In this document: positions 1-64,000 of the stretch, piece by piece
How positions within the stretch are numbered: position 1 is the stretch's first letter
Layout of the letters: the number at the start of each line of letters is the position of its first letter
Made by a program: the position numbers and the translations under genes
IMG/VR virus record: IMGVR_UViG_3300005527_000040
Coordinates: 96,726 to 160,725 of that record
Length of the DNA: 64,000 bases
From: a virus
Reading direction: 5' to 3' (one strand)
Notes under the pieces: model-generated
Databases searched by the model: none
Told to the model about the DNA's origin: nothing
What the model saw: the letters and a program-made list of their open reading frames with translations, nothing else

Positions 1-875
1 CCAATCACCGGGAACTCGGAGTCCATGCACTCTTTTCTCTTGAGCAGGAGCTTGCTCCTCTTCTGCTCATACGGACCTTCGAGTCGGATCATGGTGCCCT
101 CAAAGCCATCGGAGATCCAACACTCATGGATCTCATCCAGCTCTTGCAGATCTTTCGGCGCTAACGTGGGAACCATTACAACGCCGGAAACGCCCACCGC
201 TGCGGCGCGGCGACCCATAACGCGGGCTTTGGTATCTCCTTCGCCGGGGGCGTCGTACACCCAGTACTCGATGATGCGGGAGTCCTCTAGGTCTTGGGCA
301 GTCGGCTTCTGCTTCTTTACCTTGGATACCAGCGCTGGAAAGTTTGCGCTGAAGTCATGGTTGTAAAGCTCACCGTCTAATACGAGTGACGGGTCCTGCT
401 CGAACAACGGCAGAAGAGCCTTGTGAATATGCGGAACCGATACGATCGGGTTGCCAAGCCGAGACCACAGCCCTCGGATGTTGGCTATGCAACGGACACC
501 GTCCAGCTTTGGCTGGACGTATACTTGTCGTGTCCCTGAAGCCAGTGCGTTGGCTACGTCCTTGGCGTAGTCCTCGTACACCTTGGCAAGCATCGGGCTG
601 AAACGATCAGACTCTCTAGCTCCGCTCAAAGTCTCTTGGTAGCCAGACTTTAGCTTGAGCGTGTAGTTTGAGGCGATCTCTAGTTCTGCCTGCTGCTCAG
701 GCGTGGTCTCATTGGACCGGCCTACGTTTTTGGGTCGAGCAACCGTCCAGTTTGACGATACGATCTGACCACCGTCTTGTCCGCTATGGGTGCGGTACGA
801 CGATCCTTCTCGTTCTTGCCACCAAACTTGAATAGCGTTTGTAGCTGTCTGTTTGTAGAGCTTCTTGTGGTGCAT
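1..875 (-). CDS. ATP-dependent DNA ligase (3' end beyond window)
   Basis: Seals nicks in duplex DNA through a lysyl-AMP intermediate. Reading the minus strand from an ATG at 875 gives an open frame that leaves the window at base 1, so the C-terminal part is missing. The nucleotidyltransferase motif KLDGVR (lysine near residue 123) is followed by LDGELY and, later, EGTMIRLEGPYE and a Lys-rich KLLLKRK segment, as expected for motifs I, III, IV and V of ATP-dependent ligases. The first 80 residues (VWWQERE...SYRTHSG...SNWTVARPKN) resemble the WGR-like N-terminal extension of phage ligases. There is no Shine-Dalgarno; the ATG lies 6 nt after a GCCTATCAG box, so the mRNA is probably leaderless. 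It is the last visible gene of the leftward metabolic block. Confidence 0.93.
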   Translation of the reverse strand, partial: MHHKKLYKQTATNAIQVWWQEREGSSYRTHSGQDGGQIVSSNWTVARPKNVGRSNETTPEQQAELEIASNYTLKLKSGYQETLSGARESDRFSPMLAKVYEDYAKDVANALASGTRQVYVQPKLDGVRCIANIRGLWSRLGNPIVSVPHIHKALLPLFEQDPSLVLDGELYNHDFSANFPALVSKVKKQKPTAQDLEDSRIIEYWVYDAPGEGDTKARVMGRRAAAVGVSGVVMVPTLAPKDLQELDEIHECWISDGFEGTMIRLEGPYEQKRSKLLLKRKECMDSEFPVI

Positions 876-881
876 CAATAA

Positions 882-890
882 CTGATAGGC
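882..890 (-). promoter_or_regulatory. TATCAG-type phage promoter, leaderless class
   Basis: Minus-strand GCCTATCAG followed by TTATTG and then the ATG of the ligase. If TATCAG is a -10 element the transcript would start at the A of the start codon. The same octamer precedes many other units here. Confidence 0.6.
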
Positions 891-891
891 G

Positions 892-1251
892 CTAGCGGTC
901 TTGCTCTAAAGAACGAGCAAGCCGCAATCCACGAGACAAAAGATCAGAGATGCGCACCTCCGCCGTACCCGGTAGCGTCGCTACCCAGTACTGGATGTCG
1001 GGGTTACCTGTCTTAGGGAGAAGAAAGTCCCCTGCTATCGTAGAAACCTGACACTCGTCTTGCCCAATAAGGACGCGAACGCCGGCGAACGTAGACAGCA
1101 GGGACTCTCCGTGCTCCATCATCCCCACGGCAGACGGTTGTGACAGCCGTATGCGCGGGGAAACGATCAACGTGTGGTCTTTGACCTTCTCTAAAGCCCA
1201 AACCGTTGCGTACCCAATGTACCCACGGTCTGAGAATAGACTCAGCTTCAT
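892..1251 (-). CDS. hypothetical protein
   Basis: About 119 residues, starting MKLSLFSDRGYIGYATVWAL. The ATG at 1251 overlaps the TGA of the upstream gene (ATGA), which is why I prefer it to the in-frame ATG at 1269. Mixed alpha/beta composition with a repeated arginine-rich C-terminus (SRGLRLARSLEQDR). No family recognised. It lies just upstream of the ligase promoter and ends before it. Confidence 0.6.
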   Translation of the reverse strand: MKLSLFSDRGYIGYATVWALEKVKDHTLIVSPRIRLSQPSAVGMMEHGESLLSTFAGVRVLIGQDECQVSTIAGDFLLPKTGNPDIQYWVATLPGTAEVRISDLLSRGLRLARSLEQDR

Positions 1252-1502
1252 CCTGGCTTCTTTACCCACCCAGACGGTGGAGGTGGAGGAGCGGGAGGCG
1301 GAGGCTCGTTTAACACCTCAAGCCTTGCCGCTCCGCACTTGATGCAGCAAGCGTCCTGCCCAAAACCATCAACGGGCAGAAGACTTCCGATGGGCAGAGG
1401 GAATGCCGGGACGAGTAGCCTCTTCCGGATTCCGCACCCTTGGCACTTCAGCTGTAGGTAGTGACACCCCAGAGGCAGCGGCGGCTCGTATACCATGACC
1501 AT
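1248..1502 (-). CDS. small CxxC zinc-finger-like protein with proline tail
   Basis: About 84 residues. Two cysteine pairs (CQGCGIRKR and CCIKCGAAR) suggest one treble-clef or ribbon-type zinc site; the C-terminus is a run of prolines ending SGWVKKPG. Start chosen at the ATG after GGGGG; the frame stays open to 1523. The preceding gene in another frame overlaps it by up to about 130 nt, an unusually long overlap, so the two frames may represent one split or frameshifted gene. Function unknown. Confidence 0.5.
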   Translation of the reverse strand: MVMVYEPPLPLGCHYLQLKCQGCGIRKRLLVPAFPLPIGSLLPVDGFGQDACCIKCGAARLEVLNEPPPPAPPPPPSGWVKKPG

Positions 1503-1701
1503 TACCCCCGAGAAGTAGACCACCCTGTACGATGTGCGTTTCTAGCCAGTTATGGGCAAGAGAACGGGCGCGGGAGATTGTAGACTCAACCTCCCGCTCC
1601 GCGTTCTCAGCCATAGCGTGGCACGGCGCGCACAGAAACAGGTGGTTAAACCGCTTGAGGTTTGTACCACTGTGCTCTGTGTTGCAGCTCATGCACCGCA
1701 T
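1369..1701 (-). CDS. small zinc-finger protein, frame runs into next gene
   Basis: The first ~65 residues (MRCMSCNTEHSG...LFLCAPCHAMAENAERE...LAHNWLETHIV) look like a genuine protein with two CxxC pairs and a helix. The last ~45 residues (GIRAAAASGVSLPT...) overlap the following gene in a different frame and look like shadow sequence. A frame change near the G-run at about 1507..1511 would join this protein to the next one. Either the stop was lost, or the genome has a frameshift there. Confidence 0.5.
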   Translation of the reverse strand: MRCMSCNTEHSGTNLKRFNHLFLCAPCHAMAENAEREVESTISRARSLAHNWLETHIVQGGLLLGGNGHGIRAAAASGVSLPTAEVPRVRNPEEATRPGIPSAHRKSSAR

Positions 1702-1709
1702 ACGGCCTT

Positions 1710-2093
1710 TTAGATCTTGACCCGGCTCAGGTCAAGGTTTTGTGTAAGCCCCGGGGGCTCACCAACGGTCGAGCGGGGCGTGGAACGCGCCTCGTCCACC
1801 GCCTCTCGGGCCATCCGCCTCGTCTGGTCGAACGACTCCTCGTCGTCATGCGGACGACGAAGAATCGGAATGAACTGGATGTCCTCAAGGGACATCCTTT
1901 CGACCGGAATCGCCGGGCAGATTGCCCAGCCATCCGTGTAAGAGTACCGGAGCACCCCCCGGATACTCTCACAGATCGCCGTCGCGCAGCGAACTTCAAG
2001 GTCCCCTTCCTTGTTCCTGTAGGACCTGAGGTTCCCCGTCACGACGGAGATCATCTTGAAGTTGTTGTCCTTCTTGTTGCCGTTATTGTGCAC
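1710..2093 (-). CDS. hypothetical protein, GTG start
   Basis: About 127 residues starting V/M-HNNGNKKDNNFKMISVVTG. The GTG at 2093 lies 4 nt after a perfect AGGAGG, which decides the start over the longer in-frame ATG at 2114 that would fall inside the leader hairpin. C-terminal half is charged and probably disordered (DDEESFDQTRRMAREAVDEARS). It has its own promoter and a 5' stem-loop leader, so it is an independently controlled unit. Function not recognised. Confidence 0.65.
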   Translation of the reverse strand: MHNNGNKKDNNFKMISVVTGNLRSYRNKEGDLEVRCATAICESIRGVLRYSYTDGWAICPAIPVERMSLEDIQFIPILRRPHDDEESFDQTRRMAREAVDEARSTPRSTVGEPPGLTQNLDLSRVKI

Positions 2094-2102
2094 TGTTCCT
2101 CC

Positions 2103-2126
2103 TGCAAGGGACAAGGATCCCTTGCA
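2103..2126 (-). promoter_or_regulatory. leader stem-loop before Shine-Dalgarno
   Basis: Perfect 9-bp inverted repeat TGCAAGGGA/TCCCTTGCA with a 6-nt loop, starting a few nt after a CCTATAAG box and ending immediately before AGGAGG of the 2093 gene. Same promoter-stem-SD order as five other units in the window. Confidence 0.7.
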
Positions 2127-2130
2127 GAAG

Positions 2131-2138
2131 CTTATAGG
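2131..2138 (-). promoter_or_regulatory. TATAAG-type phage promoter
   Basis: Minus-strand CCTATAAG just upstream of the leader hairpin of the 2093 gene. No recognisable -35 box. Confidence 0.6.
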
Positions 2139-2147
2139 CTGTAAAGA

Positions 2148-2789
2148 TCAGTCTTCCGGGCCCTCGGACGCGTCTCGGCAACCGATGTCCACCCCGGGTC
2201 GGCAGTAAAAGTCGTTTGCCGTCTCCCCACACTCAATCTCTACCAGACCGATGCGCGCTGCTCGGTCGCGATCCATAGACCCACCCCAGTCATGCACCGG
2301 GGACTCGCAACGGCTCCAGTCTTCCACGTTGTCAAGGGACAGCGATACTACCTCTCGGGCTCGCTCCATCACGGATCGACACGAGTCTACGTAATGCGAC
2401 CACGGCGGGTGCTCAACAACTCGGACAGAACCACCAACCCTACGAGTAGAGACCCGGGGCCACGAGGGTGGTTCTGTGCAATCGGGGGTTAGCTCCCCAA
2501 CCCAATGCATGCGGCTAACGCGGTGCGGTCGTGCGCCAAATAGGCGGCCCGCGTATGCCCGGGCAAACCCCGCGTATGACATCCGGTTTCGGTGAGCGCC
2601 ACGCAGTAACACCTCGTGGATTGCAAGCCCGTCTCCAGACTCAAAGCAGTCCCACCCTGCCTCGTTAATGCAGAGCAGAGCCAACGCGAGAGCTGAGGAC
2701 ATAGGCCGTGCTCGACTACCGGTATCCTGGCCCGCAGCCAACGTAGTGGCGAGCAAACACAGCACGACGGTAACAACAAACCGATTCAT
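2148..2789 (-). CDS. exported protein, possible SleB-like cell-wall hydrolase
   Basis: About 213 residues. Start at the ATG overlapping the RNase HII stop (ATGA) with a GGAAGGA-type site; this gives a clean signal peptide MNRFVVTVVLCLLATTLAAGQ. The mature part begins with ALLCINEAGWDCFESGDGLAIHEVL, reminiscent of the glutamate-containing helix of SleB/Hydrolase_2-type wall hydrolases, and ends with WGG...VEIECGETANDFYCRPG. The plus-strand gene at 31589 shares both ends of this pattern, so the two are paralogues. Several cysteines fit a secreted, disulphide-bonded protein. Hydrolase activity is inference; export is well supported. Confidence 0.65.
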   Translation of the reverse strand: MNRFVVTVVLCLLATTLAAGQDTGSRARPMSSALALALLCINEAGWDCFESGDGLAIHEVLLRGAHRNRMSYAGFARAYAGRLFGARPHRVSRMHWVGELTPDCTEPPSWPRVSTRRVGGSVRVVEHPPWSHYVDSCRSVMERAREVVSLSLDNVEDWSRCESPVHDWGGSMDRDRAARIGLVEIECGETANDFYCRPGVDIGCRDASEGPED

Positions 2790-3418
2790 AAATCTTCCTT
2801 CCAACCTAATGCCGCAACCTTGACGTTGCGGTGCTGTGGTGATCTACCGTACCTCTCGATCGCCGCAGCGTGTTGCTTGGTTCCATAGCCCTTGTTTTCT
2901 ACCCATCGGTAGACTGGGTACTCTTGATGCAGCAAAGCCATGAGGTTGTTTCGTGTTGTTTTAGCAACCACGCTGGCTGCGCCCACCGCAGGTACCTGAT
3001 CTTCGGCGCTGGTAAGAAACCTTACGCTCGATATTCCAAGCTCCTTGTTGATCTTTCTTTCTGTCTTTACATCCAACAACCCGTCAATAACTATCTCTAC
3101 AGAGGACTTCTCTATACCATGATCGAGTAAGCACTCAAGCACATATGCAACCGAGCGTAGGATCGCGGATCTCCATGCTGCGTGCTTACTCTGATCAATC
3201 TCCTCCACGCTGACGACGGTTGTTTTCGCGAACAGCGCAATCTCAGAAATTGCAGCCATTGATCCGCGCCTACGGATGTCGGTCATGCTCTTAGAGTCAC
3301 GACCACCCGCGCTGCGCAGTAAGCTTGCGTCCTTTTCATAGCAAGCAAGCGCGGTCACCGTGTACGGGCCCGCCCAAGCCCCGGTTCCACTCTCGTCAAC
3401 CCCAACGATCACCTTCAT
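2786..3418 (-). CDS. rnhB: ribonuclease HII
   Basis: Cleaves the RNA strand of RNA/DNA hybrids, for example removing primers. 210 residues, normal for RNase HII. Motifs: VGVDESGTGAWAGP (catalytic D and E at the N-terminus), VIDGLLD, DQVPAVGAASVVAKTTRN and the C-terminal NKGYGTKQHAAAIERYG followed by SPQHR. ATG overlaps the upstream stop by 4 nt and its own stop overlaps the exported protein gene, so it is part of a coupled unit starting from the promoter near 4000. Confidence 0.95.
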   Translation of the reverse strand: MKVIVGVDESGTGAWAGPYTVTALACYEKDASLLRSAGGRDSKSMTDIRRRGSMAAISEIALFAKTTVVSVEEIDQSKHAAWRSAILRSVAYVLECLLDHGIEKSSVEIVIDGLLDVKTERKINKELGISSVRFLTSAEDQVPAVGAASVVAKTTRNNLMALLHQEYPVYRWVENKGYGTKQHAAAIERYGRSPQHRNVKVAALGWKEDL

Positions 3419-3597
3419 GACAGGCGCTTTGGGTCACCCATCAACGCCCTTTCCAAGAGCGTTTGCCACCCAGGGTCTAGGTCATAGACGGGCACAACGG
3501 TCACTTCGTCATCTTCGTTAGCAAACCGAAAGCAGATAATTCCGGCGGGACCGACGTCAACAGAAAGCCCCGGACCCAAAACCATAGTTTCAATCAC
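3415..3597 (-). CDS. small hypothetical protein, GTG start
   Basis: 60 residues, IETMVLGPGLSVDVGPAGII..., acidic with a short beta-rich core. GTG at 3597 overlaps the preceding TGA (GTGA) and its stop overlaps rnhB (ATGA). Function unknown; position suggests co-translation with RNase HII. Confidence 0.6.
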   Translation of the reverse strand: MIETMVLGPGLSVDVGPAGIICFRFANEDDEVTVVPVYDLDPGWQTLLERALMGDPKRLS

Positions 3598-3983
3598 GAG
3601 AGTGCCTCCAGAATTTGCCGCAGTAGATCTTCGCGCTCGTCGTCATCATCTAAGCACTTGGACGAGTTGCGTAGGAGGATCTCGGCAATCTTGTCCCGGC
3701 TAGGGCGTAACCCGGGGTCCAGCAGGGATACGTCTTGATCGGTAACAAGCATACTTGCGTCCGCAGGGGTGTCGTAGTTGCCGTCTTCCTCATCCAGAAC
3801 AATGATTTGTCCGCTTTCGCTAAGCAGCCCGGCGGAGTCCTCTAGTTTCCACCCGTTCAACCCACAAGCCTGCGCGTAAATAGCGGCCTGTTTGGATTCC
3901 AAAAGGCTTCGACTTTCAGCGGTAACGCTGATCGTTAGGTGTTCGCGTAGGTGATGGATTACTTCTACTCGGTACGTCGGCAT
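3594..3983 (-). CDS. hypothetical protein
   Basis: 129 residues: an N-terminal beta-alpha segment (MPTYRVEVIHHLREHLTISV) and an acidic tail with DDDDERED. First gene of the unit that continues through rnhB to the exported protein. GGAGG lies 4 nt before the ATG, and a GCCTATCAG box lies just upstream, so the 5' leader would be only about 8 nt. Confidence 0.65.
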   Translation of the reverse strand: MPTYRVEVIHHLREHLTISVTAESRSLLESKQAAIYAQACGLNGWKLEDSAGLLSESGQIIVLDEEDGNYDTPADASMLVTDQDVSLLDPGLRPSRDKIAEILLRNSSKCLDDDDEREDLLRQILEALS

Positions 3984-3996
3984 ATACCTCCAAATC

Positions 3997-4005
3997 CTGA
4001 TAGGC
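3997..4005 (-). promoter_or_regulatory. TATCAG-type phage promoter, short-leader class
   Basis: Minus-strand GCCTATCAG, then GATTT, then GGAGG and the ATG of the 3983 gene. Confidence 0.6.
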
Positions 4006-4018
4006 GATCAAGAGTAAA

Positions 4019-4052
4019 GGTATGAGGGCGGGCCCCGGCCCGCCCTCATACC
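4019..4052 (-). terminator. strong intergenic stem-loop terminator
   Basis: 16-nt arms GGTATGAGGGCGGGCC and GGCCCGCCCTCATACC separated by 2 nt, followed on the minus strand by TTTACTCTTG. It overlaps the last codons of the 4046..4492 gene and insulates it from the promoter at 3997. Confidence 0.8.
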
Positions 4053-4492
4053 CACCTAATCGTCCCATCCCTGTGTACGGTTATGATCGGTATACCCTGG
4101 CAGACCGCTTGACGGATCACTCCGAGATCCGCTGACTCGGGCGGGTACCGCCGCTTGCCGTCAGCATCTTCTACGGGGAAGGCCACGACGAGAGAAACCC
4201 CAACGGCTAGGTATGGGTCTCTTTCGTACGTGGCGGTCAGTCGTTTGTCCTTGTCGGGTCCTACTAAAGTTGCTGGCGCGCCGAGTTGCTCGGCTACCTC
4301 TTCAACTACTTGGTCGAAGGGGAACTTACCAGCGTGTACCACTTGGTAAGGCCGAACCAAGAACAGGTCAGCCATCACGTCCCGAACTAGATCTCTGTCT
4401 ACGTACCACGTCCGGCACGCAGGACCTACTACGAGCAGTACGGGGTCTTCAGCCTGTAGAAGCGCGTAAACAGCGCGTCGATAGTCGTCCAT
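4046..4492 (-). CDS. SLOG/DUF2493-like nucleotide-binding protein
   Basis: 148 residues with a Rossmann-like pattern: an early strand VLLVVGPACRTWYVD, a central VVHAGKFPFDQVVEEVAEQLGA, then DPYLAVGVSLVVAFPVED and a late AVCQGIPIITVHRDG. This order matches the YspA/cpYpsA-related SLOG family, whose members bind nucleotides or nucleotide-derived ligands. A second SLOG-like gene lies at 5464. The ATG is 6 nt after a GCCTATCAG box with no Shine-Dalgarno, so the mRNA is probably leaderless. Ligand unknown. Confidence 0.6.
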   Translation of the reverse strand: MDDYRRAVYALLQAEDPVLLVVGPACRTWYVDRDLVRDVMADLFLVRPYQVVHAGKFPFDQVVEEVAEQLGAPATLVGPDKDKRLTATYERDPYLAVGVSLVVAFPVEDADGKRRYPPESADLGVIRQAVCQGIPIITVHRDGTIRWV

Positions 4493-4498
4493 CTGTGT

Positions 4499-4507
4499 CT
4501 GATAGGC
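4499..4507 (-). promoter_or_regulatory. TATCAG-type phage promoter, leaderless class
   Basis: Minus-strand GCCTATCAG, ACACAG, ATG: the same 6-nt spacing to the start codon as at the ligase gene. Confidence 0.6.
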
Positions 4508-4510
4508 GAC

Positions 4511-5086
4511 TCACTCAGACAACTCCAAGAATCTCCGGCGCACCATGCTCCAGGGAAGCCTCCCGCCGGTAGATTCAATCTCCATGAACGTTGCCCGGTT
4601 TGATACAGAAAAGACCGGGCGAATCCAGAAATCTTTGTCCCTTGTGGGAATGATCTTTAGAGAGACTTGAACTTCTCCCCCGTCTTCTCCAATGAGGTCT
4701 GGATCAGTCCCGAGCAGTTCTTCTAGCTGCGACCCTTTTACAAACAGTAGGTCTTGATCCTGCTGCACTGCCCTCTGGAGGGGCATGCCGGAATAATGGT
4801 CGCTTCCAGGGTATGGCGCCCCGTCCCAGTCATCAGAGAACTCTTCAAGAGCCAGGTGCAACGCCATATCGTCAAGCGCTGCACCTAGCCCAGAAGATAG
4901 GGCAACCTGGTACTGGGTAACTAGAAGACAGCTTGTCTTCTCTGGAACGTTCTCAAGCTCAGAAACGAGCTGATCTAGTTCTTTGCTTACCCGAAGGTCT
5001 ATGACTATGTGTGTTTGTAAATCTGATCCTGTGTCCGCAGCGCGAAATAACGCGTAGTAGGTGTTTGGATCGATACTAAAGTACAT
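4511..5086 (-). CDS. hypothetical protein
   Basis: 191 residues beginning MYFSIDPNTYYALFRAADTG; alpha/beta, acidic, no cysteine motif, transmembrane segment or known active site. Overlaps the upstream gene by 11 nt. Last gene of the unit that starts at 6188. Confidence 0.65.
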   Translation of the reverse strand: MYFSIDPNTYYALFRAADTGSDLQTHIVIDLRVSKELDQLVSELENVPEKTSCLLVTQYQVALSSGLGAALDDMALHLALEEFSDDWDGAPYPGSDHYSGMPLQRAVQQDQDLLFVKGSQLEELLGTDPDLIGEDGGEVQVSLKIIPTRDKDFWIRPVFSVSNRATFMEIESTGGRLPWSMVRRRFLELSE

Positions 5087-5498
5087 GTTGAAGATGCTGC
5101 TCCACTACGTTGTAGACGTGCCCAAGGTCTTGGTGGTCCACGTCTTGATCCAACAAATCTCTAAGTAGCGCCCGTACCGCAAGAAGAACATCCCTAGGGC
5201 TGTTTGGGTCCTTCACAGACACGTTGGCCGCATCTAGCTCTCTACGGCGCTGTAGGATCCAAGCCTTTAGGTCTCCGTACTCTACCCGCTTAAAGACCAA
5301 ACTCGCGTGGGTTCTTGACCGCCAGCTACGGTACTCACCCCTAGGCATGGGAGACCCATCCGAACTTCGTCGGTCTCCCGGGGCAAGTTGCTTCTCGATG
5401 TTCATGATGTCGATCAGAAGCTCACGCATACGGGCCTGCGCAGCGCTGATAGACTTAGGGGGATCAAACTCGTATTTGTGTGCATGTGGGCTTGCCAT
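5076..5498 (-). CDS. hypothetical helical protein
   Basis: 140 residues, rich in Arg/Asp/Leu. An N-terminal helix (AQARMRELLIDIMNIEKQL) and a C-terminal helical segment (VRALLRDLLDQDVDHQDLGHVYNVVEQHL). No family recognised. Overlaps the SLOG gene upstream by 35 nt and the next gene by 11 nt, so it is translationally coupled. Confidence 0.65.
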   Translation of the reverse strand: MASPHAHKYEFDPPKSISAAQARMRELLIDIMNIEKQLAPGDRRSSDGSPMPRGEYRSWRSRTHASLVFKRVEYGDLKAWILQRRRELDAANVSVKDPNSPRDVLLAVRALLRDLLDQDVDHQDLGHVYNVVEQHLQHVL

Positions 5499-5829
5499 AG
5501 TCCTGCTCCATTTTATGCACGCTAACTAGAAGCCGGTGGCTTCTGGCCGCGTTCACGAGAATCTTAGTGCTAACACAGGTTCCATCGCAAATCGCGATGA
5601 GCCCGTCCGCGTGACGAATCATGCCTTGGTATTTAGCGCCGACCTCATCGTCGGAGAACCGGTGTAGCCGCAGTTTGCGGCTACGTGCATACCGCTCTAC
5701 CGCCCCGTCAACGCCATGTACACCTCCGGTGATCACTTCGGTGACATCGTACTGAGAGGCAGCTACCGCGTTTTCTACAACCGTCAGTGTGGGCTCAAAC
5801 GAAAGGCTGCCAGCAATGATCACGCGCAC
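5464..5829 (-). CDS. SLOG (DUF2493/YspA-like) protein
   Basis: 121 residues with clear SLOG hallmarks: MRVIIAGSLSFEP at the N-terminus, EVITGGVHGVDGAVERYAR (glycine-rich ligand loop), and RHADGLIAICDGTCVSTKILVNAA. DUF2493-type SLOG proteins bind nucleotides; some act near NAD- or cyclic-nucleotide-linked conflict systems. Its neighbours are uncharacterised; ThyX and dCTP deaminase are upstream. Role in this phage unknown. Confidence 0.8.
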   Translation of the reverse strand: MRVIIAGSLSFEPTLTVVENAVAASQYDVTEVITGGVHGVDGAVERYARSRKLRLHRFSDDEVGAKYQGMIRHADGLIAICDGTCVSTKILVNAARSHRLLVSVHKMEQDYGKPTCTQIRV

Positions 5830-6188
5830 GTCTTTCGCTCCGACAGAAGCTGTTGCACATACTGAGGCGTGTAGCTCAGTCCTACTGCTTCATCTGGGAA
5901 GAGCAGAAACGGGTGGGATTGGGATCCACCGGAAAACAACATCCACACGTTCCCAGTCTTTGAATCCACCAAGACGTGGATCTCTGAAAAGTCTAGCGGC
6001 TTACAGGAAAAGTCTTTGAGCACGTGCCAAAAGCTGATCCTTTCGTTCTCTCGGTGAAATCCGAGCCAGCCCATCCCGCCGTCAGGGCTGTACACCTCTG
6101 CACCCCTCAACCAACTGTGCGGCGCAGGAAGGTTCTCGTATCCTCCCAGTGGGATCGCCTTCTCTTGTAACTTGTGCATGTAGGGCAT
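5820..6188 (-). CDS. hypothetical protein (SMI1/KNR4-like composition)
   Basis: 122 residues; tryptophan- and glycine-containing mixed fold (GMGWLGFHREN, FWHVLKDFSC, ETHVLVD-like strand IHVLVDSKTGNVW, FLLFPDEAVGLSYTPQYVQQLL). The last part vaguely recalls SMI1/KNR4-type domains, but I would not assign it. First gene of a unit with a TATCAG promoter and an 18-bp leader stem; GGAGATAA precedes the ATG. Confidence 0.6.
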   Translation of the reverse strand: MPYMHKLQEKAIPLGGYENLPAPHSWLRGAEVYSPDGGMGWLGFHRENERISFWHVLKDFSCKPLDFSEIHVLVDSKTGNVWMLFSGGSQSHPFLLFPDEAVGLSYTPQYVQQLLSERKTCA

Positions 6189-6202
6189 TTATCTCCGCAA
6201 AA

Positions 6203-6263
6203 GAACAAGCGTCGTGTGCCTACTGGTTTGGTAGTAGGAGGACTTGGCACACGACGCTCGTTC
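6203..6263 (-). promoter_or_regulatory. long leader stem-loop
   Basis: On the minus strand GAACGAGCGTCGTGTGCC pairs with GGCACACGACGCTTGTTC (18 bp) around a 25-nt loop. The only imperfection is a G-U pair in minus-strand RNA that would be an A-C mismatch in plus-strand RNA, so the functional transcript is leftward. It lies between the TATCAG box and the Shine-Dalgarno of the 6188 gene. Confidence 0.75.
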
Positions 6264-6268
6264 AAACT

Positions 6269-6277
6269 CTGATAGGC
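6269..6277 (-). promoter_or_regulatory. TATCAG-type phage promoter
   Basis: Minus-strand GCCTATCAG in the gap after thyX, a few nt before the 18-bp leader stem. Confidence 0.6.
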
Positions 6278-6291
6278 GAAAACTAAGATTT

Positions 6292-7173
6292 TCAGCCGAT
6301 TCTGTAGATGCTTTCTCCCGGCATCATCTTTCGGTACTGGAACCACGGCACCGCAAAGTTGCCGATGCACACAGGCAGATGCCTACCCCGCTCTTCGTCC
6401 CAGAGGTGATAAGCCACCCTGTTGATCTCCTCTTGTGTAGCTACGCGCGCCTGGTGCTCAAAGGGGCTCCAATGCCCACTAGCCTTCAGCGCATCATGTC
6501 GCGCAACGTACTCCGTTAACGACTTCTCTACGCGCTGCCGCTCGTAGCTAACGGCCGCGCATCGCGCGACGCTAATAGCTACGATGCGAATGTCGGGGTC
6601 ATCGTGGTGGCCGTAGCCCATTTCGGAGTGCTCAACGTACGGGGCGTGCCACTCCCCTACGTTTAGCTCTTTAGGTACGCTTGCATCCATGGCGTCCTTC
6701 ATTGCTTGTGCTGTCCTCTGGATCTCAGGGGCAGCATCCGGATGAAGACGCAGCGCGAAGAAGTTGTCCCACTCGGTCGCGGTAACGACTACCGTGTGCC
6801 AAACGTACGGCTCTAGGACTCGGTTAGCTTGCTGCTTGTGAACTTCAACACTCGCAAGGCTTTCGGCAAACTCAGCCGCCATATTTGACGCGCCGATCCA
6901 GTATGCGCTGGCGTTGCGTGCGTCGCTCTCTGCAAGAAGAACGTCCGCCTGCATTCCAGATTTGTTCTTGGTGAACTCTGGAATAAACGGGTTATCTTGT
7001 ACCTGCTGGACCCGGGTCTTTACCGGGATCGCACGGCTGCTTGCTGAGTTCCTGCTAAACACTCTGTGGGTGTTGAACTCAGCGAGAATGTAACGAGGGA
7101 AGGTGACTTCCAAAGTAGTAAGGCGGACTCCCTGTGCGAGGGAATCCGCCACAACAACCGCGCTATAGCTCAC
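6292..7173 (-). CDS. thyX: flavin-dependent thymidylate synthase
   Basis: Makes dTMP from dUMP using reduced FAD and methylenetetrahydrofolate. 293 residues. ThyX signature THRVFSRNSASSRA at residues 35-48 (variant of RHRxxSxNxxSxR); later WDNFFALRLHPDAAPEIQ and the SRAxP region are typical. Its ATG overlaps the stop of the preceding coiled-coil gene by 4 nt. With the adjacent dCTP deaminase, it supplies thymidylate from dCTP through dUTP/dUMP. Confidence 0.95.
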   Translation of the reverse strand: MSYSAVVVADSLAQGVRLTTLEVTFPRYILAEFNTHRVFSRNSASSRAIPVKTRVQQVQDNPFIPEFTKNKSGMQADVLLAESDARNASAYWIGASNMAAEFAESLASVEVHKQQANRVLEPYVWHTVVVTATEWDNFFALRLHPDAAPEIQRTAQAMKDAMDASVPKELNVGEWHAPYVEHSEMGYGHHDDPDIRIVAISVARCAAVSYERQRVEKSLTEYVARHDALKASGHWSPFEHQARVATQEEINRVAYHLWDEERGRHLPVCIGNFAVPWFQYRKMMPGESIYRIG

Positions 7174-7469
7174 TTCTTTGCCTGACGCTTCTTTGCGGGA
7201 GTTGGACGAGTAAGAGTTTTTGCGGGTCGCAGGTAGAACTCCAACTCGCTGCGGATCAGGTGCCGGAAGCTGTCGAGGTACTGAGCGTCGAGCAACTCCT
7301 GCTGCTCGACTACTGCTTGGGCGCGCCGAAGCTTGGTTTCCAGCTCACTAACTTTCTGGTTGAGTTTAGCCCGCTCCAAGATCAACTGCTTGTTTTCGTG
7401 ATCAAGCTCCTGTACGCGCTTGAACACCGCATTCATCGCTGCCCGCTGTTCTTCAGTCATTTCTTCCAT
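7170..7469 (-). CDS. coiled-coil protein between dcd and thyX
   Basis: 99 residues. Residues ~5-65 form a strong heptad coiled coil (RVQELDHENKQLILERAKLN, VSELETKLRRAQAVVEQQELL), and the C-terminus is a basic tail ending AKKRQAKK. Overlaps dcd by 13 nt. A scaffold or DNA-contact role is possible from the tail, but no family is recognised. Confidence 0.65.
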   Translation of the reverse strand: MEEMTEEQRAAMNAVFKRVQELDHENKQLILERAKLNQKVSELETKLRRAQAVVEQQELLDAQYLDSFRHLIRSELEFYLRPAKTLTRPTPAKKRQAKK

Positions 7470-8074
7470 TGCTTATTCTCCGCGTCTGGGCGTGCCTCTG
7501 TTACGCCCTGCTGTCCCTGGTACTTTGAGCGAAGCGCTGGATGTCCATACGGGCGCTCAACACGGCCGTCTACCCTAGAGAAGCTGAGCTGGCAGATCCG
7601 CATGCCCACCGTCAGGTCAATCGGCCTGGGGCTCAGGTTCATCATCTCTAACGTAATCGTTCCGTGAAATCCAGGGTCAATGAACCCCGCTGTCACATGA
7701 ACCAGGAGCCCAAGGCGAGCTAGGCTGCTCTTTCCCTCTACGCGGGCGACTAGGTTGTTTGGGATTTTTACCCGCTCAAGGGTCGTTGCAAGCGTAAATA
7801 CCCCTGGGTCTAGTATGAAGGCCGCGCTGGCCTCACCAAGCTCTGTGGGAATCTTTGTGGTGGATACCCAAGAGTCAGGGTACGAAGACAGTGGGTCTAA
7901 CGGCTCAGCATTCCGCGCGTTGAGCGGAACGGAGAACTGTTTGAACTCACCGCCTAGCCGGAGATCAACAGAAGCTGGCTGGAACTGGGTATCGTGTGGG
8001 AACGGGTCAATCACCAGCCGAAAGGACTGCTCCTCTTCGGACAACGCGTGACGGATCATCGTGTCTGCTAACAT
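7457..8074 (-). CDS. dcd: dCTP deaminase
   Basis: Deaminates dCTP to dUTP (some members also hydrolyse dUTP). About 205 residues. Motifs: QPASVDLRLGGEF, VEGKSSLARLGLLVHVTAG, FIDPGFHGTITLEMMN (catalytic Glu), GMRICQLSF and the C-terminal SKYQGQQGVTEAR. Start is the ATG at 8074 with GGAGGTGC upstream; it lies within the stop codon region of the preceding gene. Longer in-frame starts would overlap that gene extensively. Confidence 0.94.
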   Translation of the reverse strand: MLADTMIRHALSEEEQSFRLVIDPFPHDTQFQPASVDLRLGGEFKQFSVPLNARNAEPLDPLSSYPDSWVSTTKIPTELGEASAAFILDPGVFTLATTLERVKIPNNLVARVEGKSSLARLGLLVHVTAGFIDPGFHGTITLEMMNLSPRPIDLTVGMRICQLSFSRVDGRVERPYGHPALRSKYQGQQGVTEARPDAENKQWKK

Positions 8075-8544
8075 TTTGCTGCACCTCCAAGGCCGTACCT
8101 GAGCGTGTGGAAGAACGGTGGCAGCTTGGACCAGCTGCCCTTGCTGACTAAGTCCCAATCACCAACTGGAATGTAGTTAGGCACGTCAAGTACCCACGTT
8201 TTTGTCCCGTCGGTAACGTGCTCCATGTGCAATACCGCTACGCTTGCGGATCCCTCTGGCGGGATATTTAGTAGTTCACAGGCAACCTTTCGCGGAACAA
8301 GCGCAACCATTCCCGAGGCGAAGCAGTCCCTAGACCGCAAAGACACTTCTTCTGCGAGGGAGTGAACGTCCTCAACGCTGTGGATGGGGTACCCAAGACT
8401 AGTGCGGGTAATTTCGAAGCTTTCGTCGCACATCCCCCTGCGGATGGAAATGCCGATCGGCATCGGGCGCTCGCCTAGTGCAAGAGCACCCTCAAAGCCA
8501 CCTTGGTAAGCCTCAGTAAGGCACTCAATCTCGTCCCAGTCCAT
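8068..8544 (-). CDS. hypothetical protein
   Basis: About 158 residues starting MDWDEIECLTEAYQGGFEGAL. The ATG at 8544 is preceded by AAGGAACGGT; the ATG at 8559 would place the site inside the coding region. Mixed alpha/beta, four cysteines, no motif I can name. First gene after a terminator, and co-transcribed with dcd and thyX. Confidence 0.65.
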   Translation of the reverse strand: MDWDEIECLTEAYQGGFEGALALGERPMPIGISIRRGMCDESFEITRTSLGYPIHSVEDVHSLAEEVSLRSRDCFASGMVALVPRKVACELLNIPPEGSASVAVLHMEHVTDGTKTWVLDVPNYIPVGDWDLVSKGSWSKLPPFFHTLRYGLGGAAKC

Positions 8545-8571
8545 ACCGTTCCTTGGCAAAAGTTGCGGGAA

Positions 8572-8601
8572 AAGGGGCTTTGTAAACCACTCTCCCGCAA
8601 C
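8572..8601 (-). terminator. stem-loop with TTTTGCC tail
   Basis: 9-bp arms GTTGCGGGA and TCCCGCAAC around a 12-nt loop, followed on the minus strand by TTTTGCC. Ends the unit 9180..8605. Confidence 0.65.
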
Positions 8602-8604
8602 TGG

Positions 8605-9180
8605 TCACTTTGACTCTACAAGGATCTCGTAGAGCACTTCCGCGTCTAGTTCTCCTAGCTCTGAGCGGGGCACCTCACGTCCCTCATGTGTAAGCACGCC
8701 CGTCGAGGTTTGCTTCGCCAAGAACTCATACTTGTCCGCAGACGACAGGTTGGGTTGTGGCTTCTGGTACCCCGCGGTCTCTACGGCCACCATGAAGTCT
8801 GACTCCGACTTCGACAGTCGGTGAACCACATCTGCAACCTTCATCACAGGTCGAATGTCAGACCTTGTCTGAGCACGGAAACGCGTAGGGGTGGGGGCCA
8901 CTTCTTCTTGCTTCCAAGAGGTCACTAGATCTGTCAGGGCATAGTAAGCGTTCAGTGGGCTGATGCTTTGAACGCTCACGTCTCCAACGTGGCCGTCGCG
9001 CTCCTGCACAAGCGAAACCCGCGTCTGGCCGGAGTTCTTTCCGGTACCCCGAAGAACCACGAGAAACACCTCGCCGGGAAAGACCCCAACGTCGAACCTT
9101 CGCTCGGGACGCCAACCCTCCGGTTGGGCGGGGGGTGCTGCTGTACGAGGCTTAACTACCGGAATGTTTTTGATGTCCAT
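8605..9180 (-). CDS. hypothetical protein
   Basis: 191 residues. Proline-rich N-terminus (AAPPAQPEGWRPERR), a beta-rich middle (GEVFLVVLRGTGKNSGQTRVSL), and a helical C-terminus. Transcribed alone: TATCAG box, leader hairpin and AAGGAG upstream, terminator downstream. Such a single-gene unit implies a dedicated control, but the function is unknown. Confidence 0.7.
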   Translation of the reverse strand: MDIKNIPVVKPRTAAPPAQPEGWRPERRFDVGVFPGEVFLVVLRGTGKNSGQTRVSLVQERDGHVGDVSVQSISPLNAYYALTDLVTSWKQEEVAPTPTRFRAQTRSDIRPVMKVADVVHRLSKSESDFMVAVETAGYQKPQPNLSSADKYEFLAKQTSTGVLTHEGREVPRSELGELDAEVLYEILVESK

Positions 9181-9193
9181 GTACGTCTCCTTA

Positions 9194-9210
9194 CGGAAGT
9201 ACGACTCCCG
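9194..9210 (-). promoter_or_regulatory. leader hairpin
   Basis: CGGGAGT/ACTTCCG stem (7 bp with one G-U) and 3-nt loop, about 6 nt after the TATCAG box and followed by AAGGAG and the ATG at 9180. Confidence 0.6.
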
Positions 9211-9216
9211 CAGAAG

Positions 9217-9224
9217 CTGATAGG
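9217..9224 (-). promoter_or_regulatory. TATCAG-type phage promoter
   Basis: Minus-strand CCTATCAG directly upstream of the leader hairpin of the 9180 gene. Confidence 0.6.
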
Positions 9225-9229
9225 AGGTA

Positions 9230-9670
9230 TCACTGCGCCTTTACAAGGTGCCCAGGAACCGCCCACAACTGCTCAATCGCCGTAAGCACCGAGTAAACGG
9301 TGTCTGATCGTATGATCGCGGACGACGCCTTGCCGCGCTTATCATACCGCCCCTCAATGTGGTTCTTCCACCTAGAGAACGGGGGAGGGCAGCAGCGGCT
9401 AACAAAAGCGGGAGAGGCAGCGCAAGTGCAGGACATACGTCCGCCTTCCGGAGGCGCATGCACCGCTAAGTACACAGCAACCATGCTCTCCGCAAAGTCG
9501 TGCCGCCGCTGAATAGGGAGATCACGAGAGAAGCGACTAAAGCCGCCACACTTTTCCCGAGTTTCCGGGTTAAGCACGATGGACGACAACACGGACAAGG
9601 TGTCAGCAGGGGTAGCTTCCTCCCCCTGAAGCTTAAATAACGAAGATCCAAAGTCCTCGTTGCTGATCAT
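9230..9670 (-). CDS. hypothetical protein
   Basis: 146 residues with an ETREKCGGFSRFSRDLPIQRRHDF segment and a cysteine-containing middle (SCTCAAS...SRCCPPP). Helical C-terminus. ATG overlaps the upstream stop (ATGA). Unknown function; part of the leftward unit from about 12 kb. Confidence 0.6.
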   Translation of the reverse strand: MISNEDFGSSLFKLQGEEATPADTLSVLSSIVLNPETREKCGGFSRFSRDLPIQRRHDFAESMVAVYLAVHAPPEGGRMSCTCAASPAFVSRCCPPPFSRWKNHIEGRYDKRGKASSAIIRSDTVYSVLTAIEQLWAVPGHLVKAQ

Positions 9671-9990
9671 GAAGTTACTTTAAGCTCCAGTTTTGGGGTG
9701 GTGTGCACGGCCTCACTCTCCGCCTCCAGAACAAGCTTGAGCTGGTTGGGAGATACCTCTGAGATGCGAATCTCAAAGTCAAAGTATTTCTGGCGGCTTG
9801 CATACTCCACCCAGGCAATCCTGCCTGCGGGTTCGCCAGAGCGAAAGATTACGGTTGTATAGATCAACTCGTCGTTACCGAACGTTTTTAGCAGATCTTT
9901 AAGCCCCCCGACACCATTTGTAGGACTCAGCGTCCACTGGTGCAGGGCGGTAATCTTCTCCATCGTTTGGGCCGAGACTGGATTACTCAC
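9667..9990 (-). CDS. hypothetical beta-rich protein, GTG start
   Basis: 107 residues starting SNPVSAQTMEKITALHQWTL. Predicted beta-rich second half with a YFDFEIRISEVSPNQLKLVLEAE pattern interrupted by charged residues. GTG at 9990 directly follows the upstream TGA. No known family. Confidence 0.6.
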   Translation of the reverse strand: MSNPVSAQTMEKITALHQWTLSPTNGVGGLKDLLKTFGNDELIYTTVIFRSGEPAGRIAWVEYASRQKYFDFEIRISEVSPNQLKLVLEAESEAVHTTPKLELKVTS

Positions 9991-10359
9991 TCATCCTCCG
10001 TTTGCGAAATCGTAGTCGTCAACGAGGCTCCAACCCACGGTAGCAAGCGGGTCCGGGGTGACCATCACAGAGACGGGATTGCGAGCACTAGTGCGCAAAA
10101 CGTCATTCACGTCTGCCCTAGTGATCTTCCTCTCTAACTCAAGAAAATAGGTCTGGTTCTCGGGCCACCCCTTGCCTAGCTCAATCCGCGGGGGTGGTCT
10201 TCCACCAATGTCCTGCCAACGGATCCACAAGGAGTACCTAGTGATACCGTTGGCTTGGTCAATGATCGTACGAAGCCGCTTGACTTCAGCGGAGTTACCC
10301 GCAAGCGCGGCGCTGATTAGGGCATCGTATTGAGGGCGGCTTAGGGTCACGCTGGGCAT
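9991..10359 (-). CDS. hypothetical protein
   Basis: 122 residues (MPSVTLSRPQYDALISAALAG...). N-terminal helix-turn-helix-like pair of helices followed by a strand-rich region with YSLWIRWQDIGGRPPP. No conserved catalytic pattern seen. Preceded by a short gap containing AAGGAG. Confidence 0.6.
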   Translation of the reverse strand: MPSVTLSRPQYDALISAALAGNSAEVKRLRTIIDQANGITRYSLWIRWQDIGGRPPPRIELGKGWPENQTYFLELERKITRADVNDVLRTSARNPVSVMVTPDPLATVGWSLVDDYDFANGG

Positions 10360-10407
10360 AAGGCTCCTTAGAAGCCCAAGTTTAGCACCCTAAGCCGCCA
10401 CCATCGT

Positions 10408-10731
10408 TTACTTCGGCTCGTCGTTAGCCTTTAACGCAATTTTTAGCAGGACTAAGTAGCCCATCAGATCAAGTATGACGTCCTCTCCCGCGTCGCTACC
10501 CCGTGATAGGCGTGACAGCTTGTCGTCAAGGCGAACTAGTAGCTGCTCGACAGTGGACGCCTTGGAGAAAATACGTACGGGCTCTAGGGCAGAGTTGCCG
10601 TAGGCCGCGTTCTTCTGAATAAGCACCTCAGCAATGGCTAGGCATTCCTCTAGGATCTTCGTTCCAAGAGGAGCGCTCTGCGCTGCTTGGATAACATCGG
10701 TGATCTGGTTTCGCACGGGGTTCAGCGACAC
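10408..10731 (-). CDS. MazG-like/nucleotide-modification-associated helical protein
   Basis: About 107 residues. The pattern EVLIQKNAAYGNSAL...IFSKAS...QLLVRLDDKLSRLSRG...EDVILDLMGYLVLLKIAL matches the small phage all-helical proteins of the MazG-like/DUF1599 type, which are proposed nucleotide pyrophosphohydrolases or nucleotide-modification accessories. GTG at 10731 follows AGGAGG by 6 nt and overlaps the previous gene's end, which decides the start. Fits beside the dCTP deaminase/ThyX genes; activity is inferred. Confidence 0.65.
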   Translation of the reverse strand: MSLNPVRNQITDVIQAAQSAPLGTKILEECLAIAEVLIQKNAAYGNSALEPVRIFSKASTVEQLLVRLDDKLSRLSRGSDAGEDVILDLMGYLVLLKIALKANDEPK

Positions 10732-11345
10732 GCCGCCTCCTCTAGTAACCAATCTTTGAAAGCGATCCAACCTCTTGTATCAAAATCTGATCCGAGCTTT
10801 CCGTTATTCCAGGCATATTCAGTTGTGATCTCGTTAGCCAGCTGCCTAAGATCGTCCACGCTTAAGACGTGCTTATGCGATTTAACTAAGTCTTGGATCA
10901 ACCCGGGCATATAGGTTTGTCGCCCAACGGAGTATCGGATAGAGCAGAAGAAGAGCGTGCGGAGATCCGCGTTCCAGACTTCTGTTGCTCCCGGGCTCAG
11001 CCTAGGCAGCTTGGCTCGTTTTGGGGCGGGCGCGCTAACTGTCTCGCCGGTGAGAACCCAAACTGCTGCCCTGTTACCCGAGGGTGTGGTGCGGTAACCG
11101 CCGCTGTCCTTCACAAGGCCCGCAAGCACGAGGCCGCGCCGACGCGCCGATGCAGTGGATTGGCGCAGGTTGAGGGCCGATTCGATCTCCCTATCGGTCA
11201 AGCCTGACGAACCCGCGGATTGAAACAGCTCTAAGATCCTCTTGTTGTCAGATACCGCCTTTGTAGCCTCGTTCTTCGCGGCATCTTCGCTGGTACCAGA
11301 GCCAACTACGTAGGGCAGAGTTACTTGTTCCACCTTATTTACCAC
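10722..11345 (-). CDS. winged-helix DNA-binding-like protein
   Basis: 207 residues. Residues ~33-95 read as a winged helix: NKRILELFQSAGSSGLTDRE, then RQSTASARRRGLVLAGLV and a wing strand ending AAVWVLTGE. After a Pro/Lys linker the C-terminal half (residues 120-205) is a separate helical domain. Start is GTG at 11345 overlapping the upstream TAA; GTG at 11333 is an alternative. Likely a regulator or DNA-processing accessory. Confidence 0.6.
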   Translation of the reverse strand: MVNKVEQVTLPYVVGSGTSEDAAKNEATKAVSDNKRILELFQSAGSSGLTDREIESALNLRQSTASARRRGLVLAGLVKDSGGYRTTPSGNRAAVWVLTGETVSAPAPKRAKLPRLSPGATEVWNADLRTLFFCSIRYSVGRQTYMPGLIQDLVKSHKHVLSVDDLRQLANEITTEYAWNNGKLGSDFDTRGWIAFKDWLLEEAACR

Positions 11346-11532
11346 CTGTCTGAAAGGCGCAGAACACCAGCCCTTTGCCGTCAGGGGACAGCATCATAGC
11401 TACCTCCTGATTTTCAGGCAGCTTCCACGCCTTCTTGAGAGTCGCCATGTAGCGGACGACCTCGTCATGTCCGTGCTCGCCAAGGAGAGCCTTGGGGCTC
11501 AGGTGGTAGACCTCTTCCTCTTTCATGTTCAT
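11335..11532 (-). CDS. small hypothetical protein
   Basis: 65 residues, MNMKEEEVYHLSPKALLGEH..., acidic N-terminus and a C-terminal strand pair (EVAMMLSPDGKGLVFCAF). ATGA overlap with the exonuclease gene upstream and GGAGAG before the start. Unknown. Confidence 0.6.
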   Translation of the reverse strand: MNMKEEEVYHLSPKALLGEHGHDEVVRYMATLKKAWKLPENQEVAMMLSPDGKGLVFCAFQTGGK

Positions 11533-12104
11533 TTCTCTCCTCTGATTGCCTTTAACGCGGCGTAGTACACAAGACGCGCATCCTCAGCGTCTTTGAGCGC
11601 GCTGTGACTGCCCTCCGTAGGCATCGCGAGGTGCTTACGGAGTTTGTCGAGGGACAGACCGGGTCCCGTCCCAGTCGCGTTCCACGCGGCGTAAGCCATC
11701 GTTACCGTATCCAGCCTGTGATACGGGATACGGACTTTTCGCCCGATGCGGGTGAACGCCGCCTCGATGAACCCAACGTCGAACCCAACGTTGTGCCCAC
11801 AGATAATGCTGCCGGAGGCCAGCAGCTTCGCCAGCTCGTCAGCGATTTCGTTGAATGGCCGAGCGTCCTTCCACTTCTCCGGCGTGTAGCCGTTGACCTC
11901 AAGGGCCCTGGCATCAGCCGCCTCGATGCGCTCAGGGGCAATCTTAGCAGACCACCCGCCTACGATACTGCCGCTGCCGTCTGCATGCACTGTCTCGGTT
12001 ACGACGGCGACTTCAATGACTTCGTGCTCAGACGGGTTGAGGCCAGTCGTCTCCGTGTCAACCCATAGCCTGCGCGGATTTACAATCTTGTGCGGTTCAT
12101 TCAT
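11529..12104 (-). CDS. DnaQ-like 3'-5' exonuclease (DEDDh)
   Basis: 191 residues. Exo I: LWVDTETTGLNPSEHEVIEV with the D-x-E pair near residues 16-18; Exo II: ICGHNVGFDVGFIEAAF; Exo III: HSALKDAEDARLVYYAAL with the H and D of the DEDDh class. Proofreading-type exonuclease removing 3'-terminal nucleotides; there is no polymerase gene in this window to pair it with. A second DnaQ-like protein lies at 19542..20126. ATGA overlap with the upstream gene. Confidence 0.92.
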   Translation of the reverse strand: MNEPHKIVNPRRLWVDTETTGLNPSEHEVIEVAVVTETVHADGSGSIVGGWSAKIAPERIEAADARALEVNGYTPEKWKDARPFNEIADELAKLLASGSIICGHNVGFDVGFIEAAFTRIGRKVRIPYHRLDTVTMAYAAWNATGTGPGLSLDKLRKHLAMPTEGSHSALKDAEDARLVYYAALKAIRGEK

Positions 12105-12373
12105 GGCTTTGCCTGTAGTTTGCTGAGACGCTCGATCGCTTCTTCTGCCTGCTGCACCTTATTGCTGCGGATGTCCTCGCGGGTCTGCGCGGGCTCCGGC
12201 CATACAACGAGGTCGTGCGGGTACGGGCTGTCGGTGCCGTGTGTTTTCCGCTGATTGAGCCGTGCATCCTCAGTCAGGCGCATCGCTAGGTACGCCTCCA
12301 TTTGAGACCTGTACGGCCCGGACCGCGCGAGCCCCGCGCCTGAGGCGTACCAATGAACATCTGCGGGCCTCAT
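12101..12373 (-). CDS. small hypothetical protein
   Basis: 90 residues starting MRPADVHWYASGAGLARSG. The ATG at 12373 overlaps the TGA of the 48-residue membrane protein upstream; the longer frame to 12451 would overlap that gene. Central helix QMEAYLAMRLTEDARLNQRK. Coupled by 4-nt overlaps on both sides. Confidence 0.6.
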   Translation of the reverse strand: MRPADVHWYASGAGLARSGPYRSQMEAYLAMRLTEDARLNQRKTHGTDSPYPHDLVVWPEPAQTREDIRSNKVQQAEEAIERLSKLQAKP

Positions 12374-12516
12374 TTCGGATCGTTCCCTTTCCCGAGCAAT
12401 ATGTCCCAGATCGCTCCAAACATCGCCGCCACGAACACGAAGGGCATCCACAGCACCTCGGGCGCAGTGACCAAGAGCGCAAGGATGACCAAACCCAGCG
12501 TGGAAAAGGTGATCAC
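12370..12516 (-). CDS. 48-residue membrane protein
   Basis: Small gene starting with GTG at 12516 (GTGA overlap with the upstream stop) and ending in an ATGA overlap with the next gene. Sequence begins VITFSTLGLVILALLVTAP and continues WMPFVFVAAMFGAIWDILL before a KGNDPK tail, so almost the whole protein is two hydrophobic helices. The perfect coupling on both sides is the main evidence that it is real. A holin-like or envelope role is possible but not shown. Confidence 0.6.
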   Translation of the reverse strand: MITFSTLGLVILALLVTAPEVLWMPFVFVAAMFGAIWDILLGKGNDPK

Positions 12517-12788
12517 TTCACCACCTCTTTTAATGTGTCGTTAACCAAGTCTCGGATTGCGTCTACTTTGTCCCTCTTGGCAGGATCAGTCGGACTCACG
12601 CCCACCCACGGGCGACACTCTACGAGGCGCCGACGAAGCTGACGGCGTTCACTGCGCAGTACAGCAGACTCGTTGCGAGACTCATTGAGTGCTACTTCCA
12701 GGCGTGCTACATGCATTTGGAGGCTAGTCACCTCTTCGGAGTAAAGCGCTACCCGATCTTTTAGCTGCCTGATCTCAACTTTGCTCAT
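12513..12788 (-). CDS. coiled-coil protein with ECxPWVG module
   Basis: 91 residues. Coiled coil over residues 1-60 (VEIRQLKDRVALYSEEVTSL...), then ERRQLRRRLVECRPWVGVSP and a tail AIRDLVNDTLKEVVK. The last 50 residues are clearly paralogous to the C-terminus of the 12905..13468 protein (ERRMFRRRIAECLPWVGCTP ... CRDLAKDTLDEV). Function unknown. Confidence 0.6.
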   Translation of the reverse strand: MSKVEIRQLKDRVALYSEEVTSLQMHVARLEVALNESRNESAVLRSERRQLRRRLVECRPWVGVSPTDPAKRDKVDAIRDLVNDTLKEVVK

Positions 12789-12806
12789 CGCTCGTGCTCT
12801 CCGCCT

Positions 12807-12908
12807 TCAAACGTAGTGATGCGCGTCCTGCCGCACCTCCACGCAGCCTGCGCGGCTGCACGTCGGCCCGCACGAGTGAATGTCATCGGCGTGTTGTTCA
12901 GTCGTCAT
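12807..12908 (-). CDS. 33-residue cysteine-containing mini-protein
   Basis: Begins MTTEQHADDIHSCGPTCSRA and ends with DAHHYV. The ATG overlaps the preceding TGA (ATGA), as for the other genes of this operon. HSCGPTCSRAGC gives three closely spaced cysteines. Very short, so the coupling is the main support. Confidence 0.4.
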   Translation of the reverse strand: MTTEQHADDIHSCGPTCSRAGCVEVRQDAHHYV

Positions 12909-13468
12909 TCCGGCACCTCGTCAAGCGTGTCTTTCGCAAGGTCGCGGCACGCGATCATCTCGTTGAACCCCGGCGTATTGGGGTAGGGCGTGCAACCCAC
13001 CCATGGGAGACACTCCGCGATGCGACGCCGGAACATCCGGCGTTCGTAGCGCAGCTTGTCCACTTCGCTGCGAAGCGCGTTGCGCTGGTCTTCGACCTCT
13101 TTGACCTTCGCGCGCCATGCGTCCGCGACGGTGCGGTCATACCCGGCACGGATGCGCGCGTGCATCTGGTACTCTGACTCTTCCTGCGCGGCGCGAAGGC
13201 TGCGGATCACGCCAGCCGCTCGTTCAGCGGCGGCATCCACGTCAGTGGGCCCATCTGCGCCAACTTCTGCGATCAGAGTCTGAGCCGCTTGCCTAGCCTT
13301 CTCCTTTGTCTCTCTGAAGGAAGCCCTCGCCTCGTCGAACGCCGCCAGAAGGTCCTCGGCCATCGCCAGCGAGAGGCGCGTCGCGGGCTGCGTCACATTG
13401 AACTCCGCAAGCCGCGCCCGCATCAGCCTGATTGTTTCGCGGATCTCTGCTTCACGTTCAGCGTTCAT
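12905..13468 (-). CDS. modular coiled-coil protein
   Basis: 187 residues from the ATG at 13468 (ATGA overlap); the longer frame to 13654 is shadow of the upstream gene. Module 1: AAQTLIAEVGADGPTDVDAA followed by AERAAGVIRSLR, shared with the 15827..16579 protein. Module 2: ERRMFRRRIAECLPWVGCTP, shared with the 12513 protein. Helical throughout. It therefore bridges two neighbouring proteins as a mosaic. Function unknown. Confidence 0.65.
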   Translation of the reverse strand: MNAEREAEIRETIRLMRARLAEFNVTQPATRLSLAMAEDLLAAFDEARASFRETKEKARQAAQTLIAEVGADGPTDVDAAAERAAGVIRSLRAAQEESEYQMHARIRAGYDRTVADAWRAKVKEVEDQRNALRSEVDKLRYERRMFRRRIAECLPWVGCTPYPNTPGFNEMIACRDLAKDTLDEVPE

Positions 13469-13683
13469 TGCTCCTCCTCTGTGTCGTGCAGCGACGCGAT
13501 CCCGTCGTCCACGCGCACCTCCAGCGGAGCGCCGCACGCACAGGTGCCCGTGTCGCCTTCCTGCCACCACGGATGGTGACCGGGATGCTGCGGCGGGTAC
13601 GGCGGCATCTCGTGGCACCAGTCCCCGCATCGAGGGCACGGCAGCCACAGCCACCAGCCGTCGTCAGTCTGCGGTGCCGTCAT
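13465..13683 (-). CDS. small tryptophan-rich zinc-binding-like protein
   Basis: 72 residues. MTAPQTDDGWWLWLPCPRCG then DWCHEM and a later TCACGAPLEV: CxxC...C...CxC arrangement suggests a zinc ribbon. Start overlaps the upstream stop in a TGATG; stop overlaps the next ATG. Pro/His-rich linker between the cysteine groups. Confidence 0.6.
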   Translation of the reverse strand: MTAPQTDDGWWLWLPCPRCGDWCHEMPPYPPQHPGHHPWWQEGDTGTCACGAPLEVRVDDGIASLHDTEEEQ

Positions 13684-13892
13684 CACGCCTTCTTCGGGGC
13701 GACCTCGAACACGTCGAAGTCGTCTCCTCCAAGGTTCCACTCATCAATGACGCGCAGGATGCCGCCGCTGTCCTCGATCAGCTCCCGCACCTGCTCTGCG
13801 TTCGGCTCCTTGGGCATATCGCCGTCAGGCCACAGCGCTCTCGCATTGAGCGTCACGTCAACCTTATAGACGATCTGAAATTTCTTGTTCAT
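13683..13892 (-). CDS. small hypothetical protein
   Basis: 69 residues, MNKKFQIVYKVDVTLNARAL..., a beta strand followed by a helix EQVRELIEDSGGILRVIDEW and an acidic strand. Compact ferredoxin-like order is possible. Coupled to both neighbours. Unknown function. Confidence 0.55.
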   Translation of the reverse strand: MNKKFQIVYKVDVTLNARALWPDGDMPKEPNAEQVRELIEDSGGILRVIDEWNLGGDDFDVFEVAPKKA

Positions 13893-14365
13893 TCATCACC
13901 TTCCCTCAAAATCGACGGTTTCCACCCCGCTTCGCGACAGAACCGCAGCAAGTGCTCGGCGCTCTCTGGATCGATCTTGCGAAGACGCCCCGCGATCATC
14001 GCGATGTTGCGGATTGATTTCATCGCGCGGTCATGTTCTTGCTCGGCTTCGCCTGCTACCCGATCCTCATCACCCTGATCAATACGGCCGAGAAGCCGCA
14101 GGGCCTCAGGCATTGTGCTCATGATCGAAAGCAAGCCCAAACTCACGCGGTATCCGCGCTTCTCTTCAACACCTCGGCGCACATCCTCGACTGCGGACGA
14201 CAGCAAAGAACCCAACGCTCCGAGCCGCTTCCACGTGACCTCATTCTGGCATGCCTTGCGCGTCTCAGGTGACTTCTTTCCCGCGCATAGCTGGGGGCGC
14301 ACCCCGTCGTCGGCCATGCCGCACTTCACGCAGACGCCCTCTACGTATTTATGCAGAACGATCAT
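13889..14365 (-). CDS. zinc-finger/helical hypothetical protein
   Basis: 158 residues. N-terminal VEGVCVKCGMADDG...QLCAG...ACQNEV is a treble-clef-like cysteine set (residues ~10-40); the remainder is helical (LGSLLSSAVEDVRRGVEEK, AEQEHDRAMKSIRNIAMIA). Overlaps the upstream gene by 17 nt. Same N-terminal Cys pattern plus helical body as several neighbours. Confidence 0.6.
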   Translation of the reverse strand: MIVLHKYVEGVCVKCGMADDGVRPQLCAGKKSPETRKACQNEVTWKRLGALGSLLSSAVEDVRRGVEEKRGYRVSLGLLSIMSTMPEALRLLGRIDQGDEDRVAGEAEQEHDRAMKSIRNIAMIAGRLRKIDPESAEHLLRFCREAGWKPSILREGDE

Positions 14366-14891
14366 TTGCTTCTCCCGGGCGCGGGAGGGCTTCCAGCGCA
14401 GAAGCGATCTCCTGGTACGCGTGTTCAGTCATGCCGTCTGCAACGACGTGCAGACGACTGCGCGCCACCTCGCACATCTGCTGCGCTTCGCCAGCCCTTG
14501 AAACCCAGTCATCCAGTTCTACCAGTAACGCGTCTACGCGCTGAGCAAGAGAGTCGAAGACCACGGCCCTACCGACCATCACCTCGATCACCTCGCGCAG
14601 TCTCACGTCTTCTGGTTTTGCCAGTTCCTCCGCTAGGCTCTCGATGCGCTGTGCCATGGCGTCCACCTGTCGCGACAGGGAAGCGTTCTCCGAGCTAAGC
14701 AAGTCGCTGTTCGACCGGAGGACCGCATTCTCTCGAAAAAGCTCTTTGACCGCCGCGCGCTGCTCTCTCCATGCCTGCGTAATGACAGTGAAGGCATCCT
14801 GATCGCGCGAACACTCTGGACAGAGAATCGGTCCAGCGCCGCTCCATCCCACGAGCCTCACGCCGTGACAGTAAGTGCACGTGTCGGTCAT
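14349..14891 (-). CDS. zinc-finger plus coiled-coil protein
   Basis: 180 residues. Residues 1-30: CTYCHGVRLVGWSG...LCPECSRD, two CxxC pairs 18 residues apart. Residues 40-110: coiled coil (ENAVLRSNSDLLSSENASLS). C-terminal third helical (RVDALLVELDDWVSRAGEAQ). ATGA overlap upstream. Function unknown; fits the family of Cys-headed coiled-coil proteins in this operon. Confidence 0.6.
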   Translation of the reverse strand: MTDTCTYCHGVRLVGWSGAGPILCPECSRDQDAFTVITQAWREQRAAVKELFRENAVLRSNSDLLSSENASLSRQVDAMAQRIESLAEELAKPEDVRLREVIEVMVGRAVVFDSLAQRVDALLVELDDWVSRAGEAQQMCEVARSRLHVVADGMTEHAYQEIASALEALPRPGEANDRSA

Positions 14892-15127
14892 TTGCTTCTA
14901 CCCTCCTTCAGCCAGTCCTCAACTGCCCGCATCGCGGACACGATTCGATGAGACCCGGCCTGACCAGCCACAGCATACAAAGCTTGAACGGACAGCGCGT
15001 CAGCCGCGTTGACGCCGCTTGCTCGCAAAGCATCGCCCAGCCGAGAGTCGAGTTCTCGACGCCTTTGATGCTCGCGAAGGGCCCGCTCACCGATTGACTG
15101 ATCCTCGTGCCATTGAGAGTTGCTCAT
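14888..15127 (-). CDS. small helical hypothetical protein
   Basis: 79 residues, MSNSQWHEDQSIGERALREH..., polar helical N-terminus and a hydrophobic helix VNAADALSVQALYAVAGQAG. Four-nt overlaps with both neighbours. Unknown. Confidence 0.55.
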   Translation of the reverse strand: MSNSQWHEDQSIGERALREHQRRRELDSRLGDALRASGVNAADALSVQALYAVAGQAGSHRIVSAMRAVEDWLKEGRSK

Positions 15128-15381
15128 CGCTCAATCACCTTCACCGAACGGTTGGAGTAGAAGTTGATCGAGTAATCGACACCGACGACCACATCGAAGA
15201 GCGCGCCGTCGGCGTCTCGGACTCGCACGTCGATGCTGTCGGGCATCGGATCGCCAGCCCAGCGGCCCTTCTCTTCCCATCGCTCGCACGCATCCTGCGC
15301 CGCGTCCTCCGCGTCCATCGCCTCGATCTCGATGGCGTTGTCCTCGTCCTCGTAGTCAGGAACCCAGCATAGGTGCTTCAT
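15124..15381 (-). CDS. small acidic hypothetical protein
   Basis: 85 residues, MKHLCWVPDYEDEDNAIEIE..., with DAEDAAQDACERWEEKGRWA, the pattern seen in small phage proteins that pair a beta strand with a helix. The ATG at 15381 overlaps the upstream TGA (TGATG); a GTG one codon earlier is possible. C-terminus beta-rich. Confidence 0.55.
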   Translation of the reverse strand: MKHLCWVPDYEDEDNAIEIEAMDAEDAAQDACERWEEKGRWAGDPMPDSIDVRVRDADGALFDVVVGVDYSINFYSNRSVKVIER

Positions 15382-15830
15382 CACTCGTGCTCCCCTCGGT
15401 GGATTGCGTCGCAGATCGAAACCAGTTCATCGAGCGTCTGCATGGATGCGTTTGTCTTGTGGACCACGCGATTTCGCATCCACGCCACGATCTTCATACG
15501 CTCGTTGAACGCCTCGTTGTGTACCGCCTGCTCCGCGTCGGCCTCGGCGTGCGCGAGGCGCGTCTTGAGTTCGTCGCGCTCTGTGCGAAGGTCCTCCAGT
15601 TCCCATATATGTCGCTCTGAGGAGCAATCTAGAGACGTGGATAGATTTGCTACGGTTCCACGCAGTTCGATTCGCTCTGCCTCAAGGGCCATCTTCTCCG
15701 ACAGAATCCGCATCGCCGTCCGGTACACGGCGTTGAGCGCCTCGCGGTACTCGTAGACCGACACGCGGTCTGCGTCGTCGTTGGCACGGTCGAGGACCGC
15801 CTTGATGTCGTCTAGGTTGAGTTGGATCAC
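15381..15830 (-). CDS. coiled-coil hypothetical protein, GTG start
   Basis: 149 residues, IQLNLDDIKAVLDRANDD... A long coiled coil covers residues ~45-115 (ALEAERIELRGTVANLSTSL, ELEDLRTERDELKTRLAHAE). GTG at 15830 overlaps the upstream TGA. Unknown function. Confidence 0.55.
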   Translation of the reverse strand: MIQLNLDDIKAVLDRANDDADRVSVYEYREALNAVYRTAMRILSEKMALEAERIELRGTVANLSTSLDCSSERHIWELEDLRTERDELKTRLAHAEADAEQAVHNEAFNERMKIVAWMRNRVVHKTNASMQTLDELVSICDAIHRGEHE

Positions 15831-16579
15831 GGCTCATGCTTCCTTGCGAAGTCGCACACTTCCAATCCGGTTAGCGATCTCACGTTGATGTTTGCGCGGT
15901 CCTGGTCAACCGCCCACACGACTTCCTTGTGTGCCGCATCAAGCGCCCACTTCGCGCCGCGTTCCTCGGCGCACCGGAGGCACACGCCGCAGGGGCCGCT
16001 CTCGGGCTCGCCAGCCTTTGCTTCGCGGCATCCGACGCCTCGGAGCATCTCGACCTCGGCGTGGAGGCGCGCAATGCTGCAAGCGGTCGCCACGACCTCA
16101 TCGACGCGTGCCACCTGACCGATGCGCCCGGTGTCGTCTGTGCTGACGAGGCCGAGAGCATCGGCCACGCGCACGAAGTCTCGCCGTGACTCTCGGATCT
16201 CGGCGGCGGCTCGCTCGGCAACCGAGTCCACGTCGGCGGGGCCGTCCGCGCCGATTTCCGCGACGAGCACCTGGCAAGCTCGACGGGCGCGATGCCGTGC
16301 CTCGTCGCGCTCCTTCACAAGCTGCTCGTAGTGTGACCGCAGCATCACTACATTGGTGTCTGTGATGAACGTGTAGGTATGCCTGATCTCGTCCGCCATC
16401 TTCGTATCCTCAGTTTTTAGAGGGCACCAGTAAGGAGCGCTGACGACGCTATCTGCGCCGACCCTAAGTTCTAGTAGTGACTCTTCTGGCGCGTTGTTGT
16501 GGTCACACCGCGCCGACATCTCTCTGTGCTGCAATGACCAAGTAGAGTCGCGGTAGTAGCAAGCTCCGCAGTTTTTCAT
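15827..16579 (-). CDS. modular Cys-headed coiled-coil protein
   Basis: 250 residues. N-terminus CGACYYRDSTWSLQ...CDHNN is a likely metal site. Residues ~85-130: CQVLVAEIGADGPADVDSVA then ERAAAEIRESR, the same module as in 12905..13468. Residues ~190-220: CGVCLRCAEERGAKWALDAA, the RGAKWAL part being shared with the C-terminus of the next protein upstream. Both end with a C-x2-3-AR-K motif. No catalytic site recognised. Confidence 0.6.
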   Translation of the reverse strand: MKNCGACYYRDSTWSLQHREMSARCDHNNAPEESLLELRVGADSVVSAPYWCPLKTEDTKMADEIRHTYTFITDTNVVMLRSHYEQLVKERDEARHRARRACQVLVAEIGADGPADVDSVAERAAAEIRESRRDFVRVADALGLVSTDDTGRIGQVARVDEVVATACSIARLHAEVEMLRGVGCREAKAGEPESGPCGVCLRCAEERGAKWALDAAHKEVVWAVDQDRANINVRSLTGLEVCDFARKHEP

Positions 16580-17664
16580 CGCTTCTCCCTTGCGTATCGA
16601 CAGATTTCTTGGGCGTACTGATCTAGTGTCTTGCTATCGAACGGGTTGTCGTGACGCTCCAAGGCCCACTTCGCGCCCCGCACCTCAGCAGCCTCAATGC
16701 TTGGGCGCGCCTTGTTTGCGAGGTTCTCTTGTAGCTGCGCCAGCAGCGTCTCGCGCTCAACTCCTGGCTGGACGTAGAGGCGCGGGTAGCTCCATTCCTG
16801 GATGATGTCGCGCAGCCGCTCAACCTCGGCCCGCGCCTCGTCGCGCTCCTCAAGGGTGCGCAGCACATCGGCCAGCCCGCAGACGTGCTCCTGACCGCGG
16901 GCGTGGCGCTGCTTCATGACCGCTACCCAGCGGGCTTCGTCCTCTCGGTGGGGATCCCAGTTTATGGCTGCGCCCGCGCGAGTCAGTCGCGCCAACTCAG
17001 CCCATGCCTCGTTGCGTTGGCGGATCAGCGCATCCACCGGAGTCTCGTCTTGCCGCCACCGGAAGTCGAAGTCGGTACCTTCAACGCGCGTGACCACCGC
17101 CGTGCGGGCTTTATTAGTCTCCGTGCGCGATGTGTCGCGCTCAGCTACCAGAGCTGCCCAGACAGCGTGCGCGTCAGAGACGCTCTGTGAAACGCCGACG
17201 GCTTCGGTGTGATGTCCGCCGTCGCCGTGAATGACTGCCAGTAGCTCACCTAGCCAGTGCCGTGCCTCGTCGCGTTCGCCCCGCGCGGTTTCCATGCGTG
17301 TTAGGTCGGCAGTCGCAAACTCGGTCATCATCTGCAATCCGTTAAGCGCGCGGTCCTGCGCTTGTCCTTGCTCAGTCGCAAGAATCAGCTTGGTGTGCAG
17401 GTCGGTATTCTCTTTGGACAGCTTTTTGCTCCATTCCAGCATCTCTACGATGCTCATGTAGCGGACTGGAAAGCCGTAGTACGACTTCTCGTATTCCGTA
17501 CCCGTCTTTAGGCACTTATGCCGGACGGTATCTTCTTCCTGGGAGATGTATGTGATCTCCCCGACGTACGAGCTGCCGTCTGCGGGGACGACCAGGTCTC
17601 CCACCTTGTACTTCATCTCCAGCCCCCGCTTTTCAGTCATCTTCCCCTCCGTCTTGTTGCTCAT
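16576..17664 (-). CDS. modular long coiled-coil protein
   Basis: About 362 residues. Start chosen at the ATG at 17664 behind AAGGAG; ATG at 17640 behind GGAGGGG is an alternative. N-terminal beta-barrel-like part (KYKVGDLVVPADGSSYVGEI, KOW/SH3-like), then repeated coiled coils carrying ERDEAR three times, and a C-terminal RGAKWALERHDN...EICRYAREK shared with the 15827 protein. First large gene of the coupled mosaic operon. Confidence 0.65.
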   Translation of the reverse strand: MSNKTEGKMTEKRGLEMKYKVGDLVVPADGSSYVGEITYISQEEDTVRHKCLKTGTEYEKSYYGFPVRYMSIVEMLEWSKKLSKENTDLHTKLILATEQGQAQDRALNGLQMMTEFATADLTRMETARGERDEARHWLGELLAVIHGDGGHHTEAVGVSQSVSDAHAVWAALVAERDTSRTETNKARTAVVTRVEGTDFDFRWRQDETPVDALIRQRNEAWAELARLTRAGAAINWDPHREDEARWVAVMKQRHARGQEHVCGLADVLRTLEERDEARAEVERLRDIIQEWSYPRLYVQPGVERETLLAQLQENLANKARPSIEAAEVRGAKWALERHDNPFDSKTLDQYAQEICRYAREKR

Positions 17665-17794
17665 GCTCCCACTCCTTCTTTGCGCATTTGGCGCAAAAAA
17701 CAGCAGGCGGGAGCCAGTCATAGACTCGCACCCGCCTGCCGCAAACTGCACATTTGTACGTGCCGATAAACTGCTTGGCTGTTTGTTTGCCCAG
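17633..17794 (-). CDS. small zinc-ribbon protein, start uncertain
   Basis: Open frame reading ...GTYKCAVCGRRVRVYDW...FCAKCAKKEWEHEQQDG and ending at a TGA that overlaps the next gene's start. Two CxxC pairs 17 residues apart form a convincing zinc ribbon. There is no ATG/GTG in frame after the tRNA; a CTG at 17794 behind AGGGGG is the best candidate. Confidence 0.4.
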   Translation of the reverse strand: MGKQTAKQFIGTYKCAVCGRRVRVYDWLPPAVFCAKCAKKEWEHEQQDGGEDD

Positions 17795-17819
17795 CGATCC
17801 CCCTAGTGATCTAGCAAAG

Positions 17820-17890
17820 CTCGGGGCCGTGGATTCGAACCACGATTCACGGATTCAAAGTCCGCTGTCCTGCCCTTAGACGAGCCCCGA
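17820..17890 (-). tRNA. tRNA-Gln (anticodon TTG)
   Basis: Seven-bp acceptor TCGGGGC/GCCCCGA, T-arm GTGGTTCGAATCCAC, anticodon loop CTTTGAA. 71 nt without encoded CCA. Its D-arm is identical over 17 nt to the second tRNA-Gln(TTG) at 33370. It is the only tRNA found on the minus strand here, isolated inside the metabolic block. Confidence 0.9.
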
Positions 17891-17894
17891 TTAA

Positions 17895-18326
17895 TCACTT
17901 AGCTCCGTCTACGCGGAGTTCACTCCACCATGGCAGGGACTTCTCAAACCTCCTGGCCATCGCTTCGATCTTCTCCCGCGTAACTCCGTGGGTGTTTCTT
18001 GCTGCCGCCACCTCAACAGAAACGTCCACGCGGACAAATGACACTCGATAGCCGCGAGCTTCGGCAACCGCGACGTAGGGCGATGCCTCCCACAGAGACA
18101 CGTTCGTGTTGTCCACAACCACGGTCGGCGTACGGTTCATTGTGGCGACCAAGAACTGCCTCATGCAGTGCTGGTGCGCTTCGTTAATCCGTGAGGCGTC
18201 GTACTTGTAAACCCCGTTGTTCACGAACAGGTTGTCCGCCGAACATACGGTGGCGTCGGGGTAGTTCTTCTTAGCGTAAGTGGACTTTCCGCTGCCCGGA
18301 AGCCCTCTCATGATTACGCAGATCAA
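17895..18326 (-). CDS. P-loop polynucleotide-kinase-like protein
   Basis: 143 residues. Walker A RGLPGSGKSTYAKK at the N-terminus, ADNLF for the base-binding Asp, VVVDNTNVSLWE, then R-N-THGVTREKIEAMARRFE typical of the T4 Pnkp kinase/AAA_33 family that phosphorylates 5'-OH ends of RNA or DNA. The phosphatase domain of T4 Pnkp is absent. The best-placed start is TTG at 18326, 7 nt after GGGAGAG; an ATG at 18311 would also include Walker A. Adjacent to a tRNA-Gln, which hints at RNA repair but does not prove it. Confidence 0.8.
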   Translation of the reverse strand: MICVIMRGLPGSGKSTYAKKNYPDATVCSADNLFVNNGVYKYDASRINEAHQHCMRQFLVATMNRTPTVVVDNTNVSLWEASPYVAVAEARGYRVSFVRVDVSVEVAAARNTHGVTREKIEAMARRFEKSLPWWSELRVDGAK

Positions 18327-18328
18327 GG

Positions 18329-18688
18329 TTACTCTCCCTTCACAACAGCGTATCCGCGCTCACACGCCTTAAAGTATGACCCCAGCCGAAGCGGCTTAGC
18401 CGACTTGGTAACGTAGTAGTGCTCGGACATGCAGTCCAAACAGTAGATCGGACCACGCAAAAGCTTTGTCCCATCGTCGTCCTTGTCAGACACCGGAACT
18501 GGCGAATCTGTGATGGTGCGGGAGATCCACTCCCAGCCCTCGTTTGAGTTATTCCAGCTTTCGGTAGCGTCCACCTGCCCGACCTTCAAGCCTCCGATCT
18601 TGATTGACCCGCCTCGGTCAGCAAGAGGGATGAGCTTCACGATTGGGGTTACTCCGTACAGGGTTCCGCCACAGTTCAGACACTTCAT
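18329..18688 (-). CDS. CxxC zinc-finger protein
   Basis: 119 residues. MKCLNCGGTLYGVTP and later IYCLDCMSEHYY supply two CxxC pairs separated by ~75 residues; the intervening part is strand-rich. GGAGG lies 6 nt before the ATG, and a CGTATAAG box just upstream leaves a leader of ~15 nt. First gene of the long leftward block starting at this divergent promoter. Confidence 0.65.
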   Translation of the reverse strand: MKCLNCGGTLYGVTPIVKLIPLADRGGSIKIGGLKVGQVDATESWNNSNEGWEWISRTITDSPVPVSDKDDDGTKLLRGPIYCLDCMSEHYYVTKSAKPLRLGSYFKACERGYAVVKGE

Positions 18689-18703
18689 AAATACCTCCAA
18701 ATC

Positions 18704-18711
18704 CTTATACG
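18704..18711 (-). promoter_or_regulatory. TATAAG-type promoter, leftward of a divergent pair
   Basis: Minus-strand CGTATAAG, GATTT, GGAGG, ATG of the 18688 gene. Confidence 0.55.
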
Positions 18712-18723
18712 ACGATCTTTGGC

Positions 18724-18732
18724 GCCTATCAG
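18724..18732 (+). promoter_or_regulatory. TATCAG-type promoter, rightward of a divergent pair
   Basis: GCCTATCAG, TGTGT, GGAGG, ATG at 18747. It lies 12 nt from the leftward box, so the two promoters must share or compete for upstream DNA. Confidence 0.6.
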
Positions 18733-18746
18733 TGTGTGGAGGCAAT

Positions 18747-19508
18747 ATGCTGATCCACACACCAGATTCTAATTACGTAACCAACTACTCGTCCCAGATC
18801 ATCAAGGGTGCAGACGACCCTCAGTACGGCATGCCGCTCGTGGTCATGGACTCTCGGTTTCTGACGCCCCATGACGAAGAGCTGATGCTGGCGCTCTCAC
18901 AGTACAGCCCGCGAACTCGGTTCAAGCCGGGCGATCTAGCCATGCTAGACGGGGCGGTTCCAAAGAAGCTCGTGGTAACGCAAGAGAAGATCCCCAGAGT
19001 ATGGGAGGTTCGCTTTGTGGTATCGCGGTGGGCAATGGAGGCCATGCTCACTATTCACTCAAAGCTAGACGTGCATGGCATCGACCACCTGTTCGAGATC
19101 ATCAGGTCTCACGGTGGCCTCCCACAGCACACGTACAACAGCCCGGTCATTTACGCCCATGGATACCCTCACGGTATCTATCCCAACACAGCAGCTTGGC
19201 TGTCGGACTGGAACCTGAAGAAGCTGGCAATCCGCGATCCTATCGTGGGGTGGCACGAGATTGTGGAAGAGGCCGGAGCGCCGTTTCTCGGCTACGACAC
19301 CTCAGGGCTTGTAGCGCCCTTTCAGTTCGAGGTTGCTCCCGACAAGTACAGCGTTGGCAACAACCTAAAGCACCCGTTTATGCACGAAGAACCTGGGGTT
19401 CATACCCTGTGCACAATGGGATTTGAAGAGCAGCTGTTCGACCCGATCGTTGTCGGGTCAAATCGACGACTGAAGCCAATCGCCAAAGACCACGACATCT
19501 TCCGGTGA
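18747..19508 (+). CDS. hypothetical protein
   Basis: 253 residues, MLIHTPDSNYVTNYSSQIIK... Aromatic- and proline-rich alpha/beta protein with FKPGDLAMLDGAVPKKLVV (KOW/SH3-like strand pair) and a histidine-rich middle (SHGGLPQHTYNSPVIYAHGY). No family recognised. Start fixed by GGAGG six nt upstream. Single-gene unit between a divergent promoter and a strong terminator. Confidence 0.7.
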   Translation: MLIHTPDSNYVTNYSSQIIKGADDPQYGMPLVVMDSRFLTPHDEELMLALSQYSPRTRFKPGDLAMLDGAVPKKLVVTQEKIPRVWEVRFVVSRWAMEAMLTIHSKLDVHGIDHLFEIIRSHGGLPQHTYNSPVIYAHGYPHGIYPNTAAWLSDWNLKKLAIRDPIVGWHEIVEEAGAPFLGYDTSGLVAPFQFEVAPDKYSVGNNLKHPFMHEEPGVHTLCTMGFEEQLFDPIVVGSNRRLKPIAKDHDIFR

Positions 19509-19511
19509 TCT

Positions 19512-19540
19512 GAATGGGGGCAAACGCCCCCATTCTTTTT
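19512..19540 (+). terminator. intrinsic terminator
   Basis: GAATGGGGGC/GCCCCCATTC stem, AAAC loop, followed by TTTTT. Directly after the 18747 gene. Confidence 0.9.
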
Positions 19541-19541
19541 G

Positions 19542-20126
19542 CTATTTTACCCAGTCTTCGCTCATCTTCGTGAAGCTCTTTCCAACCTCTTTGCCGCGCA
19601 TGAGGTGGCGAGTCACCTGAGCAAGTAACTGAGCGTCCGTCTTTGCGTCGTGAAGGTCCTTAACGCTGTAGTCTAGCCTAAAGAAGTTTGCCAGATCAGC
19701 CAGCTTGTGTCCCCTGTGGTACTTCATCTCAACGTGATGCTTTTTGGCGTATGTCATAGAGCACAGCGTAGGGATTCCACGCGGCCATCGTTCTGTCGGG
19801 ATCTCTCGAAGGAGCATCTTTGCGTCAAACTGTAGGTTGTGAGCCACCCATGGTGCGCGAGTTAGCTCCTCCAAGACCTCATCCATTACGTCTTGAAACG
19901 ACGGGGCCTTCGCCACCATGTCATCGGTAATGCCGTGAATCCGGGTAGCCTCTGCGGGGATGGATTTCCCCGGGTAAACCAGCCAAGACTGCGTCTTGAG
20001 CCGACCGTCTCCAAAGAAGGAGGCTACGGCAACCTGGCAAATGCGATCATCGCGCCCAAGCCCCGTGGTTTCCGTGTCAATCGCTACAAACGGGATCTGA
20101 TCCCAAAAAAGTTCATCCCAGTTCAT
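19542..20126 (-). CDS. DnaQ-like 3'-5' exonuclease (DEDDh)
   Basis: 194 residues. FVAIDTETTGLGRDDRICQV (Exo I), the PAEATRIHGITDDMVAKAP segment typical of the DnaQ family, VAHNLQFDAKMLLREI (Exo II) and LHDAKTDAQLLAQV (Exo III with H and D). Distinct from the 11529 enzyme in length and sequence. ATGA overlap with the 20764 gene upstream. Confidence 0.92.
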   Translation of the reverse strand: MNWDELFWDQIPFVAIDTETTGLGRDDRICQVAVASFFGDGRLKTQSWLVYPGKSIPAEATRIHGITDDMVAKAPSFQDVMDEVLEELTRAPWVAHNLQFDAKMLLREIPTERWPRGIPTLCSMTYAKKHHVEMKYHRGHKLADLANFFRLDYSVKDLHDAKTDAQLLAQVTRHLMRGKEVGKSFTKMSEDWVK

Positions 20127-20764
20127 GGCTTCTTCCCGTGGATAATCTCGTGGTTGGCGTCGTTTGGATGCTTAAACGCCAGAAATAGGGCAATAGACAA
20201 AGATCGACACACGTCTTCGAGGGCAAAGTCGTTCAGAGACCAAATTGTTGTTGGGTTTCCGTCAGGAGCCACGCCCGGTTGAGCGTCCGCCTTCTTGCGG
20301 ATCAGGTCACGGGCAGCCAGGGCAACGACAGCAAGCCGGTCAGACACTTCTGGATCGTCAATCTGCCCCGGGACCGACAGTGTCTCAGAAATGGGTGCAG
20401 CGAAGCCGGCAAGCCATTGCTTACACATCTCAGAGACTAGGTACTCAGGGGCAACAAAACGGGAAGTTAGGGGGTTGCCCCCTTCGTGGTACTCACGGAC
20501 GACGTCAACAATTTCTGCCTCGACGGCCATTGCAAAGTCTTGGCTAGGCTTGCCAGCGTTTGCTGCAACGCGTCCAGCTTGGATTGCTTCAGACAGAAGC
20601 ACCTCTGCAACGCTCTCCAGAACAGCTTGCTCGTGCCCCGCAGCTAAAAGCTTCCTGAGCACCTTTACGCTTGCGGCACTTCTAAGTCCAGCACCCTTTA
20701 GGGCTCCCGTCAAAGACGAACTAGGGCCAGCCTTTTGCGCTGGCGTCTGTTTCTTACTATTCAT
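20123..20764 (-). CDS. hypothetical helical protein
   Basis: 213 residues. Disordered N-terminus (MNSKKQTPAQKAGPSSSL), then helical bundle with AVLESVAEVLLSEAIQAGRV and VSDRLAVVALAARDLIRK. No motif identified. First gene of a leftward pair with the exonuclease. A TTGACA/GATAAA promoter and a TAGTAAG repeat array lie just upstream. Confidence 0.65.
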   Translation of the reverse strand: MNSKKQTPAQKAGPSSSLTGALKGAGLRSAASVKVLRKLLAAGHEQAVLESVAEVLLSEAIQAGRVAANAGKPSQDFAMAVEAEIVDVVREYHEGGNPLTSRFVAPEYLVSEMCKQWLAGFAAPISETLSVPGQIDDPEVSDRLAVVALAARDLIRKKADAQPGVAPDGNPTTIWSLNDFALEDVCRSLSIALFLAFKHPNDANHEIIHGKKP

Positions 20765-20849
20765 ACTTACTATTTATCTTACGCTTTTTGTTCCTTGTCA
20801 AGTAAGTATTTTCGGTATAGTAAGATAAGTAGTAAGTACAAGTAGTAAG
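20753..20849. repeat. inverted array of TAGTAAG repeats in a divergent promoter
   Basis: CTTACTA at 20753 and 20766 plus CTTAC at 20778 face TAGTAAG at 20818, 20830 and 20843. Repeats within each arm are 12-13 nt apart, and a related AGTAAGTA sits at 20801. The array spans the A+T-rich gap between two divergent genes and enters the first codons of the leftward gene. Operator or origin iterons are both possible. Confidence 0.55.
20773..20801 (-). promoter_or_regulatory. sigma70-like promoter (TTGACA / GATAAA, 17-nt spacer)
   Basis: On the minus strand a consensus TTGACA (20801..20796) is followed after 17 nt by GATAAA (20778..20773), close to the ATG at 20764. It differs from the TATAAG/TATCAG class, which lacks a -35 box. 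Confidence 0.5.
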
Positions 20850-20867
20850 AAACGGAGCTAAGAGAAA

Positions 20868-21512
20868 ATGGGAGGAACGCTACGGGAGGAGTTTGCTGCT
20901 CAGCTAGACAGCATTGTGGAAGGGGCAGCAAGCCAGCCCAGAACTTACGAGCCTCCGGCTTCTCTAAGCCCAAAAGGCAAGCGGCGAGCTACACGAGTAC
21001 CTAGAGAAGAGAGCTTCGGGCGTTTAGACGAGTTCTTGGCAGAAGCACAGGCTGGAGCGCCTGACGACTGGCTTGCCAAGCAAGCCAACGTCTCGGGAGA
21101 GTCCGTCCTTCTGTGGAGAAAGTCTCGGCAGGTCTCTCGTCGGCGCGGCAGGGGAGGCCAGAGAGACCGGGACTTGTGGGCTGTGGATCTACTGGGCGGG
21201 TTTAAGTCACCTATCCACGTAGCGCACTCGCCGTTTGACGGGCTTTGGGAAGCGCCTGAGTACGTTCTCCGAAGGCCACTAAACTACCGAGAGCTTTGTC
21301 GGATGGTCTACGCCCTGAACACCACGCTGGGTGCAGGCCCGGAGCTTGTATGTGAGGCGCTCGGACTCCGCGAGCGCGATGTAGAGCTAGCCCTGACTGT
21401 TTGGACCAACCACCTGTCTAGGCGCGGCGCGCCGTGTAAGGCGTGCGGAGAGCTACTGGACCCTAGGTACGGCGAGTTCTGCTCAGTTCGCTGCGCAGTG
21501 GAGGAAGCATGA
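20868..21512 (+). CDS. HTH and zinc-ribbon DNA-binding-like protein
   Basis: 214 residues. Residues ~65-90, DWLAKQANVSGESVLLWRKS, read as a helix-turn-helix, followed by a basic patch SRRRGRGGQRDR. The C-terminus APCKACGELLDPRYGEFCSV ends in RC, a CxxC...CxxxC zinc ribbon. Probably binds DNA; its position beside the TAGTAAG array makes it a candidate for the factor that recognises it (inference). No Shine-Dalgarno stronger than GGAG. Confidence 0.65.
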   Translation: MGGTLREEFAAQLDSIVEGAASQPRTYEPPASLSPKGKRRATRVPREESFGRLDEFLAEAQAGAPDDWLAKQANVSGESVLLWRKSRQVSRRRGRGGQRDRDLWAVDLLGGFKSPIHVAHSPFDGLWEAPEYVLRRPLNYRELCRMVYALNTTLGAGPELVCEALGLRERDVELALTVWTNHLSRRGAPCKACGELLDPRYGEFCSVRCAVEEA

Positions 21513-22120
21513 CGTTAGAGTGGTGGGAGTGGCTTACCTTTTCGGTAGCTGAGCTAAAGGCTGCCGAGGTAGACCCGTGCGAGAGGTACGACCGTACCGG
21601 GCACCGCAGGGCTCTGTCCCGGGTCTGGGCGCGCACCGTGGGCCTATGGGGATTACAGGAAGCAAGGGACATCATGCGCGTCGCGGGCAAATCCCCGTCA
21701 GACCACCGCAATGCCTACGACATCTTTAAGCACCGGCACCAGCTCTGGACGAAGCGGCAGCTTATTCGCCGGCAACAAGAGCTTTATCCGGAAAAGACCG
21801 GGACTGACTACACACAGTTCTGGCTGGGGCGAGCTTGCTTTGCTGCAATCTACGGAAAGGGAAAAGCCCTAGACGATGTTCAGCCCGGCCTCTTTGCCCT
21901 GCGTCGTGGGTCCATTATCGAAGAGACCGCACAAGCCTACGGCATCCTTCCAATAGAGGCGTGCCTCTATTACGAAGCCGTCCTTGACCTGCTTGCTGCC
22001 AACGACATCAGTGTCTCTTTGTGGGAGGTCATGGACACAAAAGAGAAACGCCATTACTGGGATACCGCGTGGGGTGGCAAAGGCGTTCGGGTAGAAGCGC
22101 CGCCTTGCATGTTTGGGTAG
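21509..22120 (+). CDS. hypothetical protein
   Basis: 203 residues, MTLEWWEWLTFSVAELKAAE... Helical, aromatic, with basic segment FKHRHQLWTKRQLIRRQQEL. The ATG overlaps the upstream stop (ATGA), so it is co-translated with the zinc-ribbon protein. No family recognised. Confidence 0.65.
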   Translation: MTLEWWEWLTFSVAELKAAEVDPCERYDRTGHRRALSRVWARTVGLWGLQEARDIMRVAGKSPSDHRNAYDIFKHRHQLWTKRQLIRRQQELYPEKTGTDYTQFWLGRACFAAIYGKGKALDDVQPGLFALRRGSIIEETAQAYGILPIEACLYYEAVLDLLAANDISVSLWEVMDTKEKRHYWDTAWGGKGVRVEAPPCMFG

Positions 22121-22129
22121 AATGGCGGC

Positions 22130-22627
22130 ATGGCTACTCGGAGCTTCACTGATTTACACGCACCCAGGCACCTAGGGCTTGCGCAGTGGGATGAGTACGT
22201 AAAGCCGGTGCAGTACACGCAGTTCGTGGCCACCGCAGACCCCGTGCCGCGGCCACAAACACTGCTGGACTTCTACCTGAACGGAGATCTTCGGCAGATT
22301 CTAAACGACGCAGATCTTCGTCCGGATCACTACACCGACAGGCAGAGAGAGGTTCTTCGCCACCTCGTTTACGGCACCCAGGCGTCTAGCCCGGTTACCA
22401 CCAAAGACAAGGACGACCTGTTCTATCAATGGACCCGGCAATCGGAACTCAGCTCAAAAAGCAAAGAGCTAGTGTCGGCAATCTCTGACGCCCGCCATCG
22501 GCAAGAGGCAACAGAGAACGAGGGCATCATCATGGACGATGGGCGGTCGTTGGCAGAGCACCAACAGGGCCCTTCGTCTTCTCCGACTTTTGAGGGTCAA
22601 GACTTCGGGGACAAGATCATCATCTGA
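22130..22627 (+). CDS. hypothetical protein
   Basis: 165 residues starting MATRSFTDLHAPRHLGLAQW. Middle part LRPDHYTDRQREVLRHLVYG resembles a helical DNA-binding segment; the C-terminus is acidic and low-complexity. Third gene of the 20868 operon, 10 nt after the previous stop. No clear ribosome site. Small-terminase-like organisation cannot be excluded but has no positive support. Confidence 0.6.
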   Translation: MATRSFTDLHAPRHLGLAQWDEYVKPVQYTQFVATADPVPRPQTLLDFYLNGDLRQILNDADLRPDHYTDRQREVLRHLVYGTQASSPVTTKDKDDLFYQWTRQSELSSKSKELVSAISDARHRQEATENEGIIMDDGRSLAEHQQGPSSSPTFEGQDFGDKIII

Positions 22628-22645
22628 AATACCCTTAAAAAACCT

Positions 22646-22653
22646 CCTATAAG
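22646..22653 (+). promoter_or_regulatory. TATAAG-type phage promoter
   Basis: CCTATAAG, 7 nt (TAGTTGA), then a leader stem-loop and AGGAGG. Confidence 0.65.
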
Positions 22654-22660
22654 TAGTTGA

Positions 22661-22682
22661 AGCCGGAACTAATGTTCTGGCT
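22661..22682 (+). promoter_or_regulatory. leader stem-loop
   Basis: AGCCGGAAC/GTTCTGGCT, 9 bp with one G-U pair, TAAT loop, immediately followed by AGGAGG of the 22692 gene. Confidence 0.7.
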
Positions 22683-22691
22683 AGGAGGGGT

Positions 22692-23060
22692 ATGACAAAA
22701 GAAGAAAAGGAAGAGATCAAGTCGCTCCAGCGGCTGGTCTCCTCTCGTGATGAAGAGATCCGCCAACTCCGCAAGGAGTTGGCGGAGGCGGTACGTCCGC
22801 CCAGCCAGCTTGTGCTGTTGCGACGGCTCTCCCGGCTTAGCCCGGGAGAGCAAGCACAAATCACTGTGAACCGCGATCAGTATAATGCGCGGTATCAAGT
22901 GGTGTTCCAAGAGAACGACGTGCGATATGAGGGAGAGGCCAACGCGCTTACCGAAGCGCTGTCATTGGTAGTGATGGTGCTCCGTCAAGAAAAACAAAAG
23001 GAGCTGGAGGAGACAGAGAGGCAGCTCCAGCTCCTCCGCGAGGAGCTGGAGCAGTACTGA
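22692..23060 (+). CDS. coiled-coil hypothetical protein
   Basis: 122 residues. N-terminal coiled coil (MTKEEKEEIKSLQRLVSSRD), a central beta-hairpin ARYQVVFQENDVRYEGEANA, and a C-terminal coiled coil ending EELEQY. Single-gene unit with its own promoter, leader hairpin and terminator. Unknown function. Confidence 0.7.
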   Translation: MTKEEKEEIKSLQRLVSSRDEEIRQLRKELAEAVRPPSQLVLLRRLSRLSPGEQAQITVNRDQYNARYQVVFQENDVRYEGEANALTEALSLVVMVLRQEKQKELEETERQLQLLREELEQY

Positions 23061-23065
23061 TCTCA

Positions 23066-23108
23066 AGCCTGCTCCCCGCCGCAAGGCGGGTCGAGCGGGC
23101 TTTCTCTT
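23066..23108 (+). terminator. intrinsic terminator
   Basis: Two-tier stem: AGCCTGCTC/GAGCGGGCT outside, CCCGCC-GCAA-GGCGGG inside, followed by TTTCTCTT. Confidence 0.85.
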
Positions 23109-23130
23109 GCCTAACTTTGCCCGTAAAGTC

Positions 23131-23138
23131 CCTATAAG
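23131..23138 (+). promoter_or_regulatory. TATAAG-type phage promoter
   Basis: CCTATAAG, then CGTTTGA and a GC-rich leader containing a short CGCGG/CCGCG stem (5 bp) before AGGAG. Confidence 0.6.
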
Positions 23139-23182
23139 CGTTTGAAGCGCGGACCTATTGACGCCGCGATTCAGGAGATAAC

Positions 23183-23533
23183 GTGGCGGTAAACGCGTGC
23201 TATCGGTGTGGGTGCTCACACGAACAGTGTGAGTGCCATCTGCGACGCTCCTCCGGAGAGATCCTCTCTCCGGAGCAAACCGTGGAGGAAGCGGGGAAAG
23301 TCCTCGCTATGCTTCGTCGCTCCCGCCCGCCCTACCGGGTCGGGCAATGGGTCGTGCTCGGAGGTAGTGCCCCCGAGCACCTTCGCGGGGCGGAAGGCCG
23401 AGTCTCGGCCGTTCGCTCTGACGGCTCAATTCTGATCAGGCAGCTCAACGAGACTCCGGTAGAAGTTGAGTCTGCGTGGATCGCCCGCACGGGCACCACG
23501 TGGGACAAACTGGCGAAGGCCAAGGAGTCATGA
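23183..23533 (+). CDS. zinc-finger plus KOW/SH3-like protein, GTG start
   Basis: 116 residues. N-terminus ACYRCGCSHEQCECHLRR is cysteine-rich (CxxC, CxC), followed by a helix, then a barrel-like VGQWVVLGGSAPEHLRGAEG...GRVSAVRSDGSILIR that resembles KOW/SH3 domains. GTG chosen because AGGAG sits 8 nt upstream. A nucleic-acid-binding role would fit both parts. Single-gene unit. Confidence 0.65.
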   Translation: MAVNACYRCGCSHEQCECHLRRSSGEILSPEQTVEEAGKVLAMLRRSRPPYRVGQWVVLGGSAPEHLRGAEGRVSAVRSDGSILIRQLNETPVEVESAWIARTGTTWDKLAKAKES

Positions 23534-23536
23534 GTC

Positions 23537-23581
23537 AGTTACCCCACTCCCCTACCAAGGGGTCGAGTGGGGTAACTTTTT
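23537..23581 (+). terminator. intrinsic terminator
   Basis: AGTTACCCCACTC/GAGTGGGGTAACT stem with a smaller inner CCC/GGG helix and TTTTT tail. Confidence 0.9.
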
Positions 23582-23591
23582 GCCAAAAACA

Positions 23592-23599
23592 CCTATAAG
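23592..23599 (+). promoter_or_regulatory. TATAAG-type phage promoter
   Basis: CCTATAAG, AAGATAG, then leader hairpin and AGGAGG. Confidence 0.65.
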
Positions 23600-23608
23600 A
23601 AGATAGAT

Positions 23609-23626
23609 CGGAAACGGTTGTTTCCG
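23609..23626 (+). promoter_or_regulatory. leader stem-loop
   Basis: CGGAAAC-GGTT-GTTTCCG, 7 bp, 2 nt before AGGAGG of the 23639 gene. Confidence 0.65.
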
Positions 23627-23638
23627 CAGGAGGACCAC

Positions 23639-24085
23639 ATGATCAAGAACGGTGCTGAAGACTTGAACGAGCAGATCAAGAACCTGAGCGAGCAGATCGA
23701 CAAGCAGAAGCGTACCGAAAAGGCGACCGAGAAGTTCTTCGAAAGGCCGGAGGAGCTTCCGGTCCTCATGCCGGTGAGGCCGCAGTCGATGACCGTGAAC
23801 GCGGTCATCGAGTCGATTCTCGCCAAGGGCCCGTTGCCCGAGAGTTCGTTCCGGCAGGTGGTGCTCCTGCTGGCAGGAGCGAACAAGGCGGCGGATTTGG
23901 AGATCTCGATGGCGGTCATGGACCGCATCGAGCGAACGCTTCCGGCGTTCGCCATGCTCATGCAGAAGCGCCTCTCCCCCGAGGAGGCGGAGATCCATGA
24001 ACTGGAACTCCGGCTGCGCAAAGCGCAGCTACAGGTGCAGCTTGACGATCTGGAAATCGTCAAGCACGCCAAGATCAAGGCGTGA
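23639..24085 (+). CDS. helical/coiled-coil hypothetical protein
   Basis: 148 residues starting MIKNGAEDLNEQIKNLSEQI; the ATG is fixed by AGGAGG 6 nt upstream. Coiled-coil N-terminus, Pro-rich hinge (ERPEELPVLMPVRPQ), a central helical bundle and a C-terminal coiled coil (EAEIHELELRLRKAQLQVQL). Single-gene unit; role unknown. Confidence 0.7.
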   Translation: MIKNGAEDLNEQIKNLSEQIDKQKRTEKATEKFFERPEELPVLMPVRPQSMTVNAVIESILAKGPLPESSFRQVVLLLAGANKAADLEISMAVMDRIERTLPAFAMLMQKRLSPEEAEIHELELRLRKAQLQVQLDDLEIVKHAKIKA

Positions 24086-24091
24086 CACTAG

Positions 24092-24132
24092 GTTGATCCG
24101 CCGCCCGCAAGGGCCTGGCGGATCAACTTTTT
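24092..24132 (+). terminator. intrinsic terminator
   Basis: GTTGATCCGCC/GGCGGATCAAC stem with inner GCCC-GCAA-GGGC, tail TTTTT. Confidence 0.9.
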
Positions 24133-24151
24133 GCCAGTAAAAAGTAAAGGA

Positions 24152-24184
24152 GGGCGCCCAGATCAGCAGCACGTCCGGGCGCCC
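24152..24184 (-). terminator. terminator of the giant minus-strand gene
   Basis: GGGCGCCC repeats flanking a 17-nt loop with extra pairing, followed on the minus strand by TCCTTTACTTTTT. Confidence 0.7.
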
Positions 24185-24197
24185 CCCTCTACCTAGC

Positions 24198-27100
24198 TTA
24201 GAATGCCCGACCAGCGCCTTGGTACGCGGGTGCAGCAAGGGGGCGGGAGGTCTGAGACTCTTCCTGCGCCATCTGCGTCTGGTTTAGCATATGGCCTGCT
24301 CCTACCGCCAGCCCGCCAAGGCCCAACGCGGCAGCTCCACCGGCAATCGGGATGGCATTACGGCGCAGGAACCCAGGCTGTTTGGGTGCTTCCGGAGCGG
24401 CTGGCTGGCCCGCGGGTGCTACCGGTGTAGCCGCTCCGGTAGCTGCTACGGGCGTAGCGGCGGGAGATGCAGCGGCTGGGGCAGGAGGAGGAGGCGGCGC
24501 CACTCCCGCTGACTGCTGCGGTGGTGGCGGCGGGGGCGGAGGTGGGGGCGGCGCAGCACGCTGCGGAGGTGGTGGGGGTGGAGGCACTGGGCGCGCTGCC
24601 GCTGCGGGCGGTGGCGGTGGAGCAACAACGCGCCCCGTCTGGTTCTCAAGAGAGAAGCCAGGGGGCAGGGCAGGCCCGGGGGTTACGGGCAGCTGAGCCC
24701 GCGCGGGCGCGGAACTCGCGCCGGAGGCACGAACTAGCTCAGACAACTCTGGAACGCGACCAGCCTCTTGCGTAACCGCTTTTGACTCTAGGTTAGCCAG
24801 CAGCGACTCAACCTGTGGGGACATTTGTCCCGGATCAGGCTTGGGTAGTGACGACGGCGCTGGTCGAGGTGCTACTTGGGTTGCCTCGTTCCCAATAGCC
24901 TCTCGACGCATGCGATCTTGGGAGGCTCGTAGAGCTTCTGCCCTTCGAGTTTCCTTTGCCGCCGCGTCAGCTTGACCCTTTGCTAGAACCTCTGCTTGCG
25001 AAGGTTCAGCGGGGCGCGCAGCAGGCGTGGCGGGGGGCTTAGCTGCGGGCTTAGCGGCAGGCGCAGCAGCGGGCGTAGCAGCGGGCGTAGTGGCTGGAGC
25101 AGTCGCAGGCGAAGTCTTTGGCGCAGGCGGTGCTTTTTCCCAGCCTAGCGCTTGGCGAGCCTTGCGGACCTCAGCGGCTTCTGCCGCTCCGCGCCCAGAG
25201 ACTTCCTTCTTAACTTCGTCGACAAGCTTCTTGTCTTCCGCCCTGGCTGCGGCTCGCGCTGCCTCAGCCTTATCCAGCTTGGCTTTGTACTCCGGGCTGC
25301 CCGTTACGGGGTTTTGCTCACGCTGTTTTGACCTTTGGGCGGCCTCAGACTCCCGCTGTGTCTTACGCGCTGCCGCGGCCTGTTCTTCCCGCTCAATGGC
25401 AGCACGCTCACGCGCCTGACGCTCAGCGGCCCTGGTTCCCGGCTTTACGTCTGAGCGCCCAGCAAACTGTTGGTCTAGCTGGTCCTTACGCTGCTGAATG
25501 CGCGCCTGATCCTTTGCTGTCGCAGCCTCAAGCTTGTTGCGGTCTGCTGCGTCGGCCATTTCCCGCTTAAGTGTATCCCGCGCGGTGTCCTGAGCCTTTA
25601 GGCGAGCTACCTCTTTAGAGGCTGCCTCCGGACCCCGGACCTTTGCTCCCGCAAGCCCTTCTCCGCTCCTAAGCGCCTGTACCTCGGCGCCTAGTTGCTT
25701 AGCTTTTCCTGAAACAAAGTTTCGACCCTGACGGCCAAAGTGAATAGCATCGTCGGCAAACTCCCGCCCTACGTCTTTCAGGGCTCCCAGCGCCTGCCGG
25801 GCAATACCTTTGGCGATCTTTTCCTGCTCCTCATTGGTCATGTACTCCCAGTCGGGGTACATGATCTGAGCAACCTTGACCGCCTGCCGCATGGCCAAGG
25901 CAGCGTTTGCCTTCTTTTCCTTTGACTTGTACTTCATGTAGTCGTGGACGGCGTCAATCGCCTCCGACGCACGGTCAATCTTGCTCTCAACCCAAGGCTC
26001 CGCGTTGTCCCGAACGGATACAGCACCAGAGAGCCGCTTAGACTGATCCGCAAGCCGCTTGAGGTTGCTGACCATCATGTAGCCGGGCGGGTCATTGTGC
26101 TCGGAAAGCACGGACTTTCTGGAGGCTGTCTTTGGGGCTTCCGCCGGAACATAGTCTTCCGGCTTTTTACCGCCGGGAAGAAGCCGGTCGATCCCGCGAG
26201 ATACGGGCTTGATAACGCCCGGAGCAACAAGGGCTAGTCCGCCGATCTCCTGAAGATGGTAATCCTTCATCTTCTTGCCAGCGCCGTGGATTGCGGCTCC
26301 CATGGCCTTAATCCTTGGATCGCTGGCGTGCTCCATCTTTTCGCCAGCAAACTGAGCGATAGACGGGGCCGCTAAAGCAGCAATACCAACGTCGTCTAGC
26401 CGATCAGCAATAAACTCGGCGCGCTCGCTGTCCTTAGCCGCCTTGATGTTATCGCCTTGGATCGAGGCTGCAAAATCGGTAACCGGCGGGATGTCGTCCC
26501 CGACGCCATTCCGCTCACCGTTACGCTTTGCAGGCTGAACCAGCGAGGCAATCTTCAAAGAACCAAAATCGATGTCTTGACCGCTGCTGATGCGCGCAAG
26601 GTTCAGCTCAATGAAGGCGTCGAGTTGTGTTCCACCGACTTTGGCGGCCTGCCCCGAGCCGTATGCCGAGTTCTGCTTAGTCATGTACATTCCGGCTCCA
26701 ACGCCGGCAAGACCAACGGTTGGGGTTACCCACCACGGCAGCTTAAACCCACCGCCCTCAGCTGCCGCAGCGGCTGGTGCGCCTGCGGGCGCGGCCGCTG
26801 CTGGAGCTGCGCCTGCGGCAGCGGCTGGGGGAGGCGGAGGTACCGCTGCGCCCGGAACCGGGGGAGGAGCAGCAGCCGGCACTCGGCTGCCTCCTTCGTA
26901 CTTGACGTGGCCTCCGGACATAAGCCGGTCGCCTGCCCGGGTGGCTTTTACGTCTTGAGTGATGTTAGACAGCTGCTGTGGCGTCAGGCTTGTGCCCTGT
27001 AGGCCGGCCTTGAACGACGCTGCGCTGCGGGCAGATCCTGCGGCTAGTGCGTCACCAGCAGCATGGGCTACGTTCTTAGTGCCCTGAACTGCCCGGCCAG

Positions 27101-28631
27101 CAAGGTTAGCCGTGCCTTGAACAGCCTGCTGACCTGCGCGCACTACCCGTCCGAACATGTTTGCTGCAACGTTGGCAGCCTTTTCCTGCTCTTCAGGCGA
27201 CATCCGGTCCCAGTCTGGGAACACCGCACGCGCCAGCTTTACGGCGTCACCGGCGTAGCGTGGAGTAACCGGCGTGTACGCAAGGCTGGCCTTCTTGTCC
27301 CGGTTTGCCAGGTACAAGCCCGTTCCGCCTGCTGCGAGTAAGCCTCCTCCTACTACAAGCGGCGCATAACCGCCGGATCCGGTTGCCGGGGCAGCAGCTG
27401 GAGTTGCGGCCGGGGCAGCCGCTGGTACCGCCGCTGCACCTTCGTTTTGAACGGCTTGCCGAACGACGTTTTCCCGCTGCGTCCTGCTGGCCTCTGCCGC
27501 TGCGTTAAGATTCTGCTCAAACGCCTTTTCAGCTGCACGCGCCTGATTCTTAGCCTCTGCATCGATAACTGCGGCAGCTTGGGGAAAGCGACCGCTAGGG
27601 TCTGTTGCTGAGGGTCGAAGCGGGGGTGTGTAGCCCGTAGTAGGCGCAGGTTGAACCGGTGTCGCGGCAGGAGACACGCCCCGGGTTGGCGCGGGGATTG
27701 GTGCATGCCCTTGTCCGGCTAGATCTCGCCCACGAGCACGGTAGCCCTGCTGAATCGCGTCGTCTAGGTCCTTGCCACCACGAAGCCCCCCAACCACGTG
27801 CTCTATCGGGGCGCCGCGGCGGGTGCTCTGCGACAGCTCTCCTACAGCTTTGCGAGCGCCGGATACCCCACCCACTACGCGGCTGTTTGCGGCTTCGCGT
27901 GCCTGCTGGGCAATTGCGTTTGCAATGTCTGGCGTAACTTCGTGGCCAGCGGTGGCTAGGCGCTTGGTTAGCCCAGCGGCAACCCGCTTCTCAATATCGG
28001 CCGCAGAAATGGCCAGCTTGGTTACTTCTGCTTTCTTTGATCGCATTGTAGGCTTGCCCTTCTCGGCCGGAGCACGCTCAGGGAGGTTCTTCATGTTGGG
28101 AGTCTCGTCTGCCCATTCCTTCGCCTTCTCTTTTGAGAAGCCAGGAATATGGCCGCCGAATGCGGCGCGCTGCTGACGCTTGGACGTGAAGGGCATCTTA
28201 TTCTCCGAAATCTTTTGGCCGTGGTTCTTCTTATCGAGAACCTTACCCTTAAACTCTTCAACGCCCATCTCCCTCATCGAGCCGAAGAAGCGGGGGTCAT
28301 TATAGTGAGCTAGGTAAGCCGCCTTAGCCGCTTTGGCGTCCTTAAATCCGAGCATCACCTTCTGCTCGTCAAACCGCCTGAAGTCTGGCTTCTTCATCTG
28401 ATCGACGATGAACACGGAGCTGGAGTCGGTATCCGGGCCGACGTAGACATCGACGTGGTCGCCGTCAGTGCCCTCTGTGCGGCGGAAGTAGCCGTAGTCG
28501 TACTTCATCACCGTGGTGCCAGATTCTCCGCTGTGGGGATCCTTCCAATGGCGCGACGACCCTCGCGGGTTTTCGATAGAAATATCGAACCCGTAGAGCT
28601 TTACCCTCTTTTTTATCGGATGTGCGGCCAT
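24198..28631 (-). CDS. 1477-residue InPase-headed giant protein
   Basis: Residues ~1-135 match the InPase (predicted inorganic-pyrophosphatase-like) domain found at the front of phage and plasmid polyvalent proteins: HWKDPHSGES, YDYGYFRRTEGTDGDHVDVY, FIVDQMK...FDEQKVMLGF. A short KRQQRAAFGGHIPGF segment follows (~150). The remainder is Ala/Pro-rich and disordered with three hydrophobic segments (~417-440, 629-650, 1423-1447) and poly-Pro near the C-terminus. A module recurs at ~461-500 (FPDWDRMSPEEQEKAAN) and ~913-950 (YPDWEYMTNEEQEKIAK). Size and membrane segments suit a virion-associated or injected protein; pyrophosphatase activity is not shown. No Shine-Dalgarno is visible. Confidence 0.7.
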   Translation of the reverse strand: MAAHPIKKRVKLYGFDISIENPRGSSRHWKDPHSGESGTTVMKYDYGYFRRTEGTDGDHVDVYVGPDTDSSSVFIVDQMKKPDFRRFDEQKVMLGFKDAKAAKAAYLAHYNDPRFFGSMREMGVEEFKGKVLDKKNHGQKISENKMPFTSKRQQRAAFGGHIPGFSKEKAKEWADETPNMKNLPERAPAEKGKPTMRSKKAEVTKLAISAADIEKRVAAGLTKRLATAGHEVTPDIANAIAQQAREAANSRVVGGVSGARKAVGELSQSTRRGAPIEHVVGGLRGGKDLDDAIQQGYRARGRDLAGQGHAPIPAPTRGVSPAATPVQPAPTTGYTPPLRPSATDPSGRFPQAAAVIDAEAKNQARAAEKAFEQNLNAAAEASRTQRENVVRQAVQNEGAAAVPAAAPAATPAAAPATGSGGYAPLVVGGGLLAAGGTGLYLANRDKKASLAYTPVTPRYAGDAVKLARAVFPDWDRMSPEEQEKAANVAANMFGRVVRAGQQAVQGTANLAGRAVQGTKNVAHAAGDALAAGSARSAASFKAGLQGTSLTPQQLSNITQDVKATRAGDRLMSGGHVKYEGGSRVPAAAPPPVPGAAVPPPPPAAAAGAAPAAAAPAGAPAAAAAEGGGFKLPWWVTPTVGLAGVGAGMYMTKQNSAYGSGQAAKVGGTQLDAFIELNLARISSGQDIDFGSLKIASLVQPAKRNGERNGVGDDIPPVTDFAASIQGDNIKAAKDSERAEFIADRLDDVGIAALAAPSIAQFAGEKMEHASDPRIKAMGAAIHGAGKKMKDYHLQEIGGLALVAPGVIKPVSRGIDRLLPGGKKPEDYVPAEAPKTASRKSVLSEHNDPPGYMMVSNLKRLADQSKRLSGAVSVRDNAEPWVESKIDRASEAIDAVHDYMKYKSKEKKANAALAMRQAVKVAQIMYPDWEYMTNEEQEKIAKGIARQALGALKDVGREFADDAIHFGRQGRNFVSGKAKQLGAEVQALRSGEGLAGAKVRGPEAASKEVARLKAQDTARDTLKREMADAADRNKLEAATAKDQARIQQRKDQLDQQFAGRSDVKPGTRAAERQARERAAIEREEQAAAARKTQRESEAAQRSKQREQNPVTGSPEYKAKLDKAEAARAAARAEDKKLVDEVKKEVSGRGAAEAAEVRKARQALGWEKAPPAPKTSPATAPATTPAATPAAAPAAKPAAKPPATPAARPAEPSQAEVLAKGQADAAAKETRRAEALRASQDRMRREAIGNEATQVAPRPAPSSLPKPDPGQMSPQVESLLANLESKAVTQEAGRVPELSELVRASGASSAPARAQLPVTPGPALPPGFSLENQTGRVVAPPPPPAAAARPVPPPPPPPQRAAPPPPPPPPPPPQQSAGVAPPPPPAPAAASPAATPVAATGAATPVAPAGQPAAPEAPKQPGFLRRNAIPIAGGAAALGLGGLAVGAGHMLNQTQMAQEESQTSRPLAAPAYQGAGRAF

Positions 28632-28698
28632 GCCAATGCGGTGCCCAGCATAACACAGGCTTACGCCAAGCTAAAAGCCCAAGAAACCCGCTATTCCC

Positions 28699-28706
28699 CC
28701 TATAAG
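28699..28706 (+). promoter_or_regulatory. TATAAG-type phage promoter, leaderless class
   Basis: CCTATAAG, CTATTG, ATG of the 28713 gene: the 6-nt spacing seen at 882 and 4499. Confidence 0.65.
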
Positions 28707-28712
28707 CTATTG

Positions 28713-29375
28713 ATGAGCACCAATGTCTCGCTCAACAGCGGTAACCCCGCCGGCGCGGAGCCGAACTCCGCGATTGCCTGCATTGCGGGCATTTTCGTGC
28801 AGGTCTACGGTATTGCCGCCTCGAAGTTCGAGACGGCGTGTGTCGGAACGCGGGTAGCGTTCCCGATGCAACAATTCGTCCAGGAGTTTGTCGCCCAGGC
28901 GGTGAACTCCTGGAAGGGCCCCGATCGGGCGCCCGGGCAGCACTTCATCCAGCTGAAGCTGAACGAGTACATGCTGGGGAAGTTCCTTAGCGGGGTCGGG
29001 CGCCGGACGACAGACCCAAAGGAATACTTCCCCGCTCTGTGGAGGGGAGAAGTGGTTCTGCTCGGCCGGCGAAAGCTGGCCGAACCCACCACTGGAGTGG
29101 CAGTGATCGTGTACACCCGCGAGGCGTACCTCAACGATCCACAGATCGACGAGGCGGGAAGGCGGTGGCTGGACCCGAGGACGACCCACGTCCTTGTGGA
29201 CGTCCTCGCATTCTCGAACACGATCGGCTCCCCGCAGCTTAGCCCGCACCGCTTCGTGCGGAACATGGCTGGCGGCAACAATACCCAGCTCACGGCAAGC
29301 GCCGACGAGCTTCGAGCAGAGGCTCAACTCGTGGCCGCGTACGATGCGAGCTACGTCACGGTCGGCGACGACTGA
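28713..29375 (+). CDS. hypothetical protein, leaderless
   Basis: 220 residues starting MSTNVSLNSGNPAGAEPNSA. Alpha/beta with helix FVQEFVAQAVNSWKG, a strand-rich EVVLLGRRKLAEPTTGVAVI, and an acidic C-terminus. The frame upstream of this ATG is shadow of the giant gene. No Shine-Dalgarno; the TATAAG box is 6 nt away. A minus-strand open frame covers the same bases but lacks promoter and terminator signals. Function unknown. Confidence 0.7.
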   Translation: MSTNVSLNSGNPAGAEPNSAIACIAGIFVQVYGIAASKFETACVGTRVAFPMQQFVQEFVAQAVNSWKGPDRAPGQHFIQLKLNEYMLGKFLSGVGRRTTDPKEYFPALWRGEVVLLGRRKLAEPTTGVAVIVYTREAYLNDPQIDEAGRRWLDPRTTHVLVDVLAFSNTIGSPQLSPHRFVRNMAGGNNTQLTASADELRAEAQLVAAYDASYVTVGDD

Positions 29376-29381
29376 CCACAC

Positions 29382-29422
29382 CGCCCGCTCCCCGGCTTCG
29401 GCCGGGTTGAGCGGGCGTTCTC
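29382..29422 (+). terminator. intrinsic terminator
   Basis: CGCCCGCTC/GAGCGGGCG outer stem, CCCGGC-TTCG-GCCGGG inner stem, TTCTCTT tail. Confidence 0.9.
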
Positions 29423-29446
29423 TTGCCTAGTAATACCGCGTTTTCC

Positions 29447-29454
29447 CCTATAAG
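29447..29454 (+). promoter_or_regulatory. TATAAG-type phage promoter, short-leader class
   Basis: CCTATAAG, CATGT, GGAGG, ATG at 29470. Confidence 0.6.
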
Positions 29455-29469
29455 CATGTGGAGGAAACT

Positions 29470-29610
29470 ATGCGACGAAACCGACGATTGGCTGACCTGG
29501 CGCGTGAGCGTCAGGCAGCGGAAGTTCGTGAGGAGGTCAAGCAAATCGCGCTTGGCCTCCTCGCGCTCGTAGGGCTGCTGGCCACATCGTGGCTAGCGGC
29601 GTTTATCTGA
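29470..29610 (+). CDS. 46-residue single-span membrane protein
   Basis: MRRNRRLADLARERQAAEVR followed by a helix and a hydrophobic segment LGLLALVGLLATSWLAAFI. GGAGG precedes the ATG, and a terminator follows directly, so it is a real single-gene unit despite its size. Residues 7-16 (LADLARERQA) are shared with the ADP-ribosyltransferase at 30507, encoded by an identical 31-nt stretch. Positive-inside topology suggests the shared peptide is cytoplasmic. Confidence 0.7.
   Translation: MRRNRRLADLARERQAAEVREEVKQIALGLLALVGLLATSWLAAFI
29487..29517 (+). repeat. 31-nt exact repeat, copy 1
   Basis: Identical over 31 nt to 30614..30644, in the same reading frame in two otherwise unrelated genes; encodes LADLARERQA. 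Confidence 0.85.
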
Positions 29611-29645
29611 AAGATGGGGAGCCTAACAGGCTCCCCATCTTTTTT
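29611..29645 (+). terminator. intrinsic terminator
   Basis: AAGATGGGGAGCC/GGCTCCCCATCTT, 13 bp, 5-nt loop, TTTTT tail. Confidence 0.92.
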
Positions 29646-29684
29646 GCTTTGCTATCTGTATCCAGACCTAGGTAAACCAAACGT

Positions 29685-29879
29685 ATGAGTCGTTCAGAAC
29701 GCGAGCGGTCCCTTCTTCGTCGGCTACTTGCTATTGCTGTTCACCGGCTTGGTGGGGAAATGCGGGTCACCAAAGAAGAGGTCTTTACCGGCACTTGGGA
29801 GCTGGGGATGGACCACGCAACTCTCCCAACAGTGGTTACCGGATTTCGTGTAGCTTCTAAAGATCGTGATACTCTGTAG
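29685..29879 (+). CDS. small hypothetical protein
   Basis: 64 residues, MSRSERERSLLRRLLAIAVH... Arg-rich N-terminal helix then a short MRVTKEEVFTGTWELGM strand region. No TATAAG box; ribosome site weak. Unknown. Confidence 0.5.
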   Translation: MSRSERERSLLRRLLAIAVHRLGGEMRVTKEEVFTGTWELGMDHATLPTVVTGFRVASKDRDTL

Positions 29880-29887
29880 ATAGGCCG

Positions 29888-29980
29888 GTGAGCAGTTTCT
29901 GCTGCTTCCTGCTCTTTACCGACCCCGAAGCAGAGCAGCGTCAGGGGAAAGACGGCCACCCTTTAGGAGCGCACCTGTGA
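29888..29980 (+). CDS. possible 30-residue mini-protein
   Basis: GTG-started frame VSSFCCFLLFTDPEAEQRQG... whose TGA overlaps the GTG of the next gene (GTGA). Supported only by this coupling and by filling the gap. Confidence 0.25.
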   Translation: MSSFCCFLLFTDPEAEQRQGKDGHPLGAHL

Positions 29981-30165
29981 ACGTCACACGCACCGTCTGG
30001 TACATCAGCTCAGACGAAACGGGAAAGCTGGGCCCGTTTTCTACTCAAGAGCAAGCCTACAGCGCGATCCGCAAAGATCTTTACGCAAGCACAGATCTAG
30101 CAAAGCGCCCATCTAACGTAGTCTTGTGGCCCGAGTACGTATCGAGCGCAGACCCAAAGGGATGA
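29977..30165 (+). CDS. small hypothetical protein, GTG start
   Basis: 62 residues, NVTRTVWYISSDETGKLGPF...; aromatic beta-rich N-terminus of the GYF/SH3-like kind (LGPFSTQEQAYSAIRKD). AGGAG lies 9 nt before the GTG. Followed by T-rich DNA and the next promoter. Unknown. Confidence 0.55.
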   Translation: MNVTRTVWYISSDETGKLGPFSTQEQAYSAIRKDLYASTDLAKRPSNVVLWPEYVSSADPKG

Positions 30166-30181
30166 AATAGCGCTCCTTTTT

Positions 30182-30190
30182 GCCTATCAG
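30182..30190 (+). promoter_or_regulatory. TATCAG-type phage promoter for the ART operon
   Basis: TTTTT then GCCTATCAG, 7 nt, AAAGGA, ATG at 30211. Confidence 0.65.
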
Positions 30191-30210
30191 TAGGTAGAAA
30201 GGAACGCAAA

Positions 30211-30510
30211 ATGTGCATCCTAAACGATAGCGAGAAGGCCGCGGTATCCGCCGCGGTCACCACCATCCTGGAGAAGGGTCTGCCCTTCACGGGTCAGTCG
30301 GTCACGCACGAGTTGCGTGACCGGGGCGTCAACCTCCCTCACAGGGAGATTTCCTCGTACACGCGGGAGATCTTCAACGGCGGAAAGATGCCTGGGTGGG
30401 CTTCCACCCAGGTCGTCCCGGGCCTTGGCCCGGTGATGTACTTCCCGGTCCCGCCGCGTAGCGCGGCGGGGATGGCGGCGGCGAAGCTTCGAAAGAAGCT
30501 GGTCCCGTGA
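30211..30510 (+). CDS. small protein co-translated with the ADP-ribosyltransferase
   Basis: 99 residues. MCILNDSEKAAVSAAVTTIL then FTGQSVTHELRDRGVNLPHR, a helix-turn-helix-like pair, then a strand region (GWASTQVVPGLGPVMYFPVP) and a basic C-terminus. Its TGA overlaps the GTG of the transferase, so the two are coupled. It could be a regulator, antitoxin or targeting partner of the enzyme; none is demonstrated. Confidence 0.65.
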   Translation: MCILNDSEKAAVSAAVTTILEKGLPFTGQSVTHELRDRGVNLPHREISSYTREIFNGGKMPGWASTQVVPGLGPVMYFPVPPRSAAGMAAAKLRKKLVP

Positions 30511-31244
30511 AGGACGGTAAGCGGCGGAGGGCGAAAGCCCTCCGCCTGCCGGACGTCCCTGCTTTCCAGCAGGCGGCGTCCATCCCGGTTAAGGGCCAAA
30601 AGCCCCTAACCCAATTGGCTGACCTGGCGCGTGAGCGTCAGGCAAAGGGGCAGGAGGACATGCGTGAGGTGCGCAGGCACCTTGAGCGCTCCTGCAAAGA
30701 GTCGGGACGGCAGAACACCTACGGCGGGGTGTTCTACAGCTACACAGTGTTGAAGCCGAAAGAGCTTCGGCACAAGGACAACACGCGGACCCTGTGGCAC
30801 GGTACCGCCCTCGGCAATCTCACGAACATCCTAATACACGGATTTAGGCCTTCGTACGGAGGGCTTATGGGTCCGGGCGTCTACTTCGGTGGACGCCAGA
30901 AAGCCGAGGCATACTCAAGGGCCCCCCTCGGAGCGCTGCTCCGATGCGAGGTGGCCCTGGGCCGAACAGCGGATGCCGTTCCCTCGTGGGAGGACGCGCG
31001 CCCGCCGTACGACACCCTACACGGCGTGCCCGGCCAGACGCGCACGTATGGATCGTCCACCCTTCTTAACGAAGAATGGGCGGTCCTTGACCCTGCCCGA
31101 ATCTCCATTCACGAAATTCGGGTGTTCACTGCAAATCGAGGCGAGTGTGTCCGATGCGGACGCCTTGTCAGCGATGAGCACCTTCAGTCGAGGTGGTCAC
31201 CGCGCCACAAAGACTTCATCAGGCTTTGTGGCCACTGTCTGTGA
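30507..31244 (+). CDS. PARP-like ADP-ribosyltransferase with zinc ribbon
   Basis: Predicted to transfer ADP-ribose from NAD+ to a target. 245 residues. N-terminal linker carries LADLARERQA (residues 37-46). The catalytic core has the order of PARP/tankyrase enzymes: LWHGTALGNLTNILIHGF (H98), GPGVYFGGRQKAEAY (Y126) and NEEWAVLDPARI (E190), an H-Y-E triad. After the core, CVRCG...CGHC (C214, C217, C241, C244) forms a zinc ribbon. GTG start at 30507 overlaps the upstream stop. A short core with an added ribbon suggests binding of nucleic acid or a zinc-ribbon partner. Target and whether it makes mono- or poly-ADP-ribose are unknown. Confidence 0.88.
   Translation: MKDGKRRRAKALRLPDVPAFQQAASIPVKGQKPLTQLADLARERQAKGQEDMREVRRHLERSCKESGRQNTYGGVFYSYTVLKPKELRHKDNTRTLWHGTALGNLTNILIHGFRPSYGGLMGPGVYFGGRQKAEAYSRAPLGALLRCEVALGRTADAVPSWEDARPPYDTLHGVPGQTRTYGSSTLLNEEWAVLDPARISIHEIRVFTANRGECVRCGRLVSDEHLQSRWSPRHKDFIRLCGHCL
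30614..30644 (+). repeat. 31-nt exact repeat, copy 2
   Basis: Second copy of the 29487..29517 sequence, inside the N-terminal region of the ADP-ribosyltransferase gene and in the same frame. Confidence 0.85.
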
Positions 31245-31249
31245 GTAAT

Positions 31250-31287
31250 GCGGCCTCCCCATAACGGGTTGAGGCCGCTTTACTTTT
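31250..31287 (+). terminator. intrinsic terminator of the ART operon
   Basis: GCGGCCTC/GAGGCCGC outer stem with CCC/GGG inside, followed by TTTACTTTTG. Confidence 0.8.
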
Positions 31288-31311
31288 GCTCCCAAAATAT
31301 GCGCCGTTTCT

Positions 31312-31319
31312 CGTATAAG
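31312..31319 (+). promoter_or_regulatory. TATAAG-type promoter of the tRNA cluster
   Basis: CGTATAAG 21 nt before the first tRNA, with no ribosome site nearby. Its presence upstream of RNA genes supports a transcriptional rather than translational role for the motif. Confidence 0.65.
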
Positions 31320-31340
31320 ATATTGCGGCTCAACTTACCT

Positions 31341-31412
31341 GCCCCCTTAGCTCAGCGGTAGAGCAACGGTTTTGTAAACCGTAGGTCGTCGGTTCAATCC
31401 CGACAGGGGGCT
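31341..31412 (+). tRNA. tRNA-Thr (anticodon TGT)
   Basis: 72 nt; acceptor GCCCCCT/AGGGGGC, anticodon loop TTTGTAA, T-arm GTCGGTTCAATCCCGAC. No encoded CCA. Confidence 0.95.
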
Positions 31413-31415
31413 CAC

Positions 31416-31496
31416 GCGGGAATGGCGGAATGGCAGACGCACCAGACTTAGGATCTGGCGCCGAAAGGTGTGGGGGTTCAAATCCCCCTTCCCGCA
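31416..31496 (+). tRNA. tRNA-Leu (anticodon TAG)
   Basis: 81 nt with a short variable arm; acceptor GCGGGAA/TTCCCGC, anticodon loop CTTAGGA, T-arm GGGGGTTCAAATCCCCC. Confidence 0.95.
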
Positions 31497-31500
31497 CAAA

Positions 31501-31574
31501 CGGGGTGTAGCACAGCCTGGTAGTGCGCCAGCTTTGGGAGCTGGAAGTCGCAGGTTCAAATCCTGTCGCCCCGA
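31501..31574 (+). tRNA. tRNA-Pro (anticodon TGG)
   Basis: 74 nt; acceptor CGGGGTG/CGCCCCG, anticodon loop TTTGGGA, T-arm CAGGTTCAAATCCTG. Confidence 0.95.
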
Positions 31575-31588
31575 CTAAGGAGGTACGA

Positions 31589-32089
31589 ATGAAAAAGGTA
31601 ATGGCCGCTCTCATGATGGCCTACGCCTCTACCGCAGAGGCCCAAGACCCCTACGAACTAGGCCGCCGTGATCCTGCTCTGCTACTGGGCCAAGCTCTAG
31701 TAGCAGAAGCAGGATGGCGGTTTCACGCAGATCATCTTGCAATACCCTGGGTTATTTCTCGCCGGGCAACCCTTCCGGCATTTCGCCGAGCGTCAAACCC
31801 AGAGGTCGCAGCGTTGATTGCTTACGTCTCAGCGTTAAAGTGCGCCGATCCCGCTCGTCGGTGCGACTCTGAACGGCGTCGCCGGATGCGATCTATAACT
31901 TGGGGGATGCTTGACTCCCTTGCCCCGAAGATTGCGCGCGTTGCCCGTGATTGGTTCGGGGGTCGTCGTCATCCAGACCCCTGCCCAGACGCCTGGCACT
32001 GGGGCAGTGGGTTGCGCCGTTCGTCTCAGTTGGTTGTGCAGTGCGGGCACACGACTAACACGTTTCTTGGCAGACCCGTCTACCCGTAA
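31589..32089 (+). CDS. exported protein, paralogue of the 2148 gene
   Basis: 166 residues from the ATG at 31589, 6 nt after AAGGAGG. Signal peptide MKKVMAALMMAYASTAEA. Mature part: LLLGQALVAEAGWRFHADHLA (compare LLCINEAGWDCFESGDGLAI at 2148) and C-terminal WGSGLRRSSQLVVQCGHTTN then TFLGRP (compare ECGETANDFYCRP). The Glu-Ala-Gly-Trp helix recalls SleB/Hydrolase_2 wall hydrolases. It sits between two tRNA groups and probably shares their transcript. A cell-envelope function is likely; enzymatic activity is inference. Confidence 0.65.
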   Translation: MKKVMAALMMAYASTAEAQDPYELGRRDPALLLGQALVAEAGWRFHADHLAIPWVISRRATLPAFRRASNPEVAALIAYVSALKCADPARRCDSERRRRMRSITWGMLDSLAPKIARVARDWFGGRRHPDPCPDAWHWGSGLRRSSQLVVQCGHTTNTFLGRPVYP

Positions 32090-32109
32090 ACCGCCACACA
32101 AGGAACAGA

Positions 32110-32661
32110 ATGCCTAACTGGTGCAGCAACCACGGATTCATCAAGCTTCCAACCAACGCTTCTCCAGAGGCTGTTGCGGCGTTTAGGGCGCTAAGCAAGG
32201 TCGAGGATGACAAAGATGAGTGGTTCGCTAAGGTGCTCCCGTGCCCCCCTGAAGCGGACTGGTACGAATGGCGGATCCGCCGTTACGGAACAAAATGGGA
32301 CGTAACCCCCTCGCTTGCCGTAACGGACGACCAGATCAACTTCTCGTTTGAGTCGGCGTGGGCTCCGCCGCTAGAGTTTTTCAAGCATCTCGCGGAGACC
32401 TACGGCCTTCACTACCAGATTCAGTACTCAGAGCCGGGCTGCTGCTTCGGCGGTACCGCGTCCTACGACGGGGATTTTCAAGACAAGTACGTTGAAAACG
32501 AGGAGTACCTCGTCGCGGCGGTGGATGAGTTTGGCGAGCCGATAGAGTCGGTCCTGTGCGTCGAATCGTACGAGTCCTTCGACGCTTTCTGTAAGGCTCA
32601 CAAAATTGATAGCCCAAGGCTCAAAGACTTGGTACGAGATTATTACCGCGACCACAACTAG
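32110..32661 (+). CDS. Api92/DUF1281-like ferredoxin-fold protein
   Basis: 183 residues. MPNWCSNHGFIKLPTNASPE, YEWRIRRYGTKWDVTPSLAV, FSFESAWAPPLEFFKHLAET and SEPGCCFGGTASYDGD are the conserved blocks of the YubB/Api92-like family (DUF1281), common on plasmids and phages but of unknown biochemical role. ATG preceded by AAGGAACAGA. Encoded inside the tRNA cluster. Confidence 0.85.
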   Translation: MPNWCSNHGFIKLPTNASPEAVAAFRALSKVEDDKDEWFAKVLPCPPEADWYEWRIRRYGTKWDVTPSLAVTDDQINFSFESAWAPPLEFFKHLAETYGLHYQIQYSEPGCCFGGTASYDGDFQDKYVENEEYLVAAVDEFGEPIESVLCVESYESFDAFCKAHKIDSPRLKDLVRDYYRDHN

Positions 32662-32667
32662 TGGTCG

Positions 32668-32752
32668 GGAGGAGTGGCCGAGTGGTCTAAGGCAGCGGTT
32701 TTGAAAACCGCCGTGGGGCAACCCACCAGGGGTTCGAATCCCTTCTCCTCCG
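32668..32752 (+). tRNA. tRNA-Ser (anticodon TGA)
   Basis: 85 nt with a long variable arm (GTGGGGCAACCCAC); acceptor GGAGGAG/CTCCTCC, anticodon loop TTTGAAA, T-arm GGGGTTCGAATCCC. Confidence 0.95.
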
Positions 32753-32816
32753 CTCGTGCCCGCCAACCACGGGCTAGTGAGGGTGGAATACCTCATGAAG
32801 AAGCGGGGTGGTTCCC

Positions 32817-32859
32817 GTACGTTAGATAGCCCCGGACCCCGGAGGGGTCGGAGGCGTAC
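32817..32859 (+). other. structured spacer in the tRNA cluster
   Basis: GTACG/CGTAC outer helix enclosing a GC-rich hairpin centred on CCCCGGAGGGG. The 200-nt stretch 32753..32954 has no tRNA or convincing gene; it also holds two copies of TGGCTGGAGG 15 nt apart (32876 and 32891 region). Possibly a small RNA or degenerate tRNA DNA. Confidence 0.35.
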
Positions 32860-32954
32860 AGCCCGTAAGCGGTTCTGGCTGGAGGTCGTTTGGCTGGAGG
32901 CGAAAGCCGATGAAAGTCGAGTAGCCGACGAAGGTCAACCGTACTGTACGAACT

Positions 32955-33026
32955 GCGGGAATAGCTCAGGGGTAGAGCGCCTCCTTTACACGGAGGAAGT
33001 CGGGGGTTCGAAACCCTCTTCCCGTA
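32955..33026 (+). tRNA. tRNA-Val (anticodon TAC)
   Basis: 72 nt; acceptor GCGGGAA/TTCCCGT, anticodon loop CTTTACA, T-arm GGGGGTTCGAAACCCTC. Confidence 0.93.
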
Positions 33027-33030
33027 CTAA

Positions 33031-33116
33031 GCGAGCGTGGCGAAATCGGCATACGCAGCGGATTTAAAATCCGCGGGGCCGCAAGGCTCGTGAGGGTTCA
33101 AACCCCTCCGCTCGCA
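33031..33116 (+). tRNA. tRNA-Leu (anticodon TAA)
   Basis: 86 nt with long variable arm (GGGGCCGCAAGGCTC); acceptor GCGAGCG/CGCTCGC, anticodon loop TTTAAAA. Confidence 0.95.
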
Positions 33117-33123
33117 CTGTTAG

Positions 33124-33169
33124 TCCCGGTGAGGTGAGATCGGTCTCTCAGGAGACTAGGGCACCGGGA
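33124..33169 (+). other. two-tier hairpin between tRNAs
   Basis: Perfect 8-bp TCCCGGTG/CACCGGGA around a second perfect stem GTCTC-TCAG-GAGAC. It is too short and lacks the T-loop for a tRNA. Could be an RNA-processing structure or a small RNA. Confidence 0.4.
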
Positions 33170-33180
33170 TGGTAGTCAGA

Positions 33181-33315
33181 TGAGCAACGTCGCTGTTGAC
33201 CACGCGAAAGCGTACGAGGCGCGCCAAGTCGTCTGGCGAAAGGCACACCGGAAGGTGGCAAAGCCCAAGCCGTGGATATGCTGCACGGCATTAGGGATCG
33301 TAGATCAGTGGTAGA
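33181..33315 (+). CDS. possible 44-residue basic protein
   Basis: ATG frame MSNVAVDHAKAYEARQVVWR... continuing with HRKVAKPKPWICC and running 22 nt into the tRNA-Lys. Protein-like composition, but weak ribosome site and the tRNA overlap argue against it. Confidence 0.2.
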
Positions 33316-33365
33316 TCAGCGGGCTTTTAACCCGTAGGTCGTGGGTTCGATCCCCACCGGTCCCA
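33294..33365 (+). tRNA. tRNA-Lys (anticodon TTT)
   Basis: 72 nt; acceptor GGGATCG/CGGTCCC (one G-U), anticodon loop CTTTTAA, T-arm GTGGGTTCGATCCCCAC. Confidence 0.93.
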
Positions 33366-33369
33366 CTTC

Positions 33370-33440
33370 TCGGGGTTCGTCTAAGGGCAGGACATCGGCC
33401 TTTGAAGCCGCGAATGATGGTTCGATTCCATCACCCCGAA
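33370..33440 (+). tRNA. tRNA-Gln (anticodon TTG)
   Basis: 71 nt; acceptor TCGGGGT/ACCCCGA, anticodon loop CTTTGAA, T-arm GATGGTTCGATTCCATC. Same anticodon as the minus-strand tRNA at 17820, with an identical D-arm but different anticodon and T stems. Confidence 0.93.
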
Positions 33441-33455
33441 TCAGGTTACCACCTA

Positions 33456-33491
33456 ACGCGCACTAGCCCCTCCCTAGTGCGCGTTTCTTTT
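33456..33491 (+). terminator. terminator of the tRNA cluster
   Basis: ACGCGCACTAG/CTAGTGCGCGT, 11 bp, 7-nt loop, TTTCTTTT tail. Confidence 0.9.
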
Positions 33492-33514
33492 GCCCAAAAT
33501 TTAAGGGGTTTCCG

Positions 33515-33522
33515 CCTATAAG
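33515..33522 (+). promoter_or_regulatory. TATAAG-type phage promoter, short-leader class
   Basis: CCTATAAG, AAGAT, AGGAGG, ATG at 33538. Confidence 0.65.
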
Positions 33523-33537
33523 AAGATAGGAGGAAAC

Positions 33538-33732
33538 ATGCACCACAACGAGTTCAAGTGCGATACCTGTGGGTCCGAGATGAGCCTCGTTTTGTACGGG
33601 GCAGGCAACTGCCCCGGCTGCCCGGGAGATATGTCATGCGCGCTCGAGGCGCGCTGCGACCGGTGCAACCCGCCGCCACCGCCGAAGCCGCGGTACGTGC
33701 CGCCGCCGGAGCCCCCCACCGATTACTGGTGA
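33538..33732 (+). CDS. small zinc-ribbon protein
   Basis: 64 residues: HHNEFKCDTCGSEMSLVLYG, then NCPGCPGDMSC and ARCDRCNPPPPP. Three CxxC-type pairs and a Pro-rich tail ending PTDYW. Own promoter, AGGAGG and terminator. Unknown partner. Confidence 0.65.
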   Translation: MHHNEFKCDTCGSEMSLVLYGAGNCPGCPGDMSCALEARCDRCNPPPPPKPRYVPPPEPPTDYW

Positions 33733-33741
33733 GGGGCCGCG

Positions 33742-33780
33742 CGCCCTGCTCCCCGAAAGGGTTGAGCGGGGCGTTTCTTT
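33742..33780 (+). terminator. intrinsic terminator
   Basis: CGCCCTGCTC/GAGCGGGGCG with inner CCC-GAAA-GGG, tail TTTCTTTT. Confidence 0.85.
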
Positions 33781-33791
33781 TGCCAATACGG

Positions 33792-33799
33792 CCTATAAG
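33792..33799 (+). promoter_or_regulatory. TATAAG-type phage promoter, short-leader class
   Basis: CCTATAAG, CAGACGA, AGGAGGG, GTG at 33818. Confidence 0.6.
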
Positions 33800-33817
33800 C
33801 AGACGAAGGAGGGTTGA

Positions 33818-34000
33818 GTGTCTGCCCTAAAGAACTACTACAAAGCGTGTACCCGCGCGGCAATCGCAGTCGAAAACAATGACAAGGCTGAAGAGCTGGC
33901 GGCGCTGGAGCTGGTAAAAACTACGTGGAGTGAGTTACAGAAGGAGGATCCCAGACTCGCGAAGTTCCTCACGCAAACTGGGATTGACCCGCCAAAGTAA
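33818..34000 (+). CDS. small helical protein, GTG start
   Basis: 60 residues, SALKNYYKACTRAAIAVENN..., two amphipathic helices. GTG at 33818 is 7 nt after AGGAGGG. Last gene of the rightward group before the virion cassette. Unknown. Confidence 0.6.
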   Translation: MSALKNYYKACTRAAIAVENNDKAEELAALELVKTTWSELQKEDPRLAKFLTQTGIDPPK

Positions 34001-34001
34001 A

Positions 34002-34037
34002 ATAGGGCTGGACACATCGTGTCCAGCCCTATCTTTT
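34002..34037. terminator. bidirectional terminator between convergent blocks
   Basis: ATAGGGCTGGACA/TGTCCAGCCCTAT, 13 bp, with CTTTTT on the plus side and TTTTAC on the minus side. Separates the small-gene block from the tail genes. Confidence 0.92.
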
Positions 34038-34050
34038 TGCCTAGGTAAGC

Positions 34051-34770
34051 TCAGGCCATCTGCTCTAGCGTGATGTTCTGCACCGCGATCGGAATCGCTA
34101 GCTCAAACTGCACGGCAACCGACTCCTGAACGATGACGCCCTGCGCGTCTGTCGCAAAGGTGTGGTTGGGGATGTAGCAGCTCTCAAGGTAGAAAGCGCC
34201 GTAGGTCTTGAGGTTGGAGTCCTTGACCATGATCAGCAAGCCGATGGGCTGGCTAAACAGGTCCGAGGCAAGGTTGATGTAGAAGTTCTCGTAGCCCGGG
34301 GGCACAACGACGTTGTGCGGGTTAGGCATCGCCGCCGCACCCGGGTTCGGGAACACCGGGGGGATCTCCGTCGGCAGCTGCGTGTCCGTGTAGTAGGCAT
34401 AAAGCACCCGTAGGATGCTTGGGCCGTGGTACAGGATGCGCGAAAGGCCGAGCTGGCCAATCGTGCGGCCCGAGATGAAGTACGACCGCTCCGAGCCAAG
34501 CTCGAAGATACGGCTGAACTGCCGGTTGTGGCTAAGGTTGATGTTCTGCGTAACACCAATCGGGTAAACGATGGTGGACCCGCCCGCGGGGGTAGAAATC
34601 GCGGGTGTGAACCCAAGAACACCGCCTACCGAAGCCAGCCGTGACGGGCCAGCAAAGATTCCGCAGAAGGCGCCGGAGACGAACTGCCCGTCCACCATGC
34701 CCGGGCCTTCACCTCCCGTCTGGACGTAGTTCTCGTAGGGCTTCCAGTTAGCGTAACTAGCGTTAGCCAT
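34051..34770 (-). CDS. tail tube protein (probable)
   Basis: 239 residues immediately downstream of the sheath gene, the usual order sheath then tube. Beta-rich sequence with NINLSHNRQFSRIFELGSER, FISGRTIGQLGLSRILYHGP and a C-terminal VQFELAIPIAVQNITLEQM, fitting tube-fold proteins of contractile-tail phages. It would form the inner tube of the tail. AGGAGA precedes the ATG. Identified mainly by context and fold-like pattern. Confidence 0.7.
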   Translation of the reverse strand: MANASYANWKPYENYVQTGGEGPGMVDGQFVSGAFCGIFAGPSRLASVGGVLGFTPAISTPAGGSTIVYPIGVTQNINLSHNRQFSRIFELGSERSYFISGRTIGQLGLSRILYHGPSILRVLYAYYTDTQLPTEIPPVFPNPGAAAMPNPHNVVVPPGYENFYINLASDLFSQPIGLLIMVKDSNLKTYGAFYLESCYIPNHTFATDAQGVIVQESVAVQFELAIPIAVQNITLEQMA

Positions 34771-34790
34771 GATCTTCTCCTAGCGGGCCT

Positions 34791-35108
34791 TCAGCCCTTC
34801 ACATCTTGAAGAAATGCGTCAACGGTACGCTGACCGGCGAGCATCATTTCCGCCAGCTTCATGCTTACTTTGTGCTCGCGCAGCTTCTCTTCTGCGCGCT
34901 CCCGCTTGCTGCGGGCAATCTCCTCGACAACCTCTCGCGGAGACCGCCCGCCAGCCACAAAGTCCATGCCCGACTCCTTGCTTTGCAGCTCGGCACGCTC
35001 TGAGGCTTCCTCGTCCTGACGGCTGCGGTGCTCTGTAAGCTCCACAACAAGGGCGTCGTCTAGCGCCTGAGCGTGCTGGCTGTACTTGAAGTCGTCCATG
35101 GTGCTCAC
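34791..35108 (-). CDS. small helical tail-region protein, GTG start
   Basis: 105 residues between sheath and tube genes. Charged and helical (LTEHRSRQDEEASERAELQS, IARSKRERAEEKLREHKVSM). GTG at 35108 overlaps the sheath stop (GTGA); an ATG follows three codons later. Location suggests a tail-assembly helper. Confidence 0.55.
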   Translation of the reverse strand: MSTMDDFKYSQHAQALDDALVVELTEHRSRQDEEASERAELQSKESGMDFVAGGRSPREVVEEIARSKRERAEEKLREHKVSMKLAEMMLAGQRTVDAFLQDVKG

Positions 35109-38100
35109 ACCACCAGAGTAACCTGGATGTAGTTAAGCGGGTAGAAGACGCCCACAGTGACGTCGATCTCAAGCCGCGTGGGATCAGTCGCGTTCTGGCG
35201 AATCGCGTTGATCTCAAACGACTCAAAGACGCTCAGGCGGATGAGGAAGTTCCGCAACCCCTCCATCGTGGTGGTAATCGCGTCCTGTACCGAGGTGGTG
35301 ATGTTGAACCGCCCGATAAAGTTGCGAAGCGAGGCGCGAATCAGCTTGGAGGCAAAGTCGAGCGCCGTGGTGATCGAGAACTCGCGCTTCTCAACGGTGC
35401 TCATGTCGGTTGTGAGCTGGTGGCGGGTCCGAACAGGCTGGCCATCGGCCTCCTGGTAGAACACCCACAGACCACTGCCAGACAGGATCTTGAGTTGCGC
35501 CTCGGAGTAACGGTCCTGGCTACCCACGACGCCGGTGAACCCGACAAGCGTGGACTCCGTCATGGGCTCCTGCGGAAGCTTGGCGCTTGTCTTACCAGCC
35601 AACGCGCAGGACAGGTAGTAGCCGTCGATAAGCGTCTCTAGCCCGTCCAAGGTCGCCTTGGCCTGGGCAGGAGCAGTTGCGATCACGCGACGGTCACGAT
35701 AGCCGAGGGCCAGCTCGCCGTAAGCAACCGCCTCTTCGGTGCGGTTAGCGATGAGCGCACCACGAATCTTGACCGTGAATGGACGGTCAACAATCGAGGC
35801 GGTGAACACAGGGCTACCGGGAGCGTAGTAGAACCCGTCATCGTTGCCCGCCGTAAGCGGGCCGTCGTTGATTGTTACCTGGCCGCCGGATACCGACTGA
35901 ACCAGGTACTTGTTGGTGTCATCCTCGAACTCCAGGTAGACGGGAACGTCTACCGTGGACGCGGGGTTGTACGGACCCGGGTAGCCTAGGGCAGCCAGGA
36001 GAGCCTGTAGGTTGGCGATGCCAGTCTCGACTACGTTTGACGTCGGGGCAGCAGTTACGTTGCCAAGGGGGCCGCTCGCGACAAGCGTAGAAGACTTACG
36101 CGTCGGGCGGCTGGGGTTGAGCATGAGCACGCGCTCAAGCCCGTTAGCCGGGAGGCTCATCTCGTCTACGTGAACCTGTCCGACAAGGCCCACCTCACCC
36201 GAGTGGGTGAGGGGTGCGATGGCGTACACGTCCTTAGACTCGATGAACTCAAACGCGCGGGTATACGCGTCGAGGGTGCCCTCGGGCTCCGTGGTTGACG
36301 TGTCGTCGACGCCCACGCCGGTAACCTCTAGCCCAGGGGCGTTGAGGATGGCGAAGTACATGCCCAGACCCAGCGGATTCTGGGTGTCGATGGGAGATAG
36401 CTGCGCCTCAAGGTCGGCCACACTGCCGATTCGAAGGAGGTTGAAGTCCTCCGTCGCGGGGCTCACGTCCTTACGGAGCGCGGTGTACCCTAGGTAGATC
36501 GCTAGCGGACCTGCTACCGTGGGAGTTCCGCCAGAATCGCGGAAGATGTTGTGCTTGACCCGAACCGTGCCCGAGTCGGTGTCAATGTACAGGTCCGAGC
36601 TGGGGCGAGTCGTGGTCCAGAGGTCGTTGTCCAGGCCCTTGGCGACGACGTACCAGCTTGTTCCCGTGTAGGTGAGCAGCTGCTCCGCCGAGATACGCAG
36701 ACGGTTGGAGACGCCCGTGGGAATCTCGGTAACCTGACCCAAGCGGATGCCGTCTACCCACACCTCGTCGCCCACAGCCGGGGCGAACGCGGTACCGTAA
36801 ACAGCCGAGGTGCCCGTAGACGCAGCCGCGCCGAATGGGCCACCAAGACCCGTTAGGCCGACGGTGGAGAGCATCGTGGCGTCAGAGGCGTCCTTGTCGA
36901 TAAGGATGACGCTTTCCTTGCCCCGGATGGTTACGCCACCCGTAGACGAGACGCTACGAAGAACCAGCTGGTTATCAAACGTAGAGATAGACGCTACGTT
37001 TGCTCCCCAAAGCGTGTTGATGGCCGCAACAAGGGTCGCGCCCGAAACAACCGATGTGGGCATAACAAGCTGCTGCCAGTAGTCGCCGTCAAGCGACATG
37101 CGCAGAACCTTGCCCTGAACGTCGGTAGCCCAGGTAGCTACGGATGTTAGGTCGACAACCCCTAGCGCACGCGCAAAGCCCGGCTTTGGGCCGCCGTACA
37201 GGCTGGGAAGTAGCCCGATGACGCCAAAGCCGATCGAGCTTCCGCCGGTAACAGGACCAATCTGGATGCTACCAGCACAGGTAGCGCCAGGCGCGGTGCT
37301 GCTGGTGATAACCGGGCGGTTGCTTGCGTTAAGGACTGCTGTTGCGCCCGTTAACCCAGCGTTTAGCTGCGAAATAGCTCCCGCAGCGTCTACCGGGTTG
37401 GCAAACGTGATGTTATTGAGAACACCGTCGACGTATACTTCAAGCGTAAACGTGCCAAAGTCGGCGGGGTAAGTAAGCGTAGTCCAGTCCACGGTGCCCG
37501 TGACGCTGGCATTGCGAGCCTGGAACTCCGCTCCGGTAAACTGAAGGTACGGAGAAAGGTTGTCGCCGTCACCGTCGTTGATGACCGACACCGCGGTTCC
37601 GGCGCCGTCAAGGAAGGTCTCGGTCTTGAGCGCCTCCCGCACGTTCCCGGCACCGTTGTTGATGAACACGCGGACCGTAGCGTAGTCAATCGTAAGATCG
37701 CTAAGGTTGCTACGGGGGTCCGGGTAGTCCGAAAGCTGCGGCTCAAACGAGAAGAAGTTGGTGTACCCCAGACGACCTACCGCCTTGTACCCGGGCAGTA
37801 GGTTGAAGCCTGTACCGGGCCACGCCGTAGCGAGGAGAGCCGCCGAGGTCGTCGTCCCAACCGCAATGGTGGCATTCTCGCCCTTCGCAGTTGTGCGAAG
37901 AACGACGCGGGAGCTACCACCGCTCTCCTCTACCTCTGCAAGGAGGCCGGTGATCTCCTCGTCGTTGATAGCTTGGGCTACCTGGGCAGGAGTCTTGTTT
38001 GCAGGCAGCGCCGCAAACGTAATCCCTACTTCAGCAGCGTTATCTACGCTGAGCCTCAGCGTGGTTCCGCCGATGCCCGTGTAGGTAGCGCCGACAAACC

Positions 38101-38296
38101 CAAACGCGAGCCGCGCCGGAAGGGTGACCTGAGCTTCCGAGTTCAGAGTGCCGTCGTCAAGGACAGCCTCAATGACCTGGAAGCAGGGTCCCATGACGCA
38201 GGCCGGGAGCGTGGGAACAAGGATCTGGGGAGAGGTCGTCCGGAACTCCTGGATGACCTGAACTCCGGGCCTTTCGATCGTGGGCGGACTTGCCAT
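35105..38296 (-). CDS. tail sheath protein with inserted beta domains
   Basis: 1063 residues, far longer than typical sheaths of ~450-700. N-terminus IERPGVQVIQEFRTTSP is the usual sheath start; the C-terminal ~150 residues (EFSITTALDFASKLIRASLR, SVFESFEINAIRQN, EIDVTVGVFYPLNYIQVTLV) are the conserved sheath domain that interlocks subunits. Between them are at least three related beta domains, near 75-160, 284-370 and 398-485, with the pattern G-x-TLxLxVD ... AINxxx ... LVLRS. The same domain stands alone in 44718..45185. Extra domains probably decorate the tail exterior. Confidence 0.88.
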   Translation of the reverse strand: MASPPTIERPGVQVIQEFRTTSPQILVPTLPACVMGPCFQVIEAVLDDGTLNSEAQVTLPARLAFGFVGATYTGIGGTTLRLSVDNAAEVGITFAALPANKTPAQVAQAINDEEITGLLAEVEESGGSSRVVLRTTAKGENATIAVGTTTSAALLATAWPGTGFNLLPGYKAVGRLGYTNFFSFEPQLSDYPDPRSNLSDLTIDYATVRVFINNGAGNVREALKTETFLDGAGTAVSVINDGDGDNLSPYLQFTGAEFQARNASVTGTVDWTTLTYPADFGTFTLEVYVDGVLNNITFANPVDAAGAISQLNAGLTGATAVLNASNRPVITSSTAPGATCAGSIQIGPVTGGSSIGFGVIGLLPSLYGGPKPGFARALGVVDLTSVATWATDVQGKVLRMSLDGDYWQQLVMPTSVVSGATLVAAINTLWGANVASISTFDNQLVLRSVSSTGGVTIRGKESVILIDKDASDATMLSTVGLTGLGGPFGAAASTGTSAVYGTAFAPAVGDEVWVDGIRLGQVTEIPTGVSNRLRISAEQLLTYTGTSWYVVAKGLDNDLWTTTRPSSDLYIDTDSGTVRVKHNIFRDSGGTPTVAGPLAIYLGYTALRKDVSPATEDFNLLRIGSVADLEAQLSPIDTQNPLGLGMYFAILNAPGLEVTGVGVDDTSTTEPEGTLDAYTRAFEFIESKDVYAIAPLTHSGEVGLVGQVHVDEMSLPANGLERVLMLNPSRPTRKSSTLVASGPLGNVTAAPTSNVVETGIANLQALLAALGYPGPYNPASTVDVPVYLEFEDDTNKYLVQSVSGGQVTINDGPLTAGNDDGFYYAPGSPVFTASIVDRPFTVKIRGALIANRTEEAVAYGELALGYRDRRVIATAPAQAKATLDGLETLIDGYYLSCALAGKTSAKLPQEPMTESTLVGFTGVVGSQDRYSEAQLKILSGSGLWVFYQEADGQPVRTRHQLTTDMSTVEKREFSITTALDFASKLIRASLRNFIGRFNITTSVQDAITTTMEGLRNFLIRLSVFESFEINAIRQNATDPTRLEIDVTVGVFYPLNYIQVTLVV

Positions 38297-38306
38297 TTTC
38301 GTTCTC

Positions 38307-39215
38307 CTACTTGGTCTCGATATTGACCGTCAGAGGCTGACTGTATTGTGCCTCGTTCTGGTCGTTTTGTGGAAGTCCCCCGCCTCCTGACGTGAAACCG
38401 CCGGACACGATTGACGGGGGGACGGCAGCATTTCGGGAAGCCGCAGTCTGTACAGGTTGTGCCACCGCGGTGCCTTGGAGAAGCGCCACGTTTGTCCCGC
38501 CCGAAGCTGGTGAAGTGTTGGCCGACGGTGTAGCGGAGGCTGCGGGAGAAGTACCCGTAGAGCCTGCTGGTGTCGTGGCTCCAGACACCGAAACCCCACT
38601 CACAATCTTCTTATTGAGTGGCAGCTTAGACGTGCTGTGTTGCAAATACGCTGGAAGCGAAATGACTACAACACACCACTCAAAATCAGTGCTTTCAACA
38701 AGTGCCCCAGCGGGAGACGGGGCAGAAATAGAAGCCCTAGCCCCTGTGTAGAGGAGCTGGGGCATTGACTTCACAATCTCCTCTCGGAACGTGAAGATCT
38801 GCTCCTGAATGAACCACGCGAGCGACTCTGCCTCTACCGGCATGCGGCTTAACACGTTGATCATCAGATTGGTGGGAATCAGATCCATGCGGACCTGAGC
38901 ACCGGTCTGTAAATCAACGTAGGCAAGATCTCCGATACCAACGCCTTGGAACGCCGCTCCGCTACGAAGAACGGTGATGGCGGGCCGCTTGCCAACAACT
39001 TGTGGCTTGATGGGCGTATCCGCAGAGATAAAAATCTCGGCCCCAGCCTGGTCAGGAGAGCTTTCTGCCTCCGGCTTCCATTGGTAAGCGCCAGCGGGCA
39101 GCGTAGAGAACCGCCATTTTAGAAAGCTAATGATGTGGCGGACCAGCTCAAAGGTGGGCGGGAATACCTGGCCCTGTAGGTATCCTTCAGGCGTAGTTGG
39201 GGAGATTGCCGTCAT
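38307..39215 (-). CDS. probable tail terminator/completion protein
   Basis: 302 residues. Residues ~20-190: FELVRHIISFLKWRFSTLPA, EIFISADTPIKPQVVGKRPA, FQGVGIGDLAYVDLQTGAQV, VRMDLIPTNLMINVLSRMPV, a size and layout like tail-completion proteins that cap the tube. The C-terminal third is a low-complexity Thr/Ser/Ala/Gly-rich tail. It is directly upstream of the sheath and overlaps the previous gene by ATGA. Confidence 0.5.
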   Translation of the reverse strand: MTAISPTTPEGYLQGQVFPPTFELVRHIISFLKWRFSTLPAGAYQWKPEAESSPDQAGAEIFISADTPIKPQVVGKRPAITVLRSGAAFQGVGIGDLAYVDLQTGAQVRMDLIPTNLMINVLSRMPVEAESLAWFIQEQIFTFREEIVKSMPQLLYTGARASISAPSPAGALVESTDFEWCVVVISLPAYLQHSTSKLPLNKKIVSGVSVSGATTPAGSTGTSPAASATPSANTSPASGGTNVALLQGTAVAQPVQTAASRNAAVPPSIVSGGFTSGGGGLPQNDQNEAQYSQPLTVNIETK

Positions 39216-39835
39216 GGGCGTCTCGCAAGTCGGGAGCCCACGAATACAGAAAACTCGCCTGACAGCTTTTCCTGCACCTGTTGCTGCGGAGACCGAGCAC
39301 CGGCCTCATCTCGCCTGCGGGCCATCTCTCCACGGCTCCGACCCATGGCGTAAGAACCAACTGAAGAGAGGAGTGCCGTTGCAGCGGGAATGTGTTTCGT
39401 CCACTCGGGACGCACACCTTCCCGCGCAAGCCGCTCCCCTACTGCGCCGGAAATCGTCTTTCCGATCCCCCAACCTAAGCCGGTTGCAAGAATAACAAGA
39501 GGGATGTCTTTGAGCGTCTGCTTCCAACGCTCTTCGTCCATCTTTTCTGCGCTGGTCTTGCTGCGCTTAGCGATCGGGGCGCGGTATTCCTCTTCAGTCG
39601 TTTTGATCTCGGCGTTGGTGACGCCACCGCACGCGTCGTCCGCGCGCTTTACAATCCCAGTCCCAGGTATCGAGCTTTTAACTCCAAACGTTCCTAGGGC
39701 AGGCGGTTTTAGGGCTTTATTTGTTGGCCCTACTGCGCCGAGCACCCGCCCAGCATCAAGCTGACGAAAGACGCCAGGCACGTTCGATAGCTTATCGAAC
39801 GTATGCCTCAGCACAGTTTCGTCAGCCCGCGGCAT
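39212..39835 (-). CDS. virion-cassette protein with Gly-rich hydrophobic segment
   Basis: 207 residues. Polar N-terminus, then two hydrophobic stretches (DIPLVILATGLGWGIGKTIS and HIPAATALLSSVGSYAMG) separated by a basic loop. Membrane association or oligomer core is plausible. No homology recognised. Confidence 0.55.
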   Translation of the reverse strand: MPRADETVLRHTFDKLSNVPGVFRQLDAGRVLGAVGPTNKALKPPALGTFGVKSSIPGTGIVKRADDACGGVTNAEIKTTEEEYRAPIAKRSKTSAEKMDEERWKQTLKDIPLVILATGLGWGIGKTISGAVGERLAREGVRPEWTKHIPAATALLSSVGSYAMGRSRGEMARRRDEAGARSPQQQVQEKLSGEFSVFVGSRLARRP

Positions 39836-39836
39836 C

Positions 39837-40460
39837 TCAGCCCTTTGTCGCCCGGCCTACCATGGCGGCGGTTCCAAGCGTGCCTACCGCTCCAGCCGCC
39901 CCAAGACCCTTATGGAGCAGGTCCCTACCGGCCGCTCGCGTGGCGCCCGGCCCTAGGAAGTTCTGAGCTGCCGTGATTCCCTTATTGTAGAGCCCGGCGC
40001 CCGCGCTGCCCATACCAGCGCTGCTCATACCCTTTAGACCCAGCCCGGCAACACCCTTGCCCAGGGCGCCTAGAGTAGCCCCTAGAAACGCGGTCTTCTC
40101 AACCTCGTCGGAGAATGCGGCCCACATAACACGGTCATAAGGGGTCATGGCTTCCTTGGTTTCCTCTGAAGGTTTTTTCTTCCGGGCTGATGCGCGAGCT
40201 TCGGCACGCTGGTGCATCCTCTGCTGCGTAACGACATCCCGCATTGACTTCTCACGGCCCTTTAGCCCGCCGTGAACAGCCCCAATGATACCACCCACGG
40301 TCCCGAGGGTACCAGGCCCAACCTTTCCACCAGTATGCTTCAGCAGCGCTCCTAGCGCAGTACCCGCAGCGGTCCCCTTGGCGGCCTCGCCAAGGATCTC
40401 CTTTGCGTACATCGTGCTGTGGAGACCGGACTCCCCTTCGACTTTAGGACGGTCAGTCAT
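39837..40460 (-). CDS. virion-cassette protein, Gly/Ala-rich
   Basis: 207 residues. Gly/Ala-rich hydrophobic segments GTAAGTALGALLKHTGG, GPGTLGTVGGIIGAVHGG and a C-terminal LGAAGAVGTLGTAAMVG, with a basic middle (ARASARKKKPSEETKEAMTP). Resembles glycine-zipper membrane proteins. Several neighbours share this style, suggesting internal virion proteins delivered with the genome (inference). Confidence 0.55.
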   Translation of the reverse strand: MTDRPKVEGESGLHSTMYAKEILGEAAKGTAAGTALGALLKHTGGKVGPGTLGTVGGIIGAVHGGLKGREKSMRDVVTQQRMHQRAEARASARKKKPSEETKEAMTPYDRVMWAAFSDEVEKTAFLGATLGALGKGVAGLGLKGMSSAGMGSAGAGLYNKGITAAQNFLGPGATRAAGRDLLHKGLGAAGAVGTLGTAAMVGRATKG

Positions 40461-40461
40461 A

Positions 40462-41373
40462 TCACTCTTCCCCTACGTTGCTGGGGTAGGTCGGGTAGTT
40501 AGCAAAGATGTTGGGGGTTCTCTCGTCGATCGCGGAGAACAGATCCGTGGGGTTTGTAAACATCCTAGGAGGGCTCGGCTGAATGTCCTTGAGCGCCCTA
40601 GTGAGGTTGATGGGCAGGCGGTATTCAATGTCAGTCAAAGCAATCTGTCGGAGTGTTAACTCCTGCTTGATCGGGGCGCGTAGCCGCTCAGACTGTGTGA
40701 CTGATAAAACCCGCCACCGCTTGTTTTCTGCTTCAACCAGCACATCCCCAGGCCCAATGTTTGGGTAGAACGACGTACGGGCTGACGTGGCTGTCTGCTG
40801 GTCAATCTGCTGCGCGTTGTTCTGTTGAGACTTTGCAGCAGGATCAATCTGAATCCAGACTTCGATGGGGTCGAGGTACCCGCGCAGGTAGCCGGTGTCG
40901 AAGCAGTCGATACAGCTAGACCGTGTCCGCTTGTGGCTTGTTGTATCCCAGCAAGAAGGGCACCTTGCCCCAAAACTGCGGAGCTTAAACAGCCAACAAG
41001 CCCTTCCAATGACCTGCGTTAGCAGTGTCATCTCACTACGGCGGATGTACTGAGCAACTAGATCCGGGTCAGCCTCATGGGTTGCCGGGCCATGCTCACG
41101 AACATCTCCTGAAGACTTGTGGACGACCCGAAGCTTGTACCAAAGCTGGCGAAACCGGTCTCCCTGTGGGACCCGCGCGTCTACAAAGATATAGCGGTCC
41201 TCAAACGTTGCAGTGACCGGATCAAACGGCCCCTCGGGAGACTCCGAGCGTAGAACCTGAAACGTGTAATCGAGGGCGTCCTCTTGGGTGTCATTGACCT
41301 CCCAAGTGAACTCCTTTCGATCCACGTCTAGGCTCCGCACTCGGAGCTTATCGATGGGCAGGTAGTGCGGCAT
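40462..41373 (-). CDS. virion protein with Fn3-like and zinc-finger parts
   Basis: 303 residues. N-terminus reads like a fibronectin-III-type strand set (VRSLDVDRKEFTWEVNDTQE, YTFQVLRSESPEGPFDPVTA). Residues ~138-165 hold CPSCWDTTSHKRTRSSCIDC followed by FDTGYLRGYL, a DnaJ-like zinc finger found in neck/connector proteins of some environmental phages. C-terminal half is strand-rich. Position between tail terminator and lysin-like gene supports a neck or baseplate-proximal role. Confidence 0.5.
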   Translation of the reverse strand: MPHYLPIDKLRVRSLDVDRKEFTWEVNDTQEDALDYTFQVLRSESPEGPFDPVTATFEDRYIFVDARVPQGDRFRQLWYKLRVVHKSSGDVREHGPATHEADPDLVAQYIRRSEMTLLTQVIGRACWLFKLRSFGARCPSCWDTTSHKRTRSSCIDCFDTGYLRGYLDPIEVWIQIDPAAKSQQNNAQQIDQQTATSARTSFYPNIGPGDVLVEAENKRWRVLSVTQSERLRAPIKQELTLRQIALTDIEYRLPINLTRALKDIQPSPPRMFTNPTDLFSAIDERTPNIFANYPTYPSNVGEE

Positions 41374-41382
41374 ACAGGGTGG

Positions 41383-43314
41383 TCAAGCAGCACTGAATAG
41401 TGATAGCGGCGGAGCAGGAACGTTTGTGGGGTACACCCCGCTGCTTCGAAGCTTTTGTCCCGCAGCGGCCATGCCGCTAAGCATGTTGTTGGGCTGCTTA
41501 GCTAGGTTCCTAGCTACTTCGTGAGAAACCCCATGAGACAGCTCCTGCGCCGACATAGCCGCCGTAGGAATGAGCTTTCTTTGGACTGTCTTAGCTACAG
41601 CGGACGCGGGGAGCGCAGCGCTTAGCTTTTTAAAAAGCAGCGAGCTGGCCTTTCGCAAATAGCGGTCTTCAAGCGCGGTCAACTCACTGTCTAAGCGCCT
41701 TCGAGCAGCGAGGCCCTTTTCAGACGGCACTCCTCGGGTAAGCACTGGCGGCGAAGATACGGGCTTAGTGGGGACCAGCGTAGGCGCTACTCGGCTAGCA
41801 GCGCGAGCCTCGCCGCTCTCAAACTTACGGATAGCGGAAGCGATGCCACCAAAGTCGTGCGGGGCGGCGCTGCTCAGTCCACCGGTAAGGATCTGGCCCG
41901 GCTTGAACGCGACCTTCATAGACGACTTCTTGACCCCCGGCAGGTCTAGGTTGCTAATCCTTATAAACCTTGTTCTGTCGGTGCGAGGGCCAACTGGCAG
42001 TCCTCTGGGCGGGCCGAGCGTCTTCTTCAGTTTTTCTGCCGCCGCAACCGCAGACGGGTTGTTATGGAACAGCTCACTAAGCGCCATCCCAGCCCGGTCA
42101 TTCATGCCGGCGTACTTGCCAAGCGCGGCAGATACCTTGGTGGGCGCGTCGTACTTTCCGACGTAACTAACCCGCGGGGACTGAAGGAAGTCCGAGGGCT
42201 TTGTGGCGTGGCGAGCTACCCCAGGAGCAATCCGATGCTTGCCAAACGCGTTGGCGACCATCGACGAGCAGATAACCTGGTTCTCGTTAATCGGCTTGTC
42301 GCCGATGTCCATGAAGGCGCTAGCCGCCGCGGGAATGAGATCCTTCGTGTTGTAGTGGATCTTATCCCGGTTCTTGAAGTAGCTTTCGGCGCGCTGAACT
42401 GCTTCTTGCCGCGCTTTACCCCGGACGTTGGGGCGCACCACGGCGACCCCAAGATCCTTGGTTAGACTCTTCAAAGGAACCTTGCGCACACCCGTTTCGG
42501 CGCGGATGTCGATTACGTTGCCATCACCGGTGTAGATACCTGCGTGGGTGTACTTGCCCTGAATGGCTCCGGATACAGCACCAAAGACGCTTCCACCAAT
42601 CCGCTGGAGCAGGCCAGCATCTTCGGGAAGCGGCTGGGGCGTCATAAGAACGACGTCGCCCGGCTTCATGTTCTTGGTAAGATCTTCAACCGTCTTGTGG
42701 CTCTGAAGCTCACGAGCAACCTTAGCCACCCCGCCGCTAAACAGCGAGATCAGCTTCTCGTCGTGGGCGCCCTTGGTAACAAAGCCTTCGCCGTCGGTTC
42801 GGGGGCTTACGTGCTGTACGTCGGGAGAGACGCTTGTGTCTTGCTGACGGCGCTCTTCACGAGTTGCGAGGCGGCCCGCAGAGTCAATCCCAAGCGCAGC
42901 ACGGGGCCACTCGGGAGCCGTGGCAATCCCGTTGTTTACCTGGCCGCCGTACTCAACGTCTTCTGCGCGCTTAATCTTGCTGACTAACCCCTTGATCTTA
43001 GTGCCAAGCCCAACAGGGGGAGCAGACGCCCCGCGGGAAGCAACTGCTCGCTCTAACGAACCGCGGTCAACGGGCGCATTAAACTGAGCTACGAGCTTTT
43101 TTGTGAACTCTGGGTCTAGCTCAGACTTCTTCTTGAGCTGACCTAGCCGATGCATCTTCTCCCGAAGGGGGTCTCCGTTTGCAGCAAGCTTTTGACCCTC
43201 TCGCAGATCCGCTAGGGCGCGCATATCAAACAAAGACAACTCCTCTGGGGTCTCTGTGCGGTGGGGCGCGATGAGGCCAGCTACCACGTCATCTAAATCT
43301 GTTCGACGAGACAT
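41383..43314 (-). CDS. permuted NlpC/P60-like (YiiX-type) virion hydrolase
   Basis: 643 residues. The central domain (about 205-385) has the order of circularly permuted papain-like enzymes: KPGDVVLMTPQPLP, YTHAGIYTGDGNVIDI with the catalytic His near 255, GVAVVRPNVRGKARQEAV, and NENQVICSSMVANAFGKHRI with a candidate nucleophile Cys near 347. Such enzymes cleave peptide or amide bonds, often in cell walls. The flanking regions are disordered or helical (SSLLFKKLSAALPASAVAKT). In a virion cassette this suggests a tail- or head-carried wall hydrolase. Confidence 0.72.
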   Translation of the reverse strand: MSRRTDLDDVVAGLIAPHRTETPEELSLFDMRALADLREGQKLAANGDPLREKMHRLGQLKKKSELDPEFTKKLVAQFNAPVDRGSLERAVASRGASAPPVGLGTKIKGLVSKIKRAEDVEYGGQVNNGIATAPEWPRAALGIDSAGRLATREERRQQDTSVSPDVQHVSPRTDGEGFVTKGAHDEKLISLFSGGVAKVARELQSHKTVEDLTKNMKPGDVVLMTPQPLPEDAGLLQRIGGSVFGAVSGAIQGKYTHAGIYTGDGNVIDIRAETGVRKVPLKSLTKDLGVAVVRPNVRGKARQEAVQRAESYFKNRDKIHYNTKDLIPAAASAFMDIGDKPINENQVICSSMVANAFGKHRIAPGVARHATKPSDFLQSPRVSYVGKYDAPTKVSAALGKYAGMNDRAGMALSELFHNNPSAVAAAEKLKKTLGPPRGLPVGPRTDRTRFIRISNLDLPGVKKSSMKVAFKPGQILTGGLSSAAPHDFGGIASAIRKFESGEARAASRVAPTLVPTKPVSSPPVLTRGVPSEKGLAARRRLDSELTALEDRYLRKASSLLFKKLSAALPASAVAKTVQRKLIPTAAMSAQELSHGVSHEVARNLAKQPNNMLSGMAAAGQKLRSSGVYPTNVPAPPLSLFSAA

Positions 43315-43326
43315 CGTTATCTCCTG

Positions 43327-44721
43327 TCAGGCGCCCGTAGCCTGGCTAATCGCTGCTTGTTGCCCCTGAATCTGCGCTTCCTGAGAGGCGCGCTGCGCTT
43401 CAGCGGTCTCTTCCTTAGCCCGAGGCCCGCCCTGCTGCATAGCGGCCATCTGCTCGGAAGCTAGCTGACCAATAGCCTGCTGCTGGGCCATTTGCTGTTG
43501 CTGCTGAGTAGCCGTAGATACGTCGCCCGGACCAGCAACAGCCGGCATGCCAAGACCCTCTTCACCAGCTGCATCTTGCGAAGCCATATTCGCTAGCTGC
43601 TGGCGAATCTGAGACAACCGCACGGAGAGCCGCATCTTTGCCTCGGCTTCCGCAGCGGCTTGGGCCTGCGCTTGAGTTGTGGCAGTTTGCGCAGCCTGTG
43701 CCATTTGCTGCTGGGCCGCTGCTTGCTGCATAGCCTGGCTTGCCTGCATCGCTGCCTGCTGCGCAGACATGTTCGACTGCTCGGCCATCATCTGAACTTG
43801 AGCGGCAGTGTTCTGCGCTTGCTGTAGCCGAGCGGCAAGATCCTGCCGCTCGGCCTCACTCTGGGCTAAAGATAACTGGTGCTCACGTTGAACGTAGGAC
43901 TCAATGGGCTCTGAGCCCGGCGCAGGCACCATCTCTTGCGCGCTCTTGCGTCGAGCGATCTTAATCGCCGCAGCTAGCTTAGGCCCCGCTGCGGCCGGAA
44001 CCTGCGCCACTTCCATCATGGGCTGCGGGGACTGGTGCATCGGAACGCCAGCTGGCATAAACTGCCAAAGCTTATCAAGGTGTCCCTGCTCCTCCGAGAG
44101 CATCTCCTCGACCGTGTACTTCATGGGGTTTTCCCCCATCTGGCTGTGCAGAGCCTTAAGCAGCACAATAGCCTGCTGCTCCCCGGCAATCATCTGGTTA
44201 AGGATCTGAACTGGATCCACCATTGGAGTCGGGCTGGGCGGAATGGGAATCTGCACACCGCCCGGCATGAGGACCGAGATACGCTTTAGGAGATACTGAG
44301 CATCTTCGATCTCTTGCTTAGCGATGTCGCCAAACACCTTGGACAGGTCGCGGTTAAGCCCGCGGAGCATCTCCGCATAGAAGAGGTAGGCTAGCTGAAG
44401 CTTTAGCTCGTGACTAACAAGCTGGGCCATCGTCATCACGGCCTGATCGACCGGAACTGCAAACTCACCCTCAAGGTGGCCCGAGGTATCAGGAGTTGCC
44501 TGCTGGTACAGCGCTTCTGCATCAGCAGGGGACGCTTCGTCACCCGAAGCTACCGCCTCAGTGTGCGTAGCCAGATTCTGGTCTGGTGCGGCCTCGCCGG
44601 GAGCAGCCAGCTTACGAAGAGCGTGCAAAAAGATGCCGCCCTGAACCGGTGTACCGGCAGACTTCTGAAGAGATAGGATGTCTAGGTCCAGCTCTTGGTA
44701 GTGGCGCATTAGAGCCCTCAC
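43327..44721 (-). CDS. ferritin-like-domain virion protein with Gln-rich tail
   Basis: 464 residues. Residues ~90-235 form four helices like ferritin/rubrerythrin: VSHELKLQLAYLFYAEMLRG, DIAKQEIEDAQYLLKRISVL, QMIAGEQQAIVLLKALHSQM and VEEMLSEEQGHLDKLWQFMP. The last helix keeps ExxH; the second has ExxD in place of ExxH. Residues ~280-464 are a Gln/Ala-rich coiled coil. GTG at 44721 overlaps the previous stop, with an ATG four codons later. Iron binding is possible; a purely structural role is equally possible. Confidence 0.65.
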   Translation of the reverse strand: MRALMRHYQELDLDILSLQKSAGTPVQGGIFLHALRKLAAPGEAAPDQNLATHTEAVASGDEASPADAEALYQQATPDTSGHLEGEFAVPVDQAVMTMAQLVSHELKLQLAYLFYAEMLRGLNRDLSKVFGDIAKQEIEDAQYLLKRISVLMPGGVQIPIPPSPTPMVDPVQILNQMIAGEQQAIVLLKALHSQMGENPMKYTVEEMLSEEQGHLDKLWQFMPAGVPMHQSPQPMMEVAQVPAAAGPKLAAAIKIARRKSAQEMVPAPGSEPIESYVQREHQLSLAQSEAERQDLAARLQQAQNTAAQVQMMAEQSNMSAQQAAMQASQAMQQAAAQQQMAQAAQTATTQAQAQAAAEAEAKMRLSVRLSQIRQQLANMASQDAAGEEGLGMPAVAGPGDVSTATQQQQQMAQQQAIGQLASEQMAAMQQGGPRAKEETAEAQRASQEAQIQGQQAAISQATGA

Positions 44722-45185
44722 GGAGAGACAATGAGTGTTAGCTGCCCAAAGGAGGGTCCGCCCGTCATCCCAGAGATCTTAGCAATCGGGATGATGCCAG
44801 CAGAGGTAAAGGCCGATAGCCCCAGGTCCGCAAGCGCCGTTCCAGTCCCATCCAGCGCCAGCCCAGCATCTCGCTGAAACACGAGGCGCTGCTTAGGGAT
44901 GAGCCTTCCGTCGCCCGCGCGGCTCGTTGTGTGCGGGCCGTAGTCATACGCGCGTGAAACAGCGACCGTAGAGCCAACAGCGGCGTTGATCTCTGTCACA
45001 ACCGCCGCTAGCGACATAAACGAACCTACGGCACCTGACAAGGTCACGGTTACCGCCGGAGTCGTAAAGACCAGGGTCTTTCCCCCCACAGGCAAGTCCA
45101 GCGTAGGGATTGGGTTCCCGAGCGTTGCCCCGTTGATGTAATCCTCTAGCGTCTCTCGGGTCCCGACGATGATCTTGTGTGGCAT
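44718..45185 (-). CDS. stand-alone copy of the sheath insert domain
   Basis: 155 residues. GGKTLVFTTPAVTVTLSGAV, FMSLAAVVTEINAAVGSTVA, LIPKQRLVFQRDAGLALDGT and ALADLGLSAF follow the same strand-helix-strand order as the inserts in the 35105..38296 sheath. Likely a structural beta protein of the head-tail region. Confidence 0.6.
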   Translation of the reverse strand: MPHKIIVGTRETLEDYINGATLGNPIPTLDLPVGGKTLVFTTPAVTVTLSGAVGSFMSLAAVVTEINAAVGSTVAVSRAYDYGPHTTSRAGDGRLIPKQRLVFQRDAGLALDGTGTALADLGLSAFTSAGIIPIAKISGMTGGPSFGQLTLIVSP

Positions 45186-45248
45186 GGCCTAGTTCCTTCT
45201 GATCTTGCCCACAAACGCGGCGAACTTGCCCAAACGCGGCTTGTGGCT

Positions 45249-45755
45249 TTAGTAGAATCCGATGGCCGACAGCGCGTAGTAGTCCGAGTGTACACCGCTT
45301 GGACTGGCGTCCATAATCCCCTCTACGTTCAACGACGTTTTTACGAGTCGCTTTTGCTGCTCGTAGGCGCTCTGAAACAATCCCAGCATGGACTGGATGA
45401 TGGGCGCCTTGTCGTTGATGGATACGCTCAGCCCACCATCCGAAAATGGAAGGTGGTTCCTTGCGTAGAAGATCATCAGACTTTGCATCAAGCTGATGAC
45501 AGTTCCCCGGACGCAGAAGCTCTGGAGATTTAGAGAAAACAGATCATCCAGAGAGTAGTTTGTCAGGTACGGGGTGCCATTAAAGTCGCTTAAAAAGTCT
45601 ACGGTAGCCCAGGCAACCATGCGGTCTGAGCTTTCCTCCCCACGAATGAGGAGGTTAAGCTCAGAGAAATCGCGGGTGAACAGCCGAACGCTCTGAATGT
45701 GCGCGTTAAACGCGTCAGAGCTTGACTGCCCTAATGGCTGTAGCTGGGTAGGCAC
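45249..45755 (-). CDS. virion-cassette hypothetical protein, GTG start
   Basis: 168 residues, PTQLQPLGQSSSDAFNAHIQ... Helical with aromatic patches (TVISLMQSLMIFYARNHLPF). GTG at 45755 follows the upstream TGA without a gap. Head-completion role possible from its place after the capsid genes. Confidence 0.5.
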   Translation of the reverse strand: MPTQLQPLGQSSSDAFNAHIQSVRLFTRDFSELNLLIRGEESSDRMVAWATVDFLSDFNGTPYLTNYSLDDLFSLNLQSFCVRGTVISLMQSLMIFYARNHLPFSDGGLSVSINDKAPIIQSMLGLFQSAYEQQKRLVKTSLNVEGIMDASPSGVHSDYYALSAIGFY

Positions 45756-46367
45756 TCAAGCGCCCTGGCTGCTCTCGAAAGATGACAGGACCGCGGTTAG
45801 CTCGCGGTTCGACATCTTGTCGTTAACGTTAAGGCCACGCTCTAAGCCGAGGGTAAGCAGAACGCGCTTGCTCTGCGTACGCCAGCCATCTGGGAGAGGC
45901 TCGTAGGCGGGAGCGGCCATCTCGGCCTCTACCTGCTCGGGCTCCTCAAGAGGAGAGCTAGTGGGTTCCGGGGCGTCATCTTCAACGGCGGGAGTCTCGA
46001 CGAGAGGCTCCATTACCTCAGGCTCAGCCTGGGGAAGAACTTCAGTCTCAGGCTCCGGCTCCGGCCGATACTCCTCTGACGCCTTAACTAGCGGCTCCCC
46101 ACGAACGAGAGCACGCAGCTCGTTCGGGTCTAAGTAGCGGTCCGAGTCGCTCTGAAGCCTAAGGGCTCCCCGCTCTACATGACCGATAACCTCCTCTAGG
46201 TGGTCGGCAATGTACTTCACTGAGATGGGAATCCGGCGACCTGCGCGGACTACGACATCCGCACCGATGCGGAAAGTCCGCTCACCAAAACGGTCAAGCC
46301 GACGTGCCATCTTTGTCTGCGGGTCACGTCCTGAGCCAAACGCGTAGATAACCTGGTCTTGGATCAT
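45756..46367 (-). CDS. virion-cassette protein with acidic linker
   Basis: 203 residues. N-terminal beta domain (VIYAFGSGRDPQTKMARRLD, IGADVVVRAGRRIPISVKYI), an acidic Pro/Glu linker (residues ~95-150), and a C-terminal helical domain LPDGWRTQSKRVLLTLGLER, DKMSNRELTAVLSSF. Head-completion or head-tail joining candidate by position. Own GATATAAG box and AAGGAG. Confidence 0.55.
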   Translation of the reverse strand: MIQDQVIYAFGSGRDPQTKMARRLDRFGERTFRIGADVVVRAGRRIPISVKYIADHLEEVIGHVERGALRLQSDSDRYLDPNELRALVRGEPLVKASEEYRPEPEPETEVLPQAEPEVMEPLVETPAVEDDAPEPTSSPLEEPEQVEAEMAAPAYEPLPDGWRTQSKRVLLTLGLERGLNVNDKMSNRELTAVLSSFESSQGA

Positions 46368-46387
46368 GTGGCGCTCCTTGTTTTTTG

Positions 46388-46395
46388 CTTATATC
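46388..46395 (-). promoter_or_regulatory. TATAAG-type promoter in the virion cassette
   Basis: Minus-strand GATATAAG, CAAAAAAC, AAGGAG, ATG at 46367. The only such box found within the virion cassette, directly after the capsid gene terminator. Confidence 0.5.
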
Positions 46396-46402
46396 AGCAC
46401 AA

Positions 46403-46432
46403 AGGGGCACCGGCACAGTAGCCGGTGCCCCT
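46403..46432 (-). terminator. stem-loop after the capsid gene
   Basis: AGGGGCACCGGC/GCCGGTGCCCCT, 12 bp with a 6-nt loop, followed on the minus strand only by TTTGTG, so it may be a partial terminator or mRNA stabiliser. Confidence 0.7.
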
Positions 46433-46465
46433 CCGTACTGGGGTTGGGGCCGTTCCCCCTAGTTA

Positions 46466-47578
46466 TCAGAAGCTGACAACCTGCGGGTAGAACTGGCGGT
46501 TGCCCGCACGGTTGTTCTGCGCGCCCAGGTTCTCCTCGCTCACCGGCGTAACCGAGGCAAGGATCGCGTTCGCGTTCGTCGTCGGGTTCGCGTCGCCGGA
46601 GTACAGCTCCAGCTTACGAACCGAGGCGATGTTCACGATCGACATGCCAACATCCTTCCAAGCGACAAACTTGATGATGTTGATGACCTTGTCGATGTAG
46701 AACTTGACCTGGTTGAGCACGTAGAAGCGCCCCAGGAAGTCCGGCGAGGTGAAGCAGTACACGTTGCCCGGGCGAAGGATGTCCGTCTTGATGGTACGGA
46801 CATAGCGCTTGCCAAGAAGCAGGTTGTACTTGTAGCCGTTGACGACCGTCTCCGACTGGATCTTGTCGCCCTGGTCCTCGACGGTCCACTGAAGGATGTC
46901 GTTCCAGTCCTGCGACGTCATAAGGATCATGTCCGACTCTAGGCGGTTGCCGTCGAGCAGCTTCATGAGCCGAACCACGTCGGGGCGCTGGATAGGACGA
47001 ACAACCGCGTCGTTCGTGGCCGCGATACGAGCAAGCTCGCCCTTCGTGACCGAGAACTCCACGACCGAACCCGCGCCGATGGTGGCCGCGTTGAGCGCCG
47101 TAGCGACGCCACCGTTGGCCTCCGTCTGGAGGGCCTGAACCGCGCTCTCGATGTGAATCGTGAACTCGCGGTCCTGGATCTCGCCCAGGTCACGGACGGC
47201 GTTCTGCTCGATGACCTTCCCGATTGGGAAGGCGTAAGCAAGGAACTCCTGCTCCGGCTTCTGGAACATCTCCGACATGATCGTGATGAAGGGAACCTCC
47301 ACCTTCTCACCCCGGATGAAGTTCGCACGCGGCTCGCCACGGAACGTGACAACCATCGCGCGGCTGCGCGGCTCAAGGTACTCGATCTTCACGAGCGCGT
47401 CGTGATTGGTCGAGACCTGACACTGCGAGCGGTCGACGTTCTCGGGCGGCAGAACCCGCTCAACGAACGACGCCTCACGAAGGCGGTCCCGAATGTACCC
47501 ACCGAAACGGGCAGCAATCTTGCTCTTTGCACCCGGATCGGAGAGCTGGCTGAGTAGCATCTCCTTGGCGTTCGACAT
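46466..47578 (-). CDS. major capsid protein (probable)
   Basis: 370 residues. Uniform, GC-biased codon use typical of a highly expressed gene. FVERVLPPENVDRSQCQVST, YLEPRSRAMVVTFRGEPRAN, IRGEKVEVPFITIMSEMFQK and MILMTSQDWNDILQWTVEDQ fit HK97-fold capsid proteins of large myoviruses. It is followed by a strong hairpin and preceded by a probable decoration-protein gene and protease/scaffold candidates. Confidence 0.75.
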   Translation of the reverse strand: MSNAKEMLLSQLSDPGAKSKIAARFGGYIRDRLREASFVERVLPPENVDRSQCQVSTNHDALVKIEYLEPRSRAMVVTFRGEPRANFIRGEKVEVPFITIMSEMFQKPEQEFLAYAFPIGKVIEQNAVRDLGEIQDREFTIHIESAVQALQTEANGGVATALNAATIGAGSVVEFSVTKGELARIAATNDAVVRPIQRPDVVRLMKLLDGNRLESDMILMTSQDWNDILQWTVEDQGDKIQSETVVNGYKYNLLLGKRYVRTIKTDILRPGNVYCFTSPDFLGRFYVLNQVKFYIDKVINIIKFVAWKDVGMSIVNIASVRKLELYSGDANPTTNANAILASVTPVSEENLGAQNNRAGNRQFYPQVVSF

Positions 47579-47631
47579 GATGTGGTTCCTTTCCTTTCCT
47601 GGCCCTGGTTCTCTTTTGCCTTCCCTGGGGC

Positions 47632-48111
47632 TCAGGCGAAGGTCTGGATAAAGCGGAGGCGGTTACCGTTGCTGGCCGGAAGCCGCATGACGTAACCGAG
47701 CACGATGTTAGCGCCCGCGTGAGCCACAAGGCCCCAGCGCGCCACGCTGCCCGAAAGCGCGTTGTTCACAACGCCGCCCATGAGCGCCTGGCCAAGCGTG
47801 ACGACACCGACGTTGTCAAAGACAACCGTGTCCGCCTCGAAGGTCGGGCCGATGATGGCCGAGAGCTTACGCGAGGCCTGAACACCGTAGTCGCCGCGAT
47901 CCTCGATAACGAAGAAGCCCGGCTTCGCGGCGTCAGTCCCGCGCGCCCACTTGTACGACGAGTTGACCTGAACGATCTCACCGTCGATAAGGGGAACGGG
48001 CGAGGTGCCCTGGGGATTAAGCAGACCCACGTCTGCCACCTCAAGCGGCTTGCGCATAAGGCGGTCGAGGGTCGGCTGGATGATCTCGAACTTGCGATCA
48101 AACGATGCCAT
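47632..48111 (-). CDS. capsid-adjacent structural protein (decoration-like)
   Basis: 159 residues. MASFDRKFEIIQPTLDRLMR, then LIDGEIVQVNSSYKWARGTD, VIEDRGDYGVQASRKLSAII and FEADTVVFDNVGVVTLGQAL: beta-barrel-like with strong codon bias, just upstream of the capsid gene. Consistent with a head decoration or second capsid protein. Confidence 0.55.
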   Translation of the reverse strand: MASFDRKFEIIQPTLDRLMRKPLEVADVGLLNPQGTSPVPLIDGEIVQVNSSYKWARGTDAAKPGFFVIEDRGDYGVQASRKLSAIIGPTFEADTVVFDNVGVVTLGQALMGGVVNNALSGSVARWGLVAHAGANIVLGYVMRLPASNGNRLRFIQTFA

Positions 48112-48161
48112 GGTGGTTCTCTCCTAGTTGCTTTCTTTACCTAGCCTTGGCCAGCCGAGCC

Positions 48162-48566
48162 TCAGCTGTAGGCGGACATTGTCTCTACGAAACCCTCTAA
48201 CACATCACCGCTGTCACCGGCGGAGTAAAGCTCCCCGCTCGAAGCCCGCTTCTCGCCCGTCTGCGGCTGCTCGACGTGCCCGAGGCGGAACCCACCCGCT
48301 GTAAGCTCAACGGCCTCTTCTACGGCCGCTAGCTTAGTGACGGGAAGCTGCGCGATCTTCGCCACCTTCGACTCAAAGTCGAGCGCTGGCTCAATCCCGC
48401 GAACCTCCATACGGCGAGCAAGCTTCATCGTGCGAAGCTCGTGCCGAAGACCGTCGTTTTCCTCAGCAAGGCCGACGTTGGCCTCAGCTAGCTTACGCAT
48501 GTGCTGCGCAGCCTCGTGAAGAACGCCGGGAACTTGCCCCGCTACCTTTGTCATCTTGTTACTCAT
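48162..48566 (-). CDS. virion-cassette coiled-coil protein
   Basis: About 134 residues starting MSNKMTKVAGQVPGVLHEAA. Coiled coil over residues 20-55 (LAEANVGLAEENDGLRHELR), then LPVTKLAAVEEAVELTAGGF and an acidic end. The ATG at 48566 follows GTGAGGAACAGC. Scaffold-like composition; unproven. Confidence 0.55.
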   Translation of the reverse strand: MSNKMTKVAGQVPGVLHEAAQHMRKLAEANVGLAEENDGLRHELRTMKLARRMEVRGIEPALDFESKVAKIAQLPVTKLAAVEEAVELTAGGFRLGHVEQPQTGEKRASSGELYSAGDSGDVLEGFVETMSAYS

Positions 48567-48570
48567 GCTG

Positions 48571-48588
48571 TTCCTCACTTCCTAAGCT
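48571..48588 (-). repeat. 18-nt direct repeat, copy 1
   Basis: Minus-strand AGCTTAGGAAGTGAGGAA, containing the LRK-stop end of the 48575 gene and the ribosome site of the next gene. Identical copy at 48757..48774, 186 nt away. Confidence 0.8.
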
Positions 48589-48748
48589 GCGCAAAAACCT
48601 GACCAAGATGTTTGTCGTTGGCCGATTTTACAGCGGCTACAACTTGTTGAGCGTAAGCGCGCTCGTGAGTGTCCGCGTCTGGGTCTGACGCCACCTTTAC
48701 TGCGCGCTCTAAGAACGCGCGGCCAAGATCAACGTTAGGGCGAGTCAT
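48575..48748 (-). CDS. 57-residue virion-cassette protein
   Basis: MTRPNVDLGRAFLERAVKVA... ending HLGQVFAQLRK. GAGGAA sits upstream of the ATG. Helical. The same 18-nt repeat forms the end of this gene and of the upstream one, so this gene may have arisen by a local duplication. Confidence 0.55.
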   Translation of the reverse strand: MTRPNVDLGRAFLERAVKVASDPDADTHERAYAQQVVAAVKSANDKHLGQVFAQLRK

Positions 48749-48756
48749 CGTTCCGA

Positions 48757-48774
48757 TTCCTCACTTCCTAAGCT
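48757..48774 (-). repeat. 18-nt direct repeat, copy 2
   Basis: Second copy of the 48571..48588 sequence, at the end of the 48761..50419 gene (ELRK-stop). Confidence 0.8.
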
Positions 48775-50419
48775 CCGCAAGCGTTTTGCTGCTGAGAATG
48801 CGGTCTTTCAGATCTTCAGCCGCCCAGGTTACAGACTTTGCACTCCTCCTCGGGTCTAGGTACTCTATCTTGCGCCCCCCCTGCTCGATAGCATCCGCCA
48901 CTCGGCGGCCCGCTGAAGCAGCACCTTCCCCGGCACTACGTACTGCTAGCCCAGCGCGCTGGACGGCTTGTCCGGTACCAGCTAGCGCGCGATCTGTAGC
49001 GGTGAGTAGGCCACGACCAGCCTTTCCGGCCAGGTGCTTTGCGGCATCCGCAACGCCCGCTTCTTTCAACCGTTCAGCGTCAATGGTGGTTAAGGCGGAG
49101 GTCTTTTCACGCGCCTTCTGCTCAAGGAAAGCACGCGCAGCCTCCCGGCGTCCACGATCCCAATCCGCGTACGCGGGCCCGCCCCAGAAGTACTTTGCGC
49201 CAGACGGCCGAGCGTTAAGAATGTCCCGAGCCGCCGACTCGGTCATCTCATTCTTGGCTTGGTGCTTTTTGTACGCCTGCTGGTACTTTTCGGACTTGAA
49301 CTCAGCCTTGGCCTTCTGTTTTTCGGATAGGCCTTTGCTCTCGGCTTTCGCCTTGAGCTTCTCAAGCTTCTCCTCCCACGACTTGGCCGTCTTCTCACTT
49401 CCGCCGAAAGGGAGGCCGAGTGCTTCTCCCACAGCGTCAAGCGAGGAAACCTTCAGGCCGTCAGTACGAAGAGTGTGGGCCGCCACGGCGTTATCCTGCC
49501 GCGGGGTCTCCGACAGATACTCAGACGTAGTGCGGACTGAGCGATCCTTCGCCTGAGCCCTGCTCATGGCAATGAGGCCAGCGTTATCCGGAATCATGCT
49601 GGACTCGCCGGGCTCCGTGCTCATACGGAAGCTCTCGTTGTGGGCCGGAAGCTCCGGGGGAGGTGAGGAAGGGTCCTGCGCCTGCTTGTAGACCTCTTGC
49701 ATGAGCGCCTCAGCCGCCTTGGTCTGGCCAAGGCGAGAAAGCAGCTCAGCCTGGGCGACCTTGGCGCGAAGAACCCGCTCCGAAGCCTCCTTGCTGCGTG
49801 TCCAGCCGGCGGTCTTGCCCGTGTTATTCGGGGGCATCTGACCGTCAAGCTTGCCCGTGTGGTCAGCCTTGCTCGTCGGAAGGTCCGAGTTGCTGAGCGA
49901 CGGGCCGGAAATGCGGCCCGACACTGTAGACTGAGCGCGCGGGTGTGCAGTCTGCTCCCCGATGAACCCGCTAGACATTACGTCTGGGCCGGGGGCGCTT
50001 AATGGCGATGTACCCGCACCCCCGGTGCCCACCGTAACGGGCGACGGGTGCGTGGAGGGATCAGTGTCCGCAGCCAGCTTTGCGACAAGGTAGGCGCTTT
50101 GCTCAAGCGCGGTCGCAAGCTTCAGCCCATAGGCGGCGTCATCCCGAATACGAAGGGCGCTCTCCTTCTTTTCATGCTCCCCGTGCTCGTGGTGCATGGA
50201 GCGCTCGTGCTCCTTCATGATCTTCTTTGCGCCCTCACGCTCCTTCTTGGAGAAGGAATCCTCCTCCGAAGCAGCGGTCTTGGCCCGGGGCTCCGCCAGC
50301 TCAGCAGCGAGGAAGTCCCCTGAGTCTACAGTCGTAGCGTCGTAGGCAGACGCAATCTTGAGGTTCCTGTCAGCGTCAGACAGGGCCGAGTTCACGATCT
50401 CGCTTAGGGACTTACCCAT
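48761..50419 (-). CDS. virion-cassette protein, disordered/helical
   Basis: 552 residues. Acidic/basic helical N-terminus, His/Glu patch (EHERSMHHEHGEHEKKES), a long Ser/Pro/Gly-rich disordered middle, then coiled coil (WEEKLEKLKAKAESKGLSEK) and a C-terminal helical region (GRGLLTATDRALAGTGQAVQ). No enzymatic motif. Composition fits an internal head or scaffold-associated protein; not a portal. Confidence 0.55.
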   Translation of the reverse strand: MGKSLSEIVNSALSDADRNLKIASAYDATTVDSGDFLAAELAEPRAKTAASEEDSFSKKEREGAKKIMKEHERSMHHEHGEHEKKESALRIRDDAAYGLKLATALEQSAYLVAKLAADTDPSTHPSPVTVGTGGAGTSPLSAPGPDVMSSGFIGEQTAHPRAQSTVSGRISGPSLSNSDLPTSKADHTGKLDGQMPPNNTGKTAGWTRSKEASERVLRAKVAQAELLSRLGQTKAAEALMQEVYKQAQDPSSPPPELPAHNESFRMSTEPGESSMIPDNAGLIAMSRAQAKDRSVRTTSEYLSETPRQDNAVAAHTLRTDGLKVSSLDAVGEALGLPFGGSEKTAKSWEEKLEKLKAKAESKGLSEKQKAKAEFKSEKYQQAYKKHQAKNEMTESAARDILNARPSGAKYFWGGPAYADWDRGRREAARAFLEQKAREKTSALTTIDAERLKEAGVADAAKHLAGKAGRGLLTATDRALAGTGQAVQRAGLAVRSAGEGAASAGRRVADAIEQGGRKIEYLDPRRSAKSVTWAAEDLKDRILSSKTLAELRK

Positions 50420-50429
50420 GGTGCTCTCC

Positions 50430-50642
50430 TCACACTGGCGGTGATTGAATGGCTTTTTGTGAAGTGATCATGTCTGGCACGGTACCGCTTGTTGGCGGGT
50501 TGGGCTGGGAGTATTCCTGCCTGCGGCGGTTGTACCCCTCCAAAGCCCGCTGCGAGTCACCTACCCCGTAGGGCTCCATCATGGCGGACTGAGCCTCCTT
50601 GATGAAGCTGTCGATCATCTCTACGGGATAGGTGGTTCGCAT
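50430..50642 (-). CDS. small virion-cassette protein
   Basis: 70 residues, MRTTYPVEMIDSFIKEAQSA..., one helix then a Tyr/Arg/Pro-rich tail ending AIQSPPV. Preceded by GGTACC with AGCAGG. Unknown. Confidence 0.5.
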   Translation of the reverse strand: MRTTYPVEMIDSFIKEAQSAMMEPYGVGDSQRALEGYNRRRQEYSQPNPPTSGTVPDMITSQKAIQSPPV

Positions 50643-50656
50643 GGGTACCTGCTAGG

Positions 50657-51565
50657 TCACTCCACCCAGCCGCTCTCCTTAAGGATTTCAAGCGCACGGA
50701 TACGCACGAGGTCGTCGTCCGACGCAACCTTGCCGGTGTCCGGGTCGATCCCGTTGTCAACGAGAGCCTGACGCGCCATCTCCAGCGCGGCCGCCTCAAT
50801 CGCTGACTCCTTATCCATGTCCTGCATCATCTTGCGCTTCTGCTTCGAGCGGCCCACGCCCTTACCGACCATGTAGGCGCCGCCGGTCGTAGCCGTGCCA
50901 AGCGCGAGGCCACCCTTGTGCTCCTTGGCGAAGTCAAGAGCCTTGTCGGTGTTGCGACCGACAAAGTCCTTAGCCTTCGACAGGCCACCCTTGATGCTCT
51001 CGTAAACGCCCTTAGCGGCCTCGGTCTTCGCGTCGCTGGCCAGCTTGTACTGCTCGTCAACAAACGCGCGCGCCATAAGGCGGCCGATAGCGTCAGCCTC
51101 GGCGACCTTCGCCTCTACCTCGGCGTTCGCCATCTTCTCAGCCTCGTACTCCGGGCTGGTCATCGCGGCGGCCATACGGTCAAAGGCCTCGTGGTACGCC
51201 TCGCGGCTAACCTCGTTAAGGTCGATGCCGTTCGCCGCCGCGTACTTGCCAAGCTCGGCAGCAACGTCGGCAAACGTAACGGTGTCGGGGATGCCCGCCT
51301 TCTTCTCTGAGGTCTCACGCTTCTCACGCTTCTCCGCGTGCTCCTTGCGCTCCTCCTCCTCGGACTCAGCGGCCTCATGGTCAGCGGCGAGCTTGCTGGG
51401 CATAAGCTCAACGATAAGCTCGGCCACCTGGTCGTCTGTAAGAAGACTGAGATCCACGCCCTGATCGAGGGCGACCTTCTCTAACACCTGGGCAGCGGTA
51501 GCCAGCTCCGCGTCAAGGTCGGTGCCCGCGGTGTCCTGCTCAAAGATCTCTCGGATATCATCCAT
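50657..51565 (-). CDS. scaffold or internal head protein candidate
   Basis: 302 residues, strongly acidic and helical: AAESEEEERKEHAEKREKRE, MANAEVEAKVAEADAIGRLM, with a Gly-rich hydrophobic segment GGLALGTATTGGAYMVG near residue 220 and a basic patch SKQKRKMM after it. Strong codon bias like the capsid gene. It lies between the protease-like gene and the capsid gene, the usual place of a prohead scaffold. The hydrophobic segment is unusual for a scaffold. Confidence 0.5.
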   Translation of the reverse strand: MDDIREIFEQDTAGTDLDAELATAAQVLEKVALDQGVDLSLLTDDQVAELIVELMPSKLAADHEAAESEEEERKEHAEKREKRETSEKKAGIPDTVTFADVAAELGKYAAANGIDLNEVSREAYHEAFDRMAAAMTSPEYEAEKMANAEVEAKVAEADAIGRLMARAFVDEQYKLASDAKTEAAKGVYESIKGGLSKAKDFVGRNTDKALDFAKEHKGGLALGTATTGGAYMVGKGVGRSKQKRKMMQDMDKESAIEAAALEMARQALVDNGIDPDTGKVASDDDLVRIRALEILKESGWVE

Positions 51566-51592
51566 GGTTGTCTCCGTATCTCTCTACCTGTA

Positions 51593-51635
51593 GATCCTTT
51601 GGTCCTCGGCGGCGCGGAGCTGCCTATAAAGGATC
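51593..51635 (-). promoter_or_regulatory. inverted repeat between protease-like and scaffold-like genes
   Basis: GATCCTTT (51593) and AAAGGATC (51628), 8 bp, enclose a GC-rich 27-nt segment. It overlaps the stop of the upstream gene and has no T-tail, so attenuation or RNA processing is more likely than termination. Confidence 0.4.
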
Positions 51636-53403
51636 AAACCATCAGCCCCGCTTTGCCGAAAAGGTGCTCCGCAGCCTGCACCAAACTACTTGTCTTGTCG
51701 ACTAGCATAGTTTGACGGAGGGCAGCTCCAATGGTGTGCATCGCTTCAAACGAGCCGTTGTCTGCGATGAGTTTAGCCATTTTGCTGATCTGGGATCCCT
51801 CTTCGCCAGAGCGACGAAGATGCGATGAAATAAACTGTATCATAGGCCCGTGACCTAGGAGAAGTTCTCCGAGGTCCGGTTCAACCTGCGCACCCTCAGC
51901 TCCGGAGAGTAAGTCTAGGTCCAGATACTCTGCGGACTTTGGGAATAGAGAATGCGCCTGTTCTAGTACAGAAATTCGGTAGCCGTTGTACATCTCCGCA
52001 ACCTTGTTTAGGAGCGGAGCGTTCAACTCTACGCGCCGAGATGAAGCAAGCTTTGGCCCGCTCTCAGACATGCGGCGCATGAGGAACGGGTCGAAGCTTG
52101 AACGCTCGTCCATTAGGGCGGAAAAAGCCGAAGCAAGCTTGGCGTCGTAGTGTTGAGGAGAAACTGCGTATGTGTTGTCTACGCCAGGGGCTCGGGTGTC
52201 GAACGTAGCGTTACGCTCGTCCAACGCCTTCTTGAGCAGATCGCCACCCTCCATCCCCGGCAACACCAAAGACTGGAACTCTCCGGGGGTAGGAATGATG
52301 CCAAGAGCAGCGAGGGTGGACAGCACCTTTCGTGGGTCAGAGCCCGACCCACGAACAATAACGCTCATGCTCAGCTCTGGCGTGGTGTCCGCATCCCTAA
52401 ACGCGGCCTCAGAAACGCCGCCAGGGATTTCCTTCTCAATCATCGAACGCTTTGTCGATGCGTGAGACACCTTAGCCGAAAGCATGTTGAGGAGTTTCTC
52501 CAGCATACCGGCTGGAGGCCCTAAGCGCGGGGCAGACACTGGAGCATCTGGAGAGGACAGATGCCACATCACGCGGGCCGTTCGGTCTGCGCCAATCCAA
52601 ACGAAGCTAATGTCAAAGAAGCGGGGGAAGTCGTTGTACACGAAGACCTTGCGGCCATCCGGGTACACCTTCCCGCCCTCGTTGATCATGTGCTGGCAGT
52701 AGTCAACCTTAGTCACCGCCAAGCCCCGGATCGGCCGGACCTTTCGGTGGTACTCAAGGATTGCGATTCCTGGGTGCCGATGGCGGGACTCGTCGTAAGT
52801 CTTCCAGGCTTTTTTGACTTCGTTCCAGTCTGTACAGATGGAACAAAGGTCAAAAGGAACCTTACACCCCATGCTTACGTCGACGCGCTCTCCCGCGCGA
52901 ACTCGGTCAAGAATGGAGGTGTGGCCTTTCTTCTGGGCCTCTTCGTTGAACACGCGCTTGACCAGCTCAACCCGCTTCATGGCTGGGTTGAGCGTCGCAA
53001 AGATCACGTCACCAAAGCCCAACTGCTGCGGGTCCGTGTTCTTGTGGTGCGCGTATACGGTAGCTCCGTAGAAGCAAGGGTAGCCGTAGGGCCAAGCCTT
53101 CCCCTTCATACGGTCAGCTTCAGCGTTACACCCGATGTCGTCCCACGAGTGTAAGAGCCCGTTGAAGTCTAAGTGAGAGTTGTAGCCGTACCAGTCTTTG
53201 TTGGAGTTGGCTCCGTAAAACTCGGAGTACCCCATCGCGTTACAAAGAACGTACGTGTACCGGGGGTCTGGCTTTAAGCAGTCACAGAACTTCTGTGCCT
53301 CTGGAGCAAGCCCCGCCACCTTCTCCATCTCACCCGGACGAAGAACACGGACGAGGGGCTCCCCGTCGTGCTCCCCCGCGAAGTATGACCGCTTGATAAG
53401 CAT
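51634..53403 (-). CDS. prohead-protease-like protein with long C-terminal extension
   Basis: 589 residues. The N-terminal ~270 residues resemble the caudoviral prohead protease fold: VYAHHKNTDPQQLGFGDVIF (candidate catalytic His 119/120) followed by a spaced helix and GERVDVSMGCKVPFDLCSIC (candidate Ser177), matching the H...SxG pattern of these serine proteases. The rest is helical, ending in hydrophobic helices, and could be released on maturation. Placed upstream of the scaffold- and capsid-like genes. Start overlaps the upstream stop (TGATG). Confidence 0.55.
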   Translation of the reverse strand: MLIKRSYFAGEHDGEPLVRVLRPGEMEKVAGLAPEAQKFCDCLKPDPRYTYVLCNAMGYSEFYGANSNKDWYGYNSHLDFNGLLHSWDDIGCNAEADRMKGKAWPYGYPCFYGATVYAHHKNTDPQQLGFGDVIFATLNPAMKRVELVKRVFNEEAQKKGHTSILDRVRAGERVDVSMGCKVPFDLCSICTDWNEVKKAWKTYDESRHRHPGIAILEYHRKVRPIRGLAVTKVDYCQHMINEGGKVYPDGRKVFVYNDFPRFFDISFVWIGADRTARVMWHLSSPDAPVSAPRLGPPAGMLEKLLNMLSAKVSHASTKRSMIEKEIPGGVSEAAFRDADTTPELSMSVIVRGSGSDPRKVLSTLAALGIIPTPGEFQSLVLPGMEGGDLLKKALDERNATFDTRAPGVDNTYAVSPQHYDAKLASAFSALMDERSSFDPFLMRRMSESGPKLASSRRVELNAPLLNKVAEMYNGYRISVLEQAHSLFPKSAEYLDLDLLSGAEGAQVEPDLGELLLGHGPMIQFISSHLRRSGEEGSQISKMAKLIADNGSFEAMHTIGAALRQTMLVDKTSSLVQAAEHLFGKAGLMV

Positions 53404-54221
53404 CAGGGATTTGTGCGGAAGACAGACCGAATGCGGCCAAGCAGAGACTGCTGTGCCGGTGTAGCTGGCGGCGCTGAAGGCGGGCTGGAGGGAACGTTCC
53501 CCAGCATCTGAAGCGCTCGCTGTCGGCGGTTCTCTAGCTGCTCAATCTCCCGCGTAGCCCTATCTACCGCAGCACGCTGCGCCTCAACCGCGCGCTCCCG
53601 CTGGAACTTGTTTACCTGATCCTCAAACTTCTCTTTTTCCCTGCGAAGAGCTGCGAGCGGCTGAGCCTTCTGCTCTGCCTGAATGTCCTTTACCGCCTCA
53701 AAGCCACCCTGAACAGCTCGTTGGGCAGCCTCTCCCCAAGAACTGCGCATCTTCCGCTCCTTCTCCAGAGAAGAAACGATGGAGGCGCGGCCTTGAGAAA
53801 GCTCTGACACTTGCTTGGCAAGAGCAACCATTGGTTGGTCCATGCCGTAGGCGCTTTGAGCTTCAATAGTGCTGTGAACCAGCGCGCCCGCCACCATGGG
53901 GTCGTTCATGAAGTGGGGGTTAGCGGCGTGAAGGCTGCTAAACACGCGCTTCACCGTGGTTTGGTCCTGGTCACGGAGCGTCGGGTTTAGCTGCAACATC
54001 CCACGGAACGTGTCGTTCTTTTTCTTAGCGTCCGCCAGACGGGTCACTAACGACTGAGCGCCACCAACAGCGGCACCTACACCCATCATGGCTAGCGGAG
54101 CCAAGAACGCAGGGTGCCGGACAATGTCGCTGATTAAACTGGGCGGAGGAGCATTGGCAGTCTTTGTAGCCTCTACCAGCGCGTGCGCGACTTTAGTGTG
54201 CTGTGAGTAACGAATTGCCAC
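53403..54221 (-). CDS. virion-cassette protein with TM segment and coiled coil
   Basis: 272 residues, GTG start. A hydrophobic segment HPAFLAPLAMMGVGAAVGGA near residue 40, and a coiled coil near residues 190-245 (REKEKFEDQVNKFQRERAVE). C-terminus Pro-rich then basic. Possibly a membrane-interacting internal virion protein. Confidence 0.55.
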   Translation of the reverse strand: MAIRYSQHTKVAHALVEATKTANAPPPSLISDIVRHPAFLAPLAMMGVGAAVGGAQSLVTRLADAKKKNDTFRGMLQLNPTLRDQDQTTVKRVFSSLHAANPHFMNDPMVAGALVHSTIEAQSAYGMDQPMVALAKQVSELSQGRASIVSSLEKERKMRSSWGEAAQRAVQGGFEAVKDIQAEQKAQPLAALRREKEKFEDQVNKFQRERAVEAQRAAVDRATREIEQLENRRQRALQMLGNVPSSPPSAPPATPAQQSLLGRIRSVFRTNP

Positions 54222-54236
54222 AAAAACCTCTGTAGG

Positions 54237-54554
54237 TCAGTAACCCTGTGGATAGCCCGCGCCCGGAGAGATTAGACCATGGCGCGCGCGCCACTGGTCT
54301 ACCCGGTTTGCTCCTGCGGTTAGGCCAGACTTAGCAAGCTGGGCGCCCCCAAGCAGAGTACCACCTACAGCAAGTCCGACGCCGAGGTTTTTGGGCGCAC
54401 CAAGGCTTTCAGCAAACCGGCCGCCATGCTCACCCACATGACTGATGACGTCCATCGTGCCGTGAGCAAGCTGCTTTAGCGCAGAGGCGGCAGTCTCTGA
54501 TTTGCCTGCGGTCTTGAGCAACGCGCGCGCAATAGCGTGTCCACGAGAGGTCAT
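54237..54554 (-). CDS. small virion-cassette protein, Gly-rich hydrophobic
   Basis: 105 residues; hydrophobic LGVGLAVGGTLLGGAQLAKS after a helical N-terminus. Same glycine-zipper style as the 39837 and 53403 proteins. ATGA overlap upstream. Confidence 0.5.
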   Translation of the reverse strand: MTSRGHAIARALLKTAGKSETAASALKQLAHGTMDVISHVGEHGGRFAESLGAPKNLGVGLAVGGTLLGGAQLAKSGLTAGANRVDQWRARHGLISPGAGYPQGY

Positions 54555-55345
54555 GAGGTCCTCCGGTTGGCCTTGATCCAGTTGCTAACCTTGTGCAACT
54601 CCGCCTCTAGTTCGGTGAGCGCCCGCTGGTGGGCCTCGTAGCTATGCGCGGACTTAGAGAAGTCCGCAAACGTACGAACTACAGAAGAGCGAGGGCTGAT
54701 CTCTCGCCCAGCTACCTTTGTTCCGTCACCGTGCATAAGGTGGCTAAGCTTACCAAACGCCAGCTTTGCAAGCTCTGCGTCTACCTTGGCCCAAGCAGAG
54801 AAGATCTCGCCGGAGGTGGCCCCTTGGAGTGAAGCTGCCTTCACCTCACCAGATAGAGAAACTAGGTGCTCGTTCATATCGCCGCGAGCAGCCTCGTAGT
54901 TCTGCGTAACCTCGTCGTGAGCAGCACGAAGCCGGTCACTCAGGGCGTGCACATCCCCGCGCACCCCGTCTGCCGTTCGAGCCGAATCCACAAAGGAGAA
55001 CGAAGAGGTCTTAAACTGCTCAGGAGGCATCGAGTACTCAAGCACGTCGATTGTTACCTCCCGGGGCCGCGCCCCGTCGTTAAGAGCTTGTAGCACGGCA
55101 GCTGGGTCCGCAGGCCCACCGTCAATGTGAACCGCGCGCATGGAACCGGAGGTCGAGGCGAACTTACGATTAAACGCCTCAACATTTGCCTGCTCCACCA
55201 CGCGCCGAACCTGCTCGGAGTTAAGCTTTACATGCCCAATCGTGTGAACGACGGCTTCGGTAAGGCTTAGATCTCCGGTCTCGGCAAGCCGTGCGGCTTG
55301 CTTTCCGAGGTTTTCGAAGGTCATAGCATCCATGGGGGTATCCAT
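54551..55345 (-). CDS. virion-cassette protein
   Basis: 264 residues, MDTPMDAMTFENLGKQAARL... Helical N-terminus, a beta segment (AVHIDGGPADPAAVLQALND, REVTIDVLEYSMPPEQF), a long helical region (ALSDRLRAAHDEVTQNYEAA) and a C-terminal coiled coil. First gene of the leftward virion cassette; upstream lies an AT-rich gap with TAATAA and no TATAAG box. Unknown function. Confidence 0.55.
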   Translation of the reverse strand: MDTPMDAMTFENLGKQAARLAETGDLSLTEAVVHTIGHVKLNSEQVRRVVEQANVEAFNRKFASTSGSMRAVHIDGGPADPAAVLQALNDGARPREVTIDVLEYSMPPEQFKTSSFSFVDSARTADGVRGDVHALSDRLRAAHDEVTQNYEAARGDMNEHLVSLSGEVKAASLQGATSGEIFSAWAKVDAELAKLAFGKLSHLMHGDGTKVAGREISPRSSVVRTFADFSKSAHSYEAHQRALTELEAELHKVSNWIKANRRTS

Positions 55346-55403
55346 TTTTCTGGATCTGTTATTAGGGTAGCGTATCTAGGCCCTCCAGGGAAACCCAGTA
55401 CAC

Positions 55404-57801
<2,398 letters not shown>

Positions 57802-57818
57802 AATTAATGGGGAATACG

Positions 57819-57826
57819 CCTATAAG
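57819..57826 (+). promoter_or_regulatory. TATAAG-type phage promoter
   Basis: CCTATAAG, TTATTG, then a leader stem and the 57873 gene. Confidence 0.6.
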
Positions 57827-57832
57827 TTATTG

Positions 57833-57856
57833 GTAGGAAGCTTGGATCCCTCCTAC
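57833..57856 (+). promoter_or_regulatory. leader stem-loop
   Basis: GTAGGA/TCCTAC, 6 bp with 12-nt loop, about 16 nt before the ATG; AGAAAG serves as ribosome site. Confidence 0.5.
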
Positions 57857-57872
57857 TAGAAAGAAAGCATGC

Positions 57873-58505
57873 ATGTCTAACAACAATCAGCAGCAGCCGA
57901 ACATTCAGACCGCAATGACCGACCTGGGCAACCAGGTTGCAAAGGCGGACAACCGGATGGCAAACATGGACGCCCAGCTCGCTAACCTGGCGACCACCTT
58001 GAACGCGCTGCACGCGTTCGTGCAGCAGCAGCAGCAGATGATGCCCGCTGTCCCGCAGATGCCTGCGCCTGTCGCGCAGATGCCTGCGCCTGTCCCGGGC
58101 CTTCAGGTCGTGCAGCTGAGTCCAGCTCAGCTGCAACAGCTGCAGCAGGCGGGGCCAGTCGGGGTGATCCCGACAAACGGGGTGGCCCACGTTCCCACCC
58201 CGGCGCAGCCGGGCCGTTTCGTATTCGGATCTCACCAGGCCGCCGTAGGCGCCATCGGGACGGCCATGGCCGCCCCGATGGTCTCCGGGGGTGTCCCCCC
58301 GGAGGTTGCGTCCATGATCGCAATGCAGCAGGCTCGCTCTACTCTGTCCGCTCTCAGCAATGCAGGGACGTTCGTCCTGCCAGATGCCCCCGCTGGATTC
58401 CAGTGGAAGTGGTACCACGTGCTCGGGATCGGGCTCGTCTGCGCCCTTGTGGGCGCGGGTGGGGTATACGCCTATAATCGGTGGTTCACCGACCAGACGA
58501 AGTGA
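57873..58505 (+). CDS. C-terminally membrane-anchored coiled-coil protein
   Basis: 210 residues. Asn/Gln-rich N-terminus, coiled coil (VAKADNRMANMDAQLANLAT), a Gln-run and a tandem repeat MPAPVAQ/MPAPVPG, then a C-terminal transmembrane helix WYHVLGIGLVCALVGAGGVY followed by a short polar end. Own promoter, leader stem and terminator, and high codon bias: an abundant single-gene product, tail-anchored in the host inner membrane or a phage-made membrane. Function unknown. Confidence 0.7.
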   Translation: MSNNNQQQPNIQTAMTDLGNQVAKADNRMANMDAQLANLATTLNALHAFVQQQQQMMPAVPQMPAPVAQMPAPVPGLQVVQLSPAQLQQLQQAGPVGVIPTNGVAHVPTPAQPGRFVFGSHQAAVGAIGTAMAAPMVSGGVPPEVASMIAMQQARSTLSALSNAGTFVLPDAPAGFQWKWYHVLGIGLVCALVGAGGVYAYNRWFTDQTK

Positions 58506-58511
58506 ACCACT

Positions 58512-58547
58512 GAGAGGGGGCAGCAGTTGCTGCCCCCTCTCTTTTTG
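58512..58547 (+). terminator. intrinsic terminator
   Basis: GAGAGGGGGCAGC/GCTGCCCCCTCTC, 13 bp, AGTT loop, TTTTT tail. Confidence 0.93.
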
Positions 58548-58549
58548 CC

Positions 58550-60379
58550 TTACTCCGGACCTAGAGCGTAGTCGTTAGACGCCTGCCACGAAAGCTCTTC
58601 AAGCGCAGCGTCTTCGCTCGCACTCTTGGCGGCTTCTGATCCAGACTCGCGAATGGGGGCCATAATGTCAGGCCGCTTTACCTCAAACATCGAGGCCAAT
58701 AAGCAGTAAACCAGCGCGTGAAAGCTGTCGTCTGGAGTACTTCTTGGGTGGTCATACCTAAGCATTCTTAGGTTGTCCGAGTATTCAGACCGGATAGCGA
58801 GCATGTCGTCTGCAAACGGAGACTTAAACTCGTCCCACGCCGGAAACCTGATCTTTGCCGACTTGATCGCGTTAAACACGTCGCTCATAATCGGTGTGCG
58901 AAAACATAGAAACCGGTGCAAGGCTCCTTTATACGCCACCTTATTGGGAGCCCGAACGACGTACTGGTACTGGTGAATGCGCTGTGGGCCAAACAGGGAG
59001 CTGAGCACCTTGTTGGGATGAAAGCCCATGCCCCAGTCGCACCCTACAAACTTGAGCCTAAACTTGCGAATGAGCCGCTCAAGCTCTTTGATCTGAAGTT
59101 CCGGGTCCGTCAGCTGCTTGTCGAAGCGCTTTGCGTATACGACCTGGAAGCTGGAATCGGCGCGAGTGTATCCACCAACGAATAGAACCGTGTAGCTGTG
59201 CTCGCCCGTTCCCCAGTCCACCCCTCCGTATAGGGTGTGGCTCTGGGCGATCTTTACAACCTCTTCCTCATCCATGCTGTACTTGTCATCGCATACGCGG
59301 ATGACTTCAGCCCTGGTGATCGGCTTTGTTCCGGAGTCATAGCTCATCGCCATGACCTCGTTCATGAACTGCGCCGTCGGGTACCTTTCCCGATCAGATA
59401 GGATCGTGTTCCACTGCTTGTACGGGTCGTCTGACCCCGTGTTTGGTTTCCAGTACCAAGGCACCATGAGGCGGCAGACGCGAAAGCCCTCGAACTCCGC
59501 CCCCGGGTTCATCTGCACCCACTCAGCCATAGGGTGCTCTGGGTTGATAGCCGCGCCGCACCTATCGCAGATAGGTCCGCGCTTCCCGATGTTCTTGTCG
59601 CCTAGGACGTTCCAGTGCCAGGTGTACGGCTTATTCGGCGTCCCGTGGCGTTCACAAGGAATCACCCACTCTGACTGAGTGGAGTGCTTGGCCCAGTAGT
59701 TTTCGATTGTGTTGTCGAACGTCTTGGGCGTCCCGGAGTATACGAAGAGCCTGTCCTTGTGGTGGGAGGAGGCCTCCTCAATAACCGGCATGAGGTCCCA
59801 GAGCATGTCCTGAATCTCGTCAACAAAGATCGAGTTTGTGGACAAGCCGCGGATACGATCAGCGGACAGGAACGCGTACCGGAGATAAATTTTGCTCTTG
59901 TTGGAGAACTCTTTCTCCAAGATGTTCATCACTAGGTTCTTGTGCGTCATTCCCCGGATCAGCGGGGAGATGTCGATGATGTCTGCCAAACGGGCGTTAG
60001 AAAACACCTTGGTCTGCATCGCCGAGGGTGTGACAAACAGGGACGTGTACATTGGCCGCATGACGCTAAGCGCAAGCAGCTTGTTGCCGAGTGTCGTCGA
60101 CTTTTCAGTCTGACGGCTGGTCATCAACAGGATCTTCTTAGACGGGGTGTCGTAGGGACGTACGAGGTACCGCCGCTCAGAGAAGTCCATGGGCAAGAGA
60201 GTTCCAGTGTCCCCGCCCTTGATCTTGATGAACTTGGACGCCCACTGAGACGGTCTAAGGTGAATCCGACCACCAGAGGTCGTCTTCCGCTTTCCAGAAA
60301 ACGGGTCATCGACCTTCCGGCCCGACACGCGTACGATGGGTGACGTGTCTAAGTCGCTAAAGTTAGGTCTCGATGGCAT
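58550..60379 (-). CDS. terL: terminase large subunit
   Basis: Packages DNA into proheads using ATP and cuts concatemers. 609 residues. Atypical Walker A SRQTEKST (residues 88-95), Walker B SIFVDEIQD (about 183-191), coupling motif SGTP (215-218). A cysteine-containing insert (PCERHG...GPICDRCGAA) probably binds zinc. Nuclease domain: YGGVDWGTGEHSYTVLF, FVGCDWGMGFHPN and a late SPFADD acidic cluster. The Glu in place of Gly in the P-loop is worth noting. No Shine-Dalgarno is evident at this ATG. Confidence 0.9.
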   Translation of the reverse strand: MPSRPNFSDLDTSPIVRVSGRKVDDPFSGKRKTTSGGRIHLRPSQWASKFIKIKGGDTGTLLPMDFSERRYLVRPYDTPSKKILLMTSRQTEKSTTLGNKLLALSVMRPMYTSLFVTPSAMQTKVFSNARLADIIDISPLIRGMTHKNLVMNILEKEFSNKSKIYLRYAFLSADRIRGLSTNSIFVDEIQDMLWDLMPVIEEASSHHKDRLFVYSGTPKTFDNTIENYWAKHSTQSEWVIPCERHGTPNKPYTWHWNVLGDKNIGKRGPICDRCGAAINPEHPMAEWVQMNPGAEFEGFRVCRLMVPWYWKPNTGSDDPYKQWNTILSDRERYPTAQFMNEVMAMSYDSGTKPITRAEVIRVCDDKYSMDEEEVVKIAQSHTLYGGVDWGTGEHSYTVLFVGGYTRADSSFQVVYAKRFDKQLTDPELQIKELERLIRKFRLKFVGCDWGMGFHPNKVLSSLFGPQRIHQYQYVVRAPNKVAYKGALHRFLCFRTPIMSDVFNAIKSAKIRFPAWDEFKSPFADDMLAIRSEYSDNLRMLRYDHPRSTPDDSFHALVYCLLASMFEVKRPDIMAPIRESGSEAAKSASEDAALEELSWQASNDYALGPE

Positions 60380-60656
60380 GTCGGGGTTCCTGTGGAAGGC
60401 GCTAGGGGACCTGATCCATCAATCCTCAAAAGCCAACGACGGCGCCATCTGGTACCAGATGCGCATGGAGCCGTCGTCAACCTTAAAAGACAGCCTTAGA
60501 TCCTACATTCGGGAATATAACCGGGAAAACAGGACCCGGTTTGCTGTTTCTTTTCCGAATGCTTTTCGGATCAGGCTTGCGGATCGTCCACAGCGCGGAA
60601 GAACCGGTCCACAAGCGGCCACGGATCGAGCGACGCGCCCAGACCACCGACGATGA
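60378..60656 (+). CDS. possible divergent small protein
   Basis: 92-residue frame MSGFLWKALGDLIHQSSKAN... continuing SSTLKDSLRSYIREYNRENR. Fills a 190-nt gap with no minus-strand gene and has protein-like composition, but lacks a ribosome site and its end overlaps the next gene in antisense. The gap also contains AACCGGG/CCCGGTT and TCCGAA/TTCGGA stems that may instead terminate the minus-strand gene. Confidence 0.25.
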   Translation: MSGFLWKALGDLIHQSSKANDGAIWYQMRMEPSSTLKDSLRSYIREYNRENRTRFAVSFPNAFRIRLADRPQRGRTGPQAATDRATRPDHRR

Positions 60657-60939
60657 TGTAGAAACTATCCATCTCTGGGGCAAACCCGGCGGTCACGTCT
60701 TGGACTCGAAAGCACTTATCAATCGCGCGCTTGAGCCGCTCGTCCATCTTTGCCGAAGGGTCCCACGTCTCTCGGTCTTTGGGGGAGAAGAAGTGGAAGA
60801 CAAACGCCTGGTCGTCCAACCGGACACCGTACTCAACCAGGTAGTCCTTCGTGTCCCTAGCAAGGGGGTGCGGGATGTGCGGCAGCAGAGAATCTGCCCG
60901 GATGTCCTTTAGCTCCGCCTCGTCAAGTGTGCTGCTCAT
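60571..60939 (-). CDS. small protein upstream of terminase
   Basis: 122 residues, MSSTLDEAELKDIRADSLLP..., alpha/beta with FVFHFFSPKDRETWDPSAKM and SFYIIVGGLGASLDPWPLVD. Compact; ATGA-coupled to the previous gene. Position suggests packaging or connector accessory, but no family is recognised. Confidence 0.55.
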   Translation of the reverse strand: MSSTLDEAELKDIRADSLLPHIPHPLARDTKDYLVEYGVRLDDQAFVFHFFSPKDRETWDPSAKMDERLKRAIDKCFRVQDVTAGFAPEMDSFYIIVGGLGASLDPWPLVDRFFRAVDDPQA

Positions 60940-61847
60940 GTTGCTGGTTCCTTTTCTTCCATAGCCCCCGAGGGGAGCATTGGCCGGAGTACTGGCACTT
61001 CGCGGATTGTAAGCACTCTACCGCGGTCGTACACCGTCTCCATCTTTCGAAGCTCGTCGAGAAGCTCAACGCTGCCGCCACGAGTCTTGTCTAGCTCCTC
61101 TTCCGCCATGCGGAACGCCTGGAGCGCAAAGAACGCCCCCTGCGTTCTAGCTAGAGACGGCTTCTCCATCGTTGCGTGCTGCATGTACATGACGAACGCG
61201 CAGTTGCGGAACGCGTTGTAAGCATCCGCACTAGACAGGCTGTCGGCTCCACGGTCCGACACCGCAAGCGTCAGCGCCGCCCCGGCTGAAGTGCGGGGTG
61301 AGTTCAACGCCATTAGCAGGTCGCTGTGGTCGCCCTTTGGGTAATGAGTAAAGAAGAAGTTTCTCCACTCAGACGTGTTCATGGCCGTATACAGCCAGTA
61401 ATAGTGGCCAAACTCTCGGATCACCCGGGCGTTCATCACGTCGGGGTTCAGTCCCCAGCGCGCACATACTCGGTTTGCGATCCCGCCCACGTTTAGTGGG
61501 CCAAGGAGCAATACTTCTAGGGACCGCCGGATGTGCGGGTCTAGGAGCGCATCTGTGGCGTGATCCACAAACGGATCTTTTCGCCACATGGCCCCAATCT
61601 TCCACTTGTCTAGGAAGGCTACTGTGGCCGCATTCCAGTTTTCTGCGGTGGGATCAAAGCCTGCGGGAATCTTCATGTCCCGCTGAAGGCGCTGCAAATC
61701 CCCTACGAAGTCATTAAAGGCTACGCGCTCCTGGGGCAGCGGAAAACTCAAATCCCCAAGGTGCTGGAGCACGTCCTTGATGGACATGCTCCGCCTAGAC
61801 AACAAGTAGTGAATGTAATGCCGCGCCGGATGCTTTAGGCGAATCAT
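60936..61847 (-). CDS. hypothetical helical protein of the terminase block
   Basis: 303 residues, basic N-terminus (MIRLKHPARHYIHYLLSRRS), helical core with WRKDPFVDHATDALLDPHIR and VCARWGLNPDVMNARVIREF. ATG overlaps the upstream stop. Could be a packaging factor by context; nothing in the sequence confirms it. Confidence 0.5.
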   Translation of the reverse strand: MIRLKHPARHYIHYLLSRRSMSIKDVLQHLGDLSFPLPQERVAFNDFVGDLQRLQRDMKIPAGFDPTAENWNAATVAFLDKWKIGAMWRKDPFVDHATDALLDPHIRRSLEVLLLGPLNVGGIANRVCARWGLNPDVMNARVIREFGHYYWLYTAMNTSEWRNFFFTHYPKGDHSDLLMALNSPRTSAGAALTLAVSDRGADSLSSADAYNAFRNCAFVMYMQHATMEKPSLARTQGAFFALQAFRMAEEELDKTRGGSVELLDELRKMETVYDRGRVLTIREVPVLRPMLPSGAMEEKEPAT

Positions 61848-63928
61848 CCAGACACCAAGCCGTCGTCCTCCAGCTTTCGGAGGGAGAGCGCCCGCAGACC
61901 GCGCACAGCTTCGTCAAGTCCGCGCGCCGCACGAGCCGTGGCACCCTCCGGAATCTCCGTAAGACCAAGCCGAGCGACGAGTAGTAGCTCGCAGATCATA
62001 GAGAGCGCCTTCTCAAGGTACGGAAGGCGGCTGATGAACATACGCACGTTCTCAGAGTTGATGAACCCAAGGCTGAGAACGGCGTCCACAGTCATCGCGT
62101 CTGGGAGCACGGCGGCCTCCTTGACGAGGTCTACCCGCAGCTGACGGATGCTGGCCGCGTTTGCAGATGCGGCCTTACGCATAGCACCAAAAGCGTCGTG
62201 AGCGGTCTTTACGTCAACTAAGCCCGACACGTCGACAAACCCGTCTTCGGCAGACGCCAGTTTGTCTACGGCGCTCTGAGCGCTTAATCCGGCAAGACAA
62301 AGAACCATCATTGCTTGGTCGCTGTCTAGTGAGCGGGGAAACATCCCGGCAAGTTTGGGCAGGTTATCAAACCGGAAGTAGTACTCGCCCTCACCAGACC
62401 CCGTGATGTGAATGGACCTGTCCACAACGGCGGCGGCGGTTTTTGCCAGATCAGCCGGCTCCTCGATGAGCTGGATCGCAACCTCAGTGTCCAGCGGAAG
62501 GAACTTGACGGCGGGGGTTACATGGAACTCGCCGCCCAAGGCTCGCATACCTGACATGCCGGGAACGATGCACACCTTCGACTCGTGCCCAGTCATGGTG
62601 CGCACTAAGTAACAATCCCCACCGTTCATCTGGGCCTCAGACCCAAGAACCATAAGAGGGACAGTACCTTCGATGCCGCCCTGGCCTGCTACGTAGAAGA
62701 TGCCCGGCCCCTTTGCTGGAGCTGAGGGTAGATCGATTCCGGTGCCAACGTGCGCACCGGCAATCTGACTCTGAACAGACGCCACAGCCCCGTTTGTAAA
62801 CACTGCAAGCGGAACGCGGGTGCCATCAAGGTCTAGTAAGTTTGGAAGAACCCACCCGGTCATGTCCTTCCCCGCAAGGGTACGGACCTTATAGATCCCG
62901 GGCTTCTCTACCACGGACCACTTCGACGCGTGCGGGTCTACGCTCTCATCGACAACCGGCTGTGTAGAAAGCGTAACCGTTCCCTGAGTGTCTACCTTGT
63001 GGGTAACCTCGGGACCCGCAAACTTTAGAAAATCGCGGCGGTCCATCCAAGTGGGGTTGGTGTGGTAGAACACCTCTCGGCTAGCTACCTTTACCCAGTA
63101 GCCTTCCCCGGGCTCAAAGCCTAGCTGGATGACGCTGGGCTTCGCAGAGTCGGCAGCCAGCTTCATCGCGTTCGCTGCCGAGGACGCGGAAGTAGCTTCA
63201 AACGAAGCCAAGAGCCGAATCGCATCGCTGCTGGCCGCGTTTTCCACAACAGCGGACAGCAGAGCCTCGTCTGACGATAGCTTGCTCGCCAAAGCCTCTA
63301 AGTCCGGCTTCAGCGCTGATGGGCCGACAACGTCCTCAAGAAGCTCAAAACGCTGGTCGGCGCTCAGCTTCATGCCGGGGCCTTGAATCATCGTTACGGC
63401 GCCAGCAGTTCCGCCGTCAGAGCCCTGAGAAATGCCAGCGCCAAAGGTGTTGTCTGAGCGTCCGGGCGGGTAGAAAAGGTTCCACAGGCTGCTGTCGCCG
63501 CTGTCCTCCGTAACCATCTCAAAGGTCTCAGGACGAAACAGCGCTTCTCGTAGACGCGTTCCATTTAGCGGAAGCATCTTCCCGCTTGACGTCATCAGGA
63601 TGTCTAGCGGCTGAAGTTCGTGCCCCTTCACAATGACTGGAATCAAGACCTTCTTAGAGGCTGTGCCGGTCCTAGTTACGGCAAGCGCGCTGTCTGTCGT
63701 GTTTGCCAACACGATGCAGCCAAGGCCATAGCCCTGCTCCTCGTCCACCTGCATGAACATGACCTTGGGAGTGTAGTCCGCTACCTCCGGCACCTGGCGG
63801 TAAAGCTCACTAAGAACCTCCCGAGACCACATCTGGGGGTTTTCGCTGAGTTCGATGCCCGCGAGCTTGTTCTGCTCAAAGGATAGCGTGGGGCGGTAGG
63901 TGAACAGGTCAGAGTTCATGGAAGGCAT
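61844..63928 (-). CDS. large structural-type protein of the terminase block
   Basis: 694 residues. N-terminal helical/alpha-beta region with EQNKLAGIELSENPQMWSRE, a strand-rich centre (GPGIFYVAGQGGIEGTVPLM, CYLVRTMTGHESKVCIVPGM) and a helical C-terminus (ARAARGLDEAVRGLRALSLR). No portal hallmark seen. ATG at 63928 or 63919; upstream bases to the window edge hold no clear box. Possibly a virion protein. Confidence 0.55.
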   Translation of the reverse strand: MPSMNSDLFTYRPTLSFEQNKLAGIELSENPQMWSREVLSELYRQVPEVADYTPKVMFMQVDEEQGYGLGCIVLANTTDSALAVTRTGTASKKVLIPVIVKGHELQPLDILMTSSGKMLPLNGTRLREALFRPETFEMVTEDSGDSSLWNLFYPPGRSDNTFGAGISQGSDGGTAGAVTMIQGPGMKLSADQRFELLEDVVGPSALKPDLEALASKLSSDEALLSAVVENAASSDAIRLLASFEATSASSAANAMKLAADSAKPSVIQLGFEPGEGYWVKVASREVFYHTNPTWMDRRDFLKFAGPEVTHKVDTQGTVTLSTQPVVDESVDPHASKWSVVEKPGIYKVRTLAGKDMTGWVLPNLLDLDGTRVPLAVFTNGAVASVQSQIAGAHVGTGIDLPSAPAKGPGIFYVAGQGGIEGTVPLMVLGSEAQMNGGDCYLVRTMTGHESKVCIVPGMSGMRALGGEFHVTPAVKFLPLDTEVAIQLIEEPADLAKTAAAVVDRSIHITGSGEGEYYFRFDNLPKLAGMFPRSLDSDQAMMVLCLAGLSAQSAVDKLASAEDGFVDVSGLVDVKTAHDAFGAMRKAASANAASIRQLRVDLVKEAAVLPDAMTVDAVLSLGFINSENVRMFISRLPYLEKALSMICELLLVARLGLTEIPEGATARAARGLDEAVRGLRALSLRKLEDDGLVSG

Positions 63929-64000
63929 GGTAGCACCGTCTTGTGTGGCGGGAGAATAAGGATCAGGTGGAAACTTTCACCTTTTGAGACAAGAACTGAG
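63929..64000. other. right-edge non-coding stretch
   Basis: 72 nt upstream of the last gene. Contains a short AGGTG/CACCT inverted repeat but no TATAAG/TATCAG box and no clear ribosome site. Confidence 0.3.

What the first reader, a model, noticed from the sequence alone, without database searches (positions are those of the whole stretch)
30182..31287. Phage operon encoding a PARP-type ADP-ribosyltransferase with a zinc ribbon
The 30507 protein carries the order and spacing of PARP catalytic motifs (LWHG with H98, GVYFGG with Y126, NEEWAVLD with E190). The H-Y-E triad is the version associated with glutamate-dependent, potentially chain-elongating enzymes, unlike the R-S-E type of T4 Alt/ModA. 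A C-terminal CxxC...CxxC ribbon follows. It is translationally coupled to a 99-residue HTH-like protein and has its own TATCAG promoter and terminator. This could be a takeover enzyme that modifies host RNA polymerase, ribosome or nucleic acid, or a counter-defence factor. Motifs are seen; activity and target are inference.
Basis: partly seen in the sequence, partly recalled or inferred. Interest (0 to 1): 0.85.

Follow-up and report, generated by a model that had tools for sequence, protein, structure and literature searches.

The report
Phage PARP enzyme with DNA-binding partner
A large bacterial virus carries a compact gene for a PARP-type enzyme, which attaches ADP-ribose from NAD to other molecules, and the gene overlaps one for a small winged-helix protein; the same gene pair sits in a second, distantly related virus, so it looks like a travelling two-gene module of unknown target.

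Summary
ORF 30507-31244 encodes a 245-aa protein with a PARP catalytic domain: Pfam PF00644 at 38.3 bits (cut-off 26.7), an AlphaFold model matching PARP4, PARP1 and PARP2, and H98-Y126-E190 invariant in 26 aligned phage, plasmid and bacterial PARPs. Phage PARPs are published (XacN1, Aeh1, phi4:1), so a PARP in a phage is not itself new.

This one is a minimal standalone form. It lacks the WGR and helical regulatory domains, has the shortest H-to-Y spacing of the set, and ends in a CxxC...CxxC tail. It overlaps by 4 nt (GTGA) a 99-aa protein modelled as a winged helix-turn-helix.

The new result is that the pair recurs. A 221,679-bp viral contig carries an overlapping homologous partner gene and standalone PARP (partner 37% identical, PARP 28%). 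No third copy turned up, and 20 relatives of the window phage lack the PARP.

The operon begins at a 17-nt-arm hairpin that contains a phage-wide CCTATCAG box and covers the ribosome-binding site. It ends in a strong hairpin before a tRNA array.

I favour a tightly regulated effector ADP-ribosyltransferase with its own wHTH regulator, resembling acr-aca or toxin-antitoxin operons. Activity, chain elongation, target and zinc binding are untested.

The parts
30183..30190 (+). CCTATCAG box, a phage-wide start-proximal motif
   Evidence: 16 copies in the 160,725-bp record against 3.25 expected; 9 within 60 nt upstream of an ORF start; a Shine-Dalgarno-like sequence follows 5-8 nt later at 10 of 16
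30170..30207 (+). leader hairpin / dyad: arms 30170-30186 and 30191-30207 with a 4-nt loop, covering the CCTATCAG box and the Shine-Dalgarno AAAGGAA (30198-30204); candidate operator or translational switch
   Evidence: arms 82% complementary; -22.3 kcal/mol, z = -5.35; among the three best upstream dyads of 190 ORFs, mononucleotide-shuffle p = 0.001
30211..30510 (+). 99-aa winged helix-turn-helix partner protein
   Evidence: AlphaFold pLDDT 80.9, pTM 0.68, order HHH-beta-beta-H; Foldseek best matches are winged-helix regulators at E about 1e-3; homologue in a second phage, BLASTP 5e-13
30507..31244 (+). 245-aa standalone PARP-type ADP-ribosyltransferase, GTG start overlapping the upstream stop (GTGA)
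   Evidence: PF00644 at 1.3e-9; AlphaFold/Foldseek to PARP4, PARP1, PARP2, best E 9.8e-9
30759..31139 (+). ART catalytic core, residues 85-211; H98 codon 30798-30800, Y126 codon 30882-30884, E190 codon 31074-31076
   Evidence: triad invariant in 26 of 26 aligned phage, plasmid and bacterial PARPs
31146..31238 (+). C-terminal CxxC-N23-CxxC tail (residues 214-244), candidate zinc ribbon
   Evidence: motifs at residues 214 and 241; model weak there, pLDDT about 55-70; CxxC pair not seen in the second family member
31243..31285 (+). terminator-like hairpin with a TTTACTTTT end
   Evidence: -26.9 kcal/mol, z = -5.5; missed by the scan

Best explanation
The locus is a self-contained two-gene phage module in a variable island next to a tRNA array. 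The second gene encodes a minimal PARP-clade ADP-ribosyltransferase that would use NAD+ to attach ADP-ribose to a host macromolecule, most likely one unit per site, during infection. The first gene encodes a small winged-helix protein, most likely the module's own regulator: it would act on the dyad at the leader (as a DNA operator or as an RNA hairpin over the ribosome-binding site), and because the PARP start overlaps its stop it would control both. SHOWN (by computation): fold and family of the enzyme, intact triad, winged-helix model of the partner, overlap of the genes, leader dyad and terminator-like hairpin, and recurrence of the pair in a second phage. INFERRED: catalytic activity, mono- rather than poly-ADP-ribosylation, regulatory role of the partner, and a takeover or counter-defence purpose.
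For: PF00644 above its cut-off; PARP hits in the PDB by sequence and by fold; H-Y-E invariant in 26 sequences. Pair recurrence: viral contig IMGVR_UViG_3300017971_000190 has a standalone PARP (PF00644 49.2 bits) overlapped by a homologue of the 99-aa partner (37% identity, 5e-13); the contig was reached through a PARP DNA pattern and the partner alignment, which includes that contig's own protein, finds no further place. No other copy of the partner in either phage, so it is not a common HTH family of these phages that happens to lie there. Winged-helix model. Leader dyad and hairpin. Published parallel: HTH Aca proteins bind inverted repeats in core promoters of acr-aca operons (PMC9410906), and AcrIF11, a phage ART, was discovered as a neighbour of aca1 (PMC12421852).
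Against: No activity data. The two PARPs share only about 28% identity and both have long branches, so their grouping (85/90) may be inflated. The second phage shows no comparable dyad at its leader (p = 0.52). Aca genes usually follow acr genes, whereas here the HTH gene comes first. The other 15 CCTATCAG sites lack this long dyad, so part of the element is a general phage signal.
Confidence: 0.5

Rival explanations
1. Toxin-antitoxin-like module: the PARP is a growth-inhibiting toxin and the upstream wHTH protein is its antitoxin and operon repressor, used by the phage for superinfection exclusion or for maintenance.
For: Small DNA-binding-type gene first, 4-nt overlap, effector second, own start and stop signals, sporadic distribution. 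ART toxins in phage TA pairs are described (ART-ARG, p0068-Dmd, Mod-Dmd; PMC9503650), and CmdTAC uses an ART toxin (PMC11618068).
Against: No antitoxin family recognised (Pfam, PHROGs, NCBIfam, PADLOC). No Macro or ARG eraser domain found in this record, so neutralisation would have to be by binding.
Confidence: 0.27
2. The wHTH protein is a targeting subunit: it brings the PARP to DNA or to a nucleic-acid-bound target such as RNA polymerase, much as WGR domains couple other PARPs to DNA, and is not mainly a regulator.
For: The window PARP lacks the WGR domain present in many phage and bacterial relatives, while a conserved wHTH protein is made in coupling with it; both PARPs have lysine/arginine-rich N-termini.
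Against: No evidence of a complex; the leader dyad is explained better by autoregulation.
Confidence: 0.15
3. A degenerate or non-functional gene: a captured PARP fragment without a role.
For: Absent from all 20 relatives examined, with the positive control found, and lacks the usual partner domains.
Against: Intact triad and frame, GC3 of 72% equal to that of core genes, dedicated signals, and the same pair in another phage.
Confidence: 0.05

Closest known systems
Phage WGR-PARPs of jumbo phages XacN1 (BBA65562.1) and RAS14, and of Klebsiella phage FBKp34
   Same: PARP catalytic domain with the same H-Y-E triad, encoded by large phages; published as viral PARPs (PMC7824862)
   Different: 423-428 aa with an N-terminal WGR domain, with or without the PARP regulatory domain; no annotated HTH neighbour in the stretches read; about 27-29% identical for XacN1 and RAS14
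Aeh1 / phiAS5 / pf16-type phage PARPs and head-associated fusions
   Same: ART domain with H-Y-E; Aeh1 and phi4:1 PARPs listed in PMC4245714
   Different: the PARP domain is embedded in large proteins, some beside or fused to portal genes; the window gene is a separate small protein
Standalone PARP of viral contig IMGVR_UViG_3300017971_000190 (L086:6576-7427)
   Same: standalone, basic N-terminus, LLNEEW motif, overlapping homologous wHTH gene upstream, near tRNA genes
   Different: about 28% identical, longer H-to-Y loop (39 against 28 residues), different Cys-containing C-terminus, a phage stretch of 42% GC against 57%
AcrIF11 and acr-aca operons
   Same: small phage ART that works as an anti-CRISPR, discovered beside an HTH regulator gene (PMC12421852)
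   Different: AcrIF11 is described as similar to diphtheria toxin by structure; aca genes usually lie downstream; no CRISPR target is known here

Membership tests
PARP (ARTD) catalytic domain family, PF00644 | profile match above the curated cut-off | tested here: met
   38.3 bits against 26.7; the match covers residues 88-159, the rest by alignment
PARP (ARTD) catalytic domain family, PF00644 | H-Y-E catalytic triad | tested here: met
   H98, Y126, E190 invariant in 26 of 26
PARP (ARTD) catalytic domain family, PF00644 | ART fold of the PARP type | tested here: met
   the 50 best PDB matches listed are PARP entries, best E 9.8e-9; TM-scores about 0.5, and the alignment given to AlphaFold held PARPs
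PARP (ARTD) catalytic domain family, PF00644 | poly-ADP-ribose synthesis | not testable with these tools
   needs biochemistry; H-Y-E alone does not decide it
DNA-dependent WGR-PARPs (PARP1/2/3-like, bacterial clade) | WGR domain and helical regulatory domain N-terminal to the catalytic domain | tested here: not met
   only PF00644 matched in the window protein, whereas WGR is found in four relatives run in the same library
T4 Alt/ModA/ModB R-S-E ADP-ribosyltransferases | R-S-E catalytic motif | tested here: not met
   H-Y-E aligned with PARPs; no PHROGs match
Type II toxin-antitoxin modules | two overlapping genes, small DNA-binding-type antitoxin and toxin | tested here: met
   GTGA overlap, wHTH model upstream
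Type II toxin-antitoxin modules | toxicity neutralised by the partner | not testable with these tools
   needs expression tests
acr-aca operons | HTH autorepressor with an inverted repeat in the core promoter | tested here: inconclusive
   dyad and wHTH present, but promoter not demonstrated, gene order reversed, and no comparable dyad in the second phage
Zinc ribbon | two CxxC knuckles in a beta-ribbon | tested here: inconclusive
   CxxC at 214 and 241; model pLDDT about 55-70 there

The most novel reading that the evidence does not exclude
A previously undescribed class of phage conflict module: a conserved wHTH-PARP pair in which the winged-helix protein controls or steers a minimal PARP, with a leader hairpin that the wHTH protein reads, carried as a cassette in tRNA-rich regions of unrelated phages.
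Probability: 0.35. Interest if true: 0.7.

Novelty: new variant of a known kind. Interest (0 to 1): 0.5.

Why it matters
Phage PARPs have been listed from genomes, but in the papers searched here I found none that reports a target or a partner for one. A PARP stripped of its sensor and autoinhibitory domains and found, in both known cases, with the same small wHTH partner offers a compact, expressible system for asking what bacterial viruses use PARP chemistry for and how they keep it in check.

Tried and rejected
Single-protein searches with the window PARP found no relative in 2.9 million viral contigs or in genome contigs; wider alignments gave only WGR-type or embedded PARPs. The second pair was found only after a DNA pattern for the GxxGPG[VI]Y motif; the other matches of that pattern were weak ARTs or chance. 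PHROGs, NCBIfam and PADLOC gave nothing. The partner had no relatives among phage or plasmid records at useful E-values. Macro and ARG erasers: none found in this record, a weak Macro match far away in the second phage. I considered the T4 Alt/ModA type and rejected it on motif. I considered that CCTATCAG might be an SD-sequestering RNA element everywhere, but single-site folds do not show a common structure. The metagenome collection was not searched.

Full report
1. What is there. The window is positions 96,726-160,725 of a 160,725-bp viral record. The record encodes a terminase, major head protein and tail sheath recognised by PHROGs, so it is a contractile-tailed phage. ORF 30507-31244 (245 aa, GTG start) and ORF 30211-30510 (99 aa) overlap by 4 nt as GTGA.

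2. The enzyme. Pfam PARP (PF00644) matches at 1.3e-9 and 38.3 bits, cut-off 26.7. phmmer against the PDB finds PARP2 at 6.4e-5 and many PARP1 entries below 1e-2. An AlphaFold model of residues 58-245, built on an alignment of 15 sequences that are themselves PARPs (so not independent of the family assignment), has pLDDT 75.9 with the core mostly above 80. All 50 Foldseek matches listed are PARP4, PARP1 or PARP2 entries, best E 9.8e-9, TM about 0.5. In an alignment of 26 phage, plasmid and bacterial PARPs, H98, Y126 and E190 do not vary. The spacing from H to Y is 28 residues, the shortest of the set (31-39 in the rest), so the loop over the NAD site is short. There is no WGR domain and no helical regulatory domain match, while relatives score for them in the same library. 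The C-terminus has CxxC at 214 and 241, a possible zinc ribbon, weakly modelled.

3. Phage PARPs are known. Perina et al. 2014 list Aeh1 and phi4:1 (PMC4245714). Iyer et al. 2021 list XacN1 BBA65562.1 (PMC7824862), and Iyer et al. 2022 place PARTs among the commonest viral ARTs (PMC9503650). In the phage collection 32 records match the RAS14 PARP domain. Those fetched are WGR-PARPs (XacN1, RAS14, FBKp34), PARP domains within long proteins (Aeh1, phiAS5, pf16, LysYB1), or of the phi4:1 type. None fetched has the window's architecture.

4. The pair recurs. A DNA pattern for GxxGPG[VI]Y brought in viral contig IMGVR_UViG_3300017971_000190, 221,679 bp. At L086:6576-7427 it encodes a 283-aa standalone PARP (PF00644 at 49.2 bits) with a basic N-terminus and the same LLNEEW motif. 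Directly upstream and overlapping it, at L086:6305-6628, is a 107-aa protein homologous to the window's 99-aa partner: 37% identity over 87 residues, E = 5e-13 for this single comparison, with FTG, ISSYxRExFNG and GPxxYFPxP conserved. Each phage has one copy of the partner and it is the one beside the PARP. That linkage in two phages of different GC (57% for this record, 42% for the 15-kb stretch of the other), both with tRNA genes nearby, is the main evidence for a functional pair. The tree groups the two PARPs at 85/90, with a long-branch warning.

5. The partner. AlphaFold gives three helices, a two-stranded wing and a fourth helix, pLDDT 80.9 and pTM 0.68, from two sequences. Foldseek's best matches are winged-helix regulators such as PadR-type Rv3488 and Zur, at E about 1e-3 to 1e-2. 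The match is to the general fold, so its DNA-binding role is inferred.

6. Signals. CCTATCAG occurs 16 times in the record (3.25 expected), 9 times within 60 nt of an ORF start, and in 10 of 16 a Shine-Dalgarno-like sequence follows 5-8 nt later. At this operon the box lies in a 17-nt-arm hairpin with z = -5.35 that includes the Shine-Dalgarno of the wHTH gene. Its dyad is among the three best of 190 upstream regions. If TATCAG is a -10 element the dyad would act as a DNA operator; if transcription starts further upstream it would be an RNA hairpin. The second phage has a sigma-70-like TTGACA-17-TAAATT by eye but no comparable dyad. A terminator-like hairpin with z = -5.5 follows the PARP gene, then tRNA genes.

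7. Distribution. Twenty relatives found by a conserved tail-region protein lack PF00644, with this record ringing in the same kind of search, and lack the partner. The three nearest share the flanking genes, but the interval between them carries other ORFs. So the module sits in a variable island. Absence claims rest on exact-pattern scans and on records that may be fragments, and the metagenome collection was not searched.

8. Mechanism. Most likely a minimal PARP-clade ART that ADP-ribosylates a host macromolecule, with its wHTH partner as regulator of the operon, perhaps also as antitoxin. The comparison with acr-aca operons (PMC9410906; PMC12421852) and with ART toxin systems (PMC9503650; PMC11618068) concerns how it might work and is not a membership claim. 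The poly- or mono-ADP-ribosylation question, the target, and even activity are open.

9. Verdict. A confirmed PARP gene, a new variant of a known kind. Its interest lies in the conserved wHTH-PARP pair and the leader hairpin, neither of which I found described, rather than in the presence of a PARP in a phage.

Noticed in passing
window 30183-30190 and 15 other sites in the 160,725-bp record: CCTATCAG is about five-fold over-represented and often sits just upstream of ORF starts and Shine-Dalgarno sequences; a phage-specific promoter or translation signal, rare or absent in the stretches of relatives examined.
   Followed up: partly
window 29882-29958: Rfam CyVA-1 RNA (RF02965), 47.7 bits over a gathering score of 41.4, just upstream of the operon; a candidate sRNA family, here in a phage.
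   Followed up: partly
window 28631-34051: Variable island between a 1477-aa minus-strand gene and a conserved tail-region gene; its content differs in the three nearest relatives.
   Followed up: partly
window 31330-31614 (minus strand): ORF reading LVGATGFEPATSSSQS... is the antisense of the tRNA genes, a well-known kind of spurious gene call.
   Followed up: no
L094 (G021:C1:219074-219238): Weak Macro domain match (21-22 bits) in the second phage, about 207 kb from its PARP on the linear record.
   Followed up: no
L086:8803-10320: 505-aa protein of CGDGxxxxxExCDDxN-type cysteine repeats just downstream of the second pair; by memory such repeats are common in Myxococcota and kin, a possible host hint.
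   Followed up: no
L037, L039, L041, L042: PARP domains at the C-terminus of very long or portal-like phage proteins, possibly packaged and injected versions.
   Followed up: no
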